Source: Thermoleophilaceae bacterium
Lineage (GTDB): Bacteria > Actinomycetota > Thermoleophilia > Solirubrobacterales > Thermoleophilaceae
Assembly: GCA_030447875.1 (NCBI GenBank)
Contig: JAUJOA010000002.1
Coordinates: 124,001-188,000, forward strand
Length of the DNA: 64,000 nt
Direction of reading: 5' to 3'
Part shown: one piece after another, positions 1 to 64,000 of the stretch
Layout of the letters: every line of letters begins with the position of its first letter
Position numbering within the stretch: position 1 is the stretch's first letter
Notes under the pieces: generated by a model
Seen by the model: only the letters and a program-made list of their open reading frames with translations
What the model was told of the DNA's origin: nothing
The model's database searches: none
Position numbers and translations under genes: made by a program

Positions 1-1
1 G

Positions 2-2653
2 ACGGCCGAGCCGGACGACGTTCCCCCCGGCGGTCCCGCCCCCGAGATCGCGGAGCGCTTCGGCGACGATGAGGCGGCGATCCAGCAGTACTACGACGGT
101 CAAAACGACACAGGTGCCGACAAGTACTACCTGTTCGGGCCGGACGAGGAGCTGATCGCCGGCCCGAGCGAGAACTGCGAGGAGCTGCTCTCTGACTTCG
201 AGGACGGCCCGAGCGCCCCCGGGACCGTCGGCCAGCGCGAGGTGCCCGCCGGAAGCGAGTGCGAGGACGAGCTGAGCGCTCTGCCGGGCGACCAGCCACC
301 GGACGGCAGCCAGGCGGTGGTCGTGCCGCGCGGCATCGTCCTCATCCAGTCCGAGCGCCCGCAGAACCTGCCGCCTAACGCGCCCTTCGACCGCTACCAG
401 ATCCTCGAGGACGACTCCGAGCTCTCGGGTGACGACATCAGGAACCCGGAGCAGAACTTCGATCCCCAGACGCAGGAGCCCGTAGTCACCTTCGAGTTCA
501 CCGACGAGGGGAGGGAGGCGTTCGCCGCGGTCACGCGGCGGATCGCCCAGCGCGGGGCCGAGCAGATCACTCCACCCGGAGCGCCGCCTGAGCTCACCTT
601 CCAGCGCTTCGCGATCACGCTCGACAACGAGGTCGTGTCGCTCGCCACGATCGACTACACCGAGAACCCCGAGGGGATCGACGGCCGCACCGGCGCGCAG
701 ATCACGGGCATCGGCAGCATCGAGGCCACGCAGGACCTGGCCGAGAGCCTCCGCATCGGCGCGCTGCCCGTGCAGCTCGAGCTCATCTCGAACACCCAGG
801 TCTCGGCGACGCTCGGGCAGCAGGCACTCGACCAGGGCCTGCTGGCGGCCGGCGTGGGCCTCGCGCTGACGCTGCTGTTCCTCCTGGTCTTCTACCGCGT
901 GCTCGGAGCCGTGGCCGCCGTGGCGCTGGTGACCTATGCGGTCTTCCTCTTCGCGCTCGTCAAGCTGATCCCGATCACGCTGACGCTGCCCGGGATCGCG
1001 GGTCTGATCCTCACGCTCGGCGTGGCGGCGGACGCGAACATCGTGATCTTCGAGCGGATCAAGGAGGAGGCGCGCTCAGGGCGCTCGATACCGGCGGCCA
1101 TCACCGCCGGCTACGGCAAGGCGCTGCGGACGATCATCGACGCGAACGTGGTCACGATCGGCGTCGCGTTCATCCTGTTCACGCTGGCGACCGCCGGCAT
1201 CAAGGGCTTCGCGTTCACGCTCGGCGTCGGAACGCTCGTCTCCCTCTTCACGGCGGTGCTCGCCACCTCGGCCGTCCTCGGCTCGATCGCTCGCACGCGG
1301 CTGCTGCGGTCGAAGCACGCCCTCGGGGCGACGAAGGAACGCGTGCGCTGGCACTTCGACTTCATCGGCCTGTCCAAGTGGTTCTTCTCCACCTCCGGCT
1401 TGATTCTCGCCGTGGGCGCGCTCGCCATCGCCGGGCTGGGGCTCAAGTTCGGCATCGACTTCGAGTCGGGTACGCGCATCACCACGCCGCTCGAGCAGCC
1501 GGCCTCGGTCCAGGAGGTCCGCGACTCGCTGCCGCCCGAGTACCAGGACTCGGAGATCCAGGCGGTCGAGGACCCCGAGCTGGGCGCGAACGTCGTCCAG
1601 ATCTCGACCGGCACGCTCCAGCCCGGTCAGGAGGCGCAGGTCCGCGAGGCGCTCGACTCCTCCTTCGGAGTGGACGAGGCGGAGTTCTCGAGCAACTCGA
1701 TCGGTCCGACGTTCGGGGCCCAGATCGCCCGCACCGCGCTGATCGCGATCGTCGCGTCGCTGCTTCTCATCTCGCTCTACATCGGCCTGCGGTTCGAGTT
1801 CAAGTTCGCCGTGCCGGTGCTGATCGCCCTGGCCCACGACCTGCTCATCACGGCGGGCGTGTACGCGCTCACCGAGCGCGAGGTCACCACCTCGACCGTG
1901 GCCGCCCTGCTCACGATCCTCGGCTACTCGCTCTACGACACGATCATCGTCTTCGACCGAATACGCGAGAACGTCCCGCGCATGCCGCGCGCGACCTTCT
2001 CGCAGATCGTGAACCGGTCGATGTCGGAGGTGCTCACGCGCTCGCTCGCCACGAGCTTCTCGACGCTCTTGCCCGTCACCGCGCTCATGCTGTTCGGCGG
2101 CGAGACGCTGAAGGACTTCGGGTTCGCGCTGCTCGTAGGCGTCATCTCGGGCACCTACTCGTCGATCTTCATCGCGTCGCCGGTCCTCACGGCCTGGAAG
2201 GAGCGGGAGCCCGTCTCCCGGCGCCGCCGTCGCCTGGCCATGGAGGACAACGACGGCGTGGTGCCCGCGTTCGCCGGCGACTCGCTCGGGCGGTCCGCCG
2301 GCGGCGACGGACAGCCCGCGGCTCGAGCGCGAGTCGGTCGGGCCGGTAGCGGCGTGCCCGTCCCTCAGCGAAGCGAGGAATCCCCCGGTCAGCCCGCGCG
2401 GACCCCGGCGGACCGGACGCCCGGCCCGGAAGCGAGGTCCGGACCGGTCGAGGGCGATGGAGCCAACGGAGTCCCTCCCGACGGAGCCCACTCCGACGGA
2501 GCCCCCGCGGTCCGCGACGGCGCGGATGGGACCGGAAACGGTGCCGACGGAGCCGCATCGAGGCCCGGGGCCACGAGCACCGGCGGCGCCGGTCGGCCGT
2601 CTCGTCCCACCTCTACCTCCAAGCAGCGCAAGAGGAGGAAGCACGGTCGATGA
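2..2653 (+). CDS. secDF: Fused SecD-SecF protein-export membrane protein, 5' end missing
   Basis: The frame is open from base 2, so the true start lies before the window; the GTG at 242 is an internal codon. This is the SecDF accessory of the Sec translocon, which uses the proton gradient to pull exported proteins across the membrane. The end of the SecD periplasmic domain (VTFEFTDEG) is followed by the SecD membrane bundle with the signature DANIVIFERI near 1028-1057. SecF then begins at WHFDF near 1350 and carries YDTIIVFDRIREN near 1934-1972. SecD and SecF are one chain, whereas many bacteria encode two. After the last membrane helix (about 2200) comes a tail of about 150 residues rich in G, P, D, A and R, which looks disordered. 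The stop overlaps the next start (ATGA). Confidence 0.95.
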   Translation, partial: TAEPDDVPPGGPAPEIAERFGDDEAAIQQYYDGQNDTGADKYYLFGPDEELIAGPSENCEELLSDFEDGPSAPGTVGQREVPAGSECEDELSALPGDQPPDGSQAVVVPRGIVLIQSERPQNLPPNAPFDRYQILEDDSELSGDDIRNPEQNFDPQTQEPVVTFEFTDEGREAFAAVTRRIAQRGAEQITPPGAPPELTFQRFAITLDNEVVSLATIDYTENPEGIDGRTGAQITGIGSIEATQDLAESLRIGALPVQLELISNTQVSATLGQQALDQGLLAAGVGLALTLLFLLVFYRVLGAVAAVALVTYAVFLFALVKLIPITLTLPGIAGLILTLGVAADANIVIFERIKEEARSGRSIPAAITAGYGKALRTIIDANVVTIGVAFILFTLATAGIKGFAFTLGVGTLVSLFTAVLATSAVLGSIARTRLLRSKHALGATKERVRWHFDFIGLSKWFFSTSGLILAVGALAIAGLGLKFGIDFESGTRITTPLEQPASVQEVRDSLPPEYQDSEIQAVEDPELGANVVQISTGTLQPGQEAQVREALDSSFGVDEAEFSSNSIGPTFGAQIARTALIAIVASLLLISLYIGLRFEFKFAVPVLIALAHDLLITAGVYALTEREVTTSTVAALLTILGYSLYDTIIVFDRIRENVPRMPRATFSQIVNRSMSEVLTRSLATSFSTLLPVTALMLFGGETLKDFGFALLVGVISGTYSSIFIASPVLTAWKEREPVSRRRRRLAMEDNDGVVPAFAGDSLGRSAGGDGQPAARARVGRAGSGVPVPQRSEESPGQPARTPADRTPGPEARSGPVEGDGANGVPPDGAHSDGAPAVRDGADGTGNGADGAASRPGATSTGGAGRPSRPTSTSKQRKRRKHGR

Positions 2654-2922
2654 GCCTGCTCGTCTGGATCATGATGGGCATCGCGATCTGGCACTTCACG
2701 GTGTTCGTGCCCGACCGGTTCAAGGGAGGCATCGTCGGCGCGTTCCTCGCGGCGGTCGCCGGCGCCGCGCTCTTCGGCTTCGTGCTGGCCGGCCTCACGG
2801 TGCCGGGCCGCAATGACACCGACCTTCTGCAGGCGCTGGTGGCGATCCCCGGCTCGCTGATCGGCCTCGGCGCCTCCTACCTCTACGGCGCGCGCACGGA
2901 CCCCGAGGCGCGAGCGGCCTGA
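2650..2922 (+). CDS. Small membrane protein, function unknown
   Basis: This 90-residue protein starts with ATG inside the stop codon of secDF (ATGA), so it is probably translationally coupled. Hydrophobic segments lie at about residues 3-18, 27-50 and 62-80, separated by a short basic loop (DRFKGG) and a polar loop (PGRNDTD), with a short acidic end. The overall look, small with glycine-rich helices and a PGR loop, loosely resembles the GlsB/YeaQ transglycosylase-associated family, but I see no firm family signature. Its position between secDF and recJ suggests it is a regular member of this operon. Function is not known. Confidence 0.8.
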   Translation: MSLLVWIMMGIAIWHFTVFVPDRFKGGIVGAFLAAVAGAALFGFVLAGLTVPGRNDTDLLQALVAIPGSLIGLGASYLYGARTDPEARAA

Positions 2923-3004
2923 GCCGCGCCGGCAGAGGCCGGCATGCAGGGCAAGAGGCGTTCCAGGGGCGAGGCGCGCTGTTCCGTCGCCTTCCGCCAG
3001 CAGA

Positions 3005-5509
3005 ATGGCCGGCGTGTCGGCTCCCGCCGCCAGATGGACGACCCCACCGTATTCCGTCGCAGCCGCCGACCGGATCGGCCGTGAGCTCGGGCTGTCGCCA
3101 ACGACCGCCGCGATCCTCGTGCGTCGCGGACACGAGACCGTCGAGGAGGCCAGGAGCTTCCTCAAGGCGGACGAGCGTCACGACCCCGGGCGGTTCGGCG
3201 GGCTGGGCGCCGCCTGCCAGGTCGTCCTCGAGCATGTGCGCCGCGGCAGTCGGATCGTCATCCATGGCGACTACGACGTCGACGGCGTGGCCTCGACCGC
3301 GATCCTCGTCCGTGCGCTTCGGACGCTCGGTGCCGATCCGTCGTGGCATCTGCCCGCGCGGCTCGAGGACGGGTACGGGCTGTCGCCGGCTACCGTCGAC
3401 GCGCTCGCGTTGCGGGGCACCGGCCTCCTGGTCACGGCCGACTGCGCGATCACCGCGGCGGCCGAGGTCGACCTGGCGAAGCGCCACGGCATCGATGTGG
3501 TGGTCACCGATCACCATCGGCCGGCCGACCGGCTGCCGGACTGCCCGATCGTGCACCCGTCCGTGGGCGGGTATCCGTTCGAGGGGCTCTGCGCCGCCGC
3601 CGTCGCCCACAAGCTGTCCGCGGCGCTCATGGCCGCCGCCGGAATGGATCCCGGACGGGCGGACGAGGAGCTCGACCTCGTCGCGCTCGCCACCGTCTGC
3701 GACGTCGTGCCGCTGGTCGGCGAGAACCGGCGCCTCGTGCGCGAGGGCCTCCGAGCGCTGGCGCGTACGCGACGGCCCGGCCTCCGAGCCCTGATGCGCT
3801 CGGCCGCCGTTGATCCGGGGGCGATCGACGAGCGGGCCGTTGGCTTTCGCCTCGGACCACGCCTGAACGCCGCCGGGCGCCTCCGGCGGGCCGACGCCTC
3901 GCTCGAGCTCCTGCTCACCGAGGACGACGGGCGCGCCGCGGACGTCGCCGAGGAGCTCGAGCTTCTGAACCACGAGCGCCGGGACACCGAGACCCGCATC
4001 CTCTTCGCGGCCGAGGCGGCGCGCGCCGAGCAGGCCGACGCTCCGGCGCACGTGCTCGCCGGCGAGGGCTGGCACCCCGGGGTCATAGGGATCGTCGCGT
4101 CCCGGATGGCCCAGCGCCACCATCGCCCTTGCGTGATGATCGCGCTCGAGCGCGACGGCGGCAGGGGCTCGGGGCGCAGCATCCCGGCGTTCGATCTCCA
4201 CGCCGCCCTGACCGCGTGCGCTTCGCATCTTCGTCGCTTCGGCGGCCACCGGGCGGCCGCGGGCCTGGAGATCGACCACGATGAGATCGACGGCTTCCGC
4301 AGGGCGTTCGCCGCGCACGCGGCGGCCGTGCTCTCGGCGCACGACCTGAGGCCGGTTCAGTCGATCGACGCGGTCGTGCCGGGCACGGATCTCGGACTAC
4401 CGCTCGCCGAGGAGCTGCGTGGGCTCGCGCCATTCGGTGAGGGCAACCCCGAGCCGACGCTCCTCGTGCCCGCGGCGCGCGTGGCTCAGGTCGCTCCGAT
4501 GGGCGATGAGGGCCAGCATGCGCGCTTCACGCTGGTGAGCGGCGGCGCGCACGCTCGGGGGGTCGCCTTCCGCATGCCGCCTCGCTCGCTCGCCTCGGCC
4601 GAGCCGCAGGACGCGGCCGTCCGGATCGAGGTCCGCGAATGGATGGGAGCGGTCGAGCCACGCCTGCTGCTGCGGGCGCTCTGTCCCACCGAGCCCGGCC
4701 AGTGCCGCATCGTGGGAGAGCCCGCGGACTTCTCGCAGGCGCTCGAGCTCGAGCTGACCGAGGACCACGGGCGTCCGGAGCGCCAACCGGGGGGCAGGCG
4801 CGCCGTTCGCGACCGTCGCGGCGCCGGCCTGGCCGGCCTGGCCGGCGAGCTGCTATCGAGCCGTGAGGGCGTCCTGATCGTCGTGGCGGACGTGGCGCGG
4901 CGCCGGTCTACGCTCGAGCGCCTTGTCGCGGGCCTCGAATCGGGCGGGGAGCGGCTGGAGATCGCCTCCTGGGCGGCGCTGGCACGCGACTCGTCGGTGG
5001 CGGGACCATTCCCGCACCTGCTCGCCTTCGATCCGCCTCCCGCCGGCGATGGCGTCGAGGTACTCGCCACGGCACCGACGGGTACCGGACCGGGCTTCGC
5101 ACATCTCGGCTGGGGCCGTCCGGAGGCGGACTTCGCGCTCGCCGTCGCGCGGGCTGAGCTCGACCTTCGAGAGCCCTTGACCGACCTCTACCGATCGCTC
5201 CGCGGCCCCGGCTCCGCCTCCGGGGCGGAGCTTCGCGAGCTCCTGGAGGGCGGAGGGCGCTACGCGCGATCCCCCGCGCTGTGCGCACGGTTGCTTCGTG
5301 TGCTGACGGAGCTCGGGCTTATCGCGCAGGAGCGGGCCGAGGGCGGAGCGCTCTCCTGCCGGGTGCTGGAGGCTGAGCGTACGGCGCTCGAGGCATCGGC
5401 CACCTACCGCACCGCTTCTCGCCGACTCCACGAGGCGCGGCGCTACCTGGTGAGCGAGGGCGCGAGCGAGTCCATGCCCGGGTGCGAGGTCTCGAGAGAA
5501 GCGGCCTAG
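3005..5509 (+). CDS. recJ: Single-stranded-DNA-specific exonuclease RecJ with C-terminal extension
   Basis: RecJ degrades single-stranded DNA 5' to 3' in recombination and mismatch repair. The DHH-family metal motifs are present: HGDYDVDG (residues 87-94), a third motif reading TADCAI (144-149, where VDCGI is more usual), VVTDHH (166-171) and LATVCDVVPL (228-237). GPRLNAAGR is at 284-292. The DHHA1 part has GWHPGVIGIV (355-364) and RFGGHRAAAG (411-420), followed by an OB-like region. The chain is 834 residues, well beyond the roughly 570 of E. coli RecJ. The extra C-terminal 250 or so residues, alternating acidic helices and Ala/Arg-rich stretches, are typical of longer Gram-positive forms. 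The ATG at 3005 is the only start before the conserved region. Order with secDF and rel matches many Gram-positive genomes. Confidence 0.93.
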   Translation: MAGVSAPAARWTTPPYSVAAADRIGRELGLSPTTAAILVRRGHETVEEARSFLKADERHDPGRFGGLGAACQVVLEHVRRGSRIVIHGDYDVDGVASTAILVRALRTLGADPSWHLPARLEDGYGLSPATVDALALRGTGLLVTADCAITAAAEVDLAKRHGIDVVVTDHHRPADRLPDCPIVHPSVGGYPFEGLCAAAVAHKLSAALMAAAGMDPGRADEELDLVALATVCDVVPLVGENRRLVREGLRALARTRRPGLRALMRSAAVDPGAIDERAVGFRLGPRLNAAGRLRRADASLELLLTEDDGRAADVAEELELLNHERRDTETRILFAAEAARAEQADAPAHVLAGEGWHPGVIGIVASRMAQRHHRPCVMIALERDGGRGSGRSIPAFDLHAALTACASHLRRFGGHRAAAGLEIDHDEIDGFRRAFAAHAAAVLSAHDLRPVQSIDAVVPGTDLGLPLAEELRGLAPFGEGNPEPTLLVPAARVAQVAPMGDEGQHARFTLVSGGAHARGVAFRMPPRSLASAEPQDAAVRIEVREWMGAVEPRLLLRALCPTEPGQCRIVGEPADFSQALELELTEDHGRPERQPGGRRAVRDRRGAGLAGLAGELLSSREGVLIVVADVARRRSTLERLVAGLESGGERLEIASWAALARDSSVAGPFPHLLAFDPPPAGDGVEVLATAPTGTGPGFAHLGWGRPEADFALAVARAELDLREPLTDLYRSLRGPGSASGAELRELLEGGGRYARSPALCARLLRVLTELGLIAQERAEGGALSCRVLEAERTALEASATYRTASRRLHEARRYLVSEGASESMPGCEVSREAA

Positions 5510-5550
5510 ACGTGGTGGTCGGCGTGTCCCGCTCGGGCTAGCTGCCCCCG

Positions 5551-6393
5551 TCAGATCGACCAGTCCGCGAAGTCGCGGCCCGTGAACTCGCGGAAGCGAT
5601 CGATGTCGTCCTTGAGGCGTGCGGTGAGCTCCCGCTTCAGCTTGTCCCCCACCCTGGGGCGCTCGACCGGCTCGACGCTCTTCACGCGTCCCTCGAGCCG
5701 CGTCCAGACCGGCCTGGGCAGTCGCTCGCCGAGGACGCCCATCCGCGTCTTGCGCTGCTTCATCTGGGTCTGGTGGCGAAGCTGCGAGAACTTCTTGTGT
5801 TCGAACGACTCGTCGACCCCCAGGAAGCGAAAGACCTTGCGGAGGGTCGGCAGGCGATCGTGCTCCGCACGGAGATCGTCCTGGGCGAGGACGAGAATGC
5901 TCGACTCCGGATAGAACCTGAGGAAGCGCTCGATCTGCATGAAGTAGCTGCTGCGCGGGAGGTATGTGGTCCCGTCCTCGAGCACCGTCTCCGCGAGTCC
6001 CTTCCCGCGCCGTACGTGCTCAAACCTTCCCCCCGGAGCAGTCCGGGTGCGCCGCTTCGTGTAGTTGTGGACGTACTGGGAGACGATCCGTTCGATGGGG
6101 TCCCTCACCAAGTAGATCAGCTTGGCCTCAGGCACGAGCGAATGCATGCGCCTGGGCACTCCGCGAAAGTGTGGGTGCGCGGTGTAGTTCGGTGATGCCT
6201 CCCCCGTGATCGTGGCGCCCGAGTCGAAACGGCCCTCGTACCACTTGCGGCCCTGCGGCCAGTTGCGCTCCTTGATGAAGAAGTTCAGCTCCTTGGGCCT
6301 CGACATGAAGACCTCGGGGTGGAAGCTCAGGTAGTAGTGGAGCGCGCTCGTGCCGCATTTCTGGGCACCGATGATGATCAGGTTGGGCAGCAC
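5551..6393 (-). CDS. Sulfotransferase-family protein
   Basis: About 280 residues. Near the N-terminus is the 5'-phosphosulfate loop GAQKCGTSAL (residues 9-18), followed by the 3'-phosphate motif LVRDPIERIVSQY (95-107), the two hallmarks of PAPS-dependent sulfotransferases. The GTG at 6393 lies nine bases after GGAG and gives VLPNLIIIGAQKCG. The longer open frame to 6801 would run into the divergent rel gene and reads as low-complexity shadow sequence, so I reject it. The protein would transfer sulfate to a carbohydrate or lipid hydroxyl; the acceptor is unknown. It lies convergent to recJ and divergent to rel, inside an otherwise standard housekeeping block, and is most likely tied to the glycan locus that follows. 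Confidence 0.88.
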   Translation of the reverse strand: MLPNLIIIGAQKCGTSALHYYLSFHPEVFMSRPKELNFFIKERNWPQGRKWYEGRFDSGATITGEASPNYTAHPHFRGVPRRMHSLVPEAKLIYLVRDPIERIVSQYVHNYTKRRTRTAPGGRFEHVRRGKGLAETVLEDGTTYLPRSSYFMQIERFLRFYPESSILVLAQDDLRAEHDRLPTLRKVFRFLGVDESFEHKKFSQLRHQTQMKQRKTRMGVLGERLPRPVWTRLEGRVKSVEPVERPRVGDKLKRELTARLKDDIDRFREFTGRDFADWSI

Positions 6394-6480
6394 GATCGGC
6401 TCTCCGAGGCTGGCATGGCGGCAACAGGTTAACGGGGGGCGCAGGCGCCCCGTCCGTGCCGGAGCCGCTCCGGGCGAGGG

Positions 6481-6486
6481 TAAACT
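6481..6486 (+). promoter_or_regulatory. Putative -10 box of rel
   Basis: TAAACT stands five bases before a GTG and eight before the ATG of rel. This spacing would place transcription start at or beside the start codon, so the mRNA is probably leaderless. No convincing -35 box was seen. Confidence 0.45.
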
Positions 6487-6494
6487 CGGCGGTG

Positions 6495-9002
6495 ATGGCC
6501 AAGCTTCCGAAGCCGACTTCCGGGGCCGGCAAGGGTACGGGACGCCGGCGCAAGTCGCGCGATCAGGCGGCGGCGAGTGGCGGCGGGGCCGGCACGACGA
6601 AGCCGACCGCCGGGCGCCGCTCCGCTTCGCGGAAGGAGTCGCGGGCGGCCCCTCCGGCGGGCCGCGAGGGCGCAGCGAACGAACGCGCTGACTCCTCGAG
6701 CGGCGTCGCGCTCGCGGAGCCCAGCTTCGAGCATGAGCCGATCGACGTCGCCGATGGGCCGATCGCGGTCGAGGTCGATCGCCCCCTGCCCGACGAAGCA
6801 CTCGCGCTGGTGGGCGATCTCTTCGCGGTGGTGGAGGAGCACGCCGAGCCGGTCGCGTCCGTGCGCGATGTCGATCACGATCTGATCGAGCAAGCCTTCG
6901 CGTTCGCCTGGGACCGGCACGGCGACCAGCGGCGCCGCTCGGGAGAGGACTTCATCACGCATCCGGTCGGCGTGGCCAAGATCTGCGCCGGCATGCGGCT
7001 CGACTCCGAGACCCTGTGCGCCGCGCTGCTCCACGACACCGTCGAGGACACCAGCGCCTCGCTCGACGAGGTCCGGCAGGAGTTCGGCGAGGAGATCGCG
7101 ACGCTGGTCGACGGCGTCACGAAGCTCACGGGCATCACCTTTCACAGCCGCGACGACCGGCAGGCCGAGAACTACCGCAAGATGATCGTCGCGATGGCGC
7201 AGGACATCCGCGTCGTCCTGATCAAGCTGGCGGATCGCCTCCACAACATGCGGACGATCGAGGCGCTGCCGAAGCAGAAGCAGCAGGAGAAGGCGAAGGA
7301 GACGCTCGAGATCTTTGCGCCGCTGGCGCATCGCCTGGGCATCCACGCGATCAAGTGGGAGCTCGAGGACCTCGCGTTCGCCACGCTCCACCCGCGCAAG
7401 TACAAGGAGATCAAGGGGCTCGTCAGCCAGCAGCGCCAGGAGCGTGAGGAGTACGTCACGCGCGCCGGCCGCTACCTGCAGAAGGAACTGGAGGCGGTCG
7501 AGATCGACGCCGACATCTCCGGCCGCGCCAAGCACTTCTATTCGATCTACGTGAAGATGACCCGCAAGGGGCGTGAGTTCAACGAGATCTACGACCTCAC
7601 CGCGATGCGCGTCCTCGTCGACTCCGTCAAGGACTGCTACGGCACGATCGGGGTCATCCACTCGCTCTGGAAGCCCCTTCCGGGGCGCTTCAAGGACTGG
7701 GTGGCGATGCCCAAGTTCAACATGTACCAGGCCCTTCACACGACGGTGATCGGGCCGGAGGGACGGCCACTCGAGATCCAGATCCGCACGCGCGAGATGC
7801 ACGACACGGCGGAGTTCGGCGTGGCTGCGCACTGGCTCTACAAGGACGGCGCCTCCGGCGACGGCGTGGAGGACAAGGTCGAGTGGCTGAAGCACCTGCT
7901 CGACTGGCAGAACGAGCTGAACGACCCCCAGGAGTTCGTCGAGGGCCTCAAGGTGGACCTGTTCGAGGACGAGGTGTTCGTCTTCACCCCCAAGGGGGAG
8001 GTCAAGTCGCTCGCCGCCGGCGCGACTCCCCTCGACTTCGCCTACGAGGTGCACACCGACGTCGGCCACCGCTGCGTGGGCGCCAGGGTGAACGGCAAGA
8101 TCGTGCCGCTCCACTACGAGTTGACATCGGGCGACATCTGCGAGGTCCTCACCTCGAAGAAGGAGCGCGGCCCCTCGCGCGACTGGCTGGCGCTCGCCAA
8201 GACGGCGCGCGCGCAGTCGAAGATCCGCGCCTGGTTCAAGCGGGAGCGGCGCGAGGACTCGGAGCGGAGCGGCCGCGAGATCTTGCAGGAGAGCCTCAAG
8301 CGTCAGGGGCTCCCGGCCCAGAAGATGACCGGCTCGCCGCTCCTGGCCGACGTGATCCGCGAGATGGGCTTCCGCAAGGGCGAGGACTTCTACATCGCCC
8401 TCGGCCAGTCGAAGATCTCGGCCAAGGTCGTGACGAACAAGCTCCTGCAGCGGCTGAAGCAGGGCGAGGCGGCGGTGGAGCCGCGCGGTGCGGCCGAGGA
8501 CCTGATCGCAAGCAAGAAGGGGGAGGTCCCGAAGCCAACAGCGGCCTCCTCGAGCTACGGGATCAAGGTCGACGGCGCCGGCGACGTCATGCTCCGGCTC
8601 GCGAAGTGCTGCCGTCCGGTGCCGGCGGACCCGATCGTCGGCTACATCTCGCTCGGCAAGGGAATCACCGTCCACCATGAGGACTGCCCGAACGCGCGGG
8701 CGCTCATGAAGAACCCCGAGCGGTTCGCCGAGGTCTCATGGGAGGGGGAGGGCGCCACCTCGTTCCGCGTCGAGCTGCAGGTCGACGCCTGGGACCGACC
8801 GCGGCTGCTCGAGGACCTATCGCGGGCGCTCGCGGAGTCCGGGGTGAACATCCTCGAAGCGCGCTGCACGGTCGATCATCCGATGGTCAAGGACCGCTTC
8901 GTGATCGAGGTGGGAGACACCGCGTCGCTGAAGGCCTGCGTCCAGCGCGTGCGGAACATCGAGTCGGTCTTCGACGCCTATCGCGTCACGCCTACGGGCT
9001 GA
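6495..9002 (+). CDS. rel: Bifunctional (p)ppGpp synthetase/hydrolase
   Basis: Stringent-response enzyme that makes and breaks (p)ppGpp, 835 residues from the ATG at 6495; the adjoining GTG at 6492 is equally possible. The first 80 or so residues are a Lys/Arg/Ala-rich tail. The HD hydrolase domain follows, with HPVGVA near 156 and HDTVEDT near 180-186. The synthetase domain has GRAKHFYSIY near 343, RFKDW near 398 and IQIRTREMHD near 428. A TGS domain (DLFEDEVFVFTPKG, from about 488) and a C-terminal ACT domain (last 80 residues) complete the usual layout. Both catalytic halves keep their key motifs, so both activities are expected. RFKD is the motif of bifunctional enzymes. The -10 box abuts the start. 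Confidence 0.95.
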   Translation: MAKLPKPTSGAGKGTGRRRKSRDQAAASGGGAGTTKPTAGRRSASRKESRAAPPAGREGAANERADSSSGVALAEPSFEHEPIDVADGPIAVEVDRPLPDEALALVGDLFAVVEEHAEPVASVRDVDHDLIEQAFAFAWDRHGDQRRRSGEDFITHPVGVAKICAGMRLDSETLCAALLHDTVEDTSASLDEVRQEFGEEIATLVDGVTKLTGITFHSRDDRQAENYRKMIVAMAQDIRVVLIKLADRLHNMRTIEALPKQKQQEKAKETLEIFAPLAHRLGIHAIKWELEDLAFATLHPRKYKEIKGLVSQQRQEREEYVTRAGRYLQKELEAVEIDADISGRAKHFYSIYVKMTRKGREFNEIYDLTAMRVLVDSVKDCYGTIGVIHSLWKPLPGRFKDWVAMPKFNMYQALHTTVIGPEGRPLEIQIRTREMHDTAEFGVAAHWLYKDGASGDGVEDKVEWLKHLLDWQNELNDPQEFVEGLKVDLFEDEVFVFTPKGEVKSLAAGATPLDFAYEVHTDVGHRCVGARVNGKIVPLHYELTSGDICEVLTSKKERGPSRDWLALAKTARAQSKIRAWFKRERREDSERSGREILQESLKRQGLPAQKMTGSPLLADVIREMGFRKGEDFYIALGQSKISAKVVTNKLLQRLKQGEAAVEPRGAAEDLIASKKGEVPKPTAASSSYGIKVDGAGDVMLRLAKCCRPVPADPIVGYISLGKGITVHHEDCPNARALMKNPERFAEVSWEGEGATSFRVELQVDAWDRPRLLEDLSRALAESGVNILEARCTVDHPMVKDRFVIEVGDTASLKACVQRVRNIESVFDAYRVTPTG

Positions 9003-9059
9003 CCGCCTGATCCTTCGGGAGCGGCGGCCGGCGTGACCCGCCCTGGACGCTCAGGGTGA

Positions 9060-10187
9060 TCAGGGCTCGTCGAGGATCCGCCCGACGCCGGGGTTGCCGC
9101 CGGTGAAGCGGACGAACTCGTTCCAGGCGGGCTTCGGATAGCCGTCCGACCAGAAGAGGCCCGCGTGCTGCCACCATCCGCCGGCGGTGTCCCGACGCGG
9201 CTTCAGGTCGCGCGAGTTGTACCAGACGGCGGTTCCGAGCCTGAGCTCCGACGCGTTCCGCCTGACGAACCGGAATGCTTTCTGGAGGCGCTCCGCCTGC
9301 CCTTGCGGAGTCGTCGTGAGCCGAGTACGCGGCCCGCCGCCGGCCCAGCCCATCTCCGTGAGCCAGAGGGGCGTCTTCTGATCGCCGTGGTCGTTCATGA
9401 TCCGTCGCATGGCCTTGATGCCGGCCGTCACGTCCGAAACCGTGTTGCCGTAGGGATGCCCGGCCCCGATGTCGAATGACCTCTTGACGCGGCGCACGCG
9501 GTAGAGGCGGTCGAGATAACCGGGAAGCGACGACAGACTCTTCGGCATGCCGGCGATGACGACCTCCGCTCGCTCGTCGGCCCCGTGGATCGCATCGCCG
9601 GTGAGCTTGAGGAACTCCCCGTACTCCCTGCCATCGGGATCCTCGTTCCAGTATTGCGGTAGGTTCGGCTCGTTCCAGACCTGCCATGCGCGGATCGGCC
9701 GGTACGGCAGGGCCAAGTTCGCCGGCTGCTTCCAGAACTGGCCGCCCCGCCCGTAGCGGTTCACGAGCGCGACCACGAAGCGCTTGTAGGCGCTCAGCGC
9801 TTTCGCGTTCGGTGGATAGGAGCCCTGCCGGGCGGCGAACTTCGGAGACCCGATGATGACCGGCAGTATCGGCAGGCCGTTGAGGGTCGCCTTTCTGACC
9901 AGAGCGTCGTAGCGGTCCCACCGGTAGCGCGCGTCGCGAGTCGGCTGGACCACCTTCCAGAGGAAGGGCGTCCGGACGATGCCCGCCCTGCCCTGCCCCA
10001 GTCGCTGGAGCTCGAAGGCGTTCGACGCATCGATGTGCACCCCGAAGCGAACGCTCGCCGCACCGGCGTGGGCCGCGCTCGCGGGCCACAGCACGAGCAC
10101 GAGCAGGGCGCCAACCAGGGCCGAGAGCGCGAGGGCCGCGACGCTCCTGCCGCGGGCCACCTGTTCGAGGCTTTCGGCGCTCACCAT
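9060..10187 (-). CDS. Secreted clan-A glycoside hydrolase, PslG-like (paralogue 1)
   Basis: 375 residues from the ATG at 10187. An N-terminal hydrophobic segment (about residues 16-42, ending ASAAHA) is a signal peptide or anchor. The rest is a TIM-barrel glycosidase of the GH39/GH5 type. WNEPN (171-175) supplies the acid/base glutamate, and LTEMGW (276-281) supplies the nucleophile glutamate. The opening VRFGVHIDA resembles PslG, a hydrolase of exopolysaccharide loci that trims the polymer during export. Two paralogues lie in the window, at 10278 and 22912. A TAGCCT box lies just before the start, overlapping the divergent intergenic region. The substrate is unknown; by context it is the locally made glycan. 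Confidence 0.85.
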   Translation of the reverse strand: MVSAESLEQVARGRSVAALALSALVGALLVLVLWPASAAHAGAASVRFGVHIDASNAFELQRLGQGRAGIVRTPFLWKVVQPTRDARYRWDRYDALVRKATLNGLPILPVIIGSPKFAARQGSYPPNAKALSAYKRFVVALVNRYGRGGQFWKQPANLALPYRPIRAWQVWNEPNLPQYWNEDPDGREYGEFLKLTGDAIHGADERAEVVIAGMPKSLSSLPGYLDRLYRVRRVKRSFDIGAGHPYGNTVSDVTAGIKAMRRIMNDHGDQKTPLWLTEMGWAGGGPRTRLTTTPQGQAERLQKAFRFVRRNASELRLGTAVWYNSRDLKPRRDTAGGWWQHAGLFWSDGYPKPAWNEFVRFTGGNPGVGRILDEP

Positions 10188-10277
10188 CACGAGGCTACAC
10201 GCCCGTGTCCACGGATGACCCACGGTGACGGGCCGCTACCGGCGTCCGCATCGTTCAAGATGGGTGCCGGACGCCCG

Positions 10278-11780
10278 ATGGAACACACCTCGCTGGCCTA
10301 CGCTCTCGACCCGGACGCCCCGTCGGACGACCTGACGCCTCCCGCGCACGCGCCGGTTACCACTATCAGGAGGGAGTCCCCTACGAGCTCGTTTGCCGCG
10401 GCGGCGCAGGGGCTACTGAGGACCATCTCCACGGGCTGGCCTGCGCCGCGGGAGCGGCGTAGTCCCGTGGATCCTCGTGGCGTCGCGCTCACGCTGGTGG
10501 TGCTCGCCTTACTGCTGGCCGGCGCGAGCCAGGCCTCAGCGCAGGAGCTTCGCTTTGCCGGGGCGGCAGTGCACCTCGATGACACGAACGCTCAGACCGA
10601 CGCGGAGCTCGACCTTCTCCGCGCCGCCGGAGCCAACGCGGTCCGCGTCGACGCGAACTGGGGCCAGATCGAGCGCCTCGGTGACGATCTCTACAACCCC
10701 GCCCAGATCGGCACCGGCTCGCTCGACTGCGACGCCGCGCCGGCGGCCCTGGACCACGCCGTCTGCAGTGCGGCTGCGCGGGGGATCGAGCCCCTTCTCG
10801 TTCTGTACTGGACGCCGACATGGGCTCGCTCCCCGCTCTGCAGGCACCATTCCTGTGCCCCGGCCGAGGCGCGGGAGTACGGCGAGGTGGCCGCCCACCT
10901 CGCGGAGCGCTACAGCGGCCGCCTGGCCGGCATCGAGATCTGGAACGAGCCGAACAGCACCACGTTTATGCAGAACGGGGAGCTGTCGTCCGACCCCGCG
11001 ACCGTGCGCGCGCGCAACCTGGCGCGTTTGACGCGTGCCGCGTGGAAGGCCGTGCACGCCCTGCCGGAGCGCGAGATGAGGACGAGGATCGTGAGCGGCG
11101 GCCTGGCCACGGCGTCCGACGTGAGCTTCCTGCGCAAGCTGTACCGCGTGCGCCCGACGATCCGCGGCCACTACGACGCCATTTCGATACATCCCTACAG
11201 CGGGCGCTTCTCTCCCTACGACCTGCGTAAGGACGGCTCGGGCCGCGTCGATGGGCCGTCGAAGGAAGGCTCCGCCGGTCGGCGGCATCCGTACCCGTCG
11301 CAGAAGTCCAAGCCGGGGGGGAGCTTCGTGGGAACCGTTCGGGCAATCCACGGCGTCATGCGATCGGAGGACGACCGCGACCGTGAGCTCTGGCTGACGG
11401 AGTTCGGATGGGGAACCTGCACCGGCGCGCCCGACGCCGCGGCCGCGCCGAGCTCGGTCCGCCCCCAGGTCAGGGATCGACGCGTTGGCTCGAAGTGCCT
11501 GTCACAGGATCCACAGCTCTCCGCCGCGGCTGCCGTCGCGGAGGCGGAGCGGGCGCAGGCGCGCTACACGCGCCAAGCCTTCACCCTTCTGCGGCGCCGG
11601 CTGCCCTACGTCGACGCGGCCTTCGTCTACGAGCTCCGGAACAGCAACACGCCGTCGCCCGCGCAGGAGCGAGACGGGAACTGCTGGCTGTGCCGGCTCG
11701 GGCTCGTGACCGGCGACTTCCGCGCCAAGCCGGGCTTCCGCGCGTTCAGCCGTGCGCTCGAGGCCACGCTGGAGCGCTGA
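10278..11780 (+). CDS. Secreted clan-A glycoside hydrolase, PslG-like (paralogue 2)
   Basis: 500 residues if started at the ATG at 10278. The GTG at 10467, preceded by GGGAG and directly before the hydrophobic stretch GVALTLVVLALLLAGA, is an equally good start and would give 437 residues with an ordinary signal peptide. The open frame extends further upstream but would overlap the divergent neighbour. The barrel has IWNEPN (E224 in the long numbering) and LWLTEFGW (E375). Cysteine pairs (LCRHHSC and the C-terminal NCWLCR) suggest disulfides in an exported protein. A Ser/Gly/Lys-rich loop of about 40 residues near 315-350 is an insertion relative to paralogue 1. It probably cleaves a polysaccharide outside the cell. 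Confidence 0.82.
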   Translation: MEHTSLAYALDPDAPSDDLTPPAHAPVTTIRRESPTSSFAAAAQGLLRTISTGWPAPRERRSPVDPRGVALTLVVLALLLAGASQASAQELRFAGAAVHLDDTNAQTDAELDLLRAAGANAVRVDANWGQIERLGDDLYNPAQIGTGSLDCDAAPAALDHAVCSAAARGIEPLLVLYWTPTWARSPLCRHHSCAPAEAREYGEVAAHLAERYSGRLAGIEIWNEPNSTTFMQNGELSSDPATVRARNLARLTRAAWKAVHALPEREMRTRIVSGGLATASDVSFLRKLYRVRPTIRGHYDAISIHPYSGRFSPYDLRKDGSGRVDGPSKEGSAGRRHPYPSQKSKPGGSFVGTVRAIHGVMRSEDDRDRELWLTEFGWGTCTGAPDAAAAPSSVRPQVRDRRVGSKCLSQDPQLSAAAAVAEAERAQARYTRQAFTLLRRRLPYVDAAFVYELRNSNTPSPAQERDGNCWLCRLGLVTGDFRAKPGFRAFSRALEATLER

Positions 11781-11786
11781 ACGGCC

Positions 11787-12464
11787 GTGCGGGGCTCGCA
11801 CGGCACTCCGATCCCTCCGCAGCGCATGAAGGGACTCCGGCGCGCGCTCGCCGTCCTCGTCAGTGAGACGCGCGGGCTCGCGCGCCACCACCTCAGCGTG
11901 GCCGCCGACACTCGGCGCATCCAGCTCGATCGGCCGCTGAAGCTCAACCTAGGCTCAGGCCGCAAGCTGAAGGCCGGCTGGGTGAACGTCGACGCGATCC
12001 GCGGCGCCGACCTTCGGGTCGACCTTCGCGAGCCGCTGCCGCTTCCCGACGGGTGCGCCGAGATCGTCTACAGCGAGCACTTCTTCGAGCACCTGAGCTT
12101 TCCCGGGGACGCCGAGAGCTTCCTGGGCGAGTGCCGGCGCGTGCTGCGTCCGGGCGGGCGCCTGTCGCTGGGCGTGCCCGATGCCGAGGCGGTGCTGAGG
12201 GAGTACGTGAGCGGCCGTTACGAGCTGCTCGATATTGCTCGGGAGTGGTGGCACCCCGCCTGGTGTCGCACGCGCCTCGACCAGGTCAACTACCTCTTCC
12301 GCCAGGACGGCGAGCATGGCTACGCCTACGACTCGGAGACCCTGGCGGAGCGACTGACCGCCGCCGGCTTCGCCTCGCCACGGGTTCGAGCATTCGACCC
12401 GGCGCTCGACAGCGAGGAGCGCCGACTCGGAACCCTCTACATGGACGCTCGTCGACCGGAGTGA
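11787..12464 (+). CDS. SAM-dependent methyltransferase
   Basis: 225 residues from the GTG at 11787; the ATG at 11826 is an alternative. The class I fold is indicated by motif I KLNLGSGRKL (about residues 52-61), the acidic ribose-binding region VNVDAI, and the post-motif block VYSEHFFEHL. RRVLRPGGRL is the usual motif III. The protein belongs to the methyltransferase-11-like set common in glycan loci, where such enzymes O-methylate sugars or polyprenyl-linked intermediates. It follows the hydrolase gene by six bases, so it is probably cotranscribed with it. Its last 28 bases overlap the convergent GT2 gene. Confidence 0.85.
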   Translation: MRGSHGTPIPPQRMKGLRRALAVLVSETRGLARHHLSVAADTRRIQLDRPLKLNLGSGRKLKAGWVNVDAIRGADLRVDLREPLPLPDGCAEIVYSEHFFEHLSFPGDAESFLGECRRVLRPGGRLSLGVPDAEAVLREYVSGRYELLDIAREWWHPAWCRTRLDQVNYLFRQDGEHGYAYDSETLAERLTAAGFASPRVRAFDPALDSEERRLGTLYMDARRPE

Positions 12465-13342
12465 GGGAGTGAGCCAGCTCCCCGCCTCAGCCGCGCCGCC
12501 TGTGCGAGGTAGGCCCATTTCTCGACGCCGTGGGCGGCCGCGCTCCAGCAGCCGCGACCGGCGGCATGGAGCGACGTGCGCAGCGCCGCCCGCGCCGTCA
12601 GCTCGCGTGGCGGGGCGAGCCCCTCAGCGCGGTCGAACTCCGCGGCCCTCACGCCTCTCAGCCCGGCGGCCCCCAGCATGCCCCGCGGCGTCAGGTCGGT
12701 GGCGAGCCGCGTGTGAGTGACGCCCGCCGCCGCGACGTACCACACGAGGCCACCCGCCCTTCGGAGCCGCAGGACCCATTCGGTCTCGTCGCCGTAGATC
12801 GGCAGTCCCGCGTCGAAGAGGCCGTGGCGATCGAAGGCCGCGCGTGGAACCGCCATGTTGGCGCTGAAGACGAGGTCGACGTAGCGGTCGCTCGGGCCGT
12901 GGTCGAGTGAGGTGATCGGAAACGGCTCGCGCCCGCACCAGCGCGGGTGGCCGGGCTCGAGCCAGACGGCGATCGGACCGCCGTAGCACTCGACTCCGGG
13001 ACTGCGATCGATTCCCTCGGCGAGGTTGCGAAGCCAACCGCGCGTGAAGCGGCAGTCGTCGTCGACGAAAGCGACGATGTCACCGCCGCTGCGCTCGATC
13101 CCGACGTTACGGGCGGCGTTGGGACCGCGGCCGCCGCCCGAGTGCTCGTAGCGGACCGGAACCGCCCCGCCGAGCGCGATCTCCTTCACGAGTGCTCGAA
13201 CCCCCGCCGTCTCGGAGTCGTCCACCACGACGACCTCGAAGCGCTCGCACGGATATTTCTGGTCGAGGAGGTCGAGCAGCGCCGGGCCGAGGTAGCGGGC
13301 ACGGTCGCTCGTAGGGACGACGATCGAGAAGCTGTCTGGCAT
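12437..13342 (-). CDS. Glycosyltransferase family 2
   Basis: 301 residues from the ATG at 13342, which gives MPDSFSIVVPTSDRARYL; the frame stays open to 13399 but would run past the divergent start at 13378. The GT-A fold is shown by VVVVDDSE (nucleotide-binding loop), GPNAARNVGI, and the metal-binding FVDDDCRF. A later GDETEW matches the ED acid motif of family 2. It would add a sugar from an activated donor to the lipid-linked glycan at the cytoplasmic face. There is no membrane segment. The stop lies inside the end of the methyltransferase gene on the other strand (28-bp tail-to-tail overlap). Confidence 0.88.
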   Translation of the reverse strand: MPDSFSIVVPTSDRARYLGPALLDLLDQKYPCERFEVVVVDDSETAGVRALVKEIALGGAVPVRYEHSGGGRGPNAARNVGIERSGGDIVAFVDDDCRFTRGWLRNLAEGIDRSPGVECYGGPIAVWLEPGHPRWCGREPFPITSLDHGPSDRYVDLVFSANMAVPRAAFDRHGLFDAGLPIYGDETEWVLRLRRAGGLVWYVAAAGVTHTRLATDLTPRGMLGAAGLRGVRAAEFDRAEGLAPPRELTARAALRTSLHAAGRGCWSAAAHGVEKWAYLAQAARLRRGAGSLPHSGRRASM

Positions 13343-13377
13343 GATCGCCGCCACTCTATGTCGAGGCCCACCGCAGC

Positions 13378-14604
13378 GTGACGAGGGCCGAGGCCTCACG
13401 GGAAGCCGAGGACACCGTCGTCCGCCTCTTCGCCGAGCGGCTGCTTCCCTCCCGCGGCTGGGCGCAGGTCCTCATAGCGGGCGGTCTCGAACACCGCTGG
13501 GCCGAGTTCCTGGCCGAGCGCGGCTACGACGTCACGGTCATGGAGCCGGACGCACGCTCGCTCGAGGAGATGCGCCGGCGGCTCTCGGCGGGCCGGCTGA
13601 GCGCGACGCTGCTGCCACTCGCCCCCTCCGGCCCGATCGCAGGGCGCTACGCGGCCATCTTTTGCTCAGAGCGCGTGCTGGATGAAGCGCCGGACCGTCG
13701 CGAGGCGATGGTGCGGCTTGCCGGCGCGCTGACGCGGCAGGGCTACCTGTTCGCGGCCGGGACCGCCAGCCGGAAGGGTGAGGTCACGCTCGCTCCAGGC
13801 GCGAGCACCGACGAGGGCGGTCGGACGCCCGGGCTCACTCGGCTCGGCAGGGCGGCGGATAGCGCTCTCGGGCGCGCGGGCCTCGACCTCCTGGCCGCGC
13901 GCGGATGGCTCTGGCCGCTGCAGGCGCTTCGCCCGCTTCCCCCGCCGCCCGGACAGAGGCGGCGGCTGACCGAGAGAGGAGTGCTGTGGTCGCTCAAGCG
14001 AGCGCGAGAGCGCCTCGTGACCACGGCGTCCGAGGCCTGCATCGAGGGATTTCCGCGGTCGGGCAACACCTTCTCGGTGTTCGTCTTCCGCCAGTGGAAT
14101 CCGCGCGTGCGCCTTGCCGATCACCTGCACACGCCGCTGCAGGTGCGCCGAGCCGTGCGGCTCGGCGTGCCGGCGTGCGTCCTGGTCCGGCGGCCGCTCG
14201 AGGTGGTGGCAGCCCTGACCCTCAACGGCCGGGTCTCCGACGATGCCTGTTTTCGGAGCTACATCGGCTTTCACCGTCGGCTACTGCCGCTGCGAAATGG
14301 GTTCGTCACGTGTCGCTTCGAGGAGATCACCGAGGATCCCTCGATCGTGGTCACGCGCCTGAACGACCGGTTTGGAACGTCCTTCGCATCGGCGCCGTTG
14401 ACGTCCGAGGGCAAGGAGTGGGTGCTGTCGGCGCTCAGGGCGGGCACCCACCCTCGCACGGCAGGGCTGCCCGACCTCTTCGGCGCGTATCCGACGGATG
14501 ACAAGGAACGAAGCAAGGACGCCCGGCGCGAGCGCCTCTCGCGCCACCGGCTGCTGGCCGAGGCAGAGGCGGTCTACGCCGCCCTCTGCGCCGACGCCCG
14601 CTAG
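13378..14604 (+). CDS. Methyltransferase-like domain fused to a sulfotransferase domain
   Basis: 408 residues from a GTG. Residues 1 to about 190 look like a degraded class I methyltransferase: VLIAGGLEHRWAEFLAE takes the place of the GxGxG loop, and DVTVMEPDA resembles the acidic second strand. A proline/arginine-rich linker (about 187-200) leads into a sulfotransferase-like half. That half has the 5'-phosphosulfate loop EGFPRSGNTF (222-231) and a 3'-phosphate-site candidate VLVRRPLEVVAAL (268-280). The phosphosulfate loop is canonical, whereas the SAM loop is not, so sulfotransfer is the likelier activity and the N-terminal part may only bind or scaffold. The stop meets the convergent GT4 stop in a shared CTAG. 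I know of no standard family with this order. Confidence 0.75.
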   Translation: MTRAEASREAEDTVVRLFAERLLPSRGWAQVLIAGGLEHRWAEFLAERGYDVTVMEPDARSLEEMRRRLSAGRLSATLLPLAPSGPIAGRYAAIFCSERVLDEAPDRREAMVRLAGALTRQGYLFAAGTASRKGEVTLAPGASTDEGGRTPGLTRLGRAADSALGRAGLDLLAARGWLWPLQALRPLPPPPGQRRRLTERGVLWSLKRARERLVTTASEACIEGFPRSGNTFSVFVFRQWNPRVRLADHLHTPLQVRRAVRLGVPACVLVRRPLEVVAALTLNGRVSDDACFRSYIGFHRRLLPLRNGFVTCRFEEITEDPSIVVTRLNDRFGTSFASAPLTSEGKEWVLSALRAGTHPRTAGLPDLFGAYPTDDKERSKDARRERLSRHRLLAEAEAVYAALCADAR

Positions 14605-15757
14605 GTCTCGAGCACAGCCGCGACGAGGCGCATGAACGCGTCCGCCGCGGCCTCCTCGGTGTAGTGGTCGCGGACCCGTCGCCTGCCGTCGCGCACGAGT
14701 CGCTCGGCCGTGTCCTTCTCCTCGACCAGCCGAATCACCGCCTCGGCGATCGCGACCGGGTCCTCGGGCGGCACCAGAAGCGCCTCGCTGCCGTCCGTCA
14801 GCACCTCCGGGATGGCACCGGTGCGGGTGGCCACGACGGGGCGGCCCGCGACGAGCGCCTCGAGCGCCATTCGCCCGAAGGGCTCATGGAAGCGCGGGGT
14901 TCACGAGCAGGTCCGCCGCGGCGTAGACGTCGGCCACGTGGTCGACGAACCCCGAGAAGACGACGCGGTCGGCCACCCCGACGGTCCGGGCCAGCGACCC
15001 CAGATAGGCGCGGTATGCGATGTCCGGTGCGCGCTCGTGGGGCTCGCCGGCGATCAGGGCAACCGGCGCGTGGCAGGCGGGCCAGGATGAAGGGAAGGGC
15101 GCTGATCAGCACGTCCTGACCGCGTCCGTGCGTGATGTTCCCCACCGCTGCGACCAGGGGGTAGGCGTCGGACGGGCGGGGAAGGACGTCGGGGTCACCG
15201 GCGGCGTGCTCCTCGCCGATGCCCGGGTAGACGACCTGGATCGGCGCCCGTGTCCTGCCGGTGAACTGGTGCGCGACAGTCCGCGAGCAGCATGCGATCC
15301 CACTCGCCAGCCGCGCGATCAAACCGATCACCGCGGCTCCGGCGAGTGCGCGCAGGCTGCCGCGCGCGCGTCCGCGATCGAGGATCTCGTCGACCTCGAC
15401 GATCACCGGTATCCGTTCGAGGCGCGCTGCGAGCGCGGCCGGGAGCGTGCTCGTGGCGACCACCACCAGCTGAGCCCCGGTGGCACGGAGGTGCGCTCTC
15501 AGCCGCCGCAGGTCACCGACGAGGCGCCGGCTCTCGCGCAGGAGCGCCCGCGGCGAGCGCGGAAGCGAGAGCGGCGCGTAGTCGAGCTGGGTCACGGTCG
15601 CGAAATCATCGAACGCCGCGCCGGCCGCGCCGGAGCCGGGCACCAGCACCTCGAGCTCTCCGAGCTCGGCCAGGCGCTCGAGGCTCGGCCGCAGCGTCTT
15701 CGACGGGCCGCTGGTCTCCGCCAGGTGCAGGATCGCGACGCTGCGAAGCGGAGCCAT
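14601..15757 (-). pseudogene. Glycosyltransferase family 4 gene with two frameshifts
   Basis: The start MAPLRSVAILHLAET is at 15757 and the end is at 14601. The frame runs to ISALPFILARL, then jumps near 15072-15073 to a second frame reading ALIAGEPHERAPD, VVFSGFVDH and AAADLLVNPAL. It jumps again near 14888-14889 to EPFGRMALEALVAGRP. Removing one extra C (coding strand) at each point gives an unbroken 384-residue GT4 with the family's donor-site glutamate region (EPFGRMALEA). The order and spacing of motifs are otherwise normal. It is therefore either a recent pseudogene or a good gene with assembly errors. It would be a retaining sugar transferase of the glycan locus. It starts eight bases after the stop of the next GT4 gene. 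Confidence 0.8.
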
Positions 15758-15765
15758 TCGTCCGG

Positions 15766-16898
15766 TTACGAGGTCGCCCGCCGGGACCCGAGGCGCGCCA
15801 GGAGAGCGGACATGCGCTCGATGAACCGCTCGGTCGAGAACTCGCCGGCCCGCGCGGCCAGCGCCGCTCGATCCCACCTGCCGGTCGCGACTCGGTCGAC
15901 GGCCTCGCGCACCGCGCTCACGTCCGGGTGATCGACGAGGAGACCGTCGATTCCGTGGCGGACGATGTCGCGGGCGCCGCCGCGATTGAGTGCGATCACC
16001 GGCGTCCCGGCCGCCAGCGCCTCGACCATGGATATTCCGAAGTCCTCCTCGGCCACGTGCACGAACCCCGCCGCCGTGGCGTAGAGGCCCGCGAGCTCCG
16101 AGCGCGAGAGCCACCCGCGCAACTCGACGTTCGGCGGCAGGATCCTCTGCAGCTCGCCCTCCAGGGGGCCCAACACCGACCATGGTCAGGCGGTGGGGGT
16201 GTCCCGGAACGCCTCCACCACGAGGTCGGGCCGCTTGTAGCGCACCAGTCGATGCACCCAGAGGAAGCGCCGAGGGTCCTTGCGGGCACCGGGCTCGAAG
16301 CCGAGCACGTCCACCGGCGGGTGGATCACCTCGGAGTCACGCCCGTAGAAGCGCTTGATCCGCTCCCTGACCGCCTGCGAGTTCGCGACGTAGGCGGTCG
16401 CGCGCCGCGAGCCCTCGAGGTCGAGCCGACGCAGGCGCCGGGCGGAGGCACGCAGGGCCGTGCCCTTCACGCCCCCGACGCGCCTGGCGTCGGTCTCGGC
16501 GTCCAGGCGTAGCGCATGGGCGTGTGGCAGTAGCAGACGTGGAGCGCCTCCGGACGCGGTCGCACCATCGCAGCGCATGCGTGCGAGGAGGAGATCACCA
16601 GGTCGTAGGGGCTGAGGTCCAGCTGCGCGAAGTAGCGCGGCATGTACGGCAGCAGGTATCGCCAGCGCCCGGGGTCGTGCCCGCGCTGGCGGATCCCCGG
16701 CAGCGACGCGAGGCGCGACTCCTGGACGATGGCGGAGCTCAGCCCCGGCGGGAGGAGCTCGTGCGCCGCGTGGAAGGTCAGCACATCCGGCGATGCCTCC
16801 GCCGGGAACAGTCCCGTGCGCATGGCCTCGACCACTCGCTCCGAGCCGTGGTAGCCCTGGAACCAGTCGTGAACTATGGCGGCGCGACCTGCGGGCAT
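15766..16898 (-). pseudogene. Glycosyltransferase family 4 (WbaZ-like) gene with three frameshifts
   Basis: The start is ATG 16898 (MPAGRAAIVHDWFQGYHGSE); GTG 16919 is possible. The N-terminal VHDWF...GSERVVE and CYCHTPMRYAW are signatures of the WbaZ/mannosyltransferase GT4 group. The frame is lost at 16503-16504, where one added G would give the expected MRYAWD. It resumes in another frame with TAYVANSQAVRERI and VIHPPVDV, slips at a run of five C (16195-16199) and returns at a second run of five (16164-16168). It ends with EEDFGISMVEALAAGTPVIA. Two losses and one gain restore a 377-residue protein exactly. All three faults lie at short G/C runs. It is probably a working gene in the living cell, or one very recently broken. 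Confidence 0.8.
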
Positions 16899-16926
16899 CC
16901 CGGCAGCGGGGCCGGTCACGACGCGC

Positions 16927-17913
16927 TCAGGGCTCTGACCCACCGGCGATGTAGGCCGCCCTGCGCCGCAGAGCGGCCCGCACGCCGTGCGGCCGAACGA
17001 GTGGGACGGGGCGGCGAGGGGTTCCGGCTTGGCGGTAGGCGCGCCACTGTCGAAGGCCATTGAGTCGTCCCTGAAGGGGGGCGAGCGTGCGATCGGCCGC
17101 CGCCGCGTAGATCACGTACGCCGCCTCGTACGCGACGATTGCCGGCCCGTAGCGGCGCAGTTGCCGCGTGTGCGCGTTCTTGGCCAGCACGCGAACGCGG
17201 TTCAGTCCCACATGGAAGTACTTGAAGCTGGAGCCATGCCGCGAGGTGGCCGAGTGATGGTGGCGCACGATCGCCTGCGGCACGTACAGGCAGCGCCAGC
17301 CGCGCATCCGCGCACGCCAGGCCACGTCCAGGTCCTCGAGGTACACGAAGAATGAATCGTCGAAGCCACCGATGGCCTCCAGCATCGAGCGCCGGTAGAG
17401 GGCGGCTCCGGCCGAGGCGCCGAACACCTCGGTGGGGTGAGTCTCGCCCGTGGTGGCGGGCGCGCCGAGCAGTCGGTCGATTCCGATGCCGAGGCGGTCG
17501 ACCTCCAGGCCGGCGGAGTTGATCGTCGGCGGCTCGACCGCAAAGCGCATCTGAGTCGCCACGGAGCCGACGTCGTCGGACGAGCGACCGGCCACGAGCA
17601 TGTGCGAGACCGCGTCCGGCTCGATCGTCGCGTCGTTGTTCAGCAGCAGGATCCAGTGACCGGGAAACCGGCGGATTCCCTCGTTGGCGGCCGCGGCGAA
17701 GCCCCGGTTCTCGGAGAGCTCGAGGAGCTCGGCGTCGGGATGCTCGGCTAGCACGATCGCGGAGGAGTCATCGCCCGATCCGTTGTCGACCACCACCAGC
17801 CGGTAGGTCTCGCCGCTGGCCCTGAGCGCCGCCCGCAGCGACGTCAGGCATTCGCCGAGGAGGGCCTCCCGCCGGTAGTTGACGACGATCGCTGACACGG
17901 CGACCTCCGTCAT
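16927..17913 (-). CDS. Glycosyltransferase family 2, rhamnosyltransferase-like
   Basis: 328 residues from ATG 17913. Features of the WbbL-type GT2 group are VSAIVVNYRR at the start, VVVDNGSGDDS, ENRGFAAAANEGI, and the metal site LLLNNDATIE. An FGASAGAALYRR substrate loop and EDLDVAWRARMRG with the ED general base also match. The C-terminal 90 residues are basic and hydrophobic without a clear membrane span. Its start overlaps the stop of the upstream GT2 gene (ATGA), so the two are coupled; the frameshifted GT4 follows. It would add rhamnose or a similar sugar to the lipid-linked chain. Confidence 0.88.
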   Translation of the reverse strand: MTEVAVSAIVVNYRREALLGECLTSLRAALRASGETYRLVVVDNGSGDDSSAIVLAEHPDAELLELSENRGFAAAANEGIRRFPGHWILLLNNDATIEPDAVSHMLVAGRSSDDVGSVATQMRFAVEPPTINSAGLEVDRLGIGIDRLLGAPATTGETHPTEVFGASAGAALYRRSMLEAIGGFDDSFFVYLEDLDVAWRARMRGWRCLYVPQAIVRHHHSATSRHGSSFKYFHVGLNRVRVLAKNAHTRQLRRYGPAIVAYEAAYVIYAAAADRTLAPLQGRLNGLRQWRAYRQAGTPRRPVPLVRPHGVRAALRRRAAYIAGGSEP

Positions 17914-18851
17914 GGGCGTACGGTAGTGGACGCCCCGAGGTACACCCTCGCCATGGCCGCGTATCTACGGGCGGGACCGCCGTGCCCCGCCGCTCGCAGG
18001 CCGAGCGCTCGGCCTGCGTAGCCGAGGCCCGTGAAGACCCTGATGGCGGTCGCCCTGGCGGGGCCGCGGTGCGCGGACAGGAGCGCCAGCTCGCTTCTTG
18101 CTACCAGCGCGCTCCGTCGAGCCTCCGACCAGCGCTGCGCCGTGGAGTGCCCCCCGAGGTGGAGCACCCGCGCCGCGGGGACGAGGCGAACGTCGAGACC
18201 GAGCCCCCTGACCTTGAGCGCCAGGTCGGCGTCCTCGCCGTAGAGAAGCGGCCAGAACCCGCCGACCTTGTTGAAGACCGCGGTGCGAATGGCGAGCGCC
18301 GCGCCCGTCAGCCAGCCGGTGCTCCTCGGATGATCGTGCGACCAGACGGGGGGGTGGAGCCAGGCGACCGCTGCGTCTGGGAGCAGGTGGTGTACGCCCG
18401 CGGCGACCGCCAGCGACCGCAGCGCCGTCGGCTCGCCCACGCACGAGGGCTGCAGCGTGCCGTCCGGGTTCTCAAGCCGCGGGCCCACCAGTCCGACGCG
18501 GGGATCCGCGAGCGCGGTGGCCAAGAGCTGGAGAGCTTCGGGGTGGAGCAGGACGGTGTCGGCGTTGAGCAGGAAGAGGATCTCGCCGCGGGCCGCACGA
18601 ACGCCTTGGTTGTTGGCGGCGGCGAAACCGGCGTTCGACTCGTTGCGGATCACTCGGACGCGTGAGCCGCGGGCGCGAAGGATGGCGGGGGTGCCGTCGG
18701 TCGAGGCATCGTCGACCACGATCGTCTCGAGCGGGGCGTCGAGGCGCTGGGTCTCGAGGCCATCCAGGCAAGGGCCGAGCACCGAGCCCGCGTTCCAGGT
18801 CGCGATCACGGCCGAGTAGCGTGGTGCCGCCGCGGCGGAGTCAGCCTCCAT
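17910..18851 (-). CDS. Glycosyltransferase family 2
   Basis: 313 residues. The GT-A motifs are YSAVIATWNAG, ETIVVDDASTDGTP, NAGFAAANNQGVR, and LFLLNADTVLL (metal site NAD). TGAALAIRTAVFNKVGGF and GEDADLALKVRG are the acceptor loop and general-base region of WbbL-like enzymes. It starts with ATG 18851 and ends in an ATGA overlap with the next GT2, and lies 18 bases from the stop of the initiating sugar transferase gene. The order (initiating transferase, then two GT2, then two GT4) reads as an assembly line for one repeat unit. Confidence 0.88.
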   Translation of the reverse strand: MEADSAAAAPRYSAVIATWNAGSVLGPCLDGLETQRLDAPLETIVVDDASTDGTPAILRARGSRVRVIRNESNAGFAAANNQGVRAARGEILFLLNADTVLLHPEALQLLATALADPRVGLVGPRLENPDGTLQPSCVGEPTALRSLAVAAGVHHLLPDAAVAWLHPPVWSHDHPRSTGWLTGAALAIRTAVFNKVGGFWPLLYGEDADLALKVRGLGLDVRLVPAARVLHLGGHSTAQRWSEARRSALVARSELALLSAHRGPARATAIRVFTGLGYAGRALGLRAAGHGGPARRYAAMARVYLGASTTVRP

Positions 18852-18869
18852 ATCGGGACGGCAAGCGGG

Positions 18870-20216
18870 TTAGAAGGCGCCGCGGCGGCGGACGACGGCG
18901 GCGATGGTCTGGGCCAGCAGCTTTATGTCCTTCCGCAGGGAGTAGTTCTCGATGTACTCCCGCTCGACCGCCACCCGCTCCTGGAACGTGAGCTCCCCCC
19001 TGCCGTGGACCTGCATCGGACCTGTGATCCCGGGCCGCATCTCGAGCCGGAACCGCAGCTCGTCGTCGTAGCGCGCCACCAGTCGGGTCTCCTCGGGCCG
19101 CGGACCGACGAGGCTCATCTCCCCGCGGACGACGTTGATCAGCTGGGGGAGCTCGTCGAGGCTCGTTCGGCGCAGGAAGCGGCCGATGCGGGTCACGCGG
19201 GGATCGCCGCGCAGCTTGAACATCGGCTCGGGCAGCTCCTCGATCCGGACGAGCTCCTCGAGTCGCGCCTCCGCGTCCCGCACCATCGTGCGGAACTTGA
19301 TCACGTGGAAGGGCGCACCGCCGAGGCCGGCCCGGTACTGCCTGAAGAAGGCCGGCCCGGGAGAATCGAGCTTGATCAGCACGGCGATGAGGGCGAGCAA
19401 CGGCGCGAGCACCACGAGGCCGAGTGTCGCCAGCGTGGCGTCCACGGCGCGCTTGAGGAACATCGTCGAGCGCGAGGGATCCCACGTCTTGAACTCGATC
19501 AACGGAAGCTCGGCCAGGTGGTTCAGCCTCACGGCGGTGCCGAGCATCGCGCGCAGCGGCGGCGCCACGCTCAACTTCACCGACATGGAGCGGCAGGCGG
19601 CCACGACGCTCGAGAGTGTGTCCTCGTCGAGATCGTGAACGGCGAGCACGACGCGCTCCGCATCCTCGCGGACGATCGTCTCTCGCACGAGATCGCCGGT
19701 GTTGACGTCGTCCGACCTGTCGTCGTCGATCCGGCGTGAACGGGGCTGGAGGGAGAGCGAAGCCACGAGCACGAGGTGGTGTCCCGACTCGAGGGCGAGC
19801 TTCCGGGCGACCGAGTCCGCCACGTGCCCCTCCCCGATCACGAGGCCGCGCTCGGGCGGCACGATCCAACGCCAGACGGCCCGCGCGAGGGCGCGAAGTG
19901 TGAATGAACCGCCGAGGACCACCACCCACATCGCAAACAGGGCGCTGGCGGACAGGGGAGAGGGTCCGAGCGCCACGAGGAATGCCGTCGCCACGACAGA
20001 GACGGTCGCCCAGCGGAAGAGGCCCGGCAGCTCGTCGGTCGTGAGGTGCCTGATGCGGACGTGGTCGTTGTCGTAGAGCCCATGGAGCTTCGCGGCGACG
20101 ATCCACATCGGAAGCAGACCGGCCACCCAAACGGTCGTAGCCACCCCTCTAGGGTTCACGGCGCCCGCTGCGGCGGTGGCGGCGAGGACGGCGAGGAGGT
20201 CGCCTCCGGCGAGCAT
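18870..20216 (-). CDS. Undecaprenyl-phosphate sugar-1-phosphate transferase (initiating)
   Basis: 448 residues. Four N-terminal hydrophobic spans (about 5-20, 27-42, 68-84, 88-108) precede a Rossmann-like CoA-binding-type region (GLVIGEGHVADSV, 124-136). A fifth span (about 262-282) then leads into the bacterial sugar transferase domain. Catalytic-domain signatures are KRAVDA (255-260), FRQYRAGLGG, KFRTM, TSLDELPQL (351-359), MSLVGPRPE (367-375) and PGITGP. This is the WbaP/WcaJ/ExoY polyisoprenyl-phosphate hexose-1-phosphate transferase type, which loads the first sugar onto undecaprenyl phosphate. A second, shorter enzyme is at 33516. ATG 20216 is directly before the first span. It heads a probable operon running to 14601. 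Confidence 0.93.
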   Translation of the reverse strand: MLAGGDLLAVLAATAAAGAVNPRGVATTVWVAGLLPMWIVAAKLHGLYDNDHVRIRHLTTDELPGLFRWATVSVVATAFLVALGPSPLSASALFAMWVVVLGGSFTLRALARAVWRWIVPPERGLVIGEGHVADSVARKLALESGHHLVLVASLSLQPRSRRIDDDRSDDVNTGDLVRETIVREDAERVVLAVHDLDEDTLSSVVAACRSMSVKLSVAPPLRAMLGTAVRLNHLAELPLIEFKTWDPSRSTMFLKRAVDATLATLGLVVLAPLLALIAVLIKLDSPGPAFFRQYRAGLGGAPFHVIKFRTMVRDAEARLEELVRIEELPEPMFKLRGDPRVTRIGRFLRRTSLDELPQLINVVRGEMSLVGPRPEETRLVARYDDELRFRLEMRPGITGPMQVHGRGELTFQERVAVEREYIENYSLRKDIKLLAQTIAAVVRRRGAF

Positions 20217-20383
20217 GCGCCTGAGCAGTGCGTCCTTCCACGGCCCGCGGCGGTGCCTCAGCGAGAACGGTCCGCGGACCGCCTGTCCACCACCCCGTCT
20301 CCGACCGTCCGTGCCCGCGTCGCGCGACGCGGGCCACTGGGGGTCGACCCGTATCGGGCGACCGCCGGCCGGCTCTCGACCCG

Positions 20384-22345
20384 TCAGCGTCCCGATCGTC
20401 CGGCGTCACCGGCGTACGGGACAGTGGGCCTTAGGCGATTGGCTCGCTTAGTTGCGTCGAGCGCGCCCTGCACATCGCCGGTGCCGGCGTCGAGGCTCGC
20501 GGCCACGAACCACACCCGCCAGTCATCCGGAGCCCGGGCGATCGCCTCCGCCATCGCCTGCTCCGCTCCGGGCAGGTCGCCTCGCAGCTGTTGGATCTGG
20601 GCGACCTGGAGATAGGGAGCGGCGGCCCAGGGCTGCAGCGCTCCTGCCTCGCGCGCGTCCTGCGCCGCCCCCGCCAGGTCCCCGCGGTCGACCGCGTCGC
20701 GACTGGCGTTCAGCTTCAGCTCCGTGAGGATGCCGGCGATTCCCCCGAGGATCGCCACCCACCCGACGAGCAGCGTCGCCACGCCTACGCCGAATCGGCT
20801 GCGGCCGCCCGCCGCGCGAGGGTTGAAGGCGGGGCCCGTCAACAGCGCGGCTCCCACGATCACCGGCCCGAAGACGGCGGGTATCTCCCACATCCAGTCC
20901 TGTGCCGCGGCCACCCCACCCACGGCCACGACCGCCAGGGCCGCCCCGAGCGCCGCCCTGTCGGTCCCCCCTCGATGCGTTCGTATGGCGGTGACCGCGA
21001 CGATCGCGAGAAAGGCGAGGATCAGAAGCAGTCCGAGTGGGCCCAGCTCCGCGAGCGTCTCGACGAACAGCGAATGAGCGTCGCGCACCGTTGCCGGAAG
21101 CGACCCGTGCTCGCCCCACCAGGCCTCGTAGCCGCCGGCGCCGATCCCTGTCAGGGGTCGGCTGGCGAACGCGCTCAGCCCCGCCTCCCAGTACTGGAAG
21201 CGGCCGTTGCCCGTGCTGCTCGCCAGTCGGCTGGTGGCGAGCTCGGCGCCGCCGCTGGGAGCCTGCGAGGGGGCGGCGAAGCCGCTCAGCCACTCAGCCG
21301 GGCTCGCGGCGATGATCGCGAGGATCGCCGCGACGGCGGCCACGGCCACGGCGGCGCGACGCGCGCCCCGCGACGGCCGCGCGGCCAGCCGCGCTCCCTG
21401 AAGCCGAGAGTCGGAAAGAAGGCGGAGCACCGCGACGACCGCCACCGTGAGGACCGTCAGGGCGAGCAGGATGTGGCCCTCCTGCCTGGCCGCGGCCGTG
21501 TCGGCCCCCGCCAGGAACGATGGGCTCGTGGCCGCTCGGGTCACGAGGACGGCCGCGCCGAGCATCCCGAGGCCGAGTCCGCCGGCGACCGTCAAGCGCC
21601 TCGGCCCGATGGCGACCATGACGACGACGCCCGCTGCCAGCGCGGCGAGACCACCTCGTGATGAAGTCAAGAAGATGTCGAGGGCCGGGATCGGTATCAG
21701 CCCCGCGGCGATCGAGCGTGTCCAGCGGCTCCGCGCGGAAGCGGCCAGCCAGCCGAGGAGAACGATCGCCATCGCGGCACAGGCCGCCACGGCGTTCCAG
21801 TAGCCGAGCGGGAAGCTGGCCAGCGCCTCGGGCTCCCGGATCGTCTCGGCGACCTCGCTCGTCGGAAGGATCGAGGGCTCGAGCCGGCTGCCGAGCGCCA
21901 GGGCGGCGACCATCGTAAGCCCGAAAGCGAGGCCCAGAAGCCAAGGCCGTGGCCGTCCAGATCCTGAGGCAAGGACAACCGCCACGAACAGGCCAAGGTA
22001 GGTGAGCACGCGGACGATCTCAGTGAACGCACGGCCGTCGTCGCTTGCCCACGTCATGGACAGCGCCGTGAGCCCGGCGAGCCCGGCCAGGCAGGCGCCT
22101 GCGGTGAGCGCGGGGCGCGGGACGGGAGCTCGCGGCCAGACCCCTACGATCAGGCCGAGGATGACGGCGACCCATAGTAGGATCGCCACACCCGCGCGTA
22201 CCTCCGCGTAGTAGCCGCCGTTCAGCAGGGCTACTGCGAGAACCGCAGCCGCAACGATCAGCGCGTGCGCGTGTTCTCCTCGACTAAGGTTGGAAGCCTC
22301 ACTAGGAAGGTGACTGGGTTGGCGACGTTCCACGACGGTACGCAC
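20384..22345 (-). CDS. O-antigen ligase/polymerase-type membrane protein with TPR-like tail (copy 1)
   Basis: 653 residues if started at GTG 22345, seven bases after a TATGCT box; the ATG at 22357 is possible. The much longer frame to 22876 is antisense to another gene and reads as shadow. About a dozen membrane spans are visible. Wzy/WaaL landmarks are SFPLGYWNAVA in the middle and the large periplasmic loop GIGAGGYEAWWGE followed by RDAHSLFVETLAELG. The last 110 residues are helical with a TPR-like pattern (AVDRGDLAGAAQDAREAG, LQVAQIQQLRGDLPGAEQAM). The protein would polymerise repeat units or join the chain to an acceptor. Its start lies close to the divergent gene at 22319. A second protein of the same layout is at 29846. 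Confidence 0.87.
   Translation of the reverse strand: MRTVVERRQPSHLPSEASNLSRGEHAHALIVAAAVLAVALLNGGYYAEVRAGVAILLWVAVILGLIVGVWPRAPVPRPALTAGACLAGLAGLTALSMTWASDDGRAFTEIVRVLTYLGLFVAVVLASGSGRPRPWLLGLAFGLTMVAALALGSRLEPSILPTSEVAETIREPEALASFPLGYWNAVAACAAMAIVLLGWLAASARSRWTRSIAAGLIPIPALDIFLTSSRGGLAALAAGVVVMVAIGPRRLTVAGGLGLGMLGAAVLVTRAATSPSFLAGADTAAARQEGHILLALTVLTVAVVAVLRLLSDSRLQGARLAARPSRGARRAAVAVAAVAAILAIIAASPAEWLSGFAAPSQAPSGGAELATSRLASSTGNGRFQYWEAGLSAFASRPLTGIGAGGYEAWWGEHGSLPATVRDAHSLFVETLAELGPLGLLLILAFLAIVAVTAIRTHRGGTDRAALGAALAVVAVGGVAAAQDWMWEIPAVFGPVIVGAALLTGPAFNPRAAGGRSRFGVGVATLLVGWVAILGGIAGILTELKLNASRDAVDRGDLAGAAQDAREAGALQPWAAAPYLQVAQIQQLRGDLPGAEQAMAEAIARAPDDWRVWFVAASLDAGTGDVQGALDATKRANRLRPTVPYAGDAGRSGR
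22285..22290 (+). promoter_or_regulatory. Putative -10 box for the 22319 gene
   Basis: TAAGGT lies 34 bases upstream of the TTG start at 22319, leaving room for a short leader carrying the AGGAAGG ribosome site at 22304-22310. It lies inside the 5' end of the divergent ligase gene. Confidence 0.35.
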
Positions 22346-22903
22346 GGGAGCAAGCATAGGTGGCGCTGGTCCACGGCCGCGACGGTCCTGGGCGTGGCAG
22401 CGCTGGCGGCCGTGCCTGCGTTGAGCCTGGCGGGACCGGCCGAAGACGCGTACATCGACGAAGGCCCGCTGCCCGGCAACGACGGAGGCAGCCAGGGGGG
22501 CTCCGGCGGCACCGCCGCGCCCCCGTCGACGGGTGGATCGGTGTCCGAGGCCCCCGACACAGGTGGGGGGACGATCGACGGCACGGGCTCCGGCGGCTCC
22601 GAGTCCGGCGCGAGCGCAGTGTCGCCCACCGCGTCCGCGGCACCGGCCGGTGAGGCCCCCGTCGATGACGCAGGAAACCGCGATCGGAACCGCGACCGTG
22701 GGGCCGACAAGACTCAGCTCGCCCGGATCCAGCCGCTCGGCGACATCACGGACCGGCCTACCGCGGCCCTGAGCGCGCAGGCGGCCACCAGCAGCGGTCT
22801 CGGCATCGTTCCGCTGCTGATCGGGATCTTGCTTGTCGTGACCGCCCTGGCCATTATCCTTCGCCAGGTAATTCAAGGCCGAGTGGCCCCGAGGGAGAAG
22901 TAG
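22319..22903 (+). CDS. Exported Gly/Ser-rich protein with C-terminal membrane anchor, unknown
   Basis: 194 residues from a TTG at 22319, chosen because AGGAAGG (22304-22310) stands eight bases before it; the frame also allows GTG 22310 or 22265. The N-terminal hydrophobic stretch (TAATVLGVAALAAVPALSLA) looks like a signal peptide. Then come about 100 residues rich in G, S, T, D and P with no obvious fold, and a C-terminal membrane span (GIVPLLIGILLVVTALAIIL) with a short basic end. This looks like a cell-surface or periplasmic tether with a flexible stalk. There is no LPXTG sortase signal. A protein with the same architecture is at 33058. The following hydrolase starts nine bases after the stop, so they form an operon. 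Confidence 0.7.
   Translation: MATFHDGTHGSKHRWRWSTAATVLGVAALAAVPALSLAGPAEDAYIDEGPLPGNDGGSQGGSGGTAAPPSTGGSVSEAPDTGGGTIDGTGSGGSESGASAVSPTASAAPAGEAPVDDAGNRDRNRDRGADKTQLARIQPLGDITDRPTAALSAQAATSSGLGIVPLLIGILLVVTALAIILRQVIQGRVAPREK
22353..22358 (-). promoter_or_regulatory. Putative -10 box for the divergent ligase gene
   Basis: TATGCT on the minus strand is followed after seven bases by GTG at 22345, a spacing that suits a leaderless transcript. It overlaps the coding region of the plus-strand gene. Confidence 0.35.
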
Positions 22904-22911
22904 GAGTCAGG

Positions 22912-24186
22912 ATGAGCTCGTCAAGCGCCGCACGGAACGCGGCTCCACAGGGAAGCCTGGCCGATGCGACTGGCCATGGCCTCGCGCGGATCCACGTCTC
23001 CACGTTGGGCCTCAAGCGCCTGGCGGCATGCCTCGCCGTGGCGATCCTGGTCGGGCTCGCGCTGGCCGAGCCGAGCCAAGCGGCGCTGCGCTTCGGTGTG
23101 CACAGCGCCGGGAACCCGAATCAGCGGACCGACGATGAGATCCAGCGCATGGCCATGGGCAAGGTCGGGATCATGCGAGTCGGATTCGATCCGCGGCAGC
23201 TGGCCGGCGAGACGAAGCTCACCCCTGTCAGCGACTACGACCCGATCGTCGCCCGTGCCGCCGCGGCGGGGGTCCCGCTCCTGCCGGTCCTGATCGGCGG
23301 GCGCGACAACCCCCCGACCAACGGACAGGAGCTCGCGGCCTACAGGAACCAGGTCGCCACGCTGGCTGCCCGCTACGGCCGCAACGGAACCTTCTGGTGT
23401 CAGAACGATCCCAACATCGGACCTGGCTGCAGTAACGCCTACCGCCCGATCACCGCGTGGCAGGTCTGGAACGAGCCGAACCTGGAGTTCTTCTGGGGTG
23501 ACGACCCGAACGCACGCGAATACGCCGACCTGCTCGAGGAGGGACGGCGCGGCCTTCGGGGCGGCGACCCGAAGGCAAGGATCGTCATGGCGGGCATTCC
23601 CCTGTTCCCCCGCAACGGCATGACCATGGAGAGCTTCCTGAGGAGGTTCTACAACGTGGACGGAGTGAAGCGGCAGTTCGACGCGGCTGCGATCCACCCG
23701 TACGCGCGCGACGAGGACGGCGTGGAGTACCGCCTGTCGCTGATGCGGAGCTGGCTGAGGGACAACGGCGACCGGGACCGCGACGTCTGGATCACGGAGC
23801 TCGGGTGGGGCACGGACGGGACCCAGTATGCGCGAGACGCCGGACTGGTGAAGAGCCTCGACGGTCAGGCCAAGGTCCTGAGGAGGACGTTCAGAATGCT
23901 CCAGGAGGAGCGCTCGCGCTACAACCTGAAGACGGTCGTCTGGTACGACTGGCGCGACACGCTCCCCCCCCCGGGCACCCCGAACTACTTCTACTACAAC
24001 ACCGGGCTGTTCAAGAAGGACGGCGCCCCGAAGCCTTCCTGGGACGCGTTTACGGACTTCACCGGCGGCAACGACGGTGGCGACACGCAGTTGAGCGGGC
24101 CGACGCAGATCCAGACGATCGGGCCGGCTCAAGTCGTCGAGCCGGCGCCCGACGCCTACAAGGTTCCCGAGGCGCCGGCCGAGTAG
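22912..24186 (+). CDS. Secreted clan-A glycoside hydrolase, PslG-like (paralogue 3)
   Basis: 424 residues from ATG 22912. AGGAG at 22902-22906, which overlaps the previous stop, sets this start. A signal or anchor segment lies at about 35-57. The barrel begins ALRFGVHSAGNPN and carries AWQVWNEPN (E188) and WITELGWG (E296), the acid/base and nucleophile glutamates of GH39/GH5-type enzymes. Near 163-173 a cysteine pair (FWCQNDPN, GPGC) may form a disulfide. The end is a Gln/Pro-rich stretch. It shares more detail with paralogue 1 at 9060 (GxFWKQ/GTFWCQ, AWQVWNEPN, WYNSRDL/WYDWRDT) than with paralogue 2. It probably trims the exported glycan. Confidence 0.86.
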   Translation: MSSSSAARNAAPQGSLADATGHGLARIHVSTLGLKRLAACLAVAILVGLALAEPSQAALRFGVHSAGNPNQRTDDEIQRMAMGKVGIMRVGFDPRQLAGETKLTPVSDYDPIVARAAAAGVPLLPVLIGGRDNPPTNGQELAAYRNQVATLAARYGRNGTFWCQNDPNIGPGCSNAYRPITAWQVWNEPNLEFFWGDDPNAREYADLLEEGRRGLRGGDPKARIVMAGIPLFPRNGMTMESFLRRFYNVDGVKRQFDAAAIHPYARDEDGVEYRLSLMRSWLRDNGDRDRDVWITELGWGTDGTQYARDAGLVKSLDGQAKVLRRTFRMLQEERSRYNLKTVVWYDWRDTLPPPGTPNYFYYNTGLFKKDGAPKPSWDAFTDFTGGNDGGDTQLSGPTQIQTIGPAQVVEPAPDAYKVPEAPAE

Positions 24187-24199
24187 CCTCCCGAAGGCC

Positions 24200-25192
24200 T
24201 CAGGCCACGACGGCGAGGGCCCGGGGGACCACGCCGTAGACGACGTCGCGGAACTCGCCTACGTAGTCCCCGTCGACCTGCACGGGGAACCGGAGCTCTT
24301 CGAGCGCCGTGACCCGGGCCTGCAGGACGTCGCGTGCCCCGTCGATCTGTCGATGTCGGTGGAGCGTCTCGGCCCGGGCGGAGAAGACCCGCGGCATGAG
24401 GGTCGGGATCTCGAGCGGGGTGGCGCGCTTCAGCACGCTGAGCGATAGCGAGCCGCTGTCGAGCGAGGCCCCCTCGGCGATCCGGATCGGGCGGCGGCCG
24501 AAGTAGGTGAACGGGTCCGAGTTCTGGACGATGACCGTGACGCCCTCGAGCGAGCGCCCTGCGACCTCGACCCGGACGCGTGGCGGGCGCACGAGGTAGC
24601 GGCGGGTGAACGTGCTCACGGCGGCGTAGGTGAAGTAGTACTCGCCGAAGCGCGACTTGAGGTGGGGGTGACTGTCGACCCGTTCCACGACGCTCGCGTC
24701 AAGTCCGGCGCCTGAGCTGAAGACGAAGTAGCGACCGTTCACGCGACCGACGTCGACCCGGAAGGGGTGGAAGTCGTCGGCCATGCGGAGCAGGTGCTCC
24801 GTGGCGTCCACCACGTCCGTCGGGATGCCCAGCGTTCGGCAGAAGACGTTGGTTGCGCCGCCGGGGAGGCAGGTCAGCGGGGTGTCCGAGCCCACGAGCC
24901 CGTTGGCCACCTCGTTGACCGTGCCATCGCCGCCGAACGCCACCACCACGTCGTAGCCGGCGGCGGCCGCCTCACGGCAGAGCTCCGTCGCGTGATCGCG
25001 GGCCTGGGTCTCCACCGCCTCGACCGAGTAACGGCCCTCGAGCGCGTACACGACCAGGTTCTTCAGGCGGTTGGAGACGGTCGTCGCGTACGGATTGACG
25101 ATGACGAGCATGCGCTTCTTCGGGGTGCGCCGAGGCAGTCGCCGCTCCACCGGCTCCTCGGCGCGATCGACCGTCGCATGGGCTTCGACCAC
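24200..25192 (-). CDS. Diacylglycerol-kinase-family lipid kinase
   Basis: 330 residues. After a charged N-terminal tail, the DAGK catalytic domain begins MLVIVNPYATTVSNR (residues 28-42) and has the nucleotide loop VVAFGGDGTVNEVANG (83-98) and LPGGATNVFCRTLG. The C-terminal beta-sandwich half has SSGAGLDASVVERVD and ends VQVDGDYVGEF. Relatives phosphorylate diacylglycerol or other lipids, or act in phosphatidylinositol-mannoside and lipid turnover. The start may be ATG 25192 or internal. It lies in its own unit, convergent with the hydrolase gene and 31 bases downstream of the unknown gene at 25224. A link to the glycan locus is not evident. Confidence 0.88.
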   Translation of the reverse strand: MVEAHATVDRAEEPVERRLPRRTPKKRMLVIVNPYATTVSNRLKNLVVYALEGRYSVEAVETQARDHATELCREAAAAGYDVVVAFGGDGTVNEVANGLVGSDTPLTCLPGGATNVFCRTLGIPTDVVDATEHLLRMADDFHPFRVDVGRVNGRYFVFSSGAGLDASVVERVDSHPHLKSRFGEYYFTYAAVSTFTRRYLVRPPRVRVEVAGRSLEGVTVIVQNSDPFTYFGRRPIRIAEGASLDSGSLSLSVLKRATPLEIPTLMPRVFSARAETLHRHRQIDGARDVLQARVTALEELRFPVQVDGDYVGEFRDVVYGVVPRALAVVA

Positions 25193-25223
25193 GAGGCATG
25201 AGAACCCCGGCGCCCTCCGCCCG

Positions 25224-25763
25224 TTACTGCGGCGACGCGGCCACGGCCCGATCGCTCAGGTCCACGGCCTCGGCCGGCTCGCTCGGCTTGCCGACCAGGC
25301 TCCACAGCAGGCCGTCGGGCACCGCTCCGAAGGTGACCGTTCGCTCGACCTCGTAGATGCGAAACAGCGCGTCGATCCGGTGCCGGACGAACGACTCGTA
25401 GTCGCGCTCGGGGAAGTGGGACTCCCAGTCCGTGCGGGGCGGCACGTATTCGACGCGACAGCCCGTCTTGCGAAAGAGGTGGACCGCGTCGCTGTCCGAC
25501 ACGCAGGCGACGCGTGTGGGATCCCCCACCGCGTCAAGCACGCGCTGGACGATCCCGGCGAGCTCCTCCTCGCTCACCTCCCACGCCATGCAGAGCAGCT
25601 TGAGCTTGGGCGGCGTGAAGTTGACCGACGTGGTGACTTTGGGGGGAAACGCGCGGCGCCTGCCGCCCGACGCCGCGTAGATCACCGCGGCTCTGAGCGC
25701 CCTGGCCTGTCCTGGCGGGAGCCGCCGGATCAGCCACCAGTAGACGCGTCTAGGCAGGGTCAC
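25224..25763 (-). CDS. Hypothetical protein, coupled to a glycosyltransferase
   Basis: 179 residues from GTG 25763, which lies inside the upstream glycosyltransferase gene (14-base overlap), so translation is probably coupled. I do not recognise the family. The sequence is soluble: a basic N-terminus (YWWLIRRL), then TTSVNFTPPKLKLLCMAW, a helix-rich middle, RVACVSDSDAVHLFRKTG (a possible strand-loop-helix of a Rossmann-like fold), and YVPPRTDWESHFPERDYE. The DSD and DWES segments are candidate polar sites but nothing proves catalysis. The tight link to the GT28-like enzyme suggests a partner in the same sugar-transfer step. Confidence 0.7.
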   Translation of the reverse strand: MTLPRRVYWWLIRRLPPGQARALRAAVIYAASGGRRRAFPPKVTTSVNFTPPKLKLLCMAWEVSEEELAGIVQRVLDAVGDPTRVACVSDSDAVHLFRKTGCRVEYVPPRTDWESHFPERDYESFVRHRIDALFRIYEVERTVTFGAVPDGLLWSLVGKPSEPAEAVDLSDRAVAASPQ

Positions 25764-26850
25764 GGACGACGATCTCGACCTCGGGGGTGGACAGCTCGGC
25801 GATCAGGCGAGCGGCCGCCTCGGCGCCGTTCTCGAACGAAAGGTCGCGCGCGCGGCGCGCCATCGCCGCGCGCCGGTCGTCGTCCAGGAACCAGCTCAGG
25901 TGGTCCTCGAGCTCCTGCTCGGTCTTGCTCTCCCAGCTTCGGCCGACGCCGGCTTCCTGGGCGTAGCGGGCGCGAGCCACCTGGTCGTCCAGCGGTGTGC
26001 CCGCGTTGGGCACGAAGAGACCGGGGAGCCCGTACGCGATCAGCTCGTGGAAGATGTTGTACCCCGCCCCGCAGATCGAGAAGTCGAACGCACGGTAGAC
26101 CTTCGAAAGGGGGTACGTGGAGACCTTGGAGATGCCCTCGGGAAGCGGCACCGAGCGCGCTTGGAGGGGCGACTCGGCCACCATCATCTGCACGGTCGAC
26201 TCGCGCTCGAGCCGCTCGATGCAGAGCCTGGCCGACGGGGAGAAGACCTCGTTCTCCCAGCCGGGCTGCATGAGCACGTTGAGTCGACCGGGGGAGAGCC
26301 CCAGCTCGCGCTCTGCCTCGGCCCGTTCCAGCAGGTCGTCGTCATCGCAGTACAGGATCGGCGCGACCGCGACCACGCCCTCCTTGCTCTCGACGGTCAG
26401 CCCCGAGTCGGCCGCCGAGGCGAACTCGCCGGGCTCGACGACCGTGTCGAAGAAGGGGGCGAACTGAAGGTTGACGGTGCCCTGTCCGGCCTTCCACATC
26501 CCGCGCCGGACCCAGAGGAGCTTGCGTCGCGGGGGGCGCCGCAGCGCCTCGAGCATCCCGCGGTACGGGTAGGTCCCGTCGAAGATGACGACGGCTGGAT
26601 CGTACTCCTCGAGTGCGGCGGTGACCCGGCGCGAGAGCCGGCCGTTCCAGTGGTTGGCCGACTCCGCCTCCTGGTCGCGCGACGGGAAGTACTCGGCGAA
26701 GAAGCCCTCGCGACGGACGATCGGCAGCGCCTCCGACAGCGTGAAGACGATTGGCTCGACGTCGTCCGGCAGCCGCCGGGCGATGGCCATGCAGCGCGTC
26801 ACGTGGCCGAGGCCGAACCCGTTGCTCGTGATAAAGAGGACGCGGCTCAT
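25750..26850 (-). CDS. GT28/GT1-like glycosyltransferase (GT-B fold)
   Basis: 366 residues from ATG 26850, five bases after the stop of the upstream GT4; the frame beyond this is antisense shadow. The start MSRVLFITSNGFGLGHVTRC is the glycine-rich opening of GT-B enzymes of the MurG/UGT type (G-x-G-H). A long middle holds VVIFDGTYPYRG and LLWVRRGMWK. The C-terminal half has the donor-binding region DFSICGAGYNIFHELIAYGLPGLFVPN, which matches the MurG-like GGxxxxxE pattern only loosely (GAGYNIFHE). It would transfer a sugar from a nucleotide donor, perhaps onto a lipid-linked or surface acceptor. It belongs to a minus-strand operon from 29502 to 25224. Confidence 0.78.
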   Translation of the reverse strand: MSRVLFITSNGFGLGHVTRCMAIARRLPDDVEPIVFTLSEALPIVRREGFFAEYFPSRDQEAESANHWNGRLSRRVTAALEEYDPAVVIFDGTYPYRGMLEALRRPPRRKLLWVRRGMWKAGQGTVNLQFAPFFDTVVEPGEFASAADSGLTVESKEGVVAVAPILYCDDDDLLERAEAERELGLSPGRLNVLMQPGWENEVFSPSARLCIERLERESTVQMMVAESPLQARSVPLPEGISKVSTYPLSKVYRAFDFSICGAGYNIFHELIAYGLPGLFVPNAGTPLDDQVARARYAQEAGVGRSWESKTEQELEDHLSWFLDDDRRAAMARRARDLSFENGAEAAARLIAELSTPEVEIVVRDPA

Positions 26851-26855
26851 CGGAT

Positions 26856-28151
26856 CTAGGCGCCCGCCGCCACCAGCGCCTGGCGGTACACGTCCTTGAG
26901 GATCTCGCGCTCGACGTGCCAGTCGAGCGTGGCCGCCGCCCGTGCCGCCGCTTCTCGGTACAGCGGTTGCCTGTCGGCGCGTGTGACCTCGTCGATGCCG
27001 GTCGCGATGGCCTCCACGTCCTGCGGATCGACCGTGACGCCGAGTCCGTGCTCGTTCAAGAAACGGGTGATCATCGGGAGGTCGCTCGCCACGACGGGCA
27101 CGCCGGCCACGGCGTACTCGAAGAGCTTGTTGGGAAGGACGAGGCGATGGCTGAGGCAGGTGGGCTGGAACAGCGCGAGACCCACCTGGGCGTTCGCAAG
27201 CGCGCCCACCACCTCCGTCGGCGGCACGGGGCCTGGGAAGTGGACGCGCTCGCCGACGTCGAGCGACGCCGCGAGCCCCTCGAGCTCCGCGCGGTAGTCC
27301 GCGGCCACCGGGCCGATCAGGCGCAGGTGAACGCGTTCCACCAGCGCCAGCGCGCGGATCGACTCCTCGAGGCCGCGGTTGCGAAGCAGCCCGCCAACGT
27401 AGACCGCGACCGGTGGGCCGTCGAAGGTGGGTCCGTTCCCGTTCAGGGCCGGCGTGGCCTCGGGCACGATCTCCGGGATGTTTCGAACCACGACGGGCTC
27501 GGGGATCCGGTAGCGCTCGGCCATCACCTCCGCGTGGGCGGGACTCGTCATGACCACTCGGTGGGCAATGCGCACGAACAGCGCCTCGCAGAGCAGGAGC
27601 CACCAGCGCGGCTCGGGGCGCAGGTTGCGGTCGGGCCAGAGCTCGTGTGAGTCATAGACCACGAAGCTCCCGACCAGAAGGCGGGCCGCGACGCCGATCC
27701 ACATGGTGTTGTAGTCGTTGCAGTGCACGAGCTGCGGCTTGAGCGCTCGGACGACGCCGATCGCGCGCCGGTAGTACGCGAGCGTGGTCGTGAGGCGCAC
27801 GAGCCGCGTCACCAGCCGGGGCGGTGAGGGTGCGCCGGAGGCCGCGCCCGCGTCCCTCCGCGGGGCAGGGGCCGAGCCGTCTTCCCGTGACCTGCCCTCC
27901 CGCGCTCGCAGCCGCCGGTAGACCGAGCGCTCGAGGACGGATGACGGTCCGAGGCGGCGCACTCGGATCTCCCCGATGGTCTGGCGGCGTCGGTCCTCGG
28001 TGGGGGAGACGACCGCCAGCACTGTGCTCTCGAACCCGAGCGACTGGAGGGCTCGAGCGGCTCGGAGCACTCGCGCATCGTGCTCGAAGCTGTTTCGCAC
28101 GACCAGTAACGCGCGGGGGAGCGGCGGGCCGCCTGCGGGATCGTCGGTCAC
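26856..28151 (-). CDS. Glycosyltransferase family 4 (tandem copy A)
   Basis: 431 residues from ATG 28151. The GT-B fold is shown by ALLVVRNSFEHDARVLRAA at the start, QLVHCNDYNTMW, and VVYDSHELWPDR (acceptor domain). VAVYVGGLLRNRGLEE, HRLVLPNKLFEYAVAGVPVV (donor-site E region) and GLGVTVDPQD follow. A variable, charged linker of about 35 residues (residues 85-120) differs from its neighbour copy B at 28162. The central parts of the two genes are almost identical, which points to tandem duplication. The two enzymes probably use related donors. It is followed at five bases by the GT28-like gene. Confidence 0.9.
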   Translation of the reverse strand: MTDDPAGGPPLPRALLVVRNSFEHDARVLRAARALQSLGFESTVLAVVSPTEDRRRQTIGEIRVRRLGPSSVLERSVYRRLRAREGRSREDGSAPAPRRDAGAASGAPSPPRLVTRLVRLTTTLAYYRRAIGVVRALKPQLVHCNDYNTMWIGVAARLLVGSFVVYDSHELWPDRNLRPEPRWWLLLCEALFVRIAHRVVMTSPAHAEVMAERYRIPEPVVVRNIPEIVPEATPALNGNGPTFDGPPVAVYVGGLLRNRGLEESIRALALVERVHLRLIGPVAADYRAELEGLAASLDVGERVHFPGPVPPTEVVGALANAQVGLALFQPTCLSHRLVLPNKLFEYAVAGVPVVASDLPMITRFLNEHGLGVTVDPQDVEAIATGIDEVTRADRQPLYREAAARAAATLDWHVEREILKDVYRQALVAAGA

Positions 28152-29121
28152 CGCGCGGAGTCTAGATCGACGTGTCTGGAGCCCGGCCGAGGGCCGCGGT
28201 GCGGCCGGCGCGTGCCATGCCCTCGCGGTAGACGCCCGCGAGGCTCTCGAGCTCCCGTTTGCCGTCGAGCGCCTCCGCTGCGCGCGCCGCGGCCTCTCGA
28301 TGGCGCTCGTTGCGCGCGGGCTCCAGGAGCTGCTGGAGCTTGATCGCGATGGCGTCGACGTCGTCCGGGTCGACGGTGGCGCCGAGGCCGTAGCCGTCGA
28401 TGAACTTCGCGATCATCGGGAGATCGCTCCCGAGGATCGGCAGGCCGGCGAGCGTGTACTCGAACAGCTTGTTCGGAAGCGTCAGGCGGTAGCTCAGGTC
28501 CGCCGGCTGGATCAAAGCGAGGCCGGCGTCGGCACCCACCAGCGCCTCGAGCACCTCGGCAGGCGCTACGGGCGGCGCGAACTCCACCCGGTCTTCAATT
28601 CGCAGCCGGCCGACCAGCTCCTCGAGCGAGCGCTTGTAGTCGGGCAGCGACGGCCCGAGCAGTCGCAGGCGCACCCCCGGAGCCATGGCGACCGCCTTGA
28701 TCGCCGGCTCGAGGCCGCGATTGGGCTGAAGGCCTCCCACGTAGATCGCGACGGGCGAGCCGTCCGGACGCGTGGGTCGCGGCGCGGGAGGCACCTCAAG
28801 GCCCGCCTCGGGGATGTTTCGGATCACGAGCGGCTCGGGCACGCGATAGCGCCGGGACATCACCTCGGCATACGCCGGGCTCGTGGTGACGACGCGGTCG
28901 GCGATGCGCACGAACAGCGCCTCGCAGAGCAGGAGCCACCATCGCGGCTCGGGGCGCAGGTTGCGGTCGGGCCAGAGCTCGTGCGAGTCGTAGATCACGA
29001 CGCTGCCCGCGAGAAGGCGGGCCGCGACGCCGATCCACATCGTGTTGTAGTCGTTGCAGTGCACGAGCTGCGGCTTGAGCGCTCGGACGACGCCGATCGC
29101 GCGGCGGTAGTACGCGAGCGT
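27571..29121. repeat. Direct repeat of 215 bp inside two tandem GT4 genes (27571-27785 and 28907-29121)
   Basis: The two segments align without gaps at an offset of 1336 bases with 11 differences by my count (about 95% identity). They encode the block around QLVHCNDYNTMW to ALFVRIA. The flanking parts of the two genes are clearly more diverged, so this is either the conserved core of a duplication or a patch kept alike by gene conversion. Confidence 0.85.
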
Positions 29122-29502
29122 CGCGGCCCAGCGCAGAAGGCGGCGAGCCCCTCCGCGCCCGGCGGGCAGGCCCCCTCGGGCGCCCTCGGAGGCGCCGCGC
29201 TGCGGCGCCTCCGCATCCTGTCGCCGGCTCCCGGGACTCAGGAAGCTGATCCGGCGGTACACGGCCCAGGCCAGGCGCGAGGACGGCGCGATGCGCCTTA
29301 TCGGGATGCCGCGGTGATCGCTCGCCTCGCGGCGCTCGGTCCACGAGACCACGCCCAGGATCTCGGTGCGGAAGCCGGTGTCTCTCGAAGTGCGGGCCGC
29401 CCTCAGCACCCGAGAGTCGTGGTCCACGGCGTTGCGGACGATCACCAGGGCACTCGGCGGCCCCGGCGGCCGCCCGCCGCGCGTTCCTCGCTGGGAGCTC
29501 AT
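28162..29502 (-). CDS. Glycosyltransferase family 4 (tandem copy B)
   Basis: 446 residues from ATG 29502 (MSSQRGTRGG); the frame to 29604 is open but I prefer the internal ATG because the extra part is low in complexity. The motifs mirror copy A: ALVIVRNAVDHDSRVLRAA, VHCNDYNTMWIG, VIYDSHELWPDRN, VAIYVGGLQPNRGLE, YRLTLPNKLFEYTLAGLPIL and GLGATVDPDDVD. The linker near residues 90-125 is rich in R, G and A. The enzyme would be a retaining sugar transferase of the same subgroup as copy A. Gene order, with copy B first and copy A ten bases downstream, indicates one transcript. The region upstream (29503-29700) has no gene; the shared 57-bp block for the divergent ligase begins at 29701. Confidence 0.88.
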   Translation of the reverse strand: MSSQRGTRGGRPPGPPSALVIVRNAVDHDSRVLRAARTSRDTGFRTEILGVVSWTERREASDHRGIPIRRIAPSSRLAWAVYRRISFLSPGSRRQDAEAPQRGASEGARGGLPAGRGGARRLLRWAATLAYYRRAIGVVRALKPQLVHCNDYNTMWIGVAARLLAGSVVIYDSHELWPDRNLRPEPRWWLLLCEALFVRIADRVVTTSPAYAEVMSRRYRVPEPLVIRNIPEAGLEVPPAPRPTRPDGSPVAIYVGGLQPNRGLEPAIKAVAMAPGVRLRLLGPSLPDYKRSLEELVGRLRIEDRVEFAPPVAPAEVLEALVGADAGLALIQPADLSYRLTLPNKLFEYTLAGLPILGSDLPMIAKFIDGYGLGATVDPDDVDAIAIKLQQLLEPARNERHREAAARAAEALDGKRELESLAGVYREGMARAGRTAALGRAPDTSI

Positions 29503-29700
29503 GGCGCTGCCTCGGAGCTCACCTGCGCGTCGAGATGCTCCCGCAGCGTACGGCGCTTCGGCCGCGGACAGCGGGCCGACGATCCTCTGCCAGCCGGTGG
29601 GCATTTAGGCCAGCCAGATCTGCTCCACGCGGAAGTTGTACCGGAAGCCCGGGGGCCGTCCGTCCGCCGGTCGGTGCCGACGGGTTCCTTGCCCGGTCCC

Positions 29701-29757
29701 CTGGCTACTATTTCGTGGTCATTCCTCAACGCTTCCACCCTCCTGTCTGAAGCGTGC
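29701..29757 (+). promoter_or_regulatory. Shared 57-bp upstream block, copy 1
   Basis: Aligns without gaps to 44576-44632 with 41 of 57 bases identical. The first 25 bases are well kept (TGGCTAC, ATT, CG, GGT, ATTCC), the middle diverges, and the last 13 (GTCTGAAGCGTGC) are identical and include the GTG start of a short reading frame. TACTAT at 29706-29711 is a plausible -10 box with TGGC just before it, which would leave a leader of about 35 bases. It stands before the second ligase gene; its twin stands before the flippase gene. Confidence 0.65.
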
Positions 29758-29849
29758 TACGGCTGTTCCTCGACTGGCTCCTCCGCGGTCTGCCGCAGCT
29801 CGGATCGTGGCTGCGGCGCGCGCTAGCAGCCGCATCGCAGACGCCGTGA
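29754..29849 (+). CDS. 31-residue leader-like peptide before the ligase gene
   Basis: A GTG-started frame of 31 codons reads VLRLFLDWLLRGLPQL then GSWLRRALAAASQTP, ending TGA. The stop overlaps the likely ligase start at 29846 in GTGA. The peptide matches the N-terminus of the flippase at 44629 at 10 of its first 24 positions (M/V1, R3, F5, W8, L13, G17, W19, R21, R22, L24), and the same upstream block precedes both. It looks like an amphipathic helix with paired arginines. It may be a real small protein, a leader that couples translation of the ligase, or the ligase's own N-terminus separated by a one-base slip. Confidence 0.55.
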   Translation: MLRLFLDWLLRGLPQLGSWLRRALAAASQTP

Positions 29850-31885
29850 GCAGCGGCCCCCAGGCCGCGGCAGGCACCGGCGCGGTCGCGGTGCCGCCGG
29901 CCACGGACGCGTTGGAGCCCCGCCTCTCGCCGGCCGCCCTGCCGGCGGCGCTCGTGGTGCTTCTGCTGCTGATCGCGACGGTCTACGACGGCGGGTTCGC
30001 GATCAGGCAGTGGTCCCCGCCGGCTCTGTTCGTGCTCGTGATGCTCGCGGCGATGTTCCTCGGCGGCGGCGCGCGGCGCGTGAGCCGTCCGATCGGCGTG
30101 GCGCTCGTCGCGATCTGGGCGTTCGCCGGCTGGACGCTCCTCTCCATCACCTGGTCGGAGTCCGTTGCCCGCGCCTGGGCTGGCGGCAACCGCACGGTCT
30201 TCTACGCCGCTCTGGTCACGGTCGCGCTCGTCGCGATTCCCGGCCCGCGGGAGAGGCGCACGATCGGCGCGCTCCTGATCGGAGGGGTGACGCTGCTCGG
30301 CGCCGTCACGCTCGTGCGGATGCACCTCCACGGCAGCGAGCTGTTCGTCGGTGGAAGGCTCGACACCCCGGTGGGCTATCGCAACGCCACGGCCTGCCTG
30401 TTCGCGCTGGCCTTCTGGCCGCTGATCGGGGCAGCGGTCACCCGCGGTCGCAATCCGACGCTGCGCGCGGGGGGCTTCGCGGCTGCCGTGCTCATGCTCG
30501 GCCTTGCGTTCGTCACCCAGTCGCGCGGCGCGCTGCTGGCGCTCGTCGTCGGCGGGATGGTCGCGCTGGCGCTCGGAACCGAGCGGATCCGGCGGGCGTT
30601 CCTCGCGCTCATCGCCATCGCCGGCGTGGCCGTTCTCTCCGGCTCGCTCCTGAGGGCCTATCGTGCGTTCGAGTTCGGCAACGGGACCGTGACCGTCGGG
30701 GACATCGCCACCGTCACCAACGCTCTCACGTTTCTGGTGGTCGACGCCTTCATCGTCGGGCTGCTGCTCGCCCTGCTCGACGGGGGCCTGCGTGCCTCGG
30801 TGCAGAACCTGCGGCGAGCCCGGCGGATCGCCGTGGTCGGCCTGCTCGTCGGAACGGTCGGGTTGATCGCGGGTGCCGTGGCCGCCGCCGGCAACCCGGT
30901 CAAGTTCGTGGACACGAAGCTCGACGAGTTCCAGAAGATCGAGAGCCGCACCTCGGAGGTCACGCGGCTTGTGACGACCGGTGGCCAGCGCTACGACCTC
31001 TGGCGCGTGGCGCTCGACGAGTTCTCGGCGCACCCGATCCGCGGAGTGGGGGAGGGCGGGTACGCGGCCGGCTACTACCTCGAGCGAGACACCGACCGCA
31101 ACCTCAGCGATCCCCACAGCCTGCCACTGCGACTCCTGGCCGAGACGGGCTTGGTGGGAGCGTTCCTCTTCGCCGCTTTCCTCGTCGCCCTCGCGGTCGC
31201 GATCCTCTCGGGGGTGAGGGGGGCGACCCTCTCCACGCGCCACGCGGTGGCGGGGCTCACCGCCGCCGGCGTGGTCGTGCTCACCCAGGCGCTGGTCGAT
31301 TGGATCTGGCTGGTTCCCGGGGTCACGGGGATCGGGCTGTTCTGCCTCGCCCTCGCGGCGGGCATCGTCTCGGAGCCTCGGCCGCCCGTGGCGCCCGCCG
31401 GCCGAGCGCGCGTCGCCCTTACCAGGGTGGTGCCCGCGATCGCGCTGCTGGCGGCGGCGGGCAGCGTGCTGATCGTCTTTCTGGCCGACTTCCACACGCG
31501 TGAGGCTCGCGCCGCGGACTCGCCCGAGGGGGCCCTCGCCGCCGCCCGCGCGGCCGAGGGGCTCAACCCCGCGGCCCTCGCGCCGCGCTACCTGCAGGCC
31601 TCGGCGCTCGAGCGGCTCGGAGAGCTCGACGCGGCGCGGGCTGAGCTGCTGGAGGCACTCGGACGGGAGCCCCGCAACTCCGCGACGCTCGGGCTGCTCG
31701 GCGACCTCGAGGTGCGTGCCGGCGATCTGCGCCAGGCCAGGAGCTACTATGCCGACGCGCTCGCGCTGAACCCGCGCGACTTCGGCATTCGGGAGCTCAA
31801 GCGGAAGACGGCGGCCCGGGCGCGCTCGGCCCCGCCAGCGCCCGCAGCAGCTCCCACCAGCCGTCCGTCATCTTCTCGCGGCTGA
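29846..31885 (+). CDS. O-antigen ligase/polymerase-type membrane protein with TPR-like tail (copy 2)
   Basis: 679 residues from GTG 29846, chosen because it overlaps the stop of the leader peptide (GTGA). The frame is open back to 29636 but without a better start. About twelve membrane spans run from residue 30 to 540. Landmarks are LDTPVGYRNATACLFALAF and QSRGALLALVVGG, then the big external loop GGQRYDLWRVALDEFSAHP, GVGEGGYAAGYYLERDTD and SDPHSLPLRLLAETG, as in Wzy/WaaL proteins. The final 110 residues hold TPR-like helices (AAARAAEGLNPAALAPRYLQ, LGELDAARAELLEALGREP, LRQARSYYADALALNPRD). The 3' end overlaps the convergent GT4 gene by 89 bases, the longest overlap in the window. Confidence 0.88.
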   Translation: MSSGPQAAAGTGAVAVPPATDALEPRLSPAALPAALVVLLLLIATVYDGGFAIRQWSPPALFVLVMLAAMFLGGGARRVSRPIGVALVAIWAFAGWTLLSITWSESVARAWAGGNRTVFYAALVTVALVAIPGPRERRTIGALLIGGVTLLGAVTLVRMHLHGSELFVGGRLDTPVGYRNATACLFALAFWPLIGAAVTRGRNPTLRAGGFAAAVLMLGLAFVTQSRGALLALVVGGMVALALGTERIRRAFLALIAIAGVAVLSGSLLRAYRAFEFGNGTVTVGDIATVTNALTFLVVDAFIVGLLLALLDGGLRASVQNLRRARRIAVVGLLVGTVGLIAGAVAAAGNPVKFVDTKLDEFQKIESRTSEVTRLVTTGGQRYDLWRVALDEFSAHPIRGVGEGGYAAGYYLERDTDRNLSDPHSLPLRLLAETGLVGAFLFAAFLVALAVAILSGVRGATLSTRHAVAGLTAAGVVVLTQALVDWIWLVPGVTGIGLFCLALAAGIVSEPRPPVAPAGRARVALTRVVPAIALLAAAGSVLIVFLADFHTREARAADSPEGALAAARAAEGLNPAALAPRYLQASALERLGELDAARAELLEALGREPRNSATLGLLGDLEVRAGDLRQARSYYADALALNPRDFGIRELKRKTAARARSAPPAPAAAPTSRPSSSRG

Positions 31886-33020
31886 AGCGCTCGGCCACAC
31901 AGCGGCGCCCGGACTCGCCGAGCTGCGTCGCGCGACCGCGGTTCGAGGCGAGCTCGGCGAAGGCTTCGGCCAGCGCGGCGGGATCCTCCGGCGGCACCAC
32001 GAGGCCTGCGCCGCATGACTCCACGACGCCGGCCGACTCGCCACGGGCGGAAAGCACGATCGCGCGGCCGGCGGCCATCGCCTCCAGCAGCTTCGTAGGC
32101 AGCGCGCCGAGGAAGATCGGGCGATCGCGGAGGAGCACCGCGGCGGCGTCGGCCTCGGCGTACAGGGCGGGCACCGCGTGGTGCGGCACGGTCCCCGCCA
32201 TCCGCACGTTCGTGATGCGCTCGTCGCGCAGACGCCGCCTGACCGCCGGGGCATCGGCCCCGTCGCCCGCCACCACCAGCTCGACGGCGCCGGAGCCAGC
32301 CAGGCGGGCCGCCTCGACCAGGGTGTCCACTCCCTGTGCGAGGCCGACGGTCCCGGCGTAGAGCACACGCAGCACGTCGCCTCCAATCCGAGGCGAGGGC
32401 TCGAAGAGGCCGAGGTCCACCGACGGGCCGAGCCGCCTCACCTTGCCGCGCGCGGAGGGCATCGCCTCGAGCGCCGCGACCAGCCCCTCGGTGGGGACCG
32501 TCAGCGCGGCGGCACGTTGGTAGACGGCGCGCTCGAGCCACTCGGCGAGGCGAACGGCGCGCCGATCGTTCAGCGCGCCGAGCTCGACGGCCGACGCGGG
32601 CCACTGGTCGGCGACGTTCACGACCAGCGGCGCTCGCTTGATTCGCGCGTATGCCACGCCCGCGGCGGCGGTGAAGAGCGGCGGGGACTCCACCACCACC
32701 ACGTCGGCGGGCCCCGTCAGCCGAGCTCCGGCGAGCGCCGAGGCCGCGAGCGACGCGTGGTTGGCCAGCCGCCGCGCGAAGCCGCGATTCGGCGTCGGGT
32801 AGACGGCCGTGCGCACGACCTTGACCGGGCCGTCGTGCTCGATGAAGTAGGGCCGGTTGCGGTAGGGGGTGAGGATCTCGTCGCCCGGGTAGTGGGGAAA
32901 CCCAGTGTGCACCGTGACGCTCGCCCCACGCTGGGCGAGGTCACGCGCGAGCGCGCCTATTCGGGCCTGCGGCGCGCCGACCTCGGGCGGGAAGTAGTGG
33001 GTCAGGAAGCAGACGCGCAC
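31797..33020 (-). CDS. Glycosyltransferase family 4, WbuB-like
   Basis: 407 residues from GTG 33020. The N-terminal domain has MRVCFLTHYFPPEVGAPQAR, VTVHTGFPHYPG, and VVNVADQWPASAVELG. This is the set of motifs found in WbuB/fucosaminyl- and N-acetylhexosaminyl-transferases of O-antigen loci. The donor domain has VLYAGTVGLAQGVDTLVEAA, PIFLGALPTKLLEAMAAGRA (E of the EX7E motif) and GLVVPPEDPAALAEAF. A TAATCT box eight bases before the GTG suggests a leaderless transcript. It is divergent from the anchored protein at 33058. Its 3' end crosses the end of the ligase gene on the other strand. Confidence 0.9.
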   Translation of the reverse strand: MRVCFLTHYFPPEVGAPQARIGALARDLAQRGASVTVHTGFPHYPGDEILTPYRNRPYFIEHDGPVKVVRTAVYPTPNRGFARRLANHASLAASALAGARLTGPADVVVVESPPLFTAAAGVAYARIKRAPLVVNVADQWPASAVELGALNDRRAVRLAEWLERAVYQRAAALTVPTEGLVAALEAMPSARGKVRRLGPSVDLGLFEPSPRIGGDVLRVLYAGTVGLAQGVDTLVEAARLAGSGAVELVVAGDGADAPAVRRRLRDERITNVRMAGTVPHHAVPALYAEADAAAVLLRDRPIFLGALPTKLLEAMAAGRAIVLSARGESAGVVESCGAGLVVPPEDPAALAEAFAELASNRGRATQLGESGRRCVAERFSREKMTDGWWELLRALAGPSAPGPPSSA

Positions 33021-33028
33021 GGGGCGCG

Positions 33029-33034
33029 AGATTA
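33029..33034 (-). promoter_or_regulatory. Putative -10 box of the WbuB-like gene
   Basis: TAATCT on the minus strand lies eight bases before the GTG at 33020. It is back-to-back with the box at 33044-33049 on the other strand, so the two genes share a very short divergent promoter region of 37 bases. Confidence 0.45.
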
Positions 33035-33043
33035 GGGGAGCTC

Positions 33044-33049
33044 TAGCAT
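33044..33049 (+). promoter_or_regulatory. Putative -10 box of the 33058 gene
   Basis: TAGCAT lies eight bases before ATG 33058, the same spacing as in several other genes of the window, which fits a leaderless mRNA. The start is embedded in a run of ATGs in different frames (33048, 33053, 33058, 33063). Confidence 0.4.
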
Positions 33050-33057
33050 GGGATGCG

Positions 33058-33504
33058 ATGCGATGGTCGGTGACGGTCGCCGTTGTATTCGCCGCGATGG
33101 TCCCGGCCGCGTCCTCGGCTCAGGAGGCGCCCCGGATCGACCCGGAGGCCGGAAGCCCCGCCGAGACGATCTACGGAATCCCGCTGGAGGAGGCGCGTAG
33201 GGAAGCGGCGCCGAGGGCGGGGGGCGGCTCGGCCGTTCGGTCCGAGCTCGGAGTGGCGTCCTCGGCCCGCGTGCCGGGTGGCAGAGCCGGCCGCCCGCGG
33301 AGCGGGTCGGGGCCGAGCGGCGCGGGGCCGAAGGGGCAGCGGCGGCCAGAGGGAGAAAGCCGGCGGGCGCGACCGAAGCCGGCGTCGTCGAGCGCGCCTG
33401 CGCCGTCGGCGACGGGCACCTGGTCGCTGCTCGTGCTCACGGTGCTGCTGGCGGCCGGCGCGGGCATGGTGGCCGCGCGCCAGGGTAGCCGCGGCGACCG
33501 GTAG
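33058..33504 (+). CDS. Exported low-complexity protein with C-terminal membrane anchor, unknown
   Basis: 148 residues. A signal peptide (MRWSVTVAVVFAAMVPAASSAQ) is followed by a short conserved-looking stretch, GSPAETIYGIPLEEARREA. Next come about 70 residues rich in G, P, R, S and K that look disordered. A membrane span (WSLLVLTVLLAAGAGMVAA) and a short basic end follow. This is the same build as the protein at 22319: export signal, flexible stalk, C-terminal anchor. Both stand close to a ligase gene and a sugar transferase gene. I infer a surface or periplasmic role in glycan assembly, with no evidence for an activity. It is convergent to the sugar transferase at 33516. Confidence 0.72.
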   Translation: MRWSVTVAVVFAAMVPAASSAQEAPRIDPEAGSPAETIYGIPLEEARREAAPRAGGGSAVRSELGVASSARVPGGRAGRPRSGSGPSGAGPKGQRRPEGESRRARPKPASSSAPAPSATGTWSLLVLTVLLAAGAGMVAARQGSRGDR

Positions 33505-33515
33505 GACGTCGGTCG

Positions 33516-34274
33516 TCAGCGAACGGGACCCGCCGCCATGGCATAGGCGGCCACCAGCGCGAGCACGCCCAGAGCCGCCAGGCCGCGGACGAGAAGCGTT
33601 CGAGGCGCCAGCCGGCCGGCGCCCAGCGCGATGCGCTCCTTGAGCGTTCGCGCCGGCAGGAGCGCGGTGTGGGCGAGGATCGCCAGGTCCTTCGAGAGGC
33701 TCTGGGTGCGGATGTACTCGAGGTCAACTCCGATCTTGCGCGGCAGGATCTCGCGCGCGTAGAAGGCCGACGACTCGTGCGCGTCGGCCAGGAGGTGTCG
33801 CTCCTCGACGTACTCGAGCTGAGCCGGCCCCGTGATTCCGGGCACCACGGTGAGTATCTCCCTGTACTCGTCGGGATACAGGGCCACGAACTCCTCCACC
33901 TCCGGGCGCGGGCCGACCAGGCTCATCTGCCCCTTGAGGACGTTCCAGAGCTGTGGCAGCTCATCGAGCTTGGTGGCGACGAGGAAGCCGCCGATCGGCG
34001 TCAGCCGGTCGTCGCGGAACTTGGTGAGCGCAGGGCCCTCCGCGTCGCGGTGCATCTTGCGGAACTTGAGCATGTCGAACGGCACGCCGCCGGCGCCCAC
34101 CCGCCGGGAGTGAAAGAAGATCGAGCCGGGGGAGTCGACGAAGATCAGGACCGCGATCGCGGCTCCGACGAGCAGTGCGAGCGGCATGACGACGATCGCC
34201 ACGGTCAGGTCGAAGGCGCGGATGACCTTGGGCGAGGAGTGGGCGGTCACGACAGGGCTCGTCTGGACGCTCAT
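33516..34274 (-). CDS. Short initiating sugar-phosphate transferase with extra C-terminal membrane span
   Basis: 252 residues from ATG 34274. The start is cytoplasmic, then comes one span (about 20-45) and the bacterial sugar transferase domain. Its motifs are [40 protein letters not shown] (101-110), [10 protein letters not shown] (117-126) and PGITGPAQL. This is the short form without the N-terminal membrane bundle, like ExoY or PglC-related enzymes. Unusually, after the catalytic domain a further hydrophobic span occurs near 228-248. It would start a second lipid-linked glycan, or replace the enzyme at 18870 under other conditions. The upstream nucleotidyltransferase gene ends four bases before it. 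Confidence 0.9.
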
Positions 34275-34278
34275 CGCT

Positions 34279-35103
34279 TCATCGAGCCCTTCGGCGCGCC
34301 GGGGCTCCGCGCTCCGCGCGCAGATCGCGCTCCGCGGGCCGTGCTTCGGGGTCCGTGATCGCCGCGAACTCGCCGGTGTCGAGCTTCCTGCCGAGGAAGT
34401 CCTCGGCGCCGCCCTCGAAGTCCTGGACCGCCGCCTCCAGGTCGTGGAGCTGTCCGATGTCCATCCAGTAGCCGTCGTGATCGTAGGCGGCCACCGTCTC
34501 GCCCTCGGCGATCAGCCGCTCGATCAGCTCGGGAAGATCCATCCGGCGCCCGGGCTCCACGAACCGCTGGACGCGGGGCTCCACGGCGTAGATCCCCATG
34601 CTCACTGGCCACGAGTAGCGCGGCTTCTCGTCGATCCGCTCGATGCGGCGCGCGGCCCCGAGGTCCTCACCGAGCTTGAGCACGCCGTAGTTGATGTCGA
34701 TCTCCTGGCACTTCGTGGCGATCGTCGCGGCGGCGCCGGAGGCGCGGTGGGCGGCGATCAGGTCGCGGTAGAGCGGCGTGGTGAGCACGTCGCCGTTCAT
34801 CATGATGAACGTCTCCTCGAGCTCGGGCATCAGCGCGAGCGCCCCGACGGTGCCGAGCTGCTCCTTCTCGCGCATGTAAGTGATCTCGACCCCGTACGCG
34901 CCGCCGTCGCCGAAGTAGGTCTCGATCAGGCTCGACAGGTACCCCGTGGCCATCACGACCTCCGTGATTCCGGTGTCGCGCAGCTGGCCCACGATGATCT
35001 CGAGCACGGGCCGATCGCCGACCGGGAGCAGCGGCTTGGGTAGGACGCGCGTATAGGGAACGAGACGAGAACCCTCGCCGCCGGCGAAGACAACAGCCTT
35101 CAT
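34279..35103 (-). CDS. Sugar-1-phosphate nucleotidyltransferase
   Basis: 274 residues from ATG 35103. It opens MKAVVFAGGEGSRLVPYT, the G-x-G-x-R activation loop of RmlA/GalU/ManC-type enzymes, followed by KPLLPVGDRPVLE. The metal site is MMNGDVLTT, and FGDGGAYGVEITYMREKEQLG and DEKPRYSWPVSMGIYAVEP fit the same fold. YWMDIGQLHDLEAA is typical of mannose-1-phosphate guanylyltransferase-like members. The last 25 residues are Arg/Ala-rich. It activates a hexose-1-phosphate with a nucleotide; the base and sugar cannot be read from sequence. It is divergent from the dehydratase and aminotransferase pair that would consume such a donor, and it is followed at four bases by the initiating transferase. 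Confidence 0.9.
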   Translation of the reverse strand: MKAVVFAGGEGSRLVPYTRVLPKPLLPVGDRPVLEIIVGQLRDTGITEVVMATGYLSSLIETYFGDGGAYGVEITYMREKEQLGTVGALALMPELEETFIMMNGDVLTTPLYRDLIAAHRASGAAATIATKCQEIDINYGVLKLGEDLGAARRIERIDEKPRYSWPVSMGIYAVEPRVQRFVEPGRRMDLPELIERLIAEGETVAAYDHDGYWMDIGQLHDLEAAVQDFEGGAEDFLGRKLDTGEFAAITDPEARPAERDLRAERGAPARRRAR

Positions 35104-35174
35104 CGCGACGCCGCCCGTCGTGTCTCAGCGTCACGACGTGACATCCGGGACAACGTAACAGGAGACCCCGCCCG

Positions 35175-35180
35175 TAAAAT
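35175..35180 (+). promoter_or_regulatory. Putative -10 box of the dehydratase gene
   Basis: TAAAAT lies six bases before ATG 35187. It is the most AT-rich spot in the 83-base divergent region between the nucleotidyltransferase and dehydratase genes, and the spacing suggests a leaderless transcript. Confidence 0.5.
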
Positions 35181-35186
35181 GCCCCG

Positions 35187-36176
35187 ATGAGCTCCTACTG
35201 GGCCGGGAAGCCCGTGCTGGTGACCGGCGCCGGAGGGTTCATCGGCAGCCACCTCGTCGATCGGCTCGTGGCGGAGGGTGCCAACGTTCGCGCCTTCCTC
35301 CGCTACAACTCGCGCGGCGACGTGGGCGCCCTCGGGTGGGAGAGCGACCTCTCGGAGGTCGACGTCCGCCACGGCGATCTGCGCGACGCGGCCACGATGG
35401 AGACGGTCACGGCCGGGTGCCACACGGTGCTTCACCTCGGCGCCTCGGTAGCGATCCCCTACTCGTACATGGCGCCCCGCGACGTGGTCGAGACGAACAT
35501 GATCGGGACGCTCAACGTGCTGTCGGCGGCCGGCCGCCAGGACGTGGAGCGCGTGGTCTGCATGTCCACCAGCGAGGTCTACGGCACGCCGGCGGGAGAG
35601 GCCATCGTCGAGGGCGACCGCCTCAACGCCCAATCCCCCTACGCGGCCTCGAAGGTCGGGGCCGACATGCTCGCGCTCTCCTTCCATCGCTCCTATGCCA
35701 TTCCCGTCGGGGTCCTCAGACCCTTCAACACCTACGGTCCGCGGCAGTCCGCCCGCGCGGTCATCCCCACCGTGCTCGCCCAGGGCATCGCGGGCGGCAC
35801 GCTCGAGCTGGGGTCGCTGCACCCGGTCCGCGACTTCCTGTTCGTCGAGGACACGGTGGCGGGCCTCCTGGCGTTCGCCGAGTGGGAGGACGCCCCCGGG
35901 AACCTCGTCCACATCGGCACGGGGGACGCCGTGAGCGTCGAGGAGCTGGTGCGCCTCGCCGGGGACGTGCTCGGGCACGAGCTCGACGTGCGGCTCGACG
36001 AGCAGCGCGTGCGCCCCGATCTCAGCGAGGTTCAGCGACTGATCTGCGATCCGAGCGCCGCGCGCGAGCGGCTCGGCTGGCGCTCGGAGGTGTCGCTGCG
36101 CGACGGGCTGGCGCGTACAGCCACCTGGATCGAGCAGAACCTGGCGCGCTACCGGCCGGACGTGTACGCCGTATGA
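35187..36176 (+). CDS. NAD-dependent sugar-nucleotide 4,6-dehydratase, LegB-like
   Basis: 329 residues, an extended short-chain dehydrogenase. The NAD loop is VTGAGGFIGSH (12-22), the active-site region is STSEVYGT (127-134), and YAASK (152-156) supplies the catalytic Tyr and Lys. The stretches IPYSYMAPRDVVETN and LRPFNTYGPRQSARAVIPT are nearly as in LegB, the GDP-GlcNAc 4,6-dehydratase of legionaminate synthesis, and in the related pseudaminate-type and amino-sugar dehydratases. The product would be a 4-keto-6-deoxy sugar nucleotide. The stop overlaps the start of the aminotransferase gene (ATGA), which would act next. No later sialate-type synthase genes are in the window, so an amino-deoxy sugar is a safer reading than legionaminic acid. 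Confidence 0.9.
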   Translation: MSSYWAGKPVLVTGAGGFIGSHLVDRLVAEGANVRAFLRYNSRGDVGALGWESDLSEVDVRHGDLRDAATMETVTAGCHTVLHLGASVAIPYSYMAPRDVVETNMIGTLNVLSAAGRQDVERVVCMSTSEVYGTPAGEAIVEGDRLNAQSPYAASKVGADMLALSFHRSYAIPVGVLRPFNTYGPRQSARAVIPTVLAQGIAGGTLELGSLHPVRDFLFVEDTVAGLLAFAEWEDAPGNLVHIGTGDAVSVEELVRLAGDVLGHELDVRLDEQRVRPDLSEVQRLICDPSAARERLGWRSEVSLRDGLARTATWIEQNLARYRPDVYAV

Positions 36177-37372
36177 GCTCCGAGGTCGAGACGGCGTGGA
36201 GGGTGCCGCTCTCCGACGTCCGGCTGCCCGCCGAGGCGATCGCCGCCGCGCGTGAGGTGCTCGAGGGCGGCTGGCTCTCGAGTGGCCCGCGCGTGGCCGG
36301 CTTCGAGGAGGAGGTGGCGGCCTACGTCGGGACCGAGCACGCGGTGGCTTGCTCGAGCGGCACGGCGGCACTGGAGCTCGCCTACGCGGCGCTCGACGTC
36401 CGTCCCGGGGACGAGATCGTGATGCCCTCGCTCACGTTCGTGGCCGGCGCCAACGCCGCCCGCCTGCGCGGCGCCGAGCCGGTCTTCGCCGACGTGATCG
36501 GGGCCGACGACCTGACGATCGATCCTGAGTCGCTCGAGCGCTGCATCACGGCGCGTACCAAGGCCGTCGTGATCATGCACTACGGCGGATACGCCTGCCG
36601 CCCTCAGGCGGTCGCGGTCGCGCGCGAGAACGGCGTGGCGCTGATCGAGGACGCCGCCCATGCCCTCGGGGCGGGCGGGGAGCTCGGCAACTGCGGCACG
36701 TGGGCCGACGCCGCCTGCTTCAGCTTCTTCGCCAACAAGAACCTTCCGCTCGGCGAGGGGGGCATGCTGACGACAAACGACCCGACGGTGGCCGAGGCCG
36801 CCCGCCGGCTGCGCTCGCACGGGATGACGAGCGCCACCTGGGAGCGCCACACGGGCTCGGCCACGTCCTACGACGTGCCGCGCTCCGGCTTCAACATGCG
36901 GCTCGACGAGGTGCGCGCGGCGATGGGCACCGTGACGCTCCCCCAGCTCGACGCGGCCAACGCCCGCCGCGGCGAGCACGCCGCCCGCTATCGCGCGCTG
37001 CTCGACGCTGTCGACGGCGTTGCCACGCCGTTCGCCTCGCGTCCGGAGGCCGAGCGTCCGGCGCACCACCTCGCGCCCGCGGTGCTCGACCCCGGCGTCG
37101 ATCGCGCGCGCGTCATGGAGGCGCTGCGCGCGTGGGGAATCCAGACGAGCGTGCACTACCCGCCCACCCACCGGCTCTCGGCGCACCGCGCCTGCCGCGC
37201 TGACGTTGCCGAGACCGAGGCGCTGGCCGAGCGGCTTCTGACGCTGCCGCTCTACCCGCACCTCGAGCCGGGCCGCGTTGAACAGGTCGTGGACGCCCTT
37301 CAGGCGGCGCTCGGCGGTCAAGACGATCGACGCGGACGAGGTGCATCGTCAGGCACTCGCCTGTTCGATTAG
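36173..37372 (+). CDS. DegT/DnrJ/EryC1 sugar aminotransferase, LegC-like
   Basis: 399 residues from ATG 36173, coupled to the dehydratase gene by ATGA. PLP-enzyme features are the SSGTAALELA phosphate-binding loop (61-70), MPSLTFVAGANAA, and LIEDAAHALGA with the ring-stacking aspartate and histidine. The catalytic lysine lies in FFANKNLPLGEGGML (K189). It would transfer an amino group to the 4-keto sugar made by its partner, giving a 4-amino-4,6-dideoxy sugar. After the normal end of the fold (PLYPHLEPGRVEQVVDAL) come about 25 extra polar residues. No acetyltransferase gene is seen next to it. The 110 bases that follow hold no gene. Confidence 0.92.
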   Translation: MSSEVETAWRVPLSDVRLPAEAIAAAREVLEGGWLSSGPRVAGFEEEVAAYVGTEHAVACSSGTAALELAYAALDVRPGDEIVMPSLTFVAGANAARLRGAEPVFADVIGADDLTIDPESLERCITARTKAVVIMHYGGYACRPQAVAVARENGVALIEDAAHALGAGGELGNCGTWADAACFSFFANKNLPLGEGGMLTTNDPTVAEAARRLRSHGMTSATWERHTGSATSYDVPRSGFNMRLDEVRAAMGTVTLPQLDAANARRGEHAARYRALLDAVDGVATPFASRPEAERPAHHLAPAVLDPGVDRARVMEALRAWGIQTSVHYPPTHRLSAHRACRADVAETEALAERLLTLPLYPHLEPGRVEQVVDALQAALGGQDDRRGRGASSGTRLFD

Positions 37373-37482
37373 GCAGGTCCAGGCTCACGGCGGACATCCT
37401 CGCCCCGGCTATCCTTCGGCCGCTGATGGCGGTCCTCCGACACGAGTCAAGCGCCGTCGGCCGCCGGCTCGACGCCTGAGCG

Positions 37483-38805
37483 ATGAACAGCGATCCGGCA
37501 AGGGCGCTCCCGGGGCGCTGGGGGCTCCACCGCGCTCCGGCCCTCCCGGCGTGGCGCCCGGCGCTCGCGGGGGCGGCATTGGCGGGTTTGCTGGCGGCCG
37601 GGCTCGCCATAGCGGCCGGCGCGGCGGCCGGACCCTCGTTCCTCGTCCTGTTCGGGCGCGAGAAGCTCTTTGCCGATTGGCTGGCCGGTCCGCTCGCCGG
37701 GCTTGCCCCCGGGCTCTCCAAGGCCGACTTCAGCGCCCTCGTCCTCGCGATGTGCGCCGGCTACGCGACCGTCCTGGCGCTGGCGCGGGCGATTCGCCCA
37801 CGGCTGGCGATCGGCGCGATCGTCGCGCTCCACCTGATCTTCCTGGTCGCACCCCCGCTCCTCACCACGGACCCGTTCTTCTACATCACCACTGCGCGCA
37901 TCGGAACGGTCTACGACCTCAACCCGTACGCCGATGGCGCCAGGTCGATCCCCGACGATGTCGTCAACCCTTTTATCCGGCACAAGGACCCGAGCCCCTA
38001 CGGGCCGCTCTTCACGGTCATCTCCTACCCGCTCGCCGCGATCAACTTCCATGCGGCCATGTGGCTGATCAAGCTCGGTGCCGCCCTCGCGAGCCTCGGC
38101 TGCGTCGCCCTGGTGTGGCGCGGCGCGCGGCTGCGCGGTCGAGACCCCGTCTTCTCCGCGATGTTCGTCGGTCTCAACCCCGTGCTGCTCGTCTGGGCGG
38201 TGGGGGGAGGGCACAACGACCTGCTTCTCACCCTTCTCGTGCTCGTTGGCGTGGAGCGGATTCTCGCCGGCCGCGACGGCTCCGGCGGGGCAGCCCTGGC
38301 CGGCGCCTTCGCCGTGAAGGCGCCGAGCGCTCTCATCCTTCCCTTTGCCCTGCTCGGCGCCCGGCAGGGCCGCAGGCTGCTAGCCGCGACGGCGGGCGCC
38401 GGCGCGGGCTTGCTCGCCGCGGTGACGATCGTGCTCGGTCCGGACGCCCTCCTTCACTACCCGAGCGCGGTCGCGAACCAGTCGGGCTACGTCTCGCGCC
38501 GGAGCGTCCCCACCTACGCCGGACAGCTGGCGGGGCTGGGCGGAGCCACCGGCGGCATACGCCTGATCGCCTCGGTCGCGCTGCTCGCGGTGGTCGTCGC
38601 TCTCCTCGTCCGGACATGGCGCGGCGCGGATTGGATCAGCTCGGCCGGCTGGGCGACGCTCGCCCTCCTGGTGACGTTGACGTGGCTGGTGCCCTGGTAC
38701 ATCGTCTGGATCCTGCCGCTCGCAGCGCTCGCGCTTAGCCATCGGCTCAAGCTAGCGGCGCTCGCCATGACCGCCTTCATGGTGATCACGCTGCTCTTCG
38801 ACTAG
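37483..38805 (+). CDS. GT-C-type membrane mannosyltransferase-like protein
   Basis: 440 residues with about ten to eleven membrane spans. The first external loop has LTTDPFFYITTARIG (D130), the acidic site used by polyprenol-phosphate-sugar-dependent GT-C enzymes, followed by NPYADGARSIPDD and KDPSPYGPLFTVISYPLA. This pattern is that of the MptB/GT87 alpha-mannosyltransferases of actinobacteria. It would add mannose or a related sugar from a polyprenyl-phosphate donor outside the membrane; the DPM1-like gene at 58159 could make such a donor. ATG 37483 gives a short basic N-terminus before the first span. The 3' end overlaps the convergent asparagine-synthetase-like gene by 20 bases. Confidence 0.85.
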   Translation: MNSDPARALPGRWGLHRAPALPAWRPALAGAALAGLLAAGLAIAAGAAAGPSFLVLFGREKLFADWLAGPLAGLAPGLSKADFSALVLAMCAGYATVLALARAIRPRLAIGAIVALHLIFLVAPPLLTTDPFFYITTARIGTVYDLNPYADGARSIPDDVVNPFIRHKDPSPYGPLFTVISYPLAAINFHAAMWLIKLGAALASLGCVALVWRGARLRGRDPVFSAMFVGLNPVLLVWAVGGGHNDLLLTLLVLVGVERILAGRDGSGGAALAGAFAVKAPSALILPFALLGARQGRRLLAATAGAGAGLLAAVTIVLGPDALLHYPSAVANQSGYVSRRSVPTYAGQLAGLGGATGGIRLIASVALLAVVVALLVRTWRGADWISSAGWATLALLVTLTWLVPWYIVWILPLAALALSHRLKLAALAMTAFMVITLLFD

Positions 38806-40375
38806 CCGTCCTCTCGAAGGACGCCTCTCGAAGCTCCGCCATCGGATAGGCGTCCTGCGACCGGTCCATCGCCCACAGGAAGACGTACGCCCGCAGGTAC
38901 CGGGCTCCCCTGTACAGGCTCCTGACCTTGCGGTCGAGTCGCTTGTGGGCGCGGCTTCCCCCGAAGCGGGGGATGCCTCTGGCTTCCCGGGAGGCGGTCC
39001 TCAAGAGCCGGATGCCGCTCCACATCGCGCGGTCCACGGCCGGACTGGCCACGAGCGGCACCCGACGCTCGCCGAGCGAGCGGCGATGCCGGCGAAGCCA
39101 CGCCATGTAGTCGCTCATCGAGGCAGGCGTCAGGAACTCGCGGGCCTCGAACAGCGCCGTGCCCACGCCGGCCCGCTTGCGCATCCCGAACGCCTTCCGC
39201 GGCACGCCGGCCTCCTCCACGATCCGCCGGGCGATGGGGCGCTGGTAGGTCTTGCCGATGACCCAGGGGCGCATCTCGTCCGACCTGCTGATCGCCACGA
39301 CGTCGCCGAGCTGACGCCCGGTCCAGTACGCGGGCGGGCAGTGTATGAACCCGGCTCTGAGACGGTACTCCGTGAACGTCAGCCCCGACGGCGTGAGGCG
39401 GCGCATGTCCGGGGTCAGGTCCTCGGTCTCGAGGCCCCAGACGCTGTCGCCGTAGAACCCGGTCACGAGAACGCGACCCATGAGGTGCGCCTCGGCTCCC
39501 TTGTAGGGGATCAACGCGCGCTTCGGCGAGCCGGCGAAGAAGGGGGCCTCCGGAGGCGGACGCCGATCGTCGATCGCCTCCGGCATCGACCGCCACGCAT
39601 CGATCGGGATCACCAGGGGGCGGATTCCGAGCGCGCGGGCGATCGGCTCCCCGCTGTCGGGCTCGCCGGTGCCGGTGACCGAGAAGCACAGCGCCTCGTC
39701 GCATCCCGTCTCGGCGGCGAGCACCGTGACGGTGGCCGCGTCGTATCCCGACGACAGCGTGCCGAGCATGCTGAGCGGGTGGCGCCGGGCACCGTCACGC
39801 ATGTTCTCGGCGATGGCTCCGAACGTGTCGCGCAGATAGTCGCGGTAGCGATCAAAATCGGACAGGTCGACCTCCTGCCGAGGCTTGTCCCTGATCGCCA
39901 GCTCGTCGCCGTTCCAGACCAGGTTCTGGAAGTAGGTCAATCTGACGCGTCCGGCGGACGTGGGAATGAAGCGGCGGTAGCGGTCGACCCCCCGACCGAT
40001 GCTGAGGATGTCGCGCTGGTAGCGCTGATAGCCGCGGACGAGGTGCGCGTCCAGCGCGCTCAGGAGGCACGGGAGAGAGTTCGAGACAAGCGAGCCGTCC
40101 GGTCCGTCGTGGGAGTGCAGCCGGTCGACCGTCGAGGTGGAGCTCACGAGCGTCACCTCCCCGCCGGACGCCCTCACTCCGCTGCCGGCGACAACCGCCG
40201 CTCGGTCGAGATCGCCCTGCTCAAAGTCACCGTCCCACACCGCCTCGCATGCGAAGCCGTCGCCGATCTCCACCCGCGGGCCGTGGAAGACGACGACGCG
40301 CTCGCCGTCCTTCGAGCATCTCGCGAGCCATGCCAGCGGCGGCCAGTTAGCTGCCAGTCGCGCTTCGAGCCGCAT
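38786..40375 (-). CDS. Asparagine-synthetase-like ATPase without glutaminase cysteine (A)
   Basis: 529 residues from ATG 40375; GTG 40387 is possible. The centre has the PP-loop LGTLSSGYDAATVTVLA (204-220), the adenylating site of asparagine synthetase B-type enzymes. The N-terminal 190 residues resemble the AsnB amidotransferase half (VVVFHGPRVEIGDGF, SNSLPCLLSALDA), but there is no cysteine at position 2, so it should not release ammonia from glutamine. The C-terminal end is basic with aromatic clusters. Homologues use ATP to form amides on varied acceptors. Divergent and opposite to a second such gene at 40451 and next to two sulfotransferases, it may amidate a uronic or amino sugar. The acceptor is unknown. 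Confidence 0.75.
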   Translation of the reverse strand: MRLEARLAANWPPLAWLARCSKDGERVVVFHGPRVEIGDGFACEAVWDGDFEQGDLDRAAVVAGSGVRASGGEVTLVSSTSTVDRLHSHDGPDGSLVSNSLPCLLSALDAHLVRGYQRYQRDILSIGRGVDRYRRFIPTSAGRVRLTYFQNLVWNGDELAIRDKPRQEVDLSDFDRYRDYLRDTFGAIAENMRDGARRHPLSMLGTLSSGYDAATVTVLAAETGCDEALCFSVTGTGEPDSGEPIARALGIRPLVIPIDAWRSMPEAIDDRRPPPEAPFFAGSPKRALIPYKGAEAHLMGRVLVTGFYGDSVWGLETEDLTPDMRRLTPSGLTFTEYRLRAGFIHCPPAYWTGRQLGDVVAISRSDEMRPWVIGKTYQRPIARRIVEEAGVPRKAFGMRKRAGVGTALFEAREFLTPASMSDYMAWLRRHRRSLGERRVPLVASPAVDRAMWSGIRLLRTASREARGIPRFGGSRAHKRLDRKVRSLYRGARYLRAYVFLWAMDRSQDAYPMAELREASFERTASRRAA

Positions 40376-40439
40376 GGAGGCGCGCACTCTACAGCGGCGG
40401 GAAGCGCCCGTCCCTCAAGCCGTGGTCGAGCGATCGTGT

Positions 40440-40445
40440 ACAACT
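40440..40445 (+). promoter_or_regulatory. Putative -10 box of the 40451 gene
   Basis: ACAACT, preceded by a T, lies five bases before GTG 40451, the same spacing as TAAACT to the first candidate start of rel and TAGACT before 58159. A TAGAGT on the minus strand (40386-40391) could serve the divergent gene. Confidence 0.35.
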
Positions 40446-40450
40446 GAGCG

Positions 40451-42250
40451 GTGATAGAGACCTGGCTTGCTTACTCGCTGGACGAGGAGCTGCCGGCCGA
40501 GCGGGTCGAGCGCGCCCTGGATCGCGTGGCCGGCCACTATCAGGAGGCGGTGACCTTCCCGCTGATGCGGCGCGGCCGGGCGAGCACGCGCTGGGGCATG
40601 GTGATATGGGCGGGGGCTGAGTCCTCGCGCGAGTGGCCGGCGTGGTCGGAGGCAGGAGAACTGGCGATCGCGACGGCGTACGTGCCGACGGGCTGGGAGC
40701 GCCTCGTCGGGGCTCGTGCGCCCTCCGACGCCGTGACGTCGCTTGGGCGGGCGCTCCAATCCGACCCAGCCCGTGTCGGCGAGCTGAACTCTCCGCTGCT
40801 GGTCGGGATCTGCGACGCCGAGGCCGACCGGCTCACGATCATCAACGACCAGATCGGCGTGGCCCGCCTCTACGAGATGCCCTTCGACGGCGGGTGCGTC
40901 TGGTCAAACCGGTTGGGAGCACTCCCGATCTTCGCCGGGGTGGCTCCGGAGGCCGACCACCGCGGATGGGCGCTGCTCGCCGCGGGCGGCTGGTTCATGA
41001 GCGACAGCACGCCGATCCGGGGGGCCCGAAAGGTGCCCGCCGGGACGGCGATCACGGTCGACCGCTCGGGGGTCGCCCGCCGCCAGACGGAGGCGCTGCA
41101 CGGGCTAGTCGCGCCGCGCGCGCCGCGCCTGGCGGCGGAGGTTGACGCGAGCGCCGAGCAGGCGGCCGCCGTTCTCCGCGCCGTCAGCGAGCTCTGGGGC
41201 GGCCGGCGCCTCGACATCGACCTGAGCGGTGGGCGCGACTCGCGCGTATCGGCGGCGGCGGCCGTCGCTGGGCGAATCGACGCCATCCTCCGCACCACGG
41301 AGGAGCTTCCGGGCGAGACCGAGATCGCGAGGCAGCTTGTCGCCGCCTCACCGCACCCGATGAAGCACGTCGTGCGCAACGCGAAGGAGCTGAAGATCAG
41401 GCAGCCCCTTCGCGAGCGTGCGATGAACAACCACCTGGTCTACGACGGAATCGCCGCGCCTCAAGCCGTTCGCCGCTCCCAACGCGTGCTGAACGACCGC
41501 GCCCCCGCGCCGACCATCGCGGGCTACGGGGGCGGCATCGCGCACGGCGCCCCCTTCTACTCGAGGCAACCGCTGCTCGACAGGATCCGCGAGCAGGGAG
41601 ACACTGGGCCCCTGCGCCGCCTGATGAAGTTCTGCAGGCGAAAGCACGAGGCGGCTCGCGACGAGGTCTACGAGATCGCCCGCTCCGACATGAAGGAGAC
41701 GCTTGCCGCAGGGCGCCGTCACGGGATCGAGGGACCGTCGCTGCTCGACTACTTCCTGCTCGTCGACCGCTTCGCGTTCAAGACGGGGCTCAGTAAGGAC
41801 TCGGCCACGTTCTCGGTCTTCACGACGCCGGCGTTCATCCGAGCCGCCTTCGACCTCACGCCGGAGCAGCGGCTCGAGTCGCTGCTCCACCGCAGGCTCA
41901 TCGGCCGCCTCGTCCCCGAGTGGACCGAGATCCCGTTTCACAGGCGGCAGGCCCCGACTGAGATGCCCAAGATCACAAGGCCCCGCCTCTGGGACACCAT
42001 CGACGGCGAGTCGGTCGACGAGATGCTCGCGGACGACTCGGCCTGGAGCCCGCTCTTCCACCCCGACCGCCTGAGGGCGATGTGGGCAGAGGTCAAGGCT
42101 GGGCAGGGCCACAGCCACCACGAGCAGGTCTTCGAGCGGTTGATCTGGCGGCAGACCTACGAGGACCACCTTGCCCGTCTCGGCCGGCGGGCGACCGAGG
42201 ACCCCGAAAGCGGTGGCTCCGAGGCTCTCTTCGTCACGAGCAGCGGCTGA
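40451..42250 (+). CDS. Asparagine-synthetase-like ATPase without glutaminase cysteine (B)
   Basis: 599 residues from GTG 40451. The PP-loop reads DIDLSGGRDSRVSAAAAV (255-272), close to the canonical SGGxDS. The N-terminal half has the sandwich strands of the AsnB amidotransferase domain (LLVGICDAEADRLTIINDQ, GCVWSNRLGALPIFAG, GARKVPAGTAITVD) but starts MIETWLAY, with no catalytic Cys2. Ammonia or an amine must therefore come from elsewhere. The C-terminal half has YGGGIAHGAPFYSRQ and FVTSSG at the end. With gene A it forms a divergent pair sharing a 75-base promoter region. Lasso-peptide cyclases also belong to this superfamily, but no precursor or protease gene is nearby. Confidence 0.75.
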   Translation: MIETWLAYSLDEELPAERVERALDRVAGHYQEAVTFPLMRRGRASTRWGMVIWAGAESSREWPAWSEAGELAIATAYVPTGWERLVGARAPSDAVTSLGRALQSDPARVGELNSPLLVGICDAEADRLTIINDQIGVARLYEMPFDGGCVWSNRLGALPIFAGVAPEADHRGWALLAAGGWFMSDSTPIRGARKVPAGTAITVDRSGVARRQTEALHGLVAPRAPRLAAEVDASAEQAAAVLRAVSELWGGRRLDIDLSGGRDSRVSAAAAVAGRIDAILRTTEELPGETEIARQLVAASPHPMKHVVRNAKELKIRQPLRERAMNNHLVYDGIAAPQAVRRSQRVLNDRAPAPTIAGYGGGIAHGAPFYSRQPLLDRIREQGDTGPLRRLMKFCRRKHEAARDEVYEIARSDMKETLAAGRRHGIEGPSLLDYFLLVDRFAFKTGLSKDSATFSVFTTPAFIRAAFDLTPEQRLESLLHRRLIGRLVPEWTEIPFHRRQAPTEMPKITRPRLWDTIDGESVDEMLADDSAWSPLFHPDRLRAMWAEVKAGQGHSHHEQVFERLIWRQTYEDHLARLGRRATEDPESGGSEALFVTSSG

Positions 42251-42283
42251 GCGACCGGGCGGCGAAGGCGCTGCGAAGCCGCG

Positions 42284-43180
42284 TCAGCTCGCCGAGCCGG
42301 TCGTGGCCGGCTCGTCGACGCGGGGGACCCAGGAGACGCCTTCGCGCGCGAGCTCTGCGACCAGGCGGTCGTAGTGCCGCGCCACCTCGGTCTGCTCCGG
42401 CTCGCTGAGGTCGGTCCGCCAGCGTCCCAGATGTGCCTGCTCGGCCCTGATCTTCGCGTCGAAGTAGTCGCGCAGCGGCGCCTGGTCCTCCACTCCGAGG
42501 AAGTCGATCAGCCGGCGAAACGAGCGTTCCCGATCTCTGACCACGAGGTCCTCCAGCCGCATGACCAGCACCGTTTCGGGCGGCATGGCGCGCGTCACGG
42601 CGTCGCCGATCCGCAGCCGCCGCTGCCACAGGTCGAGCGAGCGGATCATGTCGTCGCGCCCCCACGACTTGTTGCGAACCGAGGCCGCAGCGTCGCGCCC
42701 GTCGCGCACCATGTGGATGAATCTGGCCCGCGGCAGCATGCGAAGGAGCTGGTCCGCTCCCATGATGTTCTTCCCGCTCACCTCCACCCAGCTGGGCTTG
42801 CCCGCTTGCCTGGCCTCCGGGTCGATCACGGCACGGACCAATCGCCCGCATGCCACGATCGGATCACCGCTGAATCCTCTCTCGAAGTCGCCGATCGCCG
42901 CCTCGAGCGCCTCCTCGGAGAGAATCACCTGCACGCCGCGATGGAGCCGGCTGCCGCGTCGAAAGAAGCGGCCGCGCAGCTCCTCGAGGAACTGGTCGAC
43001 GGTCACGCGGCCGGTCAGGAGGTCGGGGAGCCCCCCGCGGTCGCAGTGGAATCGCGCCTCGACGGGGATGAGGTGATAGTTCGGATGGCTCGCCAGCAAC
43101 CGGCCCATCGCGTGGGTCCCACTGCGCGCCATGCCGCCGACGAAGACCGGGTCGGGAAGAGTGTCCTGGTGTGCGGGCAT
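42284..43180 (-). CDS. Sulfotransferase-family protein
   Basis: 298 residues from ATG 43180, with AGGAG eight bases upstream. PVFVGGMARSGTHAMG (11-26) is the 5'-phosphosulfate loop and FIHMVRDGRDAAASV (154-168) the 3'-phosphate site. WVEVSGKNI and LVMRLEDLVV are further conserved blocks. It is close in layout to the protein at 43221 (matching SGTHAMG, KPxWVEVxGKNI, RFIHM/KFIHM, RDGR), so the two are recent paralogues. It should move sulfate from PAPS to a sugar hydroxyl. No PAPS-making genes (cysD/N/C) lie in the window, so the donor must come from elsewhere in the genome. Confidence 0.9.
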   Translation of the reverse strand: MPAHQDTLPDPVFVGGMARSGTHAMGRLLASHPNYHLIPVEARFHCDRGGLPDLLTGRVTVDQFLEELRGRFFRRGSRLHRGVQVILSEEALEAAIGDFERGFSGDPIVACGRLVRAVIDPEARQAGKPSWVEVSGKNIMGADQLLRMLPRARFIHMVRDGRDAAASVRNKSWGRDDMIRSLDLWQRRLRIGDAVTRAMPPETVLVMRLEDLVVRDRERSFRRLIDFLGVEDQAPLRDYFDAKIRAEQAHLGRWRTDLSEPEQTEVARHYDRLVAELAREGVSWVPRVDEPATTGSAS

Positions 43181-43220
43181 CCCTTGTCTCCTGAGGCTCG
43201 CGACTAGCGGCAGGACGGGC

Positions 43221-44399
43221 TCAGGAGCCTCTTCGCGCCCCTGCGCCGGTGGCGCGGCTCAGTGGGCGACGTGCGAGGCGGCGCCTGCCGGCGCGCACCG
43301 TGGCGTGGACCGGCCGCGCGACGCGACGGCGGGTCCAGCGGGCGGCCCGGCGCACCGGCCGCGGCGTCGCCCGACGGACCCTCTTGAGCCCGCGTCGAAC
43401 CCGGCGCGGCATTGCGTCGCGCACCCGGCGCCTCGCCGTGCGGCGAAGCGCCAGTGGCGTGAACGGGCGCTGGATGTCCCATCGCCTGAGCGGCGCCGGA
43501 ACGCTCAGCCTGGGGGCCGGAAGGCCGGCCTCCTCGGGCGTCGGCACCCACGTGACCCCGTCGCGATGGAGGTCGCGGAGGATCCTCGCGTACACGCGCT
43601 CGACGCGCCGCGCGTCGTACTCGCTGATCCTGGCGCGCCACTGGCCGATGTGCGCCGCTTGGGGACTGATCCGAGAGTCGAAGTGGTCGCGAATCGGCTC
43701 GTCGTCCGGTATGCCGAGGAACTCGATAAGCCGCGAGTACGACCCCTCACGATCGTCGTGGACCAGGTCCTCGAGCCGCATCGTGAGAACCTTCCCCGGG
43801 GGCATCCGCCTCAGGGCGGCGTCGGCGTTTCGGACGCGCCCGTTCCAATGGCGCAAAGCGATCATCGGGTCGTTGGTCATCGACGGCTTGTTGAGGATCG
43901 AGGCGACCACGGCGCGGCCGTCGCGGAACATGTGGATGAACTTCGCGTTCGGAAAGAGCTGGCTCAGCATCGGCGAGCTGTGGATGTTCTTGCCGGTGAC
44001 CTCGACCCAGTAGGGCTTGCCGGCCTTGTGCGCAACGGGGTCCAGGAGCCTGCGGATGAGCTCCCGGCTCGCCCCCATCGGATCGCGCTCGTAGGCCTGT
44101 CGAAAGTCGCCGAGCGCGGCCTCGAGCTCGTCCCTCGCGACGATCCGCTTCAGCCCGCGCGTGTTGTGCATGCCACGCTCCCACCAGAACCCGAGCGCCT
44201 TCTTCATGAACTTGTCCATGCTGGCGTCTCCGGTCAGGAGCTCGGATACCCCACTGGCCGCCGCATGCATGCGAACCTCGAGCCGGATCAGGTTGTACTT
44301 TGGGTGGGCATCGAGTAGCCCGCCCATGGCGTGGGTGCCGCTGCGAGCGCTGCCGCCCACGAAGATTGGCTCGGGGAGGTGCGGTGCGGGCTCCGTCAT
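43221..44399 (-). CDS. Sulfotransferase-family protein with arginine-rich C-terminal tail
   Basis: 392 residues from ATG 44399. The catalytic domain (1 to about 300) has PIFVGGSARSGTHAMG (11-26), YWVEVTGKNIH, FIHMFRDGRAVVAS (154-167) and LTMRLEDLVHDD, and aligns along its length with the neighbour at 42284. It then continues for about 75 residues in which 30 are arginine by my count, with scattered W, P and V and almost no acidic residues. The tail might bind a polyanion such as the sulfated product, nucleic acid or acidic lipid. Its reading is not a frame artefact: the stop is shared with no other gene and the frame is intact. A TATATT box lies 52 bases upstream. Confidence 0.87.
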   Translation of the reverse strand: MTEPAPHLPEPIFVGGSARSGTHAMGGLLDAHPKYNLIRLEVRMHAAASGVSELLTGDASMDKFMKKALGFWWERGMHNTRGLKRIVARDELEAALGDFRQAYERDPMGASRELIRRLLDPVAHKAGKPYWVEVTGKNIHSSPMLSQLFPNAKFIHMFRDGRAVVASILNKPSMTNDPMIALRHWNGRVRNADAALRRMPPGKVLTMRLEDLVHDDREGSYSRLIEFLGIPDDEPIRDHFDSRISPQAAHIGQWRARISEYDARRVERVYARILRDLHRDGVTWVPTPEEAGLPAPRLSVPAPLRRWDIQRPFTPLALRRTARRRVRDAMPRRVRRGLKRVRRATPRPVRRAARWTRRRVARPVHATVRAGRRRLARRPLSRATGAGARRGS

Positions 44400-44450
44400 G
44401 GATGGCTTGATTCCCGATCGGGCGGGGCGGCGGCCGCGGGAAGCGCGGAG

Positions 44451-44456
44451 AATATA
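44451..44456 (-). promoter_or_regulatory. Putative -10 box for the Arg-tailed sulfotransferase gene
   Basis: TATATT on the minus strand, an unusually AT-rich hexamer for this sequence, lies 51 bases before ATG 44399, leaving a leader of roughly 45 bases. The rest of the 44400-44575 gap holds no gene. Confidence 0.45.
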
Positions 44457-44575
44457 GCGATGCGGCGGACGCCGGTACGGCTCCGGGACCGGCGTGAGCT
44501 TCGCGAGCAGGGCCGGACTAGCGCCCCCGGCGGGCCGCTGACGGCCCCGCCGACCACGCCGCGCCGGCCGCGCCC

Positions 44576-44632
44576 GTGGCTACCATTCCGGGGTGATTCC
44601 CGAGCCCTGCCCATTTTCGGTCTGAAGCGTGC
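44576..44632 (+). promoter_or_regulatory. Shared 57-bp upstream block, copy 2
   Basis: Gapless partner of 29701-29757 (41 of 57 identical, last 13 identical). TACCAT at 44581-44586 takes the place of TACTAT as a possible -10 box. The block ends in the GTG start of the flippase gene at 44629. Confidence 0.65.
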
Positions 44633-46650
44633 GCCGTCCGTTTTTCCAATGGGTGGAAGGCCAGTTGCGGCGGTTCGGCGAGTGGATCCGCCGCATGCTC
44701 GGTCGTCAGGTCGCGGACCGCGGCGACCGCCGTAGGCGCAGGAAGCGCAAGCCGCCGCCCACGGCGATGAGCACCTACGGCACACGCGTTGGCCACCACG
44801 CCGGCATCTACGGCGTGGGCAACGTCGGGCAGATCCTCGTGGCGCTCGTCTCCGTCGCGGTGCTCACCCGCTTCCTTCCACCGGCGGAGTTCGGGAAGTA
44901 CCACATCTTCGTCGCGTTCGCCTCGCTGCTGACGCTCCTCTACAGCCTGCCGACGCAGCGCGGGATCATGCGCTGGGTCTTCGGCTCCGGGGGAGACGAC
45001 GACGAGGACGACGACGAGGACGACGACGAGTCCTCGGTCGAGGCGCCCGAGGGCGAGAAGCGCTTGGCGCTCGGAACCGGCATCGCCTTCATGGCCTTGC
45101 TCGGCGCGGCCGGTTCCGTCGTCGTGTGGCTCCTCGCGCCGGTGCTCGTCAGCCTCGTGTCCGGCGACGGCTCGGACGCTCGGATCGTCGTCTACGCGGC
45201 GATCGCCGCGGCCTTTCTCACGCTCTGGCAGGTCGCCGCCGCCGTGCCGCGCCGCGAGCGTCGTCCGAAGGCCTTCGTGTTCCTCCACTTGTCACGTCCG
45301 GTCTTCGTGTTGCTGGGAACGGTCCCTCTGGTGGTGCTCGAGCCGAGCGTCGAGAACGCCGTCCTCGGGATGGCGCTCGGCAGCGCCGTCGCCGCGATCG
45401 TCTCGCTGCTGCTGACGCGTCACAGCTTCCGCCCGGCATTTCGACTCCGTGACGTAAAGAGCATCTTTCGCCTCGCCGCGCCGTTCATCCCCCTGAACGC
45501 TTCCTACTGGGTGATCGGTCACGCCGGCGTCTTCATTCTGGGCGCTCACTCCGTGAGCGCGGTCGGGTTCTATCGCGTCGCCTCAAGCGTCGCGACGCTG
45601 GCCTATCACCCGGTATCCGCGTTTCTCCGCGCATCCGGGCCGCTTCGCAAGGATCCGATCGGTGGCGCGGTCAAGGCCGAGCGCGGGAAGGTCGGCGCTG
45701 GAGCGCTCGTGGCGACTTACTTCGCCCACGCGGCCGCCGGCATCCTGCTCGCCTTCGCCCTCGGCGCCGAGGTCCTCGTTCGGATCGCTCCGCCGGCCTA
45801 CGAGTCCGCCGCGCCGCTGGTGCCGCTGCTGGGGCTGGGCGCCGTGATGCAGGGCGGCGTGCGCATAGTCCGGCGCAGCACGAACTTCAAGAAGAAGCGG
45901 AGGTTCTACATCCAGTCGATCACGCTCGGCGGCGTGTTCTTCGTCGGGCTCGGCTTTGCCCTGGTCCCGTCGCTCGGCGCCTACGGGCTCGGGATCGCCC
46001 TGATCCTGACGTTCCTCGCCGTGCAGGTCGCGATGCTCGTCCGCGCCCAGCGGGGGCCCACGCCCACGCCGTACGACCTGCCGCGAATTGCGGCGGGGCT
46101 CGGGATAGCGGCTGGCTGCTACGCGGCCGGGAGACTCGGCGCGGACCTGCTCGAGCCCGCCGCGCTGGTCATCGAGCTGGCGGCGATCGTCGCGTACCCC
46201 GTGCTGCTCGTGGTGACCGGCGTCGTGTCCAGCGACCATGTCCACCGGCTGCGGCGTATCGGCGCCGCGGCGATCCCGGGGCGCTCGCCCGCCGCCAACG
46301 GCCGCGTCGACCTGAGCGGGATGGACGACGCGCACCACGCGGTGCTCGAGCTGCTCGTCAGGCACCGCCAGCCGGTGGTGGACGTGGCGGTCCTCATCGG
46401 CACTCCAAAGGAGGCGGTGGCACGGCACTTCGTCGCGGCGCTTCGGGAGGTGGGTGGAGTCGGAGCGCCGAGGGAGGGTGACGCGCGCATCGGCGCCTAC
46501 CTGCTCGGCGCGGGGTCGATTGCCGATCGCGACGCCATCTGGCGCAAGCTGCTCTCCGACGACATCGTGGATCCGATGGACACCGATGCGCTAAAGCTGA
46601 CGCTGGAGCGCCTGCGCCGGGCACCGGCGACAGCATGGGAGACGCGCTGA
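44629..46650 (+). CDS. Wzx-type polysaccharide flippase with basic leader, acidic insert and C-terminal soluble domain
   Basis: 673 residues from GTG 44629. The core (about 48-540) has some twelve to fourteen membrane spans and the opening GHHAGIYGVGNVGQILVAL and TRFLPPAEFGKYHIFVAF of MATE-like polysaccharide flippases, which move lipid-linked repeat units across the membrane. Three additions are odd. The first is an N-terminal 47-residue basic segment whose first 24 residues resemble the peptide at 29754. The second is a run of D and E at 123-134 after the third span. The third is a C-terminal soluble domain of about 120 residues (MDDAHHAVLELLVRHRQPVV, PKEAVARHFVAALREVGGVG) that looks winged-helix-like. 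An internal ATG at 44767 would skip the basic segment. Confidence 0.85.
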   Translation: MRRPFFQWVEGQLRRFGEWIRRMLGRQVADRGDRRRRRKRKPPPTAMSTYGTRVGHHAGIYGVGNVGQILVALVSVAVLTRFLPPAEFGKYHIFVAFASLLTLLYSLPTQRGIMRWVFGSGGDDDEDDDEDDDESSVEAPEGEKRLALGTGIAFMALLGAAGSVVVWLLAPVLVSLVSGDGSDARIVVYAAIAAAFLTLWQVAAAVPRRERRPKAFVFLHLSRPVFVLLGTVPLVVLEPSVENAVLGMALGSAVAAIVSLLLTRHSFRPAFRLRDVKSIFRLAAPFIPLNASYWVIGHAGVFILGAHSVSAVGFYRVASSVATLAYHPVSAFLRASGPLRKDPIGGAVKAERGKVGAGALVATYFAHAAAGILLAFALGAEVLVRIAPPAYESAAPLVPLLGLGAVMQGGVRIVRRSTNFKKKRRFYIQSITLGGVFFVGLGFALVPSLGAYGLGIALILTFLAVQVAMLVRAQRGPTPTPYDLPRIAAGLGIAAGCYAAGRLGADLLEPAALVIELAAIVAYPVLLVVTGVVSSDHVHRLRRIGAAAIPGRSPAANGRVDLSGMDDAHHAVLELLVRHRQPVVDVAVLIGTPKEAVARHFVAALREVGGVGAPREGDARIGAYLLGAGSIADRDAIWRKLLSDDIVDPMDTDALKLTLERLRRAPATAWETR

Positions 46651-46687
46651 CATCCCCGCCCGCCCCGGGACGTCGGCCCGCCAGTCC

Positions 46688-48058
46688 CTAGGCCCTGATC
46701 AGCTCGAGCAGCTCGTCACGGCGCTCGCCCATGTGGTCGGGCGAGACGAGCGACTCCAGGTTGAGCCGCAGGAGCGGCTCGGTGTTGGAGCCGCGCGCGT
46801 TGAAGTGCCAGTCGTCGTAGTCGACTGACACCCCGTCCAGCCAGCTGACCCGGCCGTCCGAGTAGCGCTCCGCCAGTTCCTGCATCTTCGCGCCCTGGTC
46901 GGCCACCTCGGAGTTGATCTCCCCTGAGATGAAGTAGCGCTCGCGATAGGGGGCGAGCAACTCGCTCATGCGCCGGCCCTTGACCGACAGGAGCTCGAGG
47001 ATCAGGAGCGCGGGGATCGTGCCCGAGTCCGCGCAGTAGAAGTCGCGAAAGTAGTAGTGGCCCGACACCTCGCCGCCGAAGGCGGCTCCCTCGTCGCGCA
47101 TGCGGGTCTTGAAGAACGCGTGGCCCACGCGGTTCACGTGCGCGGTGCCTCCGGCGCCGGCGACCGTGTCCGCCACCGCCCGGCTCGCGCGGACGTCGTA
47201 GAGGATCCCGGCGCCGGGCTCCTTGGCGAGGATCGACTCCGCCAGCAGGGCGGTGAGGAAGTCGCCGTCCACGAACTGACCCGTATCGTCGATGAAGAAG
47301 CAGCGATCGGCGTCGCCGTCCCAGGCGATGCCCAGCTCGGCGCCCTCCGAGAGCACCTTGCGAACCACGAACGTCCGGTTCTCGGGGAGCAGCGGGTTCG
47401 GCTCGTGGTCTGGAAAGTCGCCGTTCGGCTCCCAGTAGGTGAGGACCTGGTCGATCGGGAGCGAGTCGAGCAGCGGCCCCACCATCGGCCCCGCCATGCC
47501 GTTGCCGCCGTCGAGCACGACCTTCATCGCGCGCACGTGGGCAGGGTCGATGAACGCCATCGCCGCGGCACGGAACTCATCGCTCACGTCCTCCTCGCGG
47601 TAGCTCCCGCGCGGCTCGGCGGGCGGAGCGCGGTCCGCGGCCGCCGCGATCCGCCCGACCTCGGCGATGCCCGAGTCGCCCGACAGCGCGATCGCCCCGC
47701 GCCTCACGAGCTTCGCGCCGGTGTAGGCCTTCGGGTTGTGCGACGCCGTGCACATGAGGCCTCCGTCGAGGTCGCGCGAGCCGACCGCGAAGTAGAGCAT
47801 CTCCGTGCCCACCTGACCAACGTCGAGCACGGAGGCGCCCTCGTCACGCAACCCGTCGGCGTAGCGCGTCGCGAGAGCCGGGGCGGCGAGGCGCATGTCG
47901 CGGCCGAGCCCGACGCTCAGCTCGGCCGGCGGCCTTCCCTCCTCCTCCGCGAGCACGCGGGCGAAGGCGCGACCGAGTCGGTAGGCGACCTCCTCGTCGA
48001 TCTGCTCCCCGTACAGGCCGCGTATGTCGTAGGCCTTGAAGATCGACGCGTCGATCAT
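46688..48058 (-). CDS. Phosphomannomutase/phosphoglucomutase
   Basis: 456 residues. The alpha-D-phosphohexomutase family is certain from FKAYDIRGLYGEQID at the start, the phosphoserine loop MCTASHNPKAYTGAK (S106), the metal loop IAWDGDADRCFFID (DGDADR 247-252), the sugar-binding GGEVSGHYYF and the phosphate-binding RGSNTEPLLRLNLE. It interconverts hexose-6-phosphate and hexose-1-phosphate, feeding GDP-mannose or UDP-glucose synthesis for the locus. The motif order is close to ManB/AlgC bifunctional enzymes; substrate preference cannot be settled. The HIT gene ends ten bases upstream, so the two are likely cotranscribed. Confidence 0.93.
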   Translation of the reverse strand: MIDASIFKAYDIRGLYGEQIDEEVAYRLGRAFARVLAEEEGRPPAELSVGLGRDMRLAAPALATRYADGLRDEGASVLDVGQVGTEMLYFAVGSRDLDGGLMCTASHNPKAYTGAKLVRRGAIALSGDSGIAEVGRIAAAADRAPPAEPRGSYREEDVSDEFRAAAMAFIDPAHVRAMKVVLDGGNGMAGPMVGPLLDSLPIDQVLTYWEPNGDFPDHEPNPLLPENRTFVVRKVLSEGAELGIAWDGDADRCFFIDDTGQFVDGDFLTALLAESILAKEPGAGILYDVRASRAVADTVAGAGGTAHVNRVGHAFFKTRMRDEGAAFGGEVSGHYYFRDFYCADSGTIPALLILELLSVKGRRMSELLAPYRERYFISGEINSEVADQGAKMQELAERYSDGRVSWLDGVSVDYDDWHFNARGSNTEPLLRLNLESLVSPDHMGERRDELLELIRA

Positions 48059-48068
48059 CGGGGCGTCC

Positions 48069-48566
48069 TCACGCGGAGCTCGCCCGCTCGAACGCGGCTT
48101 GGAGCTCGGCGAACGAGTCCTCGAGGCTCTGCGGAAGGACCCGCGTCGAGGCGATCACCGGCATGTAGTTCGTGTCGCCCGCCCAGCGCGGCACCACATG
48201 CAGGTGCACATGGTCCTCGAACCCCGCGCCCGCGATCTTTCCCTGGTTGATGCCCATGTTGAAGCCCTCTGGCCCGTAGACCTCCTCGAGCACGCCGAGC
48301 GCAGTCTGCGCCATGGTCATCAGCTCGAGGAGCAGGGGCTGGTCGAGGTCGGCGATCGACCCCGCATGACGGTAGGGCGCCACCATCAGGTGACCGTTGT
48401 TGTAGGGGAAGGCGTTCAGCATCACGAAGCAGCCCTCGCCCCGGTGCACGATGTAGGAGGCGGCGTCGTCGCGCGCCTCGGGCCGCGTGCAGAAGATGCA
48501 CTCGCCGGACTTGGGACCCCTGATGTACTCGAGGCGCCAAGGCGCCCAGAGGCGCTGCTCTGACAC
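48069..48566 (-). CDS. HIT-family nucleotide hydrolase/phosphorylase
   Basis: 165 residues from GTG 48566, which gives VSEQRLWAPWRLEYI; the longer frame is antisense shadow. The histidine triad HVHLHVVPRW (119-128) provides the active site, with NNGHLMVAPYRH and a paired cysteine motif CIFC (23-26) near the N-terminus. WAPWRLEYI and FNMGINQGKIAGAGFEDH are signatures of the actinobacterial Ap4A phosphorylase/HIT proteins (Rv2613c-like). It would cleave Ap4A or a similar adenylylated compound. In Mycobacterium a HIT gene of this type lies near phosphatidylinositol-mannoside genes, but here its partner is the hexomutase. Confidence 0.92.
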   Translation of the reverse strand: MSEQRLWAPWRLEYIRGPKSGECIFCTRPEARDDAASYIVHRGEGCFVMLNAFPYNNGHLMVAPYRHAGSIADLDQPLLLELMTMAQTALGVLEEVYGPEGFNMGINQGKIAGAGFEDHVHLHVVPRWAGDTNYMPVIASTRVLPQSLEDSFAELQAAFERASSA

Positions 48567-48609
48567 GCGGCCGGACTCTAATGGCCCAGGTCGCTCAGCA
48601 CTTCGGCGA

Positions 48610-49587
48610 TCACCGTCCGTAGAGGTCCGTGCCGCCGGAGCCGCGGATCGACCCCGCCGGCACGACGGCCTCGATCGGCACCCTTGCCCGGTCTCGGAGC
48701 CTTCGACGCTCCCTCGCCACCTGCGCCAGATGGGGCGCAGCGGCCACCAGGCCGCGGAGATGCGCCCGCAGCCGCCCCTCGCGGAACGCGTGCCACGCCC
48801 AGCCGAGCTGGCGGTAGGCCACATAGGGGACCCAGCTGAGCGGAAACGCCTTGATCACGAGCAGGAGCGTGTTGCGCTCAACCCACGCCCAGAGCGGTTC
48901 GCTCAGCTGTCCGGACGACCCCGCGCTCGCGTGGAGCGCGACGGCGGGCTCGTAGCGGCATGTCCATCCGCCGAGGCGCAGCCGAAGGGCCAGGTCCACG
49001 TCCTCGACGTAGGCGAAGAACCGCTCGTCGAAGCCGCCCGCGGCCAGCACGGCGTCACGGCGGTAGAGCGCCGCTCCCGCGCATGCCCCGAAGACGTCCC
49101 CTGGCTCGTCGAAGCGCCCGTCGTCGCGGGTAAAGCGGCCGCGCTGGTCGCAGCGGCCGTCGCGGCGGAGCACGTCGCCCGCGTCGTAGATCAGCGAGCG
49201 GTCGGCGAGGTCGAGCATCTTGCACGCCACCGACGCGGCGCGAGGATCGCCGTCAAGGGCGCGCGTCATGCGCTCGAGCCAGTCCGGCTCGAGCACTACG
49301 TCCGTGTTCACGAGCGCAACGGCGTCCGCGCCGGCCGCCTCGATGCCGCGGTTGACCGCGTGGGCGAAGCCCGTGTTGCGCCCCATCCGCAGAACGCGCA
49401 CCGCCGGCTCGGCGGCCTCGAGCAGCTCGAGCGAGCCGTCGCTCGAGCCATTGTCGACCACGATCGTCTCGTCCGGCGGGAGGGTCTGGGCCGCGATCGA
49501 CTGGAGGCAGTCCGGGAGCCACGAGCGACCGTTCCAGTTCGGGATGACGATGGCGACACGGGGGAGGGGTTCGGCGCTTTGGCGCAA
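48610..49587 (-). CDS. Glycosyltransferase family 2, rhamnosyltransferase-like
   Basis: 325 residues from a TTG at 49587, the only start before the conserved domain. VAIVIPNWNGRSWLPDCL, TIVVDNGSSDGSLE, NTGFAHAVNRGIE and ALVNTDVVLEP (metal site) identify the WbbL-like GT2 group. GACAGAALYRRDAVLAAGGF and AYVEDVDLALRLRLGG complete it. A C-terminal aromatic stretch (PLSWVPYVAYRQLGWAW) may lie on the membrane. It would add a rhamnose-type sugar. The gene stands 43 bases upstream of the HIT gene on the same strand. Confidence 0.88.
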   Translation of the reverse strand: MRQSAEPLPRVAIVIPNWNGRSWLPDCLQSIAAQTLPPDETIVVDNGSSDGSLELLEAAEPAVRVLRMGRNTGFAHAVNRGIEAAGADAVALVNTDVVLEPDWLERMTRALDGDPRAASVACKMLDLADRSLIYDAGDVLRRDGRCDQRGRFTRDDGRFDEPGDVFGACAGAALYRRDAVLAAGGFDERFFAYVEDVDLALRLRLGGWTCRYEPAVALHASAGSSGQLSEPLWAWVERNTLLLVIKAFPLSWVPYVAYRQLGWAWHAFREGRLRAHLRGLVAAAPHLAQVARERRRLRDRARVPIEAVVPAGSIRGSGGTDLYGR

Positions 49588-49654
49588 GTCATTTCATGAT
49601 CTCAGGAGAGCCTGGTCCGCCCGCTGATCTCAGCTTGGTCGAGATCGGCGTGCC

Positions 49655-49660
49655 TACACT
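49655..49660 (+). promoter_or_regulatory. Putative -10 box of the ferritin-like gene
   Basis: TACACT lies eight bases before ATG 49669 in the short divergent region, a spacing that suits a leaderless transcript. Confidence 0.45.
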
Positions 49661-49668
49661 GAGCCTCG

Positions 49669-50337
49669 ATGACGGAGGCTTCGCGCAAGCGCTTCGTGAC
49701 GATGGCCGCCGGCGCCGGCGCGACGGCCGCGTTGGCGGGCGCCCTCGCCGCCTGCGGTGACGACGGCGGGACGTCGACCGCCGACGGAACCGGCGGGAGA
49801 GCGCCGCGTATCACGTCGGCGGACCTCGACGTCCTGAACTTCCTGCTCGTGATCGAGTACCTCGAGCAGGCTTTGTTCCTCCAGGCTCTCGAGTCGGAGG
49901 CACTCGAGGGACACCCGCTTGCGGGACTCGTCTCCGAAATCGCACAGACCGACGAGCAGCACGTAGCGGCTTTGGGTCGCGCCATTCAGCGCGGGGGTGG
50001 TATTCCGGCCGCAAGACCCGCGACGGACCTCGACGAGATCATCTCGAATGGACCCGACGCGATCCTGTCTACCGCTGCGTCGCTGAAAAACGTTGTGGTG
50101 GCGGCCTACCTCGGCCAGATTTCGAAGCTCGAAAGCACCCAAGCCCTGGTACTCGTGCTCTCGACACACACGGTCGAAGCGCGCCACGCGGCTGCTCTGA
50201 ACCGTGGTATCGGCAGGGCGTTCGAAGAGGGGGATCAACTCGAGGGGAGCATTCCGGATGGCGCCCTGGCCGCTCCGCTCGAGAGCGAGCCGGCGCTCGA
50301 GCTTGTGCAGTCGTTGGTAGAGGGTGGACAGCCTTAG
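49669..50337 (+). CDS. Ferritin-like-domain lipoprotein
   Basis: 222 residues. The N-terminus SRKRFVTMAAGAGA resembles a twin-arginine signal (K for the first R) and runs into a lipobox ALAAC with C29, so it should be exported and lipid-anchored. After a short linker comes a four-helix ferritin-like domain: NFLLVIEYLEQALFLQAL, SEIAQTDEQHVAALGRAI and LSTHTVEARHAAALN carry the spaced Glu and His residues of a di-iron site. Its function is unknown; such proteins occur widely in actinobacteria and may bind metal or handle oxidants outside the cell. It is the only plus-strand gene between two minus-strand GT2 genes and has no visible link to glycan synthesis. Third-position GC seems slightly lower than its neighbours. 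Confidence 0.85.
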   Translation: MTEASRKRFVTMAAGAGATAALAGALAACGDDGGTSTADGTGGRAPRITSADLDVLNFLLVIEYLEQALFLQALESEALEGHPLAGLVSEIAQTDEQHVAALGRAIQRGGGIPAARPATDLDEIISNGPDAILSTAASLKNVVVAAYLGQISKLESTQALVLVLSTHTVEARHAAALNRGIGRAFEEGDQLEGSIPDGALAAPLESEPALELVQSLVEGGQP

Positions 50338-50378
50338 GCAGGACGTTCTTCGCCTAGGACCGCCGGGGCACTTACCCA

Positions 50379-51260
50379 TCAGCGATCTGCTCGAGACGCG
50401 TGTCCTTCGCGGCGGGTATTCGAGGCGGCGAGGTACCCGCGAGCGAAGGCCCGCGCGGCCCGCCGCCCGTCCACCCAGTCGTCGAAGCGGCGATAGCCGG
50501 CTCGGCCGAGACCCCTCGCCACGCGCTCCTTGACGTCGCCGATCCGGCGCATCTGCGGCGGCGGTTCGGCCAGTTGCGGCCACTTCCGGTGGAAGGCCGC
50601 CGCCGCGCTCCCAACCTCCTCCATCCGCGCCTCGGTGCGCTCCGGGGTCTCCACGCGCAGGTGATGACCCAGGGCGTCCGCGTCATAGCGCAGCCGCAGT
50701 CCGCGACGACTCAGGCGGTAGGCGAGCTCCGAGTCCTCGAAGATCGGCAGGTCCGGATCGAACGGCTCGACGAACGAGCGCTTCAGCGAGACGTTCGCCG
50801 TGTAGAGCATCCGCCACGGCACATCGTTCGGGTCGTCGATCTCGTCGTAGGCGAACAGCGGGCCGCCGTGCTCGAGCCAGTGCATGTGGCGCGTCACCTC
50901 GACCTCGGGGGACCAGGTCACGCGGCCGAGCAGCGCCTCGTGCGGTCCGCCGTGGCGTGCATGGTGGGCCACGTGCCGCGAGACCAGCCCGGGCGTGGCT
51001 ATTACGTCGTCGTCCAGGAAAAGCAATACATCGCCGCGCGCCGCCTTCACGCCGGCGTTCTTCGCCCGCGAGCGCCCGCTCCGCTCGAGCCGCACCGATC
51101 GGGTCCACGGGGTCGACGCGAGAAGCTCGGGAGTCGAGTCCGACGAGCCGTCGTCGACCACGATCACCTCGTCGGCGGCCTCATGCTCGAGCGCCGCGAG
51201 GCAGCGGGCCAGCACCGGGGCGCGGTTGTAGGTCGGCACGACGACCGACAGCACGGCCAT
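50379..51260 (-). CDS. Glycosyltransferase family 2
   Basis: 293 residues from ATG 51260. VLSVVVPTYNRAPVLARCL, EVIVVDDGSSDSTPELL, GRSRAKNAGVKAARGD and VLLFLDDDVIA (metal site) define the GT-A fold. TANVSLKRSFVEPFD and FEDSELAYRLSRRG supply the acceptor loop and ED base. A C-terminal helical part ends in basic residues. It is the same broad group as the enzyme at 12437 (FVDDDC versus FLDDDV). It would act on a lipid-linked or soluble acceptor in the cytoplasm. The methyltransferase gene at 51290 diverges from it across 29 bases. Confidence 0.87.
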   Translation of the reverse strand: MAVLSVVVPTYNRAPVLARCLAALEHEAADEVIVVDDGSSDSTPELLASTPWTRSVRLERSGRSRAKNAGVKAARGDVLLFLDDDVIATPGLVSRHVAHHARHGGPHEALLGRVTWSPEVEVTRHMHWLEHGGPLFAYDEIDDPNDVPWRMLYTANVSLKRSFVEPFDPDLPIFEDSELAYRLSRRGLRLRYDADALGHHLRVETPERTEARMEEVGSAAAAFHRKWPQLAEPPPQMRRIGDVKERVARGLGRAGYRRFDDWVDGRRAARAFARGYLAASNTRREGHASRADR

Positions 51261-51289
51261 GACGCTAGGTATAGCTTCCTCGAGCGTCC

Positions 51290-51961
51290 TTGAGAGCTCA
51301 TCATTCAGATCCCCTGCCTCAGCGAGACCGACCAGCTCGCGTCGACGTCGATCCCGTCCCCAGGGGCAACAGCTACGACAAGTACGGGTCTTCGAACCCC
51401 GTCGTCAGGCGCTTGATGGCGGGGTTTCACGCCGCGCTCGACGAGCTCTGGACGCGCGCGCGGCCCACGTCGGTCCTCGACGTCGGTTGCGGCGAGGGCG
51501 TGATCACGAGCCACTGGGCGGCGCGCCTCGGTGAAGGGCGCGCCGTCGGAGTCGACCTCGAGGATTCGCAGCTTCAGAGGGAGTGGGAGGCGCGCCGCAG
51601 GCGGAACCTCGAGTTCCGCGTCGAGGATGCGACGTCGCTCTCGTTCTCGGACGGTCAGTTCGACACGGCGGCTGCCATCGAGTCGCTCGAGCATGTTCCC
51701 GAGCCGGAGGCCACGCTGTCGGAGATGGCGCGCGTCGCTCGACGTTACCTGCTCGTCTCCGTACCGCGCGAGCCGCTCTGGCGCATCACGAACCTGGCGC
51801 GCGGCGCCTATCTCGGCTCGCTCGGCAGCACTCCGGGTCATGTCCACCACTGGTCAAAGCGCACGTTCCGGTCGCTGGTGAACCGCCACGGCACGGTCGA
51901 GGAGGTCCGCTTCCCGTTTCCGTGGACCATGCTGTTGGTCCGCCTGCCGGAAGACCGCTAG
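51290..51961 (+). CDS. SAM-dependent methyltransferase
   Basis: 223 residues from a TTG at 51290. PRGNSYDKYGSSNPVVRRLM precedes motif I VLDVGCGEGVITSH (about 63-76), the acidic AVGVDLED, FRVEDATSL and the post-motif IESLEHVPEPEATLSEM. GHVHHWSKRTFRSLV near the C-terminus is common in methyltransferase-11 members of O-antigen loci. It probably methylates a sugar or a polyprenyl-linked sugar. No partner gene overlaps it. The following 206 bases have no gene apart from promoter-like sequence for the next small protein. Confidence 0.86.
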   Translation: MRAHHSDPLPQRDRPARVDVDPVPRGNSYDKYGSSNPVVRRLMAGFHAALDELWTRARPTSVLDVGCGEGVITSHWAARLGEGRAVGVDLEDSQLQREWEARRRRNLEFRVEDATSLSFSDGQFDTAAAIESLEHVPEPEATLSEMARVARRYLLVSVPREPLWRITNLARGAYLGSLGSTPGHVHHWSKRTFRSLVNRHGTVEEVRFPFPWTMLLVRLPEDR

Positions 51962-52096
51962 ACCGTCCGAACACGCCGAACACGCTGCCTCGCGGAGCAG
52001 CACTCGGACGTGCGCCGGCAGACCGCGCGGCTCGGGAGCCTGTTCGCCGAGCGGCGAAGCGCTAGCTAAGCGCGACGGCGACGAATTCCGCGGGGC

Positions 52097-52102
52097 TATA
52101 CT
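52097..52102 (+). promoter_or_regulatory. Putative -10 box of the small membrane protein gene
   Basis: TATACT (52097-52102) is the best -10 candidate in the 51962-52167 gap and would leave a leader of about 60 bases that carries a GC-rich inverted sequence (AGGCC...GGCCT near 52130-52143). Confidence 0.4.
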
Positions 52103-52153
52103 CGCCGCTCCCCGCGTTCGGCCCTGAACAGGCCTCTCGGCCTGGCGCGAAGC

Positions 52154-52163
52154 GGGGGAGGGG
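52154..52163 (+). promoter_or_regulatory. Strong ribosome binding site
   Basis: GGGGGAGGGG ends four bases before ATG 52168. It fixes the start of a gene that is only 52 codons long. Confidence 0.7.
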
Positions 52164-52167
52164 AACG

Positions 52168-52326
52168 ATGATTACCGCGTTGATCGAAGCCTATATCGAC
52201 CCCGGCAGCGGGAGCCTCATCCTCCAGCTCATCGTGGGCGGCGTCGCCGCCGTAGGGGTCGCGTTGAAGCTCTATTGGCGGCGGCTGCGTGGCCTGTTTC
52301 GCGGCCGCAGCGGCGCCGAAGAGTAG
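52168..52326 (+). CDS. 52-residue membrane protein with DPGSGS motif
   Basis: The reading is MITALIEAYIDPGSGS, then a single hydrophobic helix LILQLIVGGVAAVGVALKLY, and a basic end WRRLRGLFRGRSGAEE. The strong ribosome site and the clear topology (short outside part, helix, arginines inside) support a real gene. I have seen the YIDPGSGS-plus-helix pattern as a recurring small protein in bacterial surface-polymer loci, but its function is not established. It stands before the broken methyltransferase (52371) and the phosphatase-fold transferase (53856) on the same strand, so it may be a membrane partner for one of them. Confidence 0.75.
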   Translation: MITALIEAYIDPGSGSLILQLIVGGVAAVGVALKLYWRRLRGLFRGRSGAEE

Positions 52327-52370
52327 GCGCGGGCCCGCTCGCTCGCTGGCGCTTACCCACGCACGATGGC

Positions 52371-53854
52371 GTGACCAAGCCGCTTGAGCTCGAGCCAGGG
52401 TCCTTCCGAGACCCCGACTCCAGGGTCTTCTACACGGACGGTGAGGTATTCCGCGCCCTCTCGGCGCGCGGCCTGAGCGACTGGCAGGCCCTCGAGAGCA
52501 CGCCGCTCTACGAGCGCCTCAGCGCGGAGGGAACGCTGGTCCGCAGCGAGTTGCTGGAGGACCGCAGCATGTGGCCCGAAGGCCTGGCCGGCGTCCTCGT
52601 GGACGGCTGCGCCGCGGTGGTCTCCCACGAGCGCATCCCGTTCGTCTCGTATCCGTACGAGTGGCCGTTCGAGATGCTCCGCGACGCTGCGCGCCTTCAG
52701 CTCGACCTGCTCCTCAGCTCGCTCGAGGAGAACTCACCTTCCTCGACCTGCTCCTCAGCTCGCTCGAGGAGGGGCTCACGCTCAAGGACGCCACGCCCTA
52801 CAACGTGCAGTGGCGCGGCGCGCGGCCGGTCTTCGTGGACGTGGGCTCGTTCGAGCGGCTCGCCGAGGGGCGGCCGTGGCTCGGCTACCGGCAGTTCTGC
52901 ATGCTCTTCCTGTATCCGCTGATGCTCCAGGCCTACAAGGGCCTGCCGTTCCAGCCGTGGCTCCGAGGCAGCCTCGCGGGCATCGATCCCGACGCAGCCA
53001 GAAGCGTGCTCTCGCTTCGCGATCTCTTTCGCAGGGGCGTGTTCGCGCACGTGTACCTGCACAGCAAGCTCGAGAAGCGCTACGCGGCGGCGGGGCGGGA
53101 CGTCAAGTCCGAGCTGAAGGACGCAGGGTTCAGCGCGGAGCTCGTCAAGGCCAACGTGAAGCGGGTCTCGAAGGTGGTCGAGCGGCTGAGGTGGAGACCG
53201 CCGAAGAGCGAATGGTCGAACTACGCGTCGGTGAACGAGTACGAGGTGGAGGACGTCGAGCGCAAGAGCCGCTTCGTCGCGGAGGCGGCGAGCTCGCGCC
53301 GCGGGGGCCTCGTCTGGGACCTCGGCTGCAACGACGGGCGCTACACGCGCATCGCCGCCGAGCATGCCCGCTATGTCGTGGCGATCGACAGCGACCCGGT
53401 GCTCGTGAACGACCTCTACGGGGCGCTCAGGGAGGAGGGCAACAGCTCGATCGTCGCGCTGACCATGAACCTGGCGGACCCGACTCCCGCGCTCGGATGG
53501 CGAGGCCTGGAGCGCAAGCGGCTCGAAGAGCGCGGCAAGCCGGATCTGACGCTCTGCCTCGCCCTGGTCCACCACGTGTCGATCAGCGGCAATGTGCCGG
53601 TGCGCGACTTCATCCACTGGCTGCGAGAGCTCGAGACCGCCGTGGTCGTCGAGTTCGTCACCCGTGAGGACCCGATGGTGGAGCTGCTTCTCTCGCGCAA
53701 GGAGCAGGGCTCGCATCCCGACTACGACCGGTTCTTCTTCGAGCGGTGCCTCGAGGAGGCATTCGAGATAGAGCGCCGCGAGGATATATGCGGCGGCCGG
53801 CGGCTCCTGTACTTCGCCGTGCCACGGTCGTCCGCCTCGCCGGTCGCTTTCTAG
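52371..53854 (+). pseudogene. Two-domain SAM methyltransferase gene, frame broken by a 41-bp duplication
   Basis: The start is GTG 52371 (VTKPLELEPGSFRDPDSRVF). The first frame runs through FVSYPYEWPFEMLRDAARL to about 52740 and the second continues GLTLKDATPYNVQWRGARP to 53854. A 30-base sequence is present twice, 41 bases apart, at the join. Removing 41 bases restores one frame of 480 residues. The N-terminal half resembles the NoeA-type region seen in relatives. The C-terminal half has a methyltransferase fold with VWDLGCNDGRYTRIAA and VVAIDSDPVLV. It would methylate a glycan or lipid. The stop is one base before the start of the next gene. Whether the duplication is in the cell or only in the assembly cannot be told here. 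Confidence 0.85.
52701..52771 (+). repeat. 30-bp direct repeat with 11-bp spacer inside the methyltransferase gene
   Basis: CTCGACCTGCTCCTCAGCTC plus ten more bases occurs exactly at 52701-52730 and again at 52742-52771, separated by AACTCACCTTC. The unit of 41 is not a multiple of three and accounts fully for the frame change. Both copies encode LDLLLSSLEE. Confidence 0.95.
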
Positions 53855-53855
53855 C

Positions 53856-56015
53856 GTGGAGGCGAGAACAGAAGCTCGGCCCCGACCGGCGCGGATTGCT
53901 TACGAGGCCGCGGCCGGTAGGTGGGCGCTCCGAAATGGCGCACACCTCCTGGCCCTCTGGGCGTTCGCCGTCCTCCAGCCGACGCTCAGCCTGCTGTCGC
54001 AGAGCCCGGAGTTCTTCGTGGCCCGTCGCGTGGACGGCTGGGCCTTCGTCGCGGTGCTCGTCGTGTTCGCGCTCGTGCCCCCGCTCGTGCTCCTCGCTCT
54101 CGAGGCCGCCGCCGGCGTCGTCAGCGCGCGGCTCAGGCGATGGCTCCATCTCGTGTTCGCATGGGGGCTCATCGCGCTCACGGCGCTCTACGCGCTGAAG
54201 ACCCTTGCCCCCGCAGCGGGGCTCGCGCTGGTCCTGGTCGGCTGGGGGGTCGGGCTCGTCGGAGTGGCGGCCTACGCGCGCTTCGGGCCGGTGCGTTCGT
54301 TCCTGACCGCCTTGAGTCCCGCACCGCTCGTGTTCCTGATCCTGTTCGTGGCCTTCTCGCCCGCCAAGGCCCTCCTCTTCCCCGCCGGCGCCCCGGCCGC
54401 GGCCGCCGACCAAGGGTCGGACACGCCGGTGGTGATGGTCATCTTCGACGAGCTGCCCGTCAGCTCGATCATGGACGGCCGCGGCCGCATCGACGCCGCC
54501 CGCTACCCGGGCTTCGGCGAGCTGGCGCGCGACGCCACCTGGTACTCGAACACCACTTCCACAGGCGACTCCACCGAGGAGGCGATTCCATCGATCCTCG
54601 ACGGTCAGCGCTCCGTGGCGGGCGTGCCTCCGATCCGCTCGCAGCACCCCGACAACCTCTTCACGCTGCTGGGAGCCAGTCATGACGTCCACGCCATGGA
54701 GCACGCCACCTGGCTCTGTCCGGTGGAGTACTGCCCGAACCCCCGCTCCACGGCGACCAGGATGAAGTCGGTGGCCTCCGCGATGAGCCTCGCCTATTCC
54801 CATGTGGTGATGCCGGAGCGGTATGAACCTCGCTTGCCGGCGATCGGGCGGACCTGGGGCGAGGCCCTCGCACCTGAGGATCCCGCCTATGAGGTGGACC
54901 CGGCACGCGTCGAGCCGGCCGAGCTCAGCCGACACGCCGACGCCGAGTTCGAGCAGTTCCTGGGGTCGATAGGGCCGGACGCGGACGGCCGTCCGCCGCT
55001 CTACTTCCTTCACTCGAACCTGCCCCATGTGCCCTGGCAGTTCCTGCCCTCCGGCAAGGCCTATACGGGCATCGAGGACGACGTGCCGGGGGTTGTCGGG
55101 AACACTGCATGGTCGCTCGACGAGGCCCGCGTGAACGAGGGCTGGCAGCGCCACCTCCTCCAGGCCGGCTTCGCCGACCGGCTGCTGGGTCGGCTCGTCG
55201 AGCGGCTTCGCCAGTCGGGGCTCTATGACCGGGCTCTGGTCGTGGTCACCGCCGACCACGGCTCGAGCTTCAAGCCGGGCGGCGCCCGGCGCATCGTGAC
55301 CGAGCAGAACGCCGCCGACGTGGGGCTAGTCCCGCTGTTCATCAAGCCCCCGCGGCAGACCCGTGGCCGCACCGTGGACGAGAGCCTCCAGTCCATCGAC
55401 GTGCTGCCCACGATGGCGGAGGCCCTCGAGATGCCGATCCCGTGGCGGGTCGACGGCAGGCCGGCACCGGCCATATCCGGCGAGGGCCGGCGTGAGGTGA
55501 CGATCAGCCGTCACACGGGCGGAGCGGTGACTCTCCCCGCGGCGACCCTGCAGGAGCAGCGCCGCGAGACGATCGCGCGTCAGGTGCGCCTGTTCGGATC
55601 CGGGACCGACCGCCCGGGTCTCTTCGGGCTCGGCCCCAATTCGGAGCTGGTCGGGAAGCGGCCGGACCAGCTGGAGGTCCTCGAGTCGGACGGGACGAGC
55701 GTCGAGCTCGAGCGCGCCGAGAGCTACGCGTCGGTCGACCTCGAGTCGCGCTTCCTACCCGCGCGCGTCGAGGGCCGCATCCTCGGACCGGACGCTGCCG
55801 GCGTGCCCGAGGTCGCTGTGGCGGTCAACGGACGGATCGAGGCGGTGTCGGAGACGTCCAGGTCCGGGGGCGAGGTCCGGATGTCGGCGATCGCCCCCGA
55901 GGAGGCCTTCCGGGACGGCGCCAACAGCGTGGAGGTCTTCGCCGTGTCGCCGACGGGGGGCGGCGCTCCGACGCTTCGGCGGTTGGGAGGCGCCGGGGCG
56001 CCTCCTCCGAGCTAG
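53856..56015 (+). CDS. Membrane-anchored alkaline-phosphatase-fold transferase (sulfatase/LTA-synthase-like)
   Basis: 719 residues from GTG 53856. Five membrane spans lie between about 30 and 175, then a large outer domain of the sulfatase/phosphoglycerol-transferase superfamily. VVMVIFDELP (192-201) carries the first metal ligands, NTTSTGDSTEEAIPSILDG offers T240 as the likely nucleophile, and VVTADHGSSF (D467, H468) is the second metal pair. The formylglycine signature CxPxR of true sulfatases is absent, so phosphoglycerol, phosphoethanolamine or a similar group transfer is more likely than sulfate removal. The C-terminal 170 residues add a beta-rich part. It follows the methyltransferase gene by one base, and the small DPGSGS protein lies upstream. 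Confidence 0.82.
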   Translation: MEARTEARPRPARIAYEAAAGRWALRNGAHLLALWAFAVLQPTLSLLSQSPEFFVARRVDGWAFVAVLVVFALVPPLVLLALEAAAGVVSARLRRWLHLVFAWGLIALTALYALKTLAPAAGLALVLVGWGVGLVGVAAYARFGPVRSFLTALSPAPLVFLILFVAFSPAKALLFPAGAPAAAADQGSDTPVVMVIFDELPVSSIMDGRGRIDAARYPGFGELARDATWYSNTTSTGDSTEEAIPSILDGQRSVAGVPPIRSQHPDNLFTLLGASHDVHAMEHATWLCPVEYCPNPRSTATRMKSVASAMSLAYSHVVMPERYEPRLPAIGRTWGEALAPEDPAYEVDPARVEPAELSRHADAEFEQFLGSIGPDADGRPPLYFLHSNLPHVPWQFLPSGKAYTGIEDDVPGVVGNTAWSLDEARVNEGWQRHLLQAGFADRLLGRLVERLRQSGLYDRALVVVTADHGSSFKPGGARRIVTEQNAADVGLVPLFIKPPRQTRGRTVDESLQSIDVLPTMAEALEMPIPWRVDGRPAPAISGEGRREVTISRHTGGAVTLPAATLQEQRRETIARQVRLFGSGTDRPGLFGLGPNSELVGKRPDQLEVLESDGTSVELERAESYASVDLESRFLPARVEGRILGPDAAGVPEVAVAVNGRIEAVSETSRSGGEVRMSAIAPEEAFRDGANSVEVFAVSPTGGGAPTLRRLGGAGAPPPS

Positions 56016-56047
56016 CGCCCGCACGACTCCGCCGGCCATCGTCTCGG

Positions 56048-57043
56048 CTACAGCCAGCCGCGACTGCGAAAGAAGCTCAACATCCCCACGAGCAGCGCCA
56101 CCATGAAGCCGATGATCACCCAGAAGGCAGCCGTAGACCCCTCACCGGGCACCCCTACGTTCATGCCCCAGATGCTCGCCACGAGCGTGAGCGGCAGGAT
56201 CACGACGCTGAACGCCGTGAGCACGCGCAGCACGTCGTTGACGCGATGAGACAGGACCGACTCGTTCGTGTCCTCGAGCCCCTCGACGACCTCCTTGTAG
56301 TTCTCGAGCATGTCCCAGATCCGCTCTGAGGCGTCCACGATGTCGTCGAAGTAGATGTCGAGGTCGTCGGCAAGATAACGCTGCTTCGTCCGCTCGAGGT
56401 CGCGCAGCACGCTGCGCTGCGGTCGGATGATCTTGCGGAAGTTGATGATCTCCTGCTTCACCTGCGAGATGTCGCGGACGACCTCCTCGGAGCGTCCTTC
56501 GAAGATGTCCCCCTCGATGCGGTCGAGCTTGTTCCCCATCTTCCGGAGCATCGGGAAGCAGTAGTCGAACGAGTCGTCGACGATCTTGTAGAGGAGGTAG
56601 CCCGGGCCCTTCGAGAAAAGTTGGTCACGGAGCTCCTCGGAGGTCCGGCAGCGCTCGAACAGGTACTCGACCGGGTGGAGCTGGGCGTTGGGAAGCGTGA
56701 TCAGGTAGTCGGGCCCGATGAAGATGTCGAGCTCGCCGGTGTTGAGACGGCCGACCGTCTTGTCGAACACCGGAAAGTGCAGGACCATGAACAGGTACTC
56801 GGGGTACTCGTCGATCTTCGGCCGCTGGTTACGCGATGAGACGTCCTCGTAGTCGAGCGGGTGGAACTCGAAGTGCTCCTCGAGCCACGCCTGATCGACC
56901 GGGCCCGGGCTCTCGATGTTGATCCAGCGCAGACCGTCGCGCTGGACGATCTCGACGTTGGGCTCGGCGCTAGCCGGCGCGACCTGAGCGTCGATGACGG
57001 AGCGGGCGCCCCGCCTCAAACGTGGCTTTGGAAGATTGGGCAT
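56048..57043 (-). CDS. corA: CorA-family magnesium/cobalt transporter
   Basis: 331 residues. A long soluble N-terminal domain (RWINIESPGPVDQAWLEEHF, VLHFPVFDK, LPNAQLHPVEYLFERC) is followed by a coiled-coil-like stalk helix. Two C-terminal membrane spans then flank the selectivity motif GMN in ASIWGMNVGVPGEG (near 293). This is the pentameric magnesium channel CorA. The end FRSRGWL is basic as usual. ATG 57043 is the first start after an in-frame stop. A TAGAAT box (minus strand, 57084-57089) lies about 40 bases upstream. It has no visible role in the glycan locus and is flanked by convergent and same-strand glycan genes. Confidence 0.95.
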   Translation of the reverse strand: MPNLPKPRLRRGARSVIDAQVAPASAEPNVEIVQRDGLRWINIESPGPVDQAWLEEHFEFHPLDYEDVSSRNQRPKIDEYPEYLFMVLHFPVFDKTVGRLNTGELDIFIGPDYLITLPNAQLHPVEYLFERCRTSEELRDQLFSKGPGYLLYKIVDDSFDYCFPMLRKMGNKLDRIEGDIFEGRSEEVVRDISQVKQEIINFRKIIRPQRSVLRDLERTKQRYLADDLDIYFDDIVDASERIWDMLENYKEVVEGLEDTNESVLSHRVNDVLRVLTAFSVVILPLTLVASIWGMNVGVPGEGSTAAFWVIIGFMVALLVGMLSFFRSRGWL

Positions 57044-57106
57044 CGCGTATGAGGGGGTCGTCGGTCATCGTCGCTCCCTAGCGATTCTACTTACGGCGCG
57101 GAAGTC

Positions 57107-58018
57107 CTAGGTCGAGCGCTGGGCGCTCGGTGCCGGACCACGGGCGATGACCAGCATCCGGTCGCGGAAATCGGGCGCCCAGAGGCGGTCGGCAACCCCG
57201 GCCGCACCGGTCGCGGCTACCAGCGCGTCGGCGGCCGTGCGCGAGTAGCCGCCGATGCGGTCGAGGTAGTAGCGCACGGTGAAGGCCTTCGGCGCGGTGG
57301 CCAGGTAGAGGGGCTGGAAGCCGTGTCGCTCGAGCAGCGTCCGGAGGCTCCCACGCGTGAAGTACTGGACGTGCGTGGGAATGACCGACCACCATCGAGA
57401 ACCCATCGCGCGGGCGAGACGGCTGCCGGCGTCCGGCAGCACGAGCGCCACGACCCCCGACGGCGACAGCAGCGTGGCGAGCCGTTCGAGCGCGTCGCCG
57501 GGGTGGGGAAGATGCTCGATCACGTCGCCGAGGACGATCGCGTCGAAGCGGCGGTCGTCGAGCGCCTCGTCGTCTAGGTCGCCGCTCACCACGTCGAGCC
57601 CGAGGTGGTCACGCGCGTACGCCGAGGCGAACGCGCTCGGCTCGACGCCGAGCGTGTCCCAGCCGCGCCTGTCCGCCTCCGCGAGCAGGAAGCCGACCCA
57701 GCAGCCCACGTCGAGCAGCGCGCCGCGCTCCACGTAGCGCTCGATCCGCTCCAGCGTTCGTCGCGCGGTCTCCCGCTCGCCCGCTTCCTCCTCGACGTAC
57801 GCCTCTGATTTCGCCTCGGCGTAGGCCTCGCTCAGCTCAGAGTCGATTGGAAGCCGCTCTAGCTGCATGTGCCCGCATCTGGGGCAGCGCACGATGTCCG
57901 AGAGCGCCGTGCCGAAGCGGTCGGTCGTGGGGATCAGGCCGTCGGGACCGGCGTCGCCCGCGACGGCGAGGTGTGGCTCGAGTCCGGATGAGCCGCAGGT
58001 GGAGCAGAAGTCCGCCAC
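57107..58018 (-). CDS. SAM-dependent methyltransferase with N-terminal zinc ribbon
   Basis: 303 residues. The first 55 hold two CxxC pairs, CSTC (5-8) and CPRC (45-48), forming a probable zinc ribbon. The class I methyltransferase then has LLDVGCWVGFLLAEA (motif I), TLGVEPSAFA, VVLGDVIEHLPHPGDALE-like sequence and TLLSPSGVVALVLPD. HVQYFTRGSLRTLLERHGF is common in the methyltransferase-12/23 members of surface-polysaccharide loci, where they act on nucleotide-linked sugars or lipid carriers. It lies alone on the minus strand, divergent from the DPM1-like gene across 140 bases. Confidence 0.88.
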   Translation of the reverse strand: MADFCSTCGSSGLEPHLAVAGDAGPDGLIPTTDRFGTALSDIVRCPRCGHMQLERLPIDSELSEAYAEAKSEAYVEEEAGERETARRTLERIERYVERGALLDVGCWVGFLLAEADRRGWDTLGVEPSAFASAYARDHLGLDVVSGDLDDEALDDRRFDAIVLGDVIEHLPHPGDALERLATLLSPSGVVALVLPDAGSRLARAMGSRWWSVIPTHVQYFTRGSLRTLLERHGFQPLYLATAPKAFTVRYYLDRIGGYSRTAADALVAATGAAGVADRLWAPDFRDRMLVIARGPAPSAQRST

Positions 58019-58147
58019 GGCTCAGGCGCGCGGTTGCCGGAGCGCCACGTTCGAGCGGTGCCGCAAGCCGGCTCGATGGATCGTCTTCGGCTTCACCGCG
58101 GCAAGTCTAGGTTCGCCGATGAGCTCGGTACCACCGATTGCCGAAGG

Positions 58148-58153
58148 TAGACT
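58148..58153 (+). promoter_or_regulatory. Putative -10 box of the DPM1-like gene
   Basis: TAGACT followed by CGGCC and GTG at 58159 is almost the same string as TAAACT, CGGCG, GTG before rel (6481-6494). This spacing gives a leaderless transcript. Confidence 0.5.
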
Positions 58154-58158
58154 CGGCC

Positions 58159-59208
58159 GTGGTGCACGGAGCGAGCGGAGAGTCGTCTGCCGGACGCGCG
58201 CCCGGAGTGGTCGAAACGCGCGCGTCGCAGCGATCGCTAGGCCTCCTCAGCGTGGTCGCTCCGATGTACGAGGAGGCGGCGACGGCCGAGGCGTTCTACG
58301 AGCGCGTGCGCACGGCGCTCGCCGGTATCCGGTTCGAGCTCGTGGTCGTCGACGACGGAAGCAGCGATGGCACCGCCGCGATCCTCGATCGCCTTGCCGA
58401 GACCGACCCGCGACTGCGTGTGCTGCACCTCTCGCGGAACTTCGGGCATCAGACCGCCCTGACGGCGGGCCTCGAGCACGCGCGAGGCGACGCGGTCGCG
58501 ATGATCGATGCCGACCTCCAGGATCCGCCGGAGGTCATCCGGACGATGCTCGAGCGCTGGTACGAGGGATCCGACGTGGTGTATGGCGTGCGCTCGCACA
58601 GAGCGGGGGAGACGCGCTTCAAGCTGACCACGGCGCGCTGGTTCTACACCGTGTTCGCAAAGATCACGCAGGTCGAGCTGCACCAGAACTCGGGCGACTT
58701 CCGGCTGATCGACCGCCGCGCGCTCGACGCGATCCTCTCGATGCCGGAGCGCAACCGCTTCCTCCGCGGGATGACGGTGTGGGTGGGCTTCAACCAGACC
58801 GCGGTGGAGTACGAGCGCGACCCTCGCTACGCCGGCGAGACCAAGTTCACCCTGCGCAAGATGGCGCGCTTCTCGATCGACGCCATGTCCTCGTTCACCT
58901 ACGTGCCGCTTCAGCTCGCCACGCTTCTCGGCTTCTTCGTCTCGGCGCTCGCGTTCATCTCCTTGCCGCTGGTTGTCGCGGCGCGCTTCGCCGGGATCTA
59001 CGTCCCGGGCGTGAGCTCCGTGCTGTTCGTGGTCCTCCTGCTGGGCGGCATCCAGCTCATCACCGTCGGGCTGATCGGCGAGTACGTCGGCAGGATCTAC
59101 GACGAGGTCAAGCGCAGGCCGCTCTACTTCGTCCGCGACGGGCGGAATCTCTCCGAGCCGGTGGTCGAGGACCACACGGCGGAGCCCGAGCGCGTGGTCA
59201 GCCGCTAG
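58159..59208 (+). CDS. DPM1/ArnC-like polyprenyl-phosphate glycosyltransferase
   Basis: 349 residues from GTG 58159 (GTG 58162 equally possible); an upstream TTG would include the promoter. The GT2 domain has LSVVAPMYEEAATAE, LVVVDDGSSDGTAA, LSRNFGHQTALTAGLE and AMIDADLQDPPE (metal site), a set typical of enzymes that load a sugar onto polyprenyl phosphate. Two C-terminal membrane spans (LATLLGFFVSALAFISLPLV and SVLFVVLLLGGIQLITVGLI) and IGEYVGRIYDEVKRRP complete the ArnC/GtrB type. It would make a polyprenyl-phosphate sugar used by a GT-C enzyme such as the one at 37483. It forms an operon with the FAD enzyme 16 bases downstream. Confidence 0.93.
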   Translation: MVHGASGESSAGRAPGVVETRASQRSLGLLSVVAPMYEEAATAEAFYERVRTALAGIRFELVVVDDGSSDGTAAILDRLAETDPRLRVLHLSRNFGHQTALTAGLEHARGDAVAMIDADLQDPPEVIRTMLERWYEGSDVVYGVRSHRAGETRFKLTTARWFYTVFAKITQVELHQNSGDFRLIDRRALDAILSMPERNRFLRGMTVWVGFNQTAVEYERDPRYAGETKFTLRKMARFSIDAMSSFTYVPLQLATLLGFFVSALAFISLPLVVAARFAGIYVPGVSSVLFVVLLLGGIQLITVGLIGEYVGRIYDEVKRRPLYFVRDGRNLSEPVVEDHTAEPERVVSR

Positions 59209-59224
59209 CCCAGGAGGAACCAGC

Positions 59225-60616
59225 GTGAGGGTCGCTGTCGTAGGCGCCGGCGTAACCGGCTTGGTCGTGGCGCATCGACTGTCCGAGGCGGGGCACGCGT
59301 GCGACGTCTACGAGCGCTGGCCGGGGCTCGGGGGGCAGGCCGCGACGCTTGACGTGGGCGACGGCGTGTTGCTCGAGCGCTATTACCACCATCTCTTCAC
59401 GAGCGATCGCCACATCGTGGCGCTCTACGAGGAGCTCGAAATGCCCGAGGAGCTCGAGTGGCGAGCGTCGAGCATGGCGATGTTCTCCGAGGGCCGCAGC
59501 TACCCCTTCACCACGCCGCTTGACCTCCTACGCTTCAAGCCGCTGTCGCCGGTCTCACGAGTGCGCATGGGCGCCGCCGCCGTGATGCTGCAGCGACGGC
59601 ACCGCAAGGTGGAGCCGTTCGAGAGTCTGACCGCTCGAGCATGGGTCGAGCGGTCGATGGGACGCCAGGCCTACGAGAAGGTGTGGGGGCCGCTCCTTCG
59701 CGGCAAGTTCGGCGACCGCGCCGACGACATCTCGATGGCGTGGCTCTGGAGCAAGCTGACGCTCCGGCGCCAGATCAAGGGCGACGAGGCGAAGCAGGAG
59801 CTGCTGGGCTATCCGCGCGGCAGCTGGGAGCCGCTCTACGCACGCTTGCGGCGGACGATCGAGGACGCCGGCGGGCGCGTCTTGCTCGATCGTCCCGCCG
59901 CTCGCATCGGCTGGGACGGCGACGCCTTTCAGCTGACCCCCGGCGCTCCGGACTCCTTCAGGCGCGGGTTGGACCCCCGCGCGTTCGAGGCCGCGGGCGA
60001 GCCCGAGCGCTACGACGGCGTGGTGGCGACGGTGCCCTCCGACGTCTTCGATGCGCTGCTGGAAGACGACCTGGCCGGCCGCGTGGGGAGCGCCTACCTC
60101 GAGCGCGTGCGCGGCGCCGAGTATCAGACGGCGCTGTGCCTCCTGCTCGAGCTCGATCGCCGCTTCTCACCCTTCTATTGGACCAACATCGCGGATCGCG
60201 CGCTGCCCTTCGTCGGGCTCATCGAGCAGACCAACTTCGTCGAGCCCGAGCACTACGGCGGTCGCCGATTCCTTTACGTGGCCAATTACCTGGCGCGCGG
60301 TCAGCCCCTGCTCGAGGTCGGAGTCGACGAGCTCCTCGACGTCTATGAGCCGGGGCTCCAGCGGGTCAACGCGGAGTTCTCGCGCGACTGGATCAGGAAC
60401 GCCTGGCTGTTCAAGGAGCCGGCCGCGCAGCCGATCGTCACAGTCGGCTACCGCGAGCGCATCCCGCCGCTCGACACCGGTGTGCCCGGGCTCGTCTTGG
60501 CCAACACGACGCAGATCTATCCCGAGGACCGAGGCACGAACTACAGCGTCCGCCTCGGGGGAGAGGCGGCGAAGGCCCTGACCGCGAGCATGGCGGCCCT
60601 GAAGGCCGTCCGCTGA
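59225..60616 (+). CDS. FAD-dependent amine-oxidase/UDP-galactopyranose-mutase-like protein
   Basis: 463 residues from GTG 59225, set by AGGAGG seven bases before it. VAVVGAGVTGLVVAHRL (3-19) is the dinucleotide-binding fold, DVYERWPGLGGQAATL the second FAD contact, and YEKVWGPLLRGKFG and the C-terminal DRGTNYSVRLGGEAA region are typical of NAD(P)/FAD-dependent oxidoreductases of the protoporphyrinogen-oxidase superfamily. Many relatives sit beside an ArnC-like transferase, as here. The reaction may be oxidation or ring change of a sugar or lipid carrier. The substrate is unknown. No membrane segment is seen. Confidence 0.85.
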   Translation: MRVAVVGAGVTGLVVAHRLSEAGHACDVYERWPGLGGQAATLDVGDGVLLERYYHHLFTSDRHIVALYEELEMPEELEWRASSMAMFSEGRSYPFTTPLDLLRFKPLSPVSRVRMGAAAVMLQRRHRKVEPFESLTARAWVERSMGRQAYEKVWGPLLRGKFGDRADDISMAWLWSKLTLRRQIKGDEAKQELLGYPRGSWEPLYARLRRTIEDAGGRVLLDRPAARIGWDGDAFQLTPGAPDSFRRGLDPRAFEAAGEPERYDGVVATVPSDVFDALLEDDLAGRVGSAYLERVRGAEYQTALCLLLELDRRFSPFYWTNIADRALPFVGLIEQTNFVEPEHYGGRRFLYVANYLARGQPLLEVGVDELLDVYEPGLQRVNAEFSRDWIRNAWLFKEPAAQPIVTVGYRERIPPLDTGVPGLVLANTTQIYPEDRGTNYSVRLGGEAAKALTASMAALKAVR

Positions 60617-60632
60617 CGCCCGATGGATCGGG

Positions 60633-61331
60633 TCACGTCGGACGACGGCGGAGCACCACGAGGCAGAACTGGGTGCCGGCGCCGGATACCCGCTCCAGGT
60701 CCATCCCGGCCTGGTCCGCCACCTCGGCGAGGGGCCCGAGCTCCACGGCGGAGCCGAGCCATGCCGGATCGTCAAGCCCCTGTGGCGACCGGCGCAGGAG
60801 CCTTCCGAGCCGCTTGCGCAGCCCGGCGCTCCGTGAGCGGTGCACGGCCGGGTCGTTCGAGACGTGCAGCGCCGCCCAGCCGCCGGAGCGGAGAACCCGC
60901 CCCGTCTCGGCGACGTATCGCAGCGTGATCGCGGGGTCGGGTATGTGCTGGAAGACGACGTGGGACACGCACGCGTCCGCGCTCGAATCATCGATGCCCG
61001 ACAGGGTGGAGCCGTCGCCGCGGATCCACGTGACGTTGCCGAGGTCGGGATGCTCGGCGCGCGCGAGCTCGAGCATGCGCTCGGAGACGTCGAGCGCACG
61101 GACATCCGCCGCGCGCGTGGCGAGCACCCGAGTGAGCCTTCCGATCCCACAGCCGATCTCGACCACCGAGTCGAGCGGGCCGATCTCGACGCCGGCGGCG
61201 TCGAGCAGCCGGTCGAGGTCCATCTCTCCGGACGTCCAGAAGCGCACCGAGTCGGGGCGCCCGTAGTCGAGCCTGCTGTCCACGAAGTAGAACGGGTCCT
61301 CGCCGGCGCGCCGGTCCCAGAAGCGCCGCAT
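60633..61331 (-). CDS. SAM-dependent methyltransferase
   Basis: 232 residues from ATG 61331 (MRRFWDRRAGEDPFYF); GTG 61346 would add five. Motif I VVEIGCGIGRLTRVLA, ALDVSERMLELARAE, WIRGDGSTLSGIDD and SHVVFQHIPDPAITL establish the class I fold. RVLRSGGWAALHVSND is motif III. The FWDRRAxEDPFYFVDS opening is shared by a set of methyltransferases found in glycan loci. It is divergent from the GT2 gene at 61366 and convergent to the FAD enzyme gene. Confidence 0.86.
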   Translation of the reverse strand: MRRFWDRRAGEDPFYFVDSRLDYGRPDSVRFWTSGEMDLDRLLDAAGVEIGPLDSVVEIGCGIGRLTRVLATRAADVRALDVSERMLELARAEHPDLGNVTWIRGDGSTLSGIDDSSADACVSHVVFQHIPDPAITLRYVAETGRVLRSGGWAALHVSNDPAVHRSRSAGLRKRLGRLLRRSPQGLDDPAWLGSAVELGPLAEVADQAGMDLERVSGAGTQFCLVVLRRRPT

Positions 61332-61365
61332 ACGCTCGCCGTCCACGGGCCCTATGGTGGCAGCG

Positions 61366-62307
61366 ATGGTCAGCGTCAGCGTGGTCGTCGCAGCTCGCAA
61401 CTCCGCGGCCACCCTGCCGCGGACGCTGACGGCTCTGGCTCAGCAGGAGCTCGACGAGCCGTACGAGGTCATAGTGGTGGACGACGGCTCGGATGACGAC
61501 ACGGCTGCGCAGGCGCAGGGCGCCGAGGGCCCCGTGGTAGTGCTGCGCCAGCCGCCGACGGGTCCCGCGGCCGCTCGCAATCGCGGCGTCGCGGCGGCAA
61601 GCGGTGACGTGCTCGCTTTCACGGATGCGGACTGCTATCCGGAGCCTGACTGGCTCGCGGTCGGGCGTCGCGCGCTCGGCGAGTGCGACCTCGTCCAGGG
61701 CGCGGTCATGCCGGAGCAGGGCACGTCGGCCGGACCCTTTGACCGCTCCCTCTTCGTGGTCGCCGAAAGCGGCCTGTACGAGATGGCCAACCTGTTCGTG
61801 AGGCGCGAGTGGTTCGAGCGGGTCGGGGGCTTCGAGGCCTGGCTCGAGCCCGAGATAGGCAAGGCGCTGGCCGAGGACCTCTGGTTCGGCTGGCGCGTGC
61901 GCCGGGGCGGCGCGCGCACGTGCTTTTCCTCCGGGGCGCTCGTCCGCCACGCGGTGTTCCCCCGTGGGGCTCGTGAGTTCATTCTCGAACAGCGCCGGCT
62001 TCGCCACTTCGCCGACATCGCCGAGAAGGTCCCCGAGATCCGGCACACGCTCTTCTTCGCGCGCTGGTTCGTGAGCCGCCGAAGTGCCGCTTTCGATGCG
62101 GCGCTGCTGGGCTGCGGCGCGGCGCTCGCCAGACGCTCCGCGGCCCCGCTCGCGGCCGCCCTGCCGTATCTCGCCATGGTGGCCGCGGCCACCGGGCGCT
62201 GGCGCCGCCGCGCCCCGACGGTGGCCGCCGGGCAGGTCGCGGCCGGCGGCCTGGGCGGCGCGGCGCTCCTGCGCGGCACCCTGAGACGGCGAACGGTGGT
62301 CCTCTAG
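61366..62307 (+). CDS. Glycosyltransferase family 2
   Basis: 313 residues from ATG 61366 (MVSVSVVVAARNSA); ATG 61354 is possible. EVIVVDDGSDDDTAAQA, GPAAARNRGVAAASG and VLAFTDADCYPEPDW (metal site) show the GT-A fold, followed by MANLFVRREWFERVGGFE and LAEDLWFGWRVRRGG with the ED base. The C-terminal 80 residues have two hydrophobic stretches (FDAALLGCGAALA and APLAAALPYLAMVAAATG) that may be membrane-associated. It is followed 30 bases later by another GT2 gene of similar build. Confidence 0.88.
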   Translation: MVSVSVVVAARNSAATLPRTLTALAQQELDEPYEVIVVDDGSDDDTAAQAQGAEGPVVVLRQPPTGPAAARNRGVAAASGDVLAFTDADCYPEPDWLAVGRRALGECDLVQGAVMPEQGTSAGPFDRSLFVVAESGLYEMANLFVRREWFERVGGFEAWLEPEIGKALAEDLWFGWRVRRGGARTCFSSGALVRHAVFPRGAREFILEQRRLRHFADIAEKVPEIRHTLFFARWFVSRRSAAFDAALLGCGAALARRSAAPLAAALPYLAMVAAATGRWRRRAPTVAAGQVAAGGLGGAALLRGTLRRRTVVL

Positions 62308-62337
62308 CGTGCGGTCGTTCTCTGCGGCTTGGGCATA

Positions 62338-63357
62338 ATGGCGCGCCGCATGAGCGTCGAGTCGAGATCGTCGGGGGGAGACGGCGGCGAGCAGGTGCCG
62401 GAGCTCTCGGTCATCGTCCCCTCGCACGAGCGACCCCTGCGGCTTCGCTGGCTCCTGAACGCCTTGGAGGAGCAGACGCTCGAGCGCCACCGCTGGGAGG
62501 TCGTCGTGGCCCACGACAGTGCTGGCACCGAGACCGACGAGCTCCTCGCGAGCCATCCGCTTGCCGACACGGGAGTGCTTCGAGGCCTGCGCCTTCCTCC
62601 CTGCGGCCCGGCCACGAAGCGCAACACGGGCTGGCGAGCGGCGCGCGCGCGAAGCATCGTGTTCACCGACGACGACTGCCGGCCCCCTGCCGACTGGCTC
62701 GAGCGGGCCTCGTCAGCCGTGGACCGCCACGGGCGGGCGGTCATCCAGGGCACCACGCGACCGGACCCGGACGAGCTGAGCCTGCTCGAGGCCTCCCCGT
62801 GGTCGCGCACGCAGAACATCACTCCGCCGGTCGTGTGGGCGCAGACGTGCAACATCGTCTACCCGCGGACCGTGCTCGAGGAGGCGGGCGGCTTCGACGA
62901 GAGCTACCCGGAGGCCGCGGGAGAGGACACCGATCTGGCGCTGCGGGCCCGCGAGGGCGGTGCCCGCTACGTGGGGGAGCCCGAGATGCTGACCTACCAC
63001 GGGGTTGAGGCGGGCTCACTGCCCACGCGCCTGCGGTCCGTGTGGCGCTGGCAGGGACTTGCGTACACGGTCAAGCGTCATCCGCAGCTGCGGCGCTACT
63101 TCCAGCTCTGGATGTTCTGGAGGGCCACGCACCTCTGGCTGCCGGTCGCCCTGGCCGGGGCGGGCCTGGCGCGGCGAAACTGCGCCTACGCGACGCTCGC
63201 GCTGCCCTGGCTGCTGCACGCCTTGCCCGACTACGGGCCCGGCCCGCGGGGCCGGCTGCGGGGCCTCTTCGAGCTGCCGGGCCTCGCGGCGCTCGACCTC
63301 GTAGAGCTCGCCGCTCTCGCTCGCGGCAGCGTCAAGTACCGGACCCTGTTCCTTTGA
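62338..63357 (+). CDS. Glycosyltransferase family 2
   Basis: 339 residues from ATG 62338; a TTG at 62329 is possible. LSVIVPSHERPLRLRWLL, EVVVAHDSAGTETDELL and SIVFTDDDCRPPADW (metal site) define the family. TCNIVYPRTVLEEAGGFDE and AAGEDTDLALRAREGG supply the acceptor loop and ED base. A hydrophobic C-terminal region (THLWLPVALAGAGLA, ATLALPWLLHAL) suggests membrane contact. In place of the usual DDGSxD the loop reads AHDSAGTET, a variant. The stop overlaps the start of the following GT4 in TTGA, so the two are coupled. Confidence 0.88.
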   Translation: MARRMSVESRSSGGDGGEQVPELSVIVPSHERPLRLRWLLNALEEQTLERHRWEVVVAHDSAGTETDELLASHPLADTGVLRGLRLPPCGPATKRNTGWRAARARSIVFTDDDCRPPADWLERASSAVDRHGRAVIQGTTRPDPDELSLLEASPWSRTQNITPPVVWAQTCNIVYPRTVLEEAGGFDESYPEAAGEDTDLALRAREGGARYVGEPEMLTYHGVEAGSLPTRLRSVWRWQGLAYTVKRHPQLRRYFQLWMFWRATHLWLPVALAGAGLARRNCAYATLALPWLLHALPDYGPGPRGRLRGLFELPGLAALDLVELAALARGSVKYRTLFL

Positions 63358-64000
63358 CCGCGGGGAACCGGGAGGCGAGCGGAGTTCGCGCCGCTCTTCT
63401 CAACCCCTGCTTCTGGCCCGAGGTTCGGCGCGGCTCGGAGCGCTTCGCTCGCGACCTGGCGGACGGGCTGATCGAGCGCGGCCACCTGCCCGCGCTGATC
63501 ACGAGCCACCCGGGGCTGCCCGGGCGGGCGGTCGAGGAGGGCCTTCCGGTGATCCGCAACTGGCGACCGCCCGACGGGCGCCTCCGGCGGCGACGCTACG
63601 AGGACTACTTGACGCACGTCCCGTTCAGCTACCTGTCGCTGCGGCGCGGAGGCTACGACCTGGCGCACGCCCTCTACCCGACCGACGCGCTGGCGGCCGC
63701 TCGCTGGGCGCAGGAGAGCGGGCGGCCTTCGATCCTCTCCTACATGGGCATCCCGAGCCACTTCGGACTGCTCTCGCGCCGGCTGAGGGTGGACATCACG
63801 CTCCGCGCGGCTCGGGGTTGCGACGCAGTCGTGGCGTTGAGCGATGCCGCGGCGGCCGCCTTCCGCCGCTGGCTCGGCGTCGAGGCGCAGGTGATCCACC
63901 CCGGCGTGAACCTCGATCTCTTCTCCCCGGCTGGGCAGCGTGCCGAGGCGCCGACGCTCTTCTGCGCCGCCGCCGTCGACGATCCTCGCAAGCGCGTCGA
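63354..64000 (+). CDS. Glycosyltransferase family 4, 3' end outside the window
   Basis: The frame opens at TTG 63354, overlapping the stop of the previous gene (TTGA), and runs to the window end without a stop. It reads VRAALLNPCFWPEVRRGSER near the start (GT4 acceptor-domain opening), then LITSHPGLPG, GGYDLAHALYPTDALAA, SYMGIPSHFGLL, CDAVVALSDAAAAAFRRWLG, VIHPGVNLDLFSP, and the donor-domain beginning TLFCAAAVDDPRKRV. These are ordinary GT4 landmarks in the right order. At least 215 residues are present, about half of the usual length. Confidence 0.85.
   Translation, partial: MTAGNREASGVRAALLNPCFWPEVRRGSERFARDLADGLIERGHLPALITSHPGLPGRAVEEGLPVIRNWRPPDGRLRRRRYEDYLTHVPFSYLSLRRGGYDLAHALYPTDALAAARWAQESGRPSILSYMGIPSHFGLLSRRLRVDITLRAARGCDAVVALSDAAAAAFRRWLGVEAQVIHPGVNLDLFSPAGQRAEAPTLFCAAAVDDPRKRV

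What the first reader, a model, noticed from the sequence alone, without database searches (positions are those of the whole stretch)
29701..29849. A 57-bp upstream block plus a short N-terminal peptide is shared by a ligase gene and the flippase gene
29701-29757 and 44576-44632 align without a single gap, 41 of 57 identical, and the last 13 bases including the GTG are the same. The peptides that follow also match: 10 of the first 24 residues are identical, with pattern R3, F5, W8, L13, G17, W19, R21, R22, L24. In one case the peptide is a free 31-residue frame whose stop overlaps the ligase start (GTGA). In the other it is the N-terminus of the flippase. The pair could be a mobile or duplicated control cassette that coordinates a polymerase/ligase with its flippase, or a targeting helix placed on both machines. 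The identity covers non-coding and coding bases alike, so it is not just protein conservation.
Basis: partly seen in the sequence, partly recalled or inferred. Interest (0 to 1): 0.78.

Follow-up and report, generated by a model that had tools for sequence, protein, structure and literature searches.

The report
Duplicated promoter-leader before ligase and flippase
In one uncultured actinobacterium, the same short stretch of DNA (a promoter plus the start of a small helical peptide) sits in front of two partner genes for cell-surface sugar assembly, most likely copied when the operon that once held both genes broke apart, so that both stay switched on together.

Summary
29701-29757 and 44576-44632 match 41/57 without gaps; the next best match in the whole 1.7-Mb genome is 33/57. 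The shared segment is longer than reported: 29693-29824 vs 44568-44699, 85/132 identical. It begins at a -10 element (TACYAT after GGC) of the kind that marks leaderless promoters in this genome, and runs into the first ~24 codons. It is the second-best match among non-paralogous, non-coding upstream pairs (1,269 regions compared).

The block was not found in 232 genomes of the order or 399 of the class (176 shared). In the nearest relative (G011) sulfotransferase-sulfotransferase-flippase-ligase form one tight operon without the peptide. In the window that operon is broken: ligase and flippase each stand at a new divergent junction, each with a copy of the block. Best reading: a duplicated promoter/5'-leader that keeps both genes co-expressed.

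The peptide may be real: both copies encode an unusually amphipathic cationic helix despite 45% nucleotide divergence, but codon-level evidence for translation is weak. Mobile cassette, riboswitch, attenuator and -1 fusion are not supported. Coupled small ORFs on leaderless transcripts are known in actinobacteria, so this is a variant of a known kind.

The parts
29693..29824 (+). Copy 1 of the duplicated promoter-leader segment (upstream of the ligase)
   Evidence: Ungapped diagonal, 85/132 identical to 44568-44699
44568..44699 (+). Copy 2 of the duplicated promoter-leader segment (upstream of and into the flippase frame)
   Evidence: As above; only these two places in the genome
29706..29711 (+). 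-10 element TACTAT, preceded by TGGC (copy 1)
   Evidence: GCTANNNT is 7.5 times denser between genes than in them, and ATG/GTG peaks 6-9 nt after it
44581..44586 (+). -10 element TACCAT, preceded by TGGC (copy 2)
   Evidence: As above
29715..29750 (+). Possible mini-ORF VVIPQRFHPPV*; its GTG is only 3 nt after the -10, and the usual leaderless position holds GTC
   Evidence: Sequence; weak
44593..44625 (+). Possible leaderless mini-ORF VIPEPCPFSV*, GTG 6 nt after the -10; stop TGA, 3 nt before the next GTG
   Evidence: Sequence; position fits the genome-wide leaderless peak; listed
29754..29849 (+). Free 31-codon ORF VLRLFLDWLLRGLPQLGSWLRRALAAASQTP*, amphipathic; stop overlaps the ligase start as GTGA
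44629..44766 (+). N-terminal extension of the flippase frame: amphipathic helix VRRPFFQWVEGQLRRFGEWIRRML plus basic linker RRRRRKRK
29846..31885 (+). O-antigen ligase (Wzy_C) with C-terminal TPR; an alternative GTG start lies at 29807
   Evidence: Pfam PF04932 E 3.7e-17, TPR; orthologues 43-59% identical
44629..46650 (+). Wzx-type flippase (Polysacc_synt_3)
   Evidence: Pfam PF13440 E 2.5e-12; orthologue in G011 starts MSALNEFGSRVGRHAG, matching window MSTYGTRVGHHAG at 44767

Best explanation
A ~130-bp promoter plus 5'-leader segment was duplicated within the surface-polysaccharide cluster, and its two copies now drive the ligase and the flippase. In the ancestor these genes were cotranscribed (sulfotransferase-sulfotransferase-flippase-ligase, as in G011). 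When the operon was rearranged in this lineage, both genes lost their promoter and both now stand behind the same one, at newly formed divergent junctions, so they remain co-expressed. Shown: the homology, its limits, its uniqueness, the operon in the relative and the broken order in the window. Inferred: transcription from the TACYAT -10 element, co-expression, and the direction and mechanism of copying. The start of the transcript probably also encodes a short cationic amphipathic helix, free and translationally coupled before the ligase, fused to the N terminus of the flippase. It would lie at the membrane interface, and at the least carries ribosomes into the main gene.
For: Homology far above the genome background. 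It starts at a -10 element of the genome's common leaderless type. Absent from the order and class samples. G011 has a GT4 gene divergent from sulfotransferase-sulfotransferase-flippase-ligase on one strand with junctions of about 30 nt or less, and no peptide. A sulfotransferase directly precedes the flippase in G038, G035 and G032 too, by reading the translations. Upstream regions of ligase and flippase in G058, G115, G190 and G201 do not resemble each other. Duplication is active in the cluster: tandem glycosyltransferases and tandem sulfotransferases. Both encoded helices have hydrophobic moments (0.59 and 0.67) reached by only 0.3-0.9% and 0% of 1,500 random 31-codon frames, and are retained against randomly placed substitutions with P 0.0008 and 0.026.
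Against: No transcript data, no -35 similarity between the copies, and no consensus sigma-70 match. No genome of the same genus was available, so age and order of events rest on family- and order-level relatives. The coding test on identical residues and synonymous changes is not significant (P 0.15 and 0.12), and no codon-position bias was found. Direct adjacency of ligase and flippase is clear in G011 and G051 only.
Confidence: 0.6

Rival explanations
1. The conserved thing is the peptide: an amphipathic, cationic, Trp-containing helix that docks both the ligase and the flippase to the same membrane site or partner, supplied in trans before the ligase and in cis on the flippase. The promoter was duplicated along with it.
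For: Amphipathic moments extreme against random frames, pointing the same way (36 and 23 degrees), and substitutions placed so as to spare the hydrophobic face. AlphaFold2 on the 46-residue flippase extension gives one helix 4-39, pLDDT 93 in residues 11-20, single sequence only. The frame has a coding-like codon score, the other frames do not.
Against: No relative of the flippase or ligase has such a helix, and Pfam, NCBIfam and PDB chains hold no match. Codon test P 0.12-0.15. The order-wide profile search gave only marginal hits.
Confidence: 0.2
2. A translational device: leaderless initiation on a 10-11 codon mini-ORF, termination at the shared TGA, reinitiation at the GTG three bases on, and for the ligase a second coupled step at GTGA.
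For: Leaderless starts are common in this genome; -4 overlaps are the commonest gene junction (163 of 988) and the commonest mini-ORF to gene spacing (12). Precedents: coupled leaderless small ORFs in mycobacteria (PMC4633059) and leader genes in Actinobacteria (PMC4833913).
Against: In the ligase copy the expected leaderless codon is GTC, and the nearby GTG lies only 3 nt from the -10. The mini-ORF codon score is negative in both copies and its alignment shows no coding signal.
Confidence: 0.15
3. A cis-acting RNA or operator element (riboswitch, attenuator, or regulator site at GTCTGAAGCGTGC) is what is conserved.
For: 13 identical bases around the TGA, and spacing kept without indels.
Against: No Rfam match; no shared base-pairing: the hairpins in the peptide region are out of register by 2 nt and break each other's pairs; no terminator; the exact 12-mer GTCTGAAGCGTG is not found upstream of any other gene.
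Confidence: 0.1
4. A mobile repeat (MITE-like or insertion remnant).
For: Two copies with sharp edges.
Against: Only two copies in 1.7 Mb, no inverted-repeat ends, none in relatives.
Confidence: 0.03

Closest known systems
Leaderless transcripts with small ORFs coupled to the downstream gene by RTGA (mycobacteria; PMC4633059)
   Same: Small ORF of under 50 codons at the 5' end, stop overlapping the next start as GTGA, -10 directly upstream, host in the same phylum
   Different: The ligase copy lacks a clean RTG at the expected transcript start, the coupled ORF lies about 36 nt downstream of it, and in the sister copy the same frame is fused to the main protein; two unrelated genes share it by descent
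Bacterial leader genes acting by ribosome reinitiation (PMC4833913)
   Same: Short frame just before the main gene with a short stop-to-start distance
   Different: Spacing here is 3 nt and -4, while the paper's peak for Actinobacteria is 10-11 bp
Promoter duplication or capture after operon rearrangement (general knowledge, no paper checked)
   Same: Orphaned genes acquire a copy of a promoter that already works in the locus
   Different: The copy includes coding codons, and both copies sit on functional partners of one pathway
Wzx/Wzy-type glycan assembly clusters
   Same: Flippase, Wzy_C ligase, initiating sugar transferase, glycosyltransferases
   Different: A shared N-terminal peptide and promoter were not seen in the relatives examined

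Membership tests
Leaderless transcript | RTG at the transcript start, 6-9 nt after a -10 element | tested here: inconclusive
   Flippase copy: GTG 44593 at 6 nt, met. Ligase copy: GTC there, GTG at 3 nt, not met. True 5' ends unknown
Coupled small ORF (RTGA) | Small ORF stop overlaps the start of the next gene as RTGA | tested here: met
   GTGA 29846-29849; but the ligase start itself is uncertain (29807 or 29846)
Coupled small ORF (RTGA) | Small ORF is translated | not testable with these tools
   Needs ribosome profiling; codon evidence weak
Attenuator leader peptide | Run of regulatory codons and a terminator or alternative hairpin | tested here: not met
   No codon run by reading, no terminator, no shared RNA structure
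Riboswitch or other Rfam element | Match to a covariance model | tested here: not met
MITE or mobile cassette | Several copies with terminal inverted repeats | tested here: not met
   Two copies, no terminal inverted repeats
O-antigen ligase / Wzy_C | Wzy_C domain above the curated cut-off | tested here: met
   62.9 bits vs cut-off 31.7
Wzx-type flippase | Polysacc_synt domain above cut-off | tested here: met
   47.1 bits vs cut-off 23

The most novel reading that the evidence does not exclude
One amphipathic helix serves as a common address tag for two partner machines: a free coupled microprotein for the ligase and an N-terminal fusion on the flippase, so that ligase and flippase gather at one membrane site, with promoter and tag spread together as one small cassette.
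Probability: 0.1. Interest if true: 0.65.

Novelty: new variant of a known kind. Interest (0 to 1): 0.38.

Why it matters
It shows a way in which two genes of one pathway could stay co-regulated after their operon breaks: copying the promoter together with the first codons. It also gives a small candidate microprotein or helix whose effect on flippase and ligase partners can be tested directly.

Tried and rejected
A peptide-region match in G014 (E 1.3e-5) looked like conservation but lies inside a membrane-protein frame of a cytochrome-oxidase-like cluster: chance. Marginal profile hits in the order (E 0.002-0.05 per genome) were not followed: 30 of 232 genomes had hits at E 0.05, against about 12 expected at face value, all far weaker than the window copies. 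A shared RNA structure was tested and rejected. Two further mini-ORFs with a 3-nt spacing in the window (37426 +, 58096 -) are suggestive but too few to use. The first genome-contig scan with the flippase found nothing; the second, with a ligase alignment, gave seven named relatives, none from the window's genus as far as shown. Exact-codon constraint was tested and is weak. Two literature searches for promoter duplication in polysaccharide loci gave nothing directly relevant.

Full report
Setting. The window lies in a 1.71-Mb, 38-contig genome (77% complete by the tool's figure), 70% G+C. Its named relatives are Solirubrobacterales / Thermoleophilaceae metagenome bins. The region is a surface-polysaccharide cluster: glycosyltransferases, an initiating sugar transferase, sulfotransferases, an aminotransferase, a Wzy_C ligase with TPR (29846-31885) and a Wzx-type flippase (44629-46650).

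The 57-bp match is 41/57 with 13 identical bases at the end. Against the complete genome sequence the next best ungapped match is 32/57 for one copy and 33/57 for the other. The maximal ungapped segment is 29693-29824 vs 44568-44699, 85 of 132; identity in 25-nt bins falls to background on either side. Among 1,269 upstream regions compared all against all, this pair scores 38 with E 1.7e-11; after setting aside paralogous genes and matches lying in other predicted genes it ranks second. So it is a true duplication, not chance.

What the segment is. It begins at TGGCTACYATT. In this genome GCTANNNT is 7.5 times denser between predicted genes than inside them, and ATG or GTG codons pile up 6-9 nt after it. 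Around 185 of 965 predicted starts have a TANNNT ending 6-10 nt upstream. So this is the common leaderless-type -10 of the organism, and the segment is promoter plus transcript start. There is no similarity upstream of it. Inside lies a possible mini-ORF ending at the shared TGA; in the flippase copy its GTG sits at the leaderless position, in the ligase copy that place is GTC.

Is the peptide real? For: both copies encode a cationic amphipathic helix. The 18-residue hydrophobic moments, 0.59 and 0.67, are reached by 0.3-0.9% and 0% of 1,500 random 31-codon frames in each of three samples; the other frames of the block give 0.23-0.34 or hold a stop. If the 35 substitutions are placed at random, the moment of the other copy is reached with P 0.0008 or 0.026, while random letters in the observed columns keep it; that is, the changes avoid the hydrophobic face. 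Against: identical residues and synonymous changes are not in excess (P 0.15, 0.12), and no relative has the helix. The GTGA overlap is expected in about a quarter of such cases (inference: one of two other frames, purine before TGA in about half). Flippase homologues do carry basic N-terminal tails like the RRRRRKRK of the window, so the flippase frame probably starts upstream of ATG 44767, but a start at ATG 44695 would exclude the helix.

Where it came from. Three further relatives have a sulfotransferase directly before the flippase on the same strand (by reading). In the window the ligase directly faces the GT4 pair, and the flippase faces the inverted sulfotransferase pair 15 kb away. 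Both genes thus stand behind new junctions, and both junctions hold the block. The block is absent from 232 genomes of the order at up to 3 mismatches in 21 fixed positions, apart from three hits of three mismatches each that look like chance (the control pattern gave two). It is also absent from 399 genomes of the class at up to 2 mismatches; 176 genomes are common to both sets. In four relatives with both genes the two upstream regions do not resemble each other. The simplest account is duplication of one promoter-leader within the cluster when the operon broke. Which copy is the source cannot be told.

Comparison with the known. Leaderless transcripts that open with small ORFs coupled by RTGA to the next gene are common in mycobacteria (PMC4633059), and leader genes close to structural genes are common in Actinobacteria (PMC4833913). 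The present case uses the same parts but differs in that one copy is free and the other fused, and that two non-homologous partner genes share it by descent. Attenuator, riboswitch and mobile-element readings failed their tests.

Limits. No transcript or protein data, no same-genus genome, and a genome about a quarter of which may be missing, so further copies cannot be ruled out. Many small tests were run on one pair of sequences, so the amphipathicity P values should be read as suggestive.

Noticed in passing
27471-27806 and 28807-29142: The two tandem GT4 genes are 58% identical as proteins, yet this 336-bp patch is 87% identical in DNA (291/336) while a neighbouring 544-bp stretch is 65%: looks like recent gene conversion.
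   Followed up: partly
37426-37482 (+) and about 58096-58022 (-): Two more candidate leaderless mini-ORFs whose TGA lies 3 nt before a start codon (a GT87 gene at 37483 and a gene at 57107-58018). With the flippase they are the only 3-nt cases found in the genome, all in this cluster.
   Followed up: partly
G000 contigs C5, C8, C21, C30, intergenic (for example 5' of C8:24059, C5:123486, C21:5775): A dispersed intergenic repeat built of (CTGTCAA)n units, such as GTTGAACTGTCAACTGTCAACTGTCAACTG, in at least six places.
   Followed up: no
L216 (CAJCHW010000195.1): A contig titled 'Chlamydiae bacterium' carries a ligase 43% identical to the window's; a contig of the same number and length (C195, 11,723 bases) belongs to G201, a genome of this order, so the record title looks wrong or the bin mixed.
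   Followed up: no
20384-22189 (-): A protein 30% identical over 587 residues to the ligase: a second ligase-like gene in the same cluster.
   Followed up: no
genome-wide (G000): Strong leaderless signature: TANNNT ends 6-10 nt before about 185 of 965 predicted starts, and -4 overlaps make 163 of 988 same-strand junctions.
   Followed up: partly
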